Notes under the pieces: model-generated
Seen by the model: the letters and a program-made list of their open reading frames with translations, nothing else
Told to the model about the DNA's origin: nothing
The model's database searches: none
In this document: piece by piece, positions 1 to 16,332 of the stretch
Numbering within the stretch: position 1 is the stretch's first letter
Layout: each line of letters begins with the position of its first letter
Assembly: GCA_016188575.1 (NCBI GenBank)
Contig: JACPHN010000117.1
Coordinates: 1 to 16,332 of the forward strand
Source of the DNA: Candidatus Schekmanbacteria bacterium
Lineage (GTDB): Bacteria > CSSED10-310 > JACPHN01
Direction of reading: 5' to 3'
DNA length: 16,332 nucleotides
Position numbers and translations under genes: made by a program

Positions 1-750
1 ACCAGCTCGAGTAACCGCCCCTACACCGAGATTTACGTGCGGGGAGGGCCACTGGGCTTCGGGGTCGCGCTCGGTCTGTGGGGCTGGACCCCCGGCCGCG
101 TCTCGGGGGATTGGATCCGCGGCATCCAGTGCAAGATCGTCGGCTCGGCCGGCGAGACTGTGTCTCTCGGGGAGTGGTTTCGCTGGACGACGCCGGCGGT
201 GGCGGACTCCTACCAGATGCCACCCGACAAACCGCAATTCAGGGGATTGGTTCCTCTCGACATCGTCCGGCAACTTCCTGTCGGCCGTCTCGAGGTGATC
301 TGCACCGCGGAATGGGATGGCCGCGAGGTCACCGATCTGACGGGGAAGGCGCGTTTCGCCCGGCTGGTGGAGCCCGACACGCCGGTGCACCGCGCCATCT
401 ACTACTATCAATGGGCTCACGAGGTCAGAGCGCGGGCCACGCACTCCGAGCGCGCCAAGGCCGACGAAGAATCCTGGCGACTGATGCAGGGTGCCATTCA
501 GCAAAACGTGTCGCTGCCTTGCATTTGGGAGTGGGCGGCGGCATGGGCGCGCGACACCGGGCGCAACCGCCGCGCGGCGGAGCTGTTCACCCGATATCTC
601 GAAGAGCTCACCGCGGCCGTCGCTCGTGGAGACCCCGGCTATCGGCCGGAAGACTTCACCTTCGATGATCCGCGCGAGAAGCTCAAAGAGGTGCGCGCAG
701 ACACCTTGGCGCAAATCGCCCACCTGCGGTCGCTCCCGGACGAGGATTAG
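1..750 (+). CDS. Unrecognised protein, C-terminal part (5' end outside window)
   Basis: The reading frame is open from the first base of the window to the TAG at 748-750, so this is the 3' part of a longer gene. A GTG at 37 is the first possible start inside the window, but the codons before it are also open, so I treat the 5' end as missing. About 249 residues are visible. The first half looks beta-rich, with a stretch of Trp and Gly (GLWGWTPG). The second half is helical and Ala/Arg-rich (AIYYYQWAHEVRAR, then WAAAWARDTGRNRRAAELF), which could be one or two TPR-like helix pairs. I see no catalytic motif, signal peptide or membrane segment. I do not recognise the family. Codon usage in this frame is strongly G/C-ending, which supports real coding. 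It lies directly upstream of another unrecognised frame and may share its transcript. Confidence 0.7.
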   Translation, partial: TSSSNRPYTEIYVRGGPLGFGVALGLWGWTPGRVSGDWIRGIQCKIVGSAGETVSLGEWFRWTTPAVADSYQMPPDKPQFRGLVPLDIVRQLPVGRLEVICTAEWDGREVTDLTGKARFARLVEPDTPVHRAIYYYQWAHEVRARATHSERAKADEESWRLMQGAIQQNVSLPCIWEWAAAWARDTGRNRRAAELFTRYLEELTAAVARGDPGYRPEDFTFDDPREKLKEVRADTLAQIAHLRSLPDED

Positions 751-878
751 TCTCATGCGGGGCGATCAAGCTGAAAGCGTCAAGAAACGCGGATGGCGAT
801 ATCCGCAAAGAGCTCACCGGGCAAGATCTCGTCATCAACCCGTATCGCAGCGATCCGCTGGCAGGAGAGCAGCGCCTG

Positions 879-1388
879 GTGCAGGTGCTGCTCCCGGCAA
901 GCATGGTGCAGACCGCCTGGCGCTGGGGAACGACCTCGATTTCCTCCAGACTCGCGAGGGTCGATGTCGAGCGCATCCGCAAGGATGTCGTCGCCACGCC
1001 GCTGATTCCCCAGGACGCGGCGATCGTCAACCTCACCGGCAACGAGCTGACCCACGCGGTCGGCATCGACGACCATGACGACAGCCCCGCCCCCTGCCCG
1101 CCGCCGCCGATAACCTGTGACACGGCGACCAGCGGGCTGCGGCTGCGATCCGACCTGACAGACGGCCAAATGTGCCTGCTCCGCAGAAAGGCGAGCGGAG
1201 ACCGCTGTATGCAGCGAGATATCGTGTTGTTTTTCTACTGCGCCTACGAAAAAAACCCCGGCCTCCCCGACTACACCGCGGCCATGAATCGCATCGCGGA
1301 CAACCTCGTCTGCAACTCGGCGCGGGACCACTGTCGCGACGAGATCGACATCAGTTTTCCACCGGCATCGCCGACCCGCGCCGGATGA
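879..1388 (+). CDS. Unrecognised Cys-containing protein; 5' end unclear, possibly frameshifted
   Basis: GTG 879 is the only ATG/GTG/TTG start in this frame after the stop at 666-668. AGGAGAG at 862-868 could serve as its ribosome binding site. However, the frame upstream of 879 (about 777-878) already has coding-like, G/C-ending codons (for example DGDIRKELTGQDLVINPY). An ATG at 755, five bases after the previous gene's stop, is in a different frame. Joining the two would need a one-base shift near 780-790, so the annotated protein may be too short at its N-terminus. The C-terminal half has a Pro-rich linker (SPAPCPPPPITCD) and six cysteines in pairs (around PCPPPPITC, QMCLL, DRCMQ, FFYCAY, LVCNSARDHC). 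I see no catalytic motif and do not recognise the family. It ends 32 bases before an IS110 transposase scrap, so its 3' end may also be altered. Confidence 0.5.
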   Translation: MQVLLPASMVQTAWRWGTTSISSRLARVDVERIRKDVVATPLIPQDAAIVNLTGNELTHAVGIDDHDDSPAPCPPPPITCDTATSGLRLRSDLTDGQMCLLRRKASGDRCMQRDIVLFFYCAYEKNPGLPDYTAAMNRIADNLVCNSARDHCRDEIDISFPPASPTRAG

Positions 1389-1420
1389 AACGGACGGCCT
1401 CGCAACTCGAGTTTCCTATT

Positions 1421-1659
1421 AGGAGCTGGTTGCGACGGCAGCCGCGGAGAGGAACCGCCTGCACAGGGTGCTCGATGCCTGCGGGATTCGTGTGGGGGCG
1501 GTCGTCAGCGACATCCAGGGCAAGACCGCCAGGCAGACGGTCCAGGAGATCATCGCAGGGGAGTCGACTCCTGAGGAGATCGCCAAGCTCAGTCAAGGAC
1601 GACTTCGCGCTCCCGAGCAAGTGCTCGTGGCGGCGCGCGAAGGCCACGCTCGGAATTAG
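1421..1659 (+). pseudogene. IS110-family transposase, internal fragment
   Basis: From about 1423 the frame reads ELVATAAAERNRLHRVLD, then VVSDIQGKTARQTVQ and EIAKLSQGRLRA. This is the pattern of the middle of IS110-family transposases: a helical linker (ERNRLxxVLED), a small-residue SDI.G.SGR motif and a GRLR motif. A full IS110 transposase is usually 300-450 residues, with an N-terminal DEDD nuclease domain and a C-terminal transposase_20 domain. Only about 78 residues are left here. The frame is bounded by a TAG at 1420 and a TAG at 1657-1659, and similarity fades after GRLRAPEQVLVAAREG. The catalytic Asp/Glu residues and the catalytic Ser region are absent, and no element ends can be recognised. 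It is a dead scrap, not an active element. A GTG at 1468 could start a 63-residue peptide, but there is no reason to think it is made. Confidence 0.75.
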
Positions 1660-1744
1660 GGGGTGGGGTGTTTTTGTCTCATCGCCGCTCGGCCCAACCG
1701 TGCTTTCATGGTAATCCACCGGCGTTCGGCGCGGGGGCACTGCT

Positions 1745-2517
1745 TCAGGACGCCGCCCGCCCGGTTACCGCGCTGGCCGTAGCGCCATGTCCCTCGGCGT
1801 GCCGTCCCCGCTGATCGCTCAGCCCCGCGATCACCGGGAGCAAGGCCGCTGCCGCCAGAAAGAGCCGCGCCCCGTCGGTGACCTCGGACTGAATGATCCC
1901 GGCGAGCGCGAGCAAGGTCGCGCCCGGAAGCGCCGCCGCTGCCCACGAGCGCTCCGCGCCGGCGCGCAGCCCCGCGGCCCCGAGTGCCAACAAGCCGCAT
2001 ACCGCCGTCACGTCGAAGATCGGCGAGCCGCCCGAGTGCACGTGCAGAAACGGCGCCGAAACCGCCACCAGCAGCCCGTTCCAGCGCGCCTGCGCGAAAA
2101 TCACGGGTGCCGCCGGCAGCAGCGGGAGCAGCAGCAACCGCGTGGTTCCATATCGCGACCTCACCGAGCCGTCGGGCAAGCCGCTGTTGATCCCGAGCAA
2201 CAACGCTGCGGCCGTCGCGGTTACGTGGAAGCTCGCCCATGCTTGCTCCGGGTCGCGCGCTCCCGGCAACCCGGTGAACAGCGCGACGTCCAATAGCGCG
2301 AGCAGTGCCCCCAAGAACGCGACTCTGGAGCTGCCCACGGCAGCGCCGAGCCCCGCGGCCAGCGTCCAGCTCGCATACGCCGCCGCGCGCAGCGCTACCC
2401 CGTCCGCGATCCCGAGCGCCGCGGCGTCGTGAACCATCCAGATCGCCAACAGGAGCAAGGCGCCGACCATCCCGGCGCTCCCTCCTCGCACCACCAGTCG
2501 CGCCAGTCGCCGCTCGC

Positions 2518-2521
<4 letters not shown>
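1745..2521 (-). CDS. Small multi-pass integral membrane protein
   Basis: This 258-residue protein is dominated by hydrophobic segments, at about residues 13-35, 44-62, 66-84, 95-112, 127-145, 166-184, 193-210 and 218-234. That gives seven or eight likely membrane helices. The N-terminus is short and basic ([14 protein letters not shown]), and the C-terminus is hydrophilic and His/Gly-rich. Conserved-looking polar positions inside the membrane region include a His in LHVHSGGSP and an Asn in GINSG. I do not recognise the family. The GTG start (2521-2519) overlaps the stop codon of uvrB in the sequence GTGA, so translation is probably coupled to uvrB and the gene belongs to the plsC-uvrB transcript. 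A role in DNA repair is not implied by the sequence. The opposite strand has open frames here, but they are shadows of this high-GC gene. Confidence 0.75.
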
Positions 2522-4613
<2,092 letters not shown>

Positions 4614-4617
<4 letters not shown>

Positions 4618-5336
4618 GAATCAGCTCCAACCAATGCCGGCATGAGCAGCTCCTGGATCGCCCGTCGCGTTTCAAGCGTGAGCTCCTCGCGGCCGGCAAA
4701 TGCCACCGAATCGGCGCCAATGGGGTAGCCGATGCGGAGCCGCACGGGTCCGGGGCGGAGGCGCATGGTATCGGCCGGGAGCACATGTTCGGTGCCCAAA
4801 ATGGCGACCGGCAACACGTCCAGATCCGCCTCGATCGCGGTCACCGCCGCGCCTCTCTTGAACGGCAGGAGCTGATCGGTTCGACTCCGCGTCCCCTCGG
4901 GGAAGAACAGGAACGAGGCCCCGGCAATTCGGTGCCGCACGGCTTCGCGAATCGAGCTCATGGCACGCGTGGAGTTGTGCCGATCGATCGGGACCATTCC
5001 GAGAGCGCGAATTCCCTGGCCGAAAATGGGGATCGCGAACAGCGCCTTCTTGGTAGCGAATCTCAGGGGCATAGGCATGCCGGCCATGAGCACGGGAATA
5101 TCGAGCAGGCTGCGGTGGTTGGCGACAACCATGTAGCAGGTGCCGCTCGCGACGTTCTCGCCCCCCTCCACGGTGAGCGCGATGCCGCTCAGGCGTACGA
5201 TCGCCCGCGCCCAGGCCCGCGCAACCCGATAGGCGTGAGGCCGCGCCCGCGCACCGAGCAGACCGAGCACAATCACGCTGAGACCATGGACGATTGTCAG
5301 GAGCACAACGGCGGTAGCGACGAAGACCGCTCTCAT
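4614..5336 (-). CDS. plsC: 1-acyl-sn-glycerol-3-phosphate acyltransferase (PlsC type)
   Basis: This membrane-bound enzyme transfers a fatty acyl group to lysophosphatidic acid to give phosphatidic acid, the precursor of bacterial phospholipids. The 240-residue protein has the acyltransferase blocks: NHRSLLD with the catalytic HX4D pair H74/D79, the glycerol-phosphate binding FPEGTRS (F145-R150), and the VPIDR block at about 115-119. An N-terminal hydrophobic helix lies at residues 3-28. The frame is open further upstream to 5639, but that stretch is Arg/Pro-rich translation of intergenic DNA and of a dispersed repeat. The ATG at 5336 is chosen because it begins the hydrophobic helix and is preceded by GGAGAGG at good spacing. 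A promoter-like pair lies about 75 bases upstream. The gene overlaps uvrB by four bases (GTGA), so it leads the plsC-uvrB-membrane protein set. Confidence 0.93.
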
Positions 5337-5412
5337 GGCGCACCTCTCCAGAAATGCCAGGGGCACGCATGCGGCGCGGGAAAACCGCTGCCGGCGAACA
5401 CGTTCGCGCGAT

Positions 5413-5441
5413 GGTATACACTGGTCGCGTCGCGGAGGCAA
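5413..5441 (-). promoter_or_regulatory. Predicted sigma70-type promoter for plsC-uvrB
   Basis: Read on the minus strand, TTGCCT (5441-5436) is followed after exactly 17 bases by TATACC (5418-5413). Each hexamer matches its consensus at four of six positions. Transcription would start near 5406, giving a leader of about 70 bases before the plsC ATG. The same layout (TTGC/TTGA, 17 bases, TATA-like) recurs ahead of several other genes in the window, which adds some weight. It is a motif match only. Confidence 0.5.
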
Positions 5442-5460
5442 GAGCGGACCGGGCGGCGTC

Positions 5461-5521
5461 CTCCATTCCTCCCCCCGCTTGCAGGGGGGAGGTGACGTGG
5501 GGGGTCTTCGTGATGCGCTTT
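5461..5521. repeat. Dispersed repeat, copy A, with perfect 9-bp palindrome
   Basis: This 61-base stretch matches 12201-12260 at about 53 of 61 positions (seven mismatches and one gap), in the same orientation. In this copy the left part forms a perfect hairpin: CCTCCCCCC (5468-5476) pairs with GGGGGGAGG (5484-5492) around a 7-base loop. The right part holds the conserved block GTGGGGGGTCTTCG. It lies between the 3' end of the beta-propeller gene and the plsC promoter, outside any credible coding frame. It resembles REP-type intergenic repeats. There is no T tract, so I do not call it a terminator. Confidence 0.75.
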
Positions 5522-5547
5522 TCGCGCGCCTCGCCTGCGTGGCGCGC

Positions 5548-6696
5548 CTAGCTGCCCGCGCGGACCTCGGCGTGCCAGATCTGCTGCACCCCCGACTCGT
5601 CGCTTCCGTAGTACACGACGTGCACCGTGCCACCGGCATCGGTGGCCATGCGCGGCATGTCGCCGGCCCCGGAGCTGACCGCCAGCTCGCCCGCGTGCGG
5701 CGCTACACTCGCGGCAACGGATCCTTCGGGCGTGGTCCAGGCGACTACCTCACGGTCATCGGGAAGAAACGCGAGCTCCGGCGACATCGCGTATCCGGTG
5801 CGGCGCGCCACCCACACCGGCGCTGCGTCGGCCTCGGCCATCGTCACGATGCCGAACGCATAAACGTCGTTGGGATCCTGCTCCGTCCACGTCCACCGCG
5901 GCACACCGCGGCTGTCGACGGCGCCACCGACATCGTCGGAAGAGAGCCCCGAGCTGCGATACAAGGTGCGCTCGCGACCCCAGCCGGCGCTTGCGGTCCA
6001 GTCAAAGAGGCGAATGTCGTAGCCCTCGTCGCCGGCTGACGTGGCGAGTGCGAGTCGCAAGCCGCCGCTGACGCCGAGCACCTTGAGGCGAAAGCTGTTG
6101 ATATACGGCTCGCTGACCGCAATGGCCCCACCTGCGACCCAGGACGACCCGTCAAAGATGTAGTGCACCGGGTAGCGATTTTGAAAGAAAACGGCGTGAA
6201 GCCGGCCGTCTCCGCCCTTGGCGGCGCTGATGAGGCTGCCCTCGGCCACGGGCTGGGCGGGCGACCAGTCACCGTGCTCGAGGACCGCGTGATAGATTTC
6301 CGCCGTGCTCGTCTGGTAGCTCTCCCACAGCAGGTGCAAGCGCTCGCCGTCAGCGACAAGTGCGGGCCGGATCGACTTCCCGGCGAGCAGCGCCAGTGGC
6401 TCGGCGCGCCAGCCGCCATCCCCAGACACCGCGTAGTATAGAGACGCCGGGTCCAGGCTGAAATCGTGCCAGGCAATATGAACGCTGCCATCGGGCAGGC
6501 ACGCTACCGCGGGGGTTTTCGCGTTGCCGGGGGTCGCGGCGACGACCTCGGGCGCGGTGATGGAGACCGTGTCACTGGCGGCGGGCGAAAGCAGGGCCAG
6601 AGGAGCCGCGCCGAGGGACGGTGTGGCCGAGAGGAACAGCGGGGTGAACGCAAGAAGCTGAATCCAGCGGTTGCATGAGGAGACCCCCGGTCGCAC
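5548..6696 (-). CDS. Secreted beta-propeller-like protein (sialidase-like fold)
   Basis: The mature part consists of repeated units of the form P-x-hydrophobic-A-x-D-x-x-G-x-x-H-hydrophobic-x-W/Y, for example ACLPDGSVHIAWHD, ALVADGERLHLLWES, AAKGGDGRLHAVFF, GAVDSRGVPRWTWTE and ATDAGGTVHVVYYG. About six or seven such units span the protein, as in six- or seven-bladed propellers of the sialidase/BNR superfamily. The true Asp-box S-x-D-x-G-x-x-W is not seen and no catalytic set can be named, so the role may be binding. A hydrophobic segment (LLAFTPLFLSATPSLGAAPLA) near the N-terminus looks like a signal peptide. The start is uncertain. I chose GTG 6696, just before that segment, giving 382 residues. 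An ATG at 6832 is also in frame, close behind a promoter, but would read through a palindromic repeat. No good ribosome binding site precedes either. The neighbouring divergent gene also encodes an exported protein. Confidence 0.75.
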   Translation of the reverse strand: MRPGVSSCNRWIQLLAFTPLFLSATPSLGAAPLALLSPAASDTVSITAPEVVAATPGNAKTPAVACLPDGSVHIAWHDFSLDPASLYYAVSGDGGWRAEPLALLAGKSIRPALVADGERLHLLWESYQTSTAEIYHAVLEHGDWSPAQPVAEGSLISAAKGGDGRLHAVFFQNRYPVHYIFDGSSWVAGGAIAVSEPYINSFRLKVLGVSGGLRLALATSAGDEGYDIRLFDWTASAGWGRERTLYRSSGLSSDDVGGAVDSRGVPRWTWTEQDPNDVYAFGIVTMAEADAAPVWVARRTGYAMSPELAFLPDDREVVAWTTPEGSVAASVAPHAGELAVSSGAGDMPRMATDAGGTVHVVYYGSDESGVQQIWHAEVRAGS

Positions 6697-6735
6697 CTGA
6701 GGAGCGCCCGGACCAGGGTCGGGCTGGCGCGATTT

Positions 6736-6763
6736 CCCCTCCCCCCGCGCGCCGCGGGAGGGG
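6736..6763. repeat. GC-rich palindrome related to the dispersed repeat
   Basis: CCCCTCCC (6736-6743) pairs perfectly with GGGAGGGG (6756-6763) around a 12-base GC-rich loop. The left arm and the following CCCGCG resemble the palindromic head of the repeats at 5461 and 12201, but the GTCTTCG tail block is missing. It lies between the predicted promoter at 6862-6890 and the GTG at 6696, so it would be in the leader of the beta-propeller gene if that start is right. The gap 6697-7098 between the two divergent genes otherwise holds the two promoters listed here, and I see no other gene in it. Confidence 0.5.
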
Positions 6764-6861
6764 TGGAAGGAGGCGTGGCCATTATGGCGGCGCGGGGCGG
6801 TGGAGCAGCGAGTAAGAGCGATATTGCGCATGGTGATCCCGAAGGAGAGAGGCGCGAGTGA

Positions 6862-6890
6862 CGTATACCGGGCGGCAGGTCTATATGCAA
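6862..6890 (-). promoter_or_regulatory. Predicted promoter for the beta-propeller gene
   Basis: On the minus strand TTGCAT (6890-6885) is separated by 17 bases from TATACG (6867-6862). The predicted transcript start is near 6855. That gives a leader of about 23 bases to the ATG at 6832, or about 160 bases to the preferred GTG at 6696. Motif match only. Confidence 0.45.
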
Positions 6891-7063
6891 CTATTATGCC
6901 GTACACTTGCTCCTCCGCCCTGGCACTGCAGGCGCAGCACGCTGGCATCCCCGCCGGTCGCGCTTTCGGCCTGGGTGCGACGTTCCCGTCACGGTGTGCT
7001 CGCCTTGTGTGGCCCAGCCGGCGCACTCGCCTGCTGCCCGCACGACCGGGATCGCCCGCGACC

Positions 7064-7092
7064 TTGCCGCCCGTCTCCCGCTCCGTTATGCT
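7064..7092 (+). promoter_or_regulatory. Predicted promoter for the M1 peptidase gene, start point at the ATG
   Basis: TTGCCG (7064-7069), a 17-base spacer and TATGCT (7087-7092) form a sigma70-like pair, each four of six to consensus. The usual start point, about seven bases after the -10 element, falls on 7099, which is the A of the chosen ATG. No Shine-Dalgarno-like sequence precedes that ATG. Both facts fit a leaderless mRNA. Confidence 0.5.
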
Positions 7093-7098
7093 CTCTGC

Positions 7099-9519
7099 AT
7101 GAACATGTCCTCGCCCCCTCCCAACAGAGCCTCACCCCTCGCCGCATCGCGGCCGCGACCTCGCTCCTCCTTCTCGCTCCTCGCGGCGGCGCTCGTGCTC
7201 GCCCACGTCGGCGCCGGCGCGCCTCGGGCGTGGGGCGGCTCGCCCGCTGCGTCGCCGGATCACCCCTACCGACTCGTCTACGAATCGCTCCTGGGCTGGA
7301 AATTCTCTGCGTCGCCCATGCCGATCGAGCATCCTCCTGTCGCGTGGACGTGGGGAGCCGCCCACTTTGAGCTGCTCGGCGGGAGCCTCCGCAGCATGGA
7401 GCCGGAGGGCGGTGGCATGGTGACGGGTCTCGCCTTCGAGGGGCGCGCCAGGCTGACGCTGGCGCCGTCCACGGACGGCGAGCGGCGCCAATTGGCGCGC
7501 TTCTCCGGAATGCCGGAGGGGACGCTCGTCGATGATGCAGAGCGGATGGTATTGCGCTTTTCGGGGCCCGCGTGCGCGGGACCTCCGGCGCGGTCGGAGC
7601 CCGGCCCGCTTGCTCCGGTGCGGTGGGTAACCGCGCTTCACGAGGAGTGGCTCGAGATGTTCGGCGTTGACGTCGACGCTCGCGTGGTGCGCGGTATGCT
7701 TGTTCCCGGCGCTGACTACTGTCGCGCGGCACTCAAGACCAAGCATCACGGCTGGTTGGTCGTCGAGATCGACCGGCTGCGACCCGAGGTCTTCCGCGTC
7801 GAGCGACTCTTTCCGCGCACCGGCCTGACCGAGGTGTGGGTGAGCGAGCCGATGCCGGCCGCAGATGTCGCTGCCGCGGACGTGGTCGACCTCCAGCACG
7901 CCGACATTACCGCCGTCGTCGAGCCCAACTTCATGGGCGACAAGCTCGGCAAGAGCGCCACGCGCACCGTGAAGGCAACGTTCACCGTTACCCTCACCCT
8001 GACAGCGGCGCGCGACGGCCTCCGCGCCCTGCCTCTGTGGCTCGACCCCGCCGCAAAGGTCTCCCAAGTATCGACAGGCACCGGGGAGGTGTTGTCTTTC
8101 CTCCGCTATCCCCGCGGGCCCAAGTTCGCGTCAGTCGATGACCGCGTTTTCGCTCCCGATCTCACGATTCTGCTAAAAAAAGCCGTGTCCGCCGGCCAGG
8201 AGCTGGCGGTGACCGTCACCTATGACATGGAGCTCGCCAACTACGTTTCCGGCCGGCTCTGGTACCCGGGCGCCATGGACCCTCTCGGCGACCCCCATAC
8301 CGCCACGTTGCGCATCGATGTCCCGGAGACGTTCTCGGTGCGAGCGACGGGGGATCTGGTAGCATCTACGGAGGCCGAGGGCGGCAGAAAAACGACGCGA
8401 TGGGCGGTGGCGCGCCCCTCGCGCCTGGTCGCGTTCACCTTTGGGAAGAAATTCTACGAGCATGCCGCACCCGTCGCCGACGGCGCCGAGGTGATCGCCT
8501 TCGGCGTCGATCTCGGCGTCGGTGGAGGGGACGCGGTCACCCACGTCGCTCAAGATGTCGCCGCGAGCCTGAAGTTCTATCAGGATCTGCTCGGCATCAG
8601 CCTGCCGGCGCGTCAGCTCTGGGCGACGAGCATCGCCGCCCCCCACGGCCAGGCCTTTGACGGCCTTCTGCAGCTCTCTGAGCGGACGTTCTACAACGAA
8701 CGCGCGGGAGTCTCGACCTTGTTTCGCGCTCACGAGACCGCGCACCAGTTCTTCGGCCTCGGCATCGGCTGGAGCGGTTACCGTGATCAGTGGCTCAGCG
8801 AGTCCCTGAGCGAATACGCGGCGATGATGTTCCTCGCGGACAAGTACCCGGAGGAGCGCTACTTCGAGGAGATCCTCGACGTCTACGCGGCCCAGCTCAC
8901 CGGCTCGATAAACTCCGCCGGCAGCCCCTTCGCGCGGCCGGGGCTCATCCGCATCCCCTCCAAGTTTCTCGCGCGGCTGGGACCCATCGGCGTCGGTTAT
9001 CGCGCCGACACCGCAGACCTCCCTGCGGGATACTTCATGCAGACGTATCACAAGGGGCCGTGGGTTCTTCACATGCTTCGCGCCATCCTGGAGCGTGATC
9101 ATCCCGGCGCGTTCGTCGCCGTCTTGCGCGAGCTCGTGCAAACATTCTGGCAACAGCGCGTTTCCACCGCCAACTTTGCGGCGATCGCCGAAAAGCACGC
9201 AAAGGCAGATCTCGGGTGGTTTTTCTCGGAGTGGATTGACGGCACCGCGATCCCTACCTATCGGTGGAAGTGGCGCCTGTTGCCGCCGCCGGCAGCCGGG
9301 CCGCGGCAGCTCGAGCTCATGGTGAGACAGGAGCGCGCCCCCGAGGACTTTCGCATGCCTGTGCCCGTGTGCATCGAGTACGATGACGGGGAAAACCAGC
9401 TCGAGGTTGTGACCGTTTCCGGCGAGACCACGACGGCCGTCTTGCCGGTGCGCGCTGCTCCCACGGACGTCGAGCTCGCCTGCGGCCGGGCGGTGCTCGC
9501 CGTCGTCAAGGAGCGCTAG
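7099..9519 (+). CDS. Exported M1-family zinc metallopeptidase
   Basis: M1 peptidases are zinc aminopeptidases that remove N-terminal residues from peptides. The 806-residue product shows the zinc site HETAH (H545, E546, H549) followed 18 residues later by the third ligand E568 in WLSESLSEY, the family's HEXXH-X18-E. Tyr650 in TYHKG sits where the transition-state Tyr is expected. The usual GxMEN exopeptidase motif is not present: the corresponding stretch (about 520-528) reads FDGLLQLSE, so substrate choice may differ from typical aminopeptidases. The N-terminus has a basic, Ser/Pro-rich start, then SLLAAALVLAHVGAGAPRAWG, a plausible signal peptide. A beta-rich domain (about 270-400) precedes the catalytic domain. 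ATG 7099 (or 7105) is chosen over an upstream in-frame start at 6907, because the extra residues look non-coding and the signal peptide then falls near the N-terminus. A predicted promoter ends seven bases upstream. Confidence 0.92.
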   Translation: MNMSSPPPNRASPLAASRPRPRSSFSLLAAALVLAHVGAGAPRAWGGSPAASPDHPYRLVYESLLGWKFSASPMPIEHPPVAWTWGAAHFELLGGSLRSMEPEGGGMVTGLAFEGRARLTLAPSTDGERRQLARFSGMPEGTLVDDAERMVLRFSGPACAGPPARSEPGPLAPVRWVTALHEEWLEMFGVDVDARVVRGMLVPGADYCRAALKTKHHGWLVVEIDRLRPEVFRVERLFPRTGLTEVWVSEPMPAADVAAADVVDLQHADITAVVEPNFMGDKLGKSATRTVKATFTVTLTLTAARDGLRALPLWLDPAAKVSQVSTGTGEVLSFLRYPRGPKFASVDDRVFAPDLTILLKKAVSAGQELAVTVTYDMELANYVSGRLWYPGAMDPLGDPHTATLRIDVPETFSVRATGDLVASTEAEGGRKTTRWAVARPSRLVAFTFGKKFYEHAAPVADGAEVIAFGVDLGVGGGDAVTHVAQDVAASLKFYQDLLGISLPARQLWATSIAAPHGQAFDGLLQLSERTFYNERAGVSTLFRAHETAHQFFGLGIGWSGYRDQWLSESLSEYAAMMFLADKYPEERYFEEILDVYAAQLTGSINSAGSPFARPGLIRIPSKFLARLGPIGVGYRADTADLPAGYFMQTYHKGPWVLHMLRAILERDHPGAFVAVLRELVQTFWQQRVSTANFAAIAEKHAKADLGWFFSEWIDGTAIPTYRWKWRLLPPPAAGPRQLELMVRQERAPEDFRMPVPVCIEYDDGENQLEVVTVSGETTTAVLPVRAAPTDVELACGRAVLAVVKER

Positions 9520-9563
9520 ACAACGGCGCCGCGGCCTGACGCCGGCCAATTGCTGCTCGACGC

Positions 9564-9579
9564 CCGAGGTTCGCCTCGG
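9564..9579 (+). terminator. Possible terminator hairpin after the M1 peptidase gene
   Basis: CCGAGG (9564-9569) and CCTCGG (9574-9579) form a perfect six-base-pair stem around a TTCG tetraloop, 45 bases after the peptidase stop. The sequence after it (CTCGTTCGCTC) is only weakly T-rich, so an intrinsic terminator is possible but not convincing. Confidence 0.35.
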
Positions 9580-9644
9580 CTCGTTCGCTCTACAGGTTCA
9601 TCACGAAGCTGCCATCGGCGATGTCTTGTCCGTTACCCCGGCGT

Positions 9645-9718
9645 GATCCCGGCTTTCGCCGGAAGGGATCCGGACGCGGCCGCACCAATTCTGCGCTGAT
9701 CCCGGCGAAAGCTGGGAT
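9645..9718. repeat. Pair of inverted REP-like units
   Basis: The 17 bases at 9646-9662 (ATCCCGGCTTTCGCCGG) and the reverse complement of 9702-9718 agree at 16 of 17 positions. Each unit is itself a small palindrome (CCGGC-TTTC-GCCGG in the first). Two such units in opposite orientation about 40 bases apart form the BIME-type arrangement known for REP sequences in proteobacteria. They lie in the 336-base gap between the M1 peptidase and the HD-GYP-like gene. Apart from these units, the hairpin at 9564 and the promoter at 9787, I see nothing else in that gap. Confidence 0.65.
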
Positions 9719-9786
9719 GCCGCCGCAAGGACGACGACTTCGCCATCGGCCGATCCAGGCGGTGGCCTTGGGTCGGGCGCAGCATC

Positions 9787-9815
9787 TTGACAGGCTGGTC
9801 CAAAGATTCCATAAC
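9787..9815 (+). promoter_or_regulatory. Predicted promoter for the HD-GYP-like gene
   Basis: A perfect TTGACA (9787-9792) is followed after 17 bases by CATAAC (9810-9815), four of six to the -10 consensus. The expected start near 9822 gives a leader of about 34 bases. An AGGTG (9846-9850) lies five bases before the ATG at 9856. Confidence 0.55.
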
Positions 9816-9855
9816 AAGCCCGCCTGCCGTCGTGCTCAGTTTGATAGGTGTTGCC

Positions 9856-10998
9856 ATGCTCACAATCAAGCGCCGGATTACTCTGGAAGAAGCGTACCGC
9901 CTTTGCCATGCAGATGAGATTGTCGTCGCGGAGGACGTTTTTCCTCCGAACCACCAGGGAGAAGGCGCGCCACTTCTCAAGGAGGGCGCGACGCTCACCG
10001 TCAATTTCCTCAATCGCTTGCAGCAGCGCGATGTCGAATCGGTGCTCATCGATTACCCATTGACGGCCCTGAGCAAGCCCTCCGAGCAGATTCGGGAAGA
10101 GACGCTGCAGCTCGTCAACGTCGAGGTCAACAACTTCGTGAGGGCGAACTACCTGCATCCCGCCCTGCCGGCGATTGAGGAAGACATGTATGCGGCCCTC
10201 ACGGAAAGCAAGACAGCGCTGGTAGCCGTTCACCTGATGACCGAATACAAACCGGCTTTCTTCCGAAAGTCGATCCGTTCCGCCCTCGTCTCGGCCCTGC
10301 TCGCGCACGAGCTGATCCGGAAGGGCAAGGCAGTGAGCGCCGTGAGCGCCCGCCAGATTGCGCTGGCGGCACTGGTTCAAAACGTGGGTTACATCTACGT
10401 CGCCGACTCCTGTGCGCTCGAGGAGGAGCGATCCCTGCGCGGATACAGCCGACCTGACTTCCTGGCGCATCCCGAGAAAGGATCCGAGATTCTCCAGCTC
10501 CTCGGAGGCGACGCGGCTTTTTGCGCGATCGTCCACCACCACGAGGAAGCGAGCGATGCGTCCGGAATAGGTGGTCTGTCGCTGGAGGAGATTCCCCTCG
10601 AATCCCTGTTCATCCGCGCTGGCGACGATTTCCGGCGGCTCCTGGATTGCGGCTTTTCGCATCATGAAGCGCTCACCAAGATGGCGGACGAGAGCATGCG
10701 CTATGTGGTGCGCGCCGCGAATGGCGAGGAGATCGCGCTGCCCGACCACCTCCCTGACCTGATCGTGCGCTACCCTGTCGGCACCGTGGTGGTGCTGAAC
10801 GACGGCACCCACGGCCGGGTGAGCAAGGTGTTCGAGGGCGACCTCGAGCGCCCGATGATCGACATCATCGGCAAGAAGGAGGTCCCCATTTTTCATGAGG
10901 ACAGCGCGACGCTGAAGGGAATTACGTACGTCACGCACCTTGACTTGCGCCGGTCGGCGACCTCCACGATCGTCAAGGAGCTCAAGGGCTGCACGTAG
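9856..10998 (+). CDS. Degenerate HD-GYP-like protein, probably not a normal phosphodiesterase
   Basis: HD-GYP proteins break down cyclic-di-GMP using metals held by His and Asp residues. This 380-residue protein keeps the family's layout: an N-terminal regulatory region (GATLTVNFLNRLQQRDVESVLI, about 44-66 overall), a helical HD-type core (about 135-285), and the C-terminal block typical of the family (RYPVGTVVVLNDG, 305-317). In the core, HPEKG (H205) and VHHHEE (H227-E230) and a later Asp (AGDDF, 257/258) are present. The signature HD is replaced by Gln175-Asn176 (ALVQNVGY where LLHDIGK is expected), the first ligand His in FRKSIRSALVS is absent, and the GYP loop reads SGIGG. Catalysis by the usual mechanism is therefore unlikely, and binding or scaffolding is my inference. 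An HDOD-type relationship is the alternative. The start at 9856 has AGGTG five bases upstream; an upstream extension to 9787 would include the promoter. Confidence 0.8.
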   Translation: MLTIKRRITLEEAYRLCHADEIVVAEDVFPPNHQGEGAPLLKEGATLTVNFLNRLQQRDVESVLIDYPLTALSKPSEQIREETLQLVNVEVNNFVRANYLHPALPAIEEDMYAALTESKTALVAVHLMTEYKPAFFRKSIRSALVSALLAHELIRKGKAVSAVSARQIALAALVQNVGYIYVADSCALEEERSLRGYSRPDFLAHPEKGSEILQLLGGDAAFCAIVHHHEEASDASGIGGLSLEEIPLESLFIRAGDDFRRLLDCGFSHHEALTKMADESMRYVVRAANGEEIALPDHLPDLIVRYPVGTVVVLNDGTHGRVSKVFEGDLERPMIDIIGKKEVPIFHEDSATLKGITYVTHLDLRRSATSTIVKELKGCT

Positions 10999-11656
10999 AC
11001 GGGCTCGCGGCCCGGGCGCCGCGGCGGACATAGTGCAGGAAGACCTCGTCGCCTTCGACGCGGACACCTTCCAGAGAGAGGCGGCGGAATGGATCGCCGA
11101 GCGGATGCGGCCCATCCGCGAGCGCTGGCGCTCCGCGACAGCCGAGCAGCACGGGGCATAGGGTGACGAAAAGCTCATCGATGAGGTCGGCGGCCACAAA
11201 CTGATAGATAAGATCACCGCCGGCCTCGATCAGGAGATTCGCGATGCCCCGCGCCGCCAGCTCCGAAACGATCCATGGCGGCGTCGGCTCACCCGCCTGC
11301 GGGCACGCGAGCTCGCAAGGAAGCGCCGTGCCGCGGTTGGCGGCCGCAGTCAGCACGAGCCGGCGGATGCGCGGCTCCGCCAGGTAGGCGGCGTCGAACG
11401 GCAGCGCGAGCGACCGCGAGACGATGATGTTCCAGAAGGGAAGTGGTCGCGAGAGCTTGGGGAGATCTTCCGGCCCTGGCAACAAGGGGATCGGGGTGCA
11501 GCGAAAGCTGTTGCCGCCAACCAGAACCGCGTCGGCGCGGCTCCTCAGGGTGCTCAGGAATCTCTGGTCCTGAGCGCTTCCGCACGGCACGAAGCGGCTG
11601 GCGCTGACCGCGATGCGCCCGTCCAGGGTGATCGCGGTATTGCTCGTCACTTTCAC
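10982..11656 (-). CDS. RibD C-terminal-type / DHFR-fold reductase
   Basis: The 224-residue product has the pattern of the stand-alone reductase domain of RibD: an N-terminal TLDGRIA, then SRADAVLVGGNSFR (nucleotide-binding loop), and near the C-terminus NLLIEAGGDLIYQF followed by LIDEL. RibD-C enzymes reduce 5-amino-6-ribosylaminouracil phosphate with NADPH in riboflavin synthesis. Related stand-alone proteins can act on pterins or dihydrofolate. Here the gene follows folB with a four-base GTGA overlap and no deaminase domain or other rib gene is nearby, so a role in pterin or folate reduction is a reasonable inference, but not shown. The longer frame to 11758 overlaps folB and its extra residues look like shadow translation, so GTG 11656 is preferred. 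Its stop overlaps the end of the convergent HD-GYP-like gene by 17 bases. Confidence 0.85.
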   Translation of the reverse strand: MKVTSNTAITLDGRIAVSASRFVPCGSAQDQRFLSTLRSRADAVLVGGNSFRCTPIPLLPGPEDLPKLSRPLPFWNIIVSRSLALPFDAAYLAEPRIRRLVLTAAANRGTALPCELACPQAGEPTPPWIVSELAARGIANLLIEAGGDLIYQFVAADLIDELFVTLCPVLLGCRGAPALADGPHPLGDPFRRLSLEGVRVEGDEVFLHYVRRGARAASPSTCSP

Positions 11657-12045
11657 TCCCCGGCCCTGACCTCGTCGCTTTTGAGCGCGCTTTGCGAGCG
11701 CCGCCGCTCGATCTCCACGCCGGAGTACTTGAGACTCTCGACGGGGGCGCGTTTCCACACCTTGAGCTGCACGACCTCGACGTGCTCGAAGCCGAGCGCG
11801 GTCTCGGCAAGCACCTCGGCGACGGTCTCGATCAAGCGAAACGCCCGGCCCTGAACGGCGGCGATCAGGCGCCGAGCCACTCCGTAGTCGACGGTGTCAC
11901 TCACGTCGTCCGTGGCCGCGGCGCGCGCGACGCCGCTGGTCCCCAAGCGGATATTCAGCCGCAACGACTGCGGCATCTCGCGCTCCCGATCCGTGCAGCC
12001 GACACGGCATGGGATCTCCAGCCCTTCCAAGAACACAAAGTCCAT
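11653..12045 (-). CDS. folB: Dihydroneopterin aldolase
   Basis: FolB cleaves 7,8-dihydroneopterin to 6-hydroxymethyl-dihydropterin and glycolaldehyde in folate synthesis. The 130-residue protein has the usual length (about 120) and layout: MDFVFLEGLEIPCRVG at the N-terminus, the acidic ERE after CTDR where the family has a conserved Glu, the Tyr of VDYGVA, the substrate-binding Glu in FRLIETVAEV, and the catalytic Lys in KVWKRAP. The ATG at 12045 is chosen because it gives the family's normal N-terminus and has AGGGAG nine bases upstream. The longer frame to 12138 has an unlikely Cys/Arg-rich extension. It is the first gene of a two-gene minus-strand unit with the RibD-C-like reductase. I found no convincing promoter hexamers upstream. 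Confidence 0.92.
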   Translation of the reverse strand: MDFVFLEGLEIPCRVGCTDREREMPQSLRLNIRLGTSGVARAAATDDVSDTVDYGVARRLIAAVQGRAFRLIETVAEVLAETALGFEHVEVVQLKVWKRAPVESLKYSGVEIERRRSQSALKSDEVRAGE

Positions 12046-12200
12046 CGCATTACGCTCCCTGCCCTCGCGGCACTCCCCGCGGCACCATGAAGACGGTACT
12101 ATCGAGCGCCCGCAGCGCGCAACGAGCTGCCCTGCCACGCGGGTGATGCAGGCAGTGCGCCGAATTCACCACGCGTTCGATGTCGGCGCGGCAGTGCCTC

Positions 12201-12260
12201 CTCCGTCCCTCCCCCCGCGTGCAGGGCCAGGTGAGGTGGGGGGTCTTCGCGATGCGCTTT
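12201..12260. repeat. Dispersed repeat, copy B
   Basis: This stretch matches the copy at 5461-5521 at about 53 of 61 positions in the same orientation. The palindrome is damaged here: GGGGGGAGG of copy A is GGGCCAGG, so the long stem is lost. The tail block GTGGGGGGTCTTCG is intact. Conservation of the tail without the stem suggests the unit is more than a hairpin. It sits between the divergent folB and SpsF-like genes (12046-12341). I see no gene in that 296-base gap. Confidence 0.75.
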
Positions 12261-12331
12261 CCGGTCAGCCCTCTTCCCAATTCGCGCGCAACGCGATAAC
12301 GTGGTACACCCGTGTTGCGGCGGCGCACGTG

Positions 12332-12337
12332 AGGAGG
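12332..12337 (+). promoter_or_regulatory. Shine-Dalgarno that sets the SpsF-like start
   Basis: AGGAGG lies four bases before GTG 12342 but only one base before the in-frame GTG 12339, so 12342 is the more likely start. Confidence 0.65.
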
Positions 12338-12341
12338 AGTG

Positions 12342-13061
12342 GTGAGCATCGTAGCGGTAATTCAGGCGCGCATGTCGAGCCAGCGACTGCCCCGGAAGGT
12401 CCTGACCCCGATCGCGGGGCGGCCGCTGCTGGAGCACCTTCTGCTGCGACTGGATCGCAGCCGCTCCATCGAGCAGCGCGTGCTCGCGACCTCAGTCGAT
12501 CCCAGCGACGACGAGCTCGCCGATTGGGCGACACGACGCGGGGAGACCGTCGTGCGCGGGCCATTGGATGACGTCTTGGAACGCTTCGTCATGGCGATTC
12601 ACCTCACTTCCGCCCGCACCGTGATCCGGGTGACCGGCGACAACCCGCTCACGAGCGCCGAATCGATTGACCGCACCGTCTCCGCGCTCGCGGAACGCGG
12701 CGGCGATTACGCCGCCGAAACCGGGCTTCCGGTAGGCGCAGCGGCTGAAGTCGTGCGCGCTTCGGCGCTCACGCGGTCCGCGCGCCACACCGAGGAAATC
12801 CGGCACCGCGAGCACGTTACCCTCTACATCCGCGAGAATCCGGACGTTTTTCAGATACTCACCATGCCGGCACCTGCGACCGTGAGGCGACCACACTATC
12901 GGCTCACTGTGGACGAACCCGCCGATCTCGAGCTGATGCAGCTCGTGTTTCGCCACCTCGGCACCGGCGCGCCTCCGCCGCTGGAGGTGGTGATCGCCTT
13001 CCTTGATGCGAACCCGGGCGTGGCCGCGCTCAATAACGGCGTTTCCCAGTTCGTTCCGTGA
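12342..13061 (+). CDS. SpsF-like cytidylyltransferase
   Basis: The 239-residue protein matches the SpsF / CMP-KDO synthetase-like nucleotidyltransferases, which activate sugars as CMP derivatives for surface polysaccharides. It begins with the nucleotide-binding signature VIQARMSSQRLPRKVL (A-R-x-x-S-x-R-L-P-x-K), followed by HLLLRLDRSRSI, the RVTGDNPL block (about 97-104) with the metal-binding-type Asp, and the family's late HREHVTLYIREN and YRLTVDEPADLELM segments. Length is normal. The start is GTG 12342, set by AGGAGG. It stands alone: no sialic-acid, legionaminic-acid or spore-coat genes are visible next to it, so the sugar substrate is unknown. It runs convergent with the FHA gene, 11 bases between the two stops. 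Upstream, in the gap to folB, is a copy of the dispersed repeat. Confidence 0.88.
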   Translation: MSIVAVIQARMSSQRLPRKVLTPIAGRPLLEHLLLRLDRSRSIEQRVLATSVDPSDDELADWATRRGETVVRGPLDDVLERFVMAIHLTSARTVIRVTGDNPLTSAESIDRTVSALAERGGDYAAETGLPVGAAAEVVRASALTRSARHTEEIRHREHVTLYIRENPDVFQILTMPAPATVRRPHYRLTVDEPADLELMQLVFRHLGTGAPPPLEVVIAFLDANPGVAALNNGVSQFVP

Positions 13062-13072
13062 CGCGCGCCATC

Positions 13073-14818
13073 TCAGTATAGCTCCTGGCGCCGCCGCGCC
13101 GCGATCTGAGCCAGCGGGTCATCGGGCGGGACCAGCGCGGCCACGGCGTCGAGCAGTTGTGCAGCGAGCTCCGGGTTCTTCTGCATTTGCAGGATTGCCG
13201 TCGTGAAATTGTCCGTCGCCTGGCGGCGCTTCCGCTTTCGCGCTCGCGCTTCATCGCGTCGCGAGCCCGCGGCTTCGTCCGAGCCTTCGCTCTCGCGCGC
13301 CGAGTCACCGATCCCCGTCTCGGCCTCGAATACTTCGAATGCGGCCTCCAGATACTGCTCCGCAAGCTCTGGATTGCTGTCCACATTCTTGAGCGCGAGG
13401 TCGATGTTTGCCTCGCTGGCTTCGATCGCCGAGCCGTCGCGATCCGGTGCGCGCTCCAGACGCGGCGACGAGGCCACGCCCGTGGCCGGCCTGCGCGCCT
13501 GGCCGCCCGTGCTGGCGGCGGTAGACTCCGCCCGTCGTTCCCCCGCTTTCTGGGTCGGCGCGGGACCTTCGCCGGCGGCAACAGCAGTCTCCGTTTGGGC
13601 GTGATCTTGAGCCGCCGCCCCGGTATCGGCCGGCGGCGCCGCGATTCGCTCTCCGCCTTTGTCCGCCTGACCCAACCAGAACCCTCCCACTACCGTGGAG
13701 AGCACCAGACCGACAGCGACGCCAACCAGCGCATAGCGGGCCGCGCGGGCGCGCGCCGCCGCAGGCCGTGCCGGCCGGTCCTGATCCGCCTCCGCCAGCA
13801 CCGCTCGCGCGTTGAAGGCGTCCTCTACCAGGATCTCGATTTCTCCGAGTCGCAGCCGATCGCCGGCGTGCAGCGGCGCCGGCGCGGCAAGCCGGACCCC
13901 GTTGAGCCATGTGCCGTTCGTGCTCAGGCGGTCCTGAACCTCGTGATGCAACGGACAGCGGCGGACAGCGGCGTGGTCTCGGGACATGGAATGATGGTCG
14001 ATGGCGATATCGTTCTCGTCACTCCGGCCAATGGAGACGATGTCCTGCCGAAAAGTCAGGCGCTGTCCCTCGAGCGGTCCATTCTGGATACACAAGCGAA
14101 GCTCGCCGCTGGGCGCACCAGGGGTGACCTCCGCGCCGCCCGCCGCATCGAGCACGCCGCTCGCTGCCGGCACCGCTGGCGCCGCATCCAGCGGCGGCGG
14201 TTCAGCCGCCGCGGCGATTCCCGATACGGCCATGGCATCCGTGCCGTAGGTCCACCCCGCGGGAGCCTGCTCGTTCAAACCGGTGTCAACCCTGTCCGTC
14301 GTCGCTGTTGACGGAGCTGCCGGTTCTTCGCGCCAGGCCCCACCTTCTCCCAGTACCTGTCTGCGCAGCTCGTCCGCCCGCTCGGAGCTCTGAAACAGCG
14401 TGGCACCCACCAGAATATCCACGAGCGAATCGCTGCTGTCGAGGTCTGACGGGACGGCCGCTTCACCGGGAGCGCGAAACAGGATCGTGCCCGAGCCGAT
14501 CTGAATGCGGCAACCGTGCACCAAGAGGCGCTCCGTAATCCGCTTGCCGTTGACGAACGTGCCGTTGGCTGATCCGAGATCGCGAATATAGAAGCGGCCT
14601 TCCCTGGTGAATACCTCTGCGTGTTGTCTCGATATCGCCGCTTGCGGGATCGGAATGTCGCAGCCTTCGTGCCGGCCAATCGTGATTGGGGCGTCATGAA
14701 TCTCCAGTGTCTGCGCGACACTTCCCCCCACTTCGACTACGAGCGTGGCGGGTGATGATTCTCCGGAAGATGCGGGCGGTTTACTTTGCTTTTGCTCCAT
14801 GGCGCACGTGTCGGGCAT
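13073..14818 (-). CDS. Membrane protein with two FHA domains and a repeated C-terminal helical motif
   Basis: FHA domains bind phosphothreonine. This 581-residue protein has two: the first at about 27-115 (ITIGRHEGCDI, SRQHAEV, GSANGTFVNG) and the second at about 240-332 (VSIGRSDENDI, SRDHAAV, LSTNGTWLNG). Both keep the GR, SRxH and NG residues needed for binding. An Ala/Pro-rich linker separates them. A single membrane helix (about 362-382, YALVGVAVGLVLSTVVGGFW) puts the FHA domains on one side and the C-terminal region, presumably periplasmic, on the other. That region is low-complexity and then carries two related helical units, NIDLALKNVDSNPELAEQYL (471-490) and NFTTAILQMQKNPELAAQLL (537-556), sharing NPELA and L.LA patterns. 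I do not recognise that part. ATG 14818 is taken as start; ATG 14800 is also possible. No Shine-Dalgarno precedes either. It is divergent from the exported Cys-rich protein gene and may be under separate control. Confidence 0.85.
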   Translation of the reverse strand: MPDTCAMEQKQSKPPASSGESSPATLVVEVGGSVAQTLEIHDAPITIGRHEGCDIPIPQAAISRQHAEVFTREGRFYIRDLGSANGTFVNGKRITERLLVHGCRIQIGSGTILFRAPGEAAVPSDLDSSDSLVDILVGATLFQSSERADELRRQVLGEGGAWREEPAAPSTATTDRVDTGLNEQAPAGWTYGTDAMAVSGIAAAAEPPPLDAAPAVPAASGVLDAAGGAEVTPGAPSGELRLCIQNGPLEGQRLTFRQDIVSIGRSDENDIAIDHHSMSRDHAAVRRCPLHHEVQDRLSTNGTWLNGVRLAAPAPLHAGDRLRLGEIEILVEDAFNARAVLAEADQDRPARPAAARARAARYALVGVAVGLVLSTVVGGFWLGQADKGGERIAAPPADTGAAAQDHAQTETAVAAGEGPAPTQKAGERRAESTAASTGGQARRPATGVASSPRLERAPDRDGSAIEASEANIDLALKNVDSNPELAEQYLEAAFEVFEAETGIGDSARESEGSDEAAGSRRDEARARKRKRRQATDNFTTAILQMQKNPELAAQLLDAVAALVPPDDPLAQIAARRRQELY

Positions 14819-14838
14819 GAGGGATCGGGGTCGCTCTT

Positions 14839-14867
14839 ATTATCATCTGAGCGGGAAGGCGAATCAA
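14839..14867 (-). promoter_or_regulatory. Predicted promoter for the FHA gene
   Basis: On the minus strand TTGATT (14867-14862) is followed after 17 bases by GATAAT (14844-14839), five of six to the -10 consensus. The start point would be near 14832, leaving only about 14 bases before the ATG at 14818. Confidence 0.55.
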
Positions 14868-14911
14868 GACCAGCGAAGCGTCCACCCGCACGGAACCCGA
14901 GGCCGAACCTG

Positions 14912-14940
14912 TTGACACGAGTGAAGGCACGGCCTAACAG
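14912..14940 (+). promoter_or_regulatory. Predicted promoter for the exported Cys-rich protein genes
   Basis: A perfect TTGACA (14912-14917), a 17-base spacer and TAACAG (14935-14940, three of six) form a possible promoter. The leader would be about 79 bases. The weak -10 element suggests that an activator might help. This element and the FHA promoter at 14839-14867 point away from each other in the 207-base gap. Confidence 0.45.
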
Positions 14941-15014
14941 TCACGGGTACAAGAGAGGGGCGCGCCCGGAAATCCCGGCTCCGCGCATTGCGGTCCTGGA
15001 CCTGGGCCCAACTG

Positions 15015-15020
15015 AGGAGG
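15015..15020 (+). promoter_or_regulatory. Shine-Dalgarno that sets the start of the exported Cys-rich protein
   Basis: A perfect AGGAGG lies five bases before ATG 15026, which also begins a clear signal peptide. The frame is open upstream to 14786, but this site fixes 15026 as the start. Confidence 0.85.
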
Positions 15021-15025
15021 AATCG

Positions 15026-15940
15026 ATGCGGAAACTGTCGGTCGGTCTACTGGCATTGGCTTTCGCTGTCGCCATGGGCGCGTTTTTTGGCCCGGCGGCG
15101 CGAGCCGACAACGAAACCCACGTCTACGGCATCGCCGAGTACGACGACTCCGGCCAGTGCGTCGCCGGTGAGCACTCGGTGCACACCGATACGGCAAACG
15201 CCTTTCTGGACGTGTTCGAGGACCTCAAGTCGGATGGCGACTGGGATTCGACCGTGACGCGCAACAACTCCAACGGGCACGGTAGCTATTGGACCGATAG
15301 CGGCAAGGCTTCGAGCTGCGTATGCGAGTCGTACCAATCCTCGTGCTCCTGCATCGGTGTCGACACCTCGTCCAACCTGGGCGCGGACGAGGCGGACGTC
15401 ATCTACATACATACCCACGGCGGTTCGAACTACAGCTCATCCAGCCCGAGCTACTCCAGCCTCATTCTCGGGAACAAGAACACCGACTGCAAACCCCGCA
15501 CCGACCAGAACATGCTGTGGGGAAACTCTCCGGGCGATCTGGACATCGCGGTGATCAAAGCCTGCCAGGGTTCACAATACGAGGTCTTCAAGAATGGCGG
15601 CTACTGGAGCATGACGAACAGCAGCAGCACGTTTCGCATGTGGAACGGGTTTCACGGAAACTCTTCCTGCGGTAGCCACGTGACCAGCTATGTCGAGGAC
15701 TACGCCGAGGATTCCGTTTACAACGGCGTCGGCGAAAACTGGCTCGACGAGGCTTATGACTGGTGGGGCGACGACGATTGCCCGACCTCGATCGTGTTCT
15801 GCAGCACCAAGTCGAATTGCGAAAGCATGTATGAATACGGCGGTTGGCTCGACCGCAAGGATACCGGAACCAAATCGACGTCGTACATGTGGTACATCGA
15901 AGGCTGCGATCCCGAAGCTGGCCAGGAGCTTCCGAGCTAG
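15026..15940 (+). CDS. Exported Cys-rich protein with a caspase-like His-Gly/Ala-Cys pair
   Basis: The 304-residue product starts with a clean signal peptide (about 1-27, LLALAFAVAMGAFFGPAARA). The mature protein has 12 cysteines and is rich in Ser, Asn, Gly and Tyr, typical of a disulfide-bonded extracytoplasmic protein. A hydrophobic strand followed by His-Gly (VIYIHTHGG, H131-G132) and a second strand followed by Ala-Cys (DIAVIKACQGS, A179-C180) match the order and spacing (His to Cys 49 residues) of the clan CD His-Gly...Ala-Cys dyad of caspase-, gingipain- and legumain-like peptidases; caspases read QACRG at the Cys. A further His-Gly lies at 210-211 (WNGFHG). I believe this belongs to an uncharacterised family (possibly the one called DUF6345), but this is from memory. 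Peptidase activity is inference. A second exported protein starts 34 bases downstream. Confidence 0.85.
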   Translation: MRKLSVGLLALAFAVAMGAFFGPAARADNETHVYGIAEYDDSGQCVAGEHSVHTDTANAFLDVFEDLKSDGDWDSTVTRNNSNGHGSYWTDSGKASSCVCESYQSSCSCIGVDTSSNLGADEADVIYIHTHGGSNYSSSSPSYSSLILGNKNTDCKPRTDQNMLWGNSPGDLDIAVIKACQGSQYEVFKNGGYWSMTNSSSTFRMWNGFHGNSSCGSHVTSYVEDYAEDSVYNGVGENWLDEAYDWWGDDDCPTSIVFCSTKSNCESMYEYGGWLDRKDTGTKSTSYMWYIEGCDPEAGQELPS

Positions 15941-15974
15941 GGTCGAGAAGAACCTGAGACAGAAAGGCCAAGCC

Positions 15975-16332
15975 ATGATGAGATTGATGCGATCCGTTTT
16001 CGAGACAGTTGCCGTCACCTCGTGCGTCGCCCTCCTCGCCGCCGTCCCCGCGCGGGCGGAGCGCGGCGCTCCCGCCGCCCCCAGTGCCATTACCTTCGAT
16101 CTTACCGACCTGAGCAAGACGCCGGCCGACGTCGCGCCGGCGGTCGCGCTGAAAAGAGAGGCGTTCCAGGCGACCAACCTGGCGAAGCAGATCCTGGAAA
16201 CCGACCAGACGTTCACGGCGATCGGCAAGCTGCGAAACCGGGAGCAGCTCGAGTCTACGGACTGGTACATGGAGCTCGACAACCTGAAGGGCCACGCGCT
16301 CCTGATTTCCAAGAACCCGGACGGCGCCCCGG
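15975..16332 (+). CDS. Exported protein, N-terminal part (3' end outside window)
   Basis: The frame starts at ATG 15975 (15978 is also possible) and stays open to the window edge, giving 119 residues. AAAGG about seven bases upstream is a fair ribosome binding site. The N-terminus is basic then hydrophobic (MMRLMRSVFETVAVTSCVALLAAVPARA), a likely signal peptide cut after ARA; a lipobox is not evident. The mature start is Ala/Pro-rich, then helical (VALKREAFQATNLAKQILE), with DWYMELDNLKGHALLISKN near the edge. It contains no Cys after the signal region so far. I do not recognise the family. It is 34 bases downstream of the Cys-rich caspase-like gene on the same strand, with no terminator between, so the two are probably co-transcribed and both products leave the cytoplasm. 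Antisense frames here are shadows. Confidence 0.8.
   Translation, partial: MMRLMRSVFETVAVTSCVALLAAVPARAERGAPAAPSAITFDLTDLSKTPADVAPAVALKREAFQATNLAKQILETDQTFTAIGKLRNREQLESTDWYMELDNLKGHALLISKNPDGAP

Follow-up and report, generated by a model that had tools for sequence, protein, structure and literature searches.

A putative clan CD cysteine peptidase from a divergent DUF6345 branch, encoded beside an FTP-type partner gene in Candidatus Schekmanbacteria

The window, by which we mean the whole stretch of DNA analysed here (16,332 nucleotides; contig JACPHN010000117.1 of Candidatus Schekmanbacteria assembly GCA_016188575.1), closes with two consecutive forward-strand genes for exported proteins, the second of which is cut by the contig end (Table 1). 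The first, referred to below as the target, is a genuine gene, with an AGGAGG preceding its ATG at 15026 and an open reading frame of 304 amino acids. The original prediction had described an exported, cysteine-rich product with 12 mature cysteines, in which His131-Gly132 and Ala179-Cys180 lie 49 residues apart, and the translation agrees with it on every position and on the spacing: the protein carries a Sec-type leader, followed by cysteines at residues 45, 98, 100, 107, 109, 155, 180, 215, 252, 259, 265, and 294. It had overlooked the second gene, which starts at 15975 and belongs to a family of FTP-type partners (FTP, fungalysin/thermolysin propeptide). Elsewhere in the window, positions 6907–9519 encode a large exported protein that carries HETAHQFFG with a Glu further downstream and resembles an M1-type metallopeptidase.

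Table 1. Coordinates of the target gene, its predicted functional elements, and the adjoining partner gene within the window
Feature	Positions	Strand	Basis or remark
Target gene, divergent DUF6345-like, putative clan CD cysteine peptidase with predicted dyad H131/C180	15026–15940	+	Open reading frame with AGGAGG; paralogues at 62% and 37%; dyad invariant (n = 30)
Sec signal peptide, residues 1–27, inferred cleavage ARA/DNE (ARA/DNETH)	15026–15106	+	By eye from translation
H131-G132 codons, predicted catalytic His, final residue of predicted strand b3	15416–15421	+	
A179-C180 codons, predicted nucleophile Cys, final residue of predicted strand b4	15560–15565	+	
H210-G211 of GFHG motif, end of predicted strand b5	15653–15658	+	Invariant in window branch, missing from other DUF6345 groups
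Partner gene, 5' part (119 codons), exported	15975–16332	+	34 nt past target stop; cut by contig end before FTP motif; homology E 1e-20 and 2e-13 to full-length partners

Three paralogues of the target are encoded in the same 9.2 Mb genome, two of them at 62% (L002) and 37% (L003) identity and the third more distant (L004), and relatives at 29–56% identity (L005–L009) occur in Plesiocystis pacifica as well as in metagenome-assembled genomes that bear the labels Gemmatimonadetes and Myxococcota. Among 329 genomes of the Plesiocystis phylum, members of the window type were found in 11 and matches to DUF6345 (PF19872) in 14, the two sets overlapping; the profile used for the window-type search included L004, while the PF19872 matches on L004, L056, and L057 are independent of that profile. 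No relatives were found in the seven other genomes of the window's own phylum, nor in the plasmid and viral contig collections, and the target is thus, as far as these collections show, not a gene of mobile elements. The window protein itself, searched directly against Pfam, NCBIfam, and PDB sequences, gave no match, which holds for PF19872 itself and, up to E 10, for PF00656 (C14) and PF01364 (C25, gingipain). The link to DUF6345 comes instead through its relatives and through profiles: the paralogue L004 (32.4 bits) and the relative L056 (30.8 bits), both of them members of the window-type set, exceed the PF19872 cut-off of 26.9 bits, and hhalign comparison of the window branch with two DUF6345 groups and with their merger returned probabilities of 95.0, 95.8, and 97.9%, with the His-Gly and Cys columns aligned. 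The window protein is thus a distant branch of the DUF6345 superfamily, a Pfam family of unknown function that is also present in several bacterial phyla and in the archaeon Methanosarcina acetivorans, which served as a control genome. The two share membership of one superfamily by profile-profile comparison, the same invariant H-G...C, and the same FTP-type partner, as a neighbouring gene or a fusion, whereas the window protein differs in having no direct PF19872 match, an additional GFHG, conserved cysteines at 45, 155, 252, and 294, and a CxC...CxC insertion. The proposal of an undescribed family accordingly survives in part: the function is uncharacterised, and we found no mention of DUF6345, PF19872, or IPR045926 in the papers searched, but the family itself is already listed in Pfam.

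The His-Gly and Cys motifs prove little when taken alone, because a scan of the open reading frame segments of at least 150 amino acids in 12 loci for a hydrophobic run, HG, a spacer, a second hydrophobic run, and [AST]C matched 15 of 316 segments, of which about 10 are true family members and about 5 are chance matches, a chance rate of some 1–2% of long segments. With about 5 such matches per approximately 300 segments, the motif was dropped as sole evidence. It is conservation that lifts the pair above the chance level. In a joint alignment of 30 diverse members drawn from all groups (438 columns), H131 and C180 are the sole columns conserved in 30 of 30 sequences, as had been asked of them, followed by G132, D121, and W239 in 29 each, the exception at G132 being an HA in L060. 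The arrangement by which clan CD is recognised, His before Cys with conserved His-Gly and Ala/Ser/Thr-Cys pairs after hydrophobic strands, is therefore seen in this set. Columns invariant among the 15 sequences of the window branch include C45, D121, D124, H131, G132, C155, D171, C180, H210, G211, W239, C252, and C294; H210 loses its invariance once the alignment is widened to all 30 members, and the His of GFHG was ruled out as an alternative catalytic residue on account of its lack of conservation beyond the window branch.

Cysteine counts bear on whether C180 is available as a nucleophile. In the paralogue L003, C180 and the four universal residues are the only cysteines, a total of five that is consistent with two disulfides plus one free thiol, and parity leaves C180 unpaired in several relatives. 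An additional cysteine, C215 (15668–15670), lies in the SSCG that follows GFHG, just past predicted strand b5, and is specific to the window's lineage; it makes the cysteine number odd there, so that a C180-C215 disulfide is possible, and such a bond could be redox-sensitive. The objection that C180 might sit in a disulfide is thus weakened for several relatives and retains some force in the lineage of the window.

Two AlphaFold models, built from different query sequences with six sequences each (the window and related loci), agree on a helix a1, followed by one strand that terminates at the His and another that terminates at the Cys, and then by b5-a4-a5-b6, although both are of low confidence (pLDDT 37.4 and 37.8; pTM 0.41 and 0.44). 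In both, the elements follow the caspase order b3-b4-b5-a4-a5-b6, with the His as the last residue of b3 and the Cys as the last residue of b4; neither model shows an evident helix a2, and the residues separating H131 from C180 are predicted to be coil. In the caspase/haemoglobinase fold the two dyad residues lie at the C-termini of b3 and b4, with a spacing of 42 residues between His144 and Cys186 of caspase-7 (PMC4357240). Foldseek ranked a caspase or paracaspase first for both models (best E 0.027 and 0.013, none significant), and the second list holds caspases or MALT1 at all of ranks 1–23, while the first also contains flavodoxin-like folds. With VIA-align, the 50 best entries were clan CD structures for both models, headed by the SAVED-CHAT structure 8tl0 (Z 8.6 and 9.2; rmsd 3.6 and 3.8 Å; 168 and 167 residues), with caspases reaching Z 8.4 and 8.5 and procaspase-1 (3e4c) Z 8.0 and 8.5; as the PDB is rich in caspases, the purity of this list weighs more than its length. 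In hhalign comparison with a profile of C14 (metacaspase) homologues, HG fell on HG and C on C, with scores of 22.7–25.2, above all 60 shuffles (maximum 13–17) and the reversed control, at a probability of 2–5% that is not significant alone; comparison with C25 homologues did no better than shuffles, and C25 was ruled out as the closest family. Both of the checks proposed at the outset therefore favoured the prediction, though with limits. The profile search yielded the DUF6345 link and a C14 alignment in register but a low C14 probability and nothing for C25, and the models place the His and Cys at strand ends and find their best matches in clan CD, yet the caspase/haemoglobinase fold is indicated, not shown, because of a pLDDT of 37–38.

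The 2025 review of clan CD in MEROPS lists eight families, namely C11, C13, C14, C25, C50, C80, C84, and C123 (PMC12445089). Membership was compared for C14 and C25, and the target has not been placed in any of the eight; it may be regarded as a candidate new clan CD family with a separately encoded propeptide-like partner. With C14 (caspases, paracaspases, and metacaspases) it shares a His-Gly and then a Cys ending successive strands at a similar spacing, the predicted order of strands and helices, and the best structural matches, but it differs in having no Pfam C14 match, in being exported with cysteines that would form disulfides, and in a partner encoded in trans. SAVED-CHAT, the best VIA-align match, has no sequence match to the target, and we know of no CHAT proteins that are Sec-exported and cysteine-rich. 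The C25 gingipains are likewise exported bacterial clan CD peptidases, but for them the profile comparison stayed at shuffle level. A separate observation concerns Plesiocystis pacifica, in which the gene pair of L009 is preceded on the same strand (1140–5903) by a gene with a CHAT-like C-terminus (AGHGTHRG...SGCETA) and by a subtilase-like gene.

The gene that follows the target is a near-constant companion of the family. Full-length homologues of the partner combine a long N-terminal region with an FTP motif in the C-terminal half; the fragment in the window ends before this motif, which is predicted for it from the homologues. The partner family as a whole aligns with FTP domains at E 2.4e-6 (hhalign score 49.6, with shuffles reaching at most 12.5), the reference set consisting of 20 sampled PF07504 matches, 18 of which lie in frames with HExxH; one member, the L003 partner, exceeds the PF07504 gathering score, and a PDB search with the partner profile gave no match. 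All four copies of the target in the 9.2 Mb genome keep the partner, and the full-length partner family occurs there solely beside target genes. In 31 of 35 loci an FTP-type partner with statistical support lies next to the target or is fused to it; L064 has one after an intervening gene, and L056, L057, and L061 have a same-strand exported gene of marginal similarity to the partner. Two relatives are target-partner fusions, including L072, whose C-terminal part aligns with the stand-alone partner L040 (E 1e-8), and L060, the best DUF6345 match, carries a weak FTP-like stretch (E 8e-4) on its N-terminal side. The reverse search with the partner in the 329 genomes gave 12 matches at E < 1e-19, each of them adjoining a known target; among the three that followed, G327 is likewise next to a known target, and L184 lies behind a new protein with an HG...C pair, a relative of L068 (E 5e-25) that neither target profile had detected. 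The third, L183, is an FTP-like stretch adjoining an FG-GAP-type open reading frame, with no visible DUF6345-like gene.

Several further features of the partner loci were noted. A lipobox-like site lies near the N-terminus of 10 of the 30 partners scanned (L006, L007, L052, L055, L063, L065, L066, L068, L071, and L073), and in about one third of relatives the partner, but not the peptidase-like protein, may therefore be anchored in the membrane. At L064 (reverse strand; oriented positions 1803–2567 and from 3888), the FTP partner lies between two related genes for exported proteins similar to FGE/sulfatase-modifying factors, and one of these genes separates it from the DUF6345 gene. In the genome of the window, two equal-scoring 45-amino-acid fragments match the C-terminal end of the partner family (G000:C20:1-129 and G000:C130:29932-30060; L140 and L141); the former, at a contig start, may be the remainder of a partner gene interrupted at a contig end, perhaps the window's own.

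Known systems offer partial parallels. The FTP propeptides of thermolysin- and fungalysin-type metallopeptidases (PF07504) share the FTP motif but act in cis, N-terminal to a zinc peptidase, whereas here the motif is encoded by a separate gene beside a His/Cys protein. The SpeB-Spi and staphopain-staphostatin operons (PMC3462683) set a precedent in that neighbouring genes encode an exported cysteine protease and its cognate inhibitor, although those proteases have a papain-like fold and Spi and the staphostatins are cytoplasmic, in contrast to the partner here, with its own export signal and FTP motif.

Taken together, the conserved His-Gly/Cys in clan CD order, the clan CD-like models, and the near-constant propeptide-type neighbour point to an exported clan CD peptidase with a partner as the best reading, and we consider it reasonably probable that the target is a Sec-exported clan CD cysteine endopeptidase of a divergent DUF6345 branch, paired with a trans-acting propeptide-like partner. 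In such a protein, H131 at the end of b3 would activate C180 at the end of b4, disulfides would stabilise the enzyme outside the cytoplasm, and the partner, acting in trans, would serve as a propeptide-like chaperone and/or inhibitor that holds the enzyme inactive until release, sitting on the membrane in the third or so of relatives with a lipobox-like site. The earlier idea of an exported clan CD-like cysteine peptidase thereby gains support from the invariant dyad and from the models (pLDDT 37–38), with activity as a prediction. Sequence analysis establishes the export-type leader, the universal His-Gly/Cys pair, the link to DUF6345, the conserved pairing of the genes, and the FTP identity of the partner family; from these we infer that the target is an active peptidase and that the partner regulates it, and an inhibitory role is drawn by analogy, since FTP domains are known from metallopeptidase propeptides.

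The role of the partner is where the most serious alternative arises, namely that the clan CD fold and dyad are as proposed but the enzyme regulates itself, the FTP partner being a secretion or folding factor or a membrane anchor. The lipobox-like sites would suit an anchor, the long N-terminal region leaves room for functions beyond the short FTP motif, and FTP/PepSY propeptides of metallopeptidases also serve as folding aids; we nevertheless think this unlikely, given that the motif otherwise occurs here in propeptides, as the HExxH-bearing frames of the PF07504 sample indicate. A caspase fold might also house something other than a peptidase, whether a binding module or another thiol chemistry such as that of a ligase or transpeptidase, and clan CD does include ligase-active enzymes such as legumain (PMC8491156). 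Strict conservation of the dyad over 30 divergent sequences argues against a degenerate fold, however, and a propeptide-type partner points to proteolysis, so that such a role appears distinctly improbable.

Least probable of all, to the point of being very doubtful, is a different fold altogether, in which the His and Cys would belong to a metal site or to another hydrolase and the likeness to caspases would be a by-product of poor alpha/beta models. The low pLDDT, the absence of a significant Foldseek E-value, and the flavodoxin-like folds in the first list are what such an explanation would lead one to expect, but the agreement of two models from different queries, the unbroken run of caspases or MALT1 in the second list, and the in-register alignment of both motifs with the metacaspase profile, above all shuffles, speak against it.

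If the preferred reading of an exported clan CD peptidase with a propeptide-like partner is true, a Pfam family of unknown function, spread over several bacterial phyla and Methanosarcina acetivorans, gains a testable active site, and clan CD acquires one more family in addition to the eight in MEROPS (PMC12445089). We would extend this, at somewhat less than an even chance, to the whole DUF6345 superfamily as unrecognised exported cysteine peptidases of clan CD whose prodomain is now an FTP-type protein in its own right, encoded alongside, one propeptide module thus serving zinc peptidases in cis and cysteine peptidases in trans. The motif that FTP propeptides of zinc peptidases carry would then work with cysteine peptidases too, and control of the FTP type would be unusual as a means of folding or restraining a cysteine protease.
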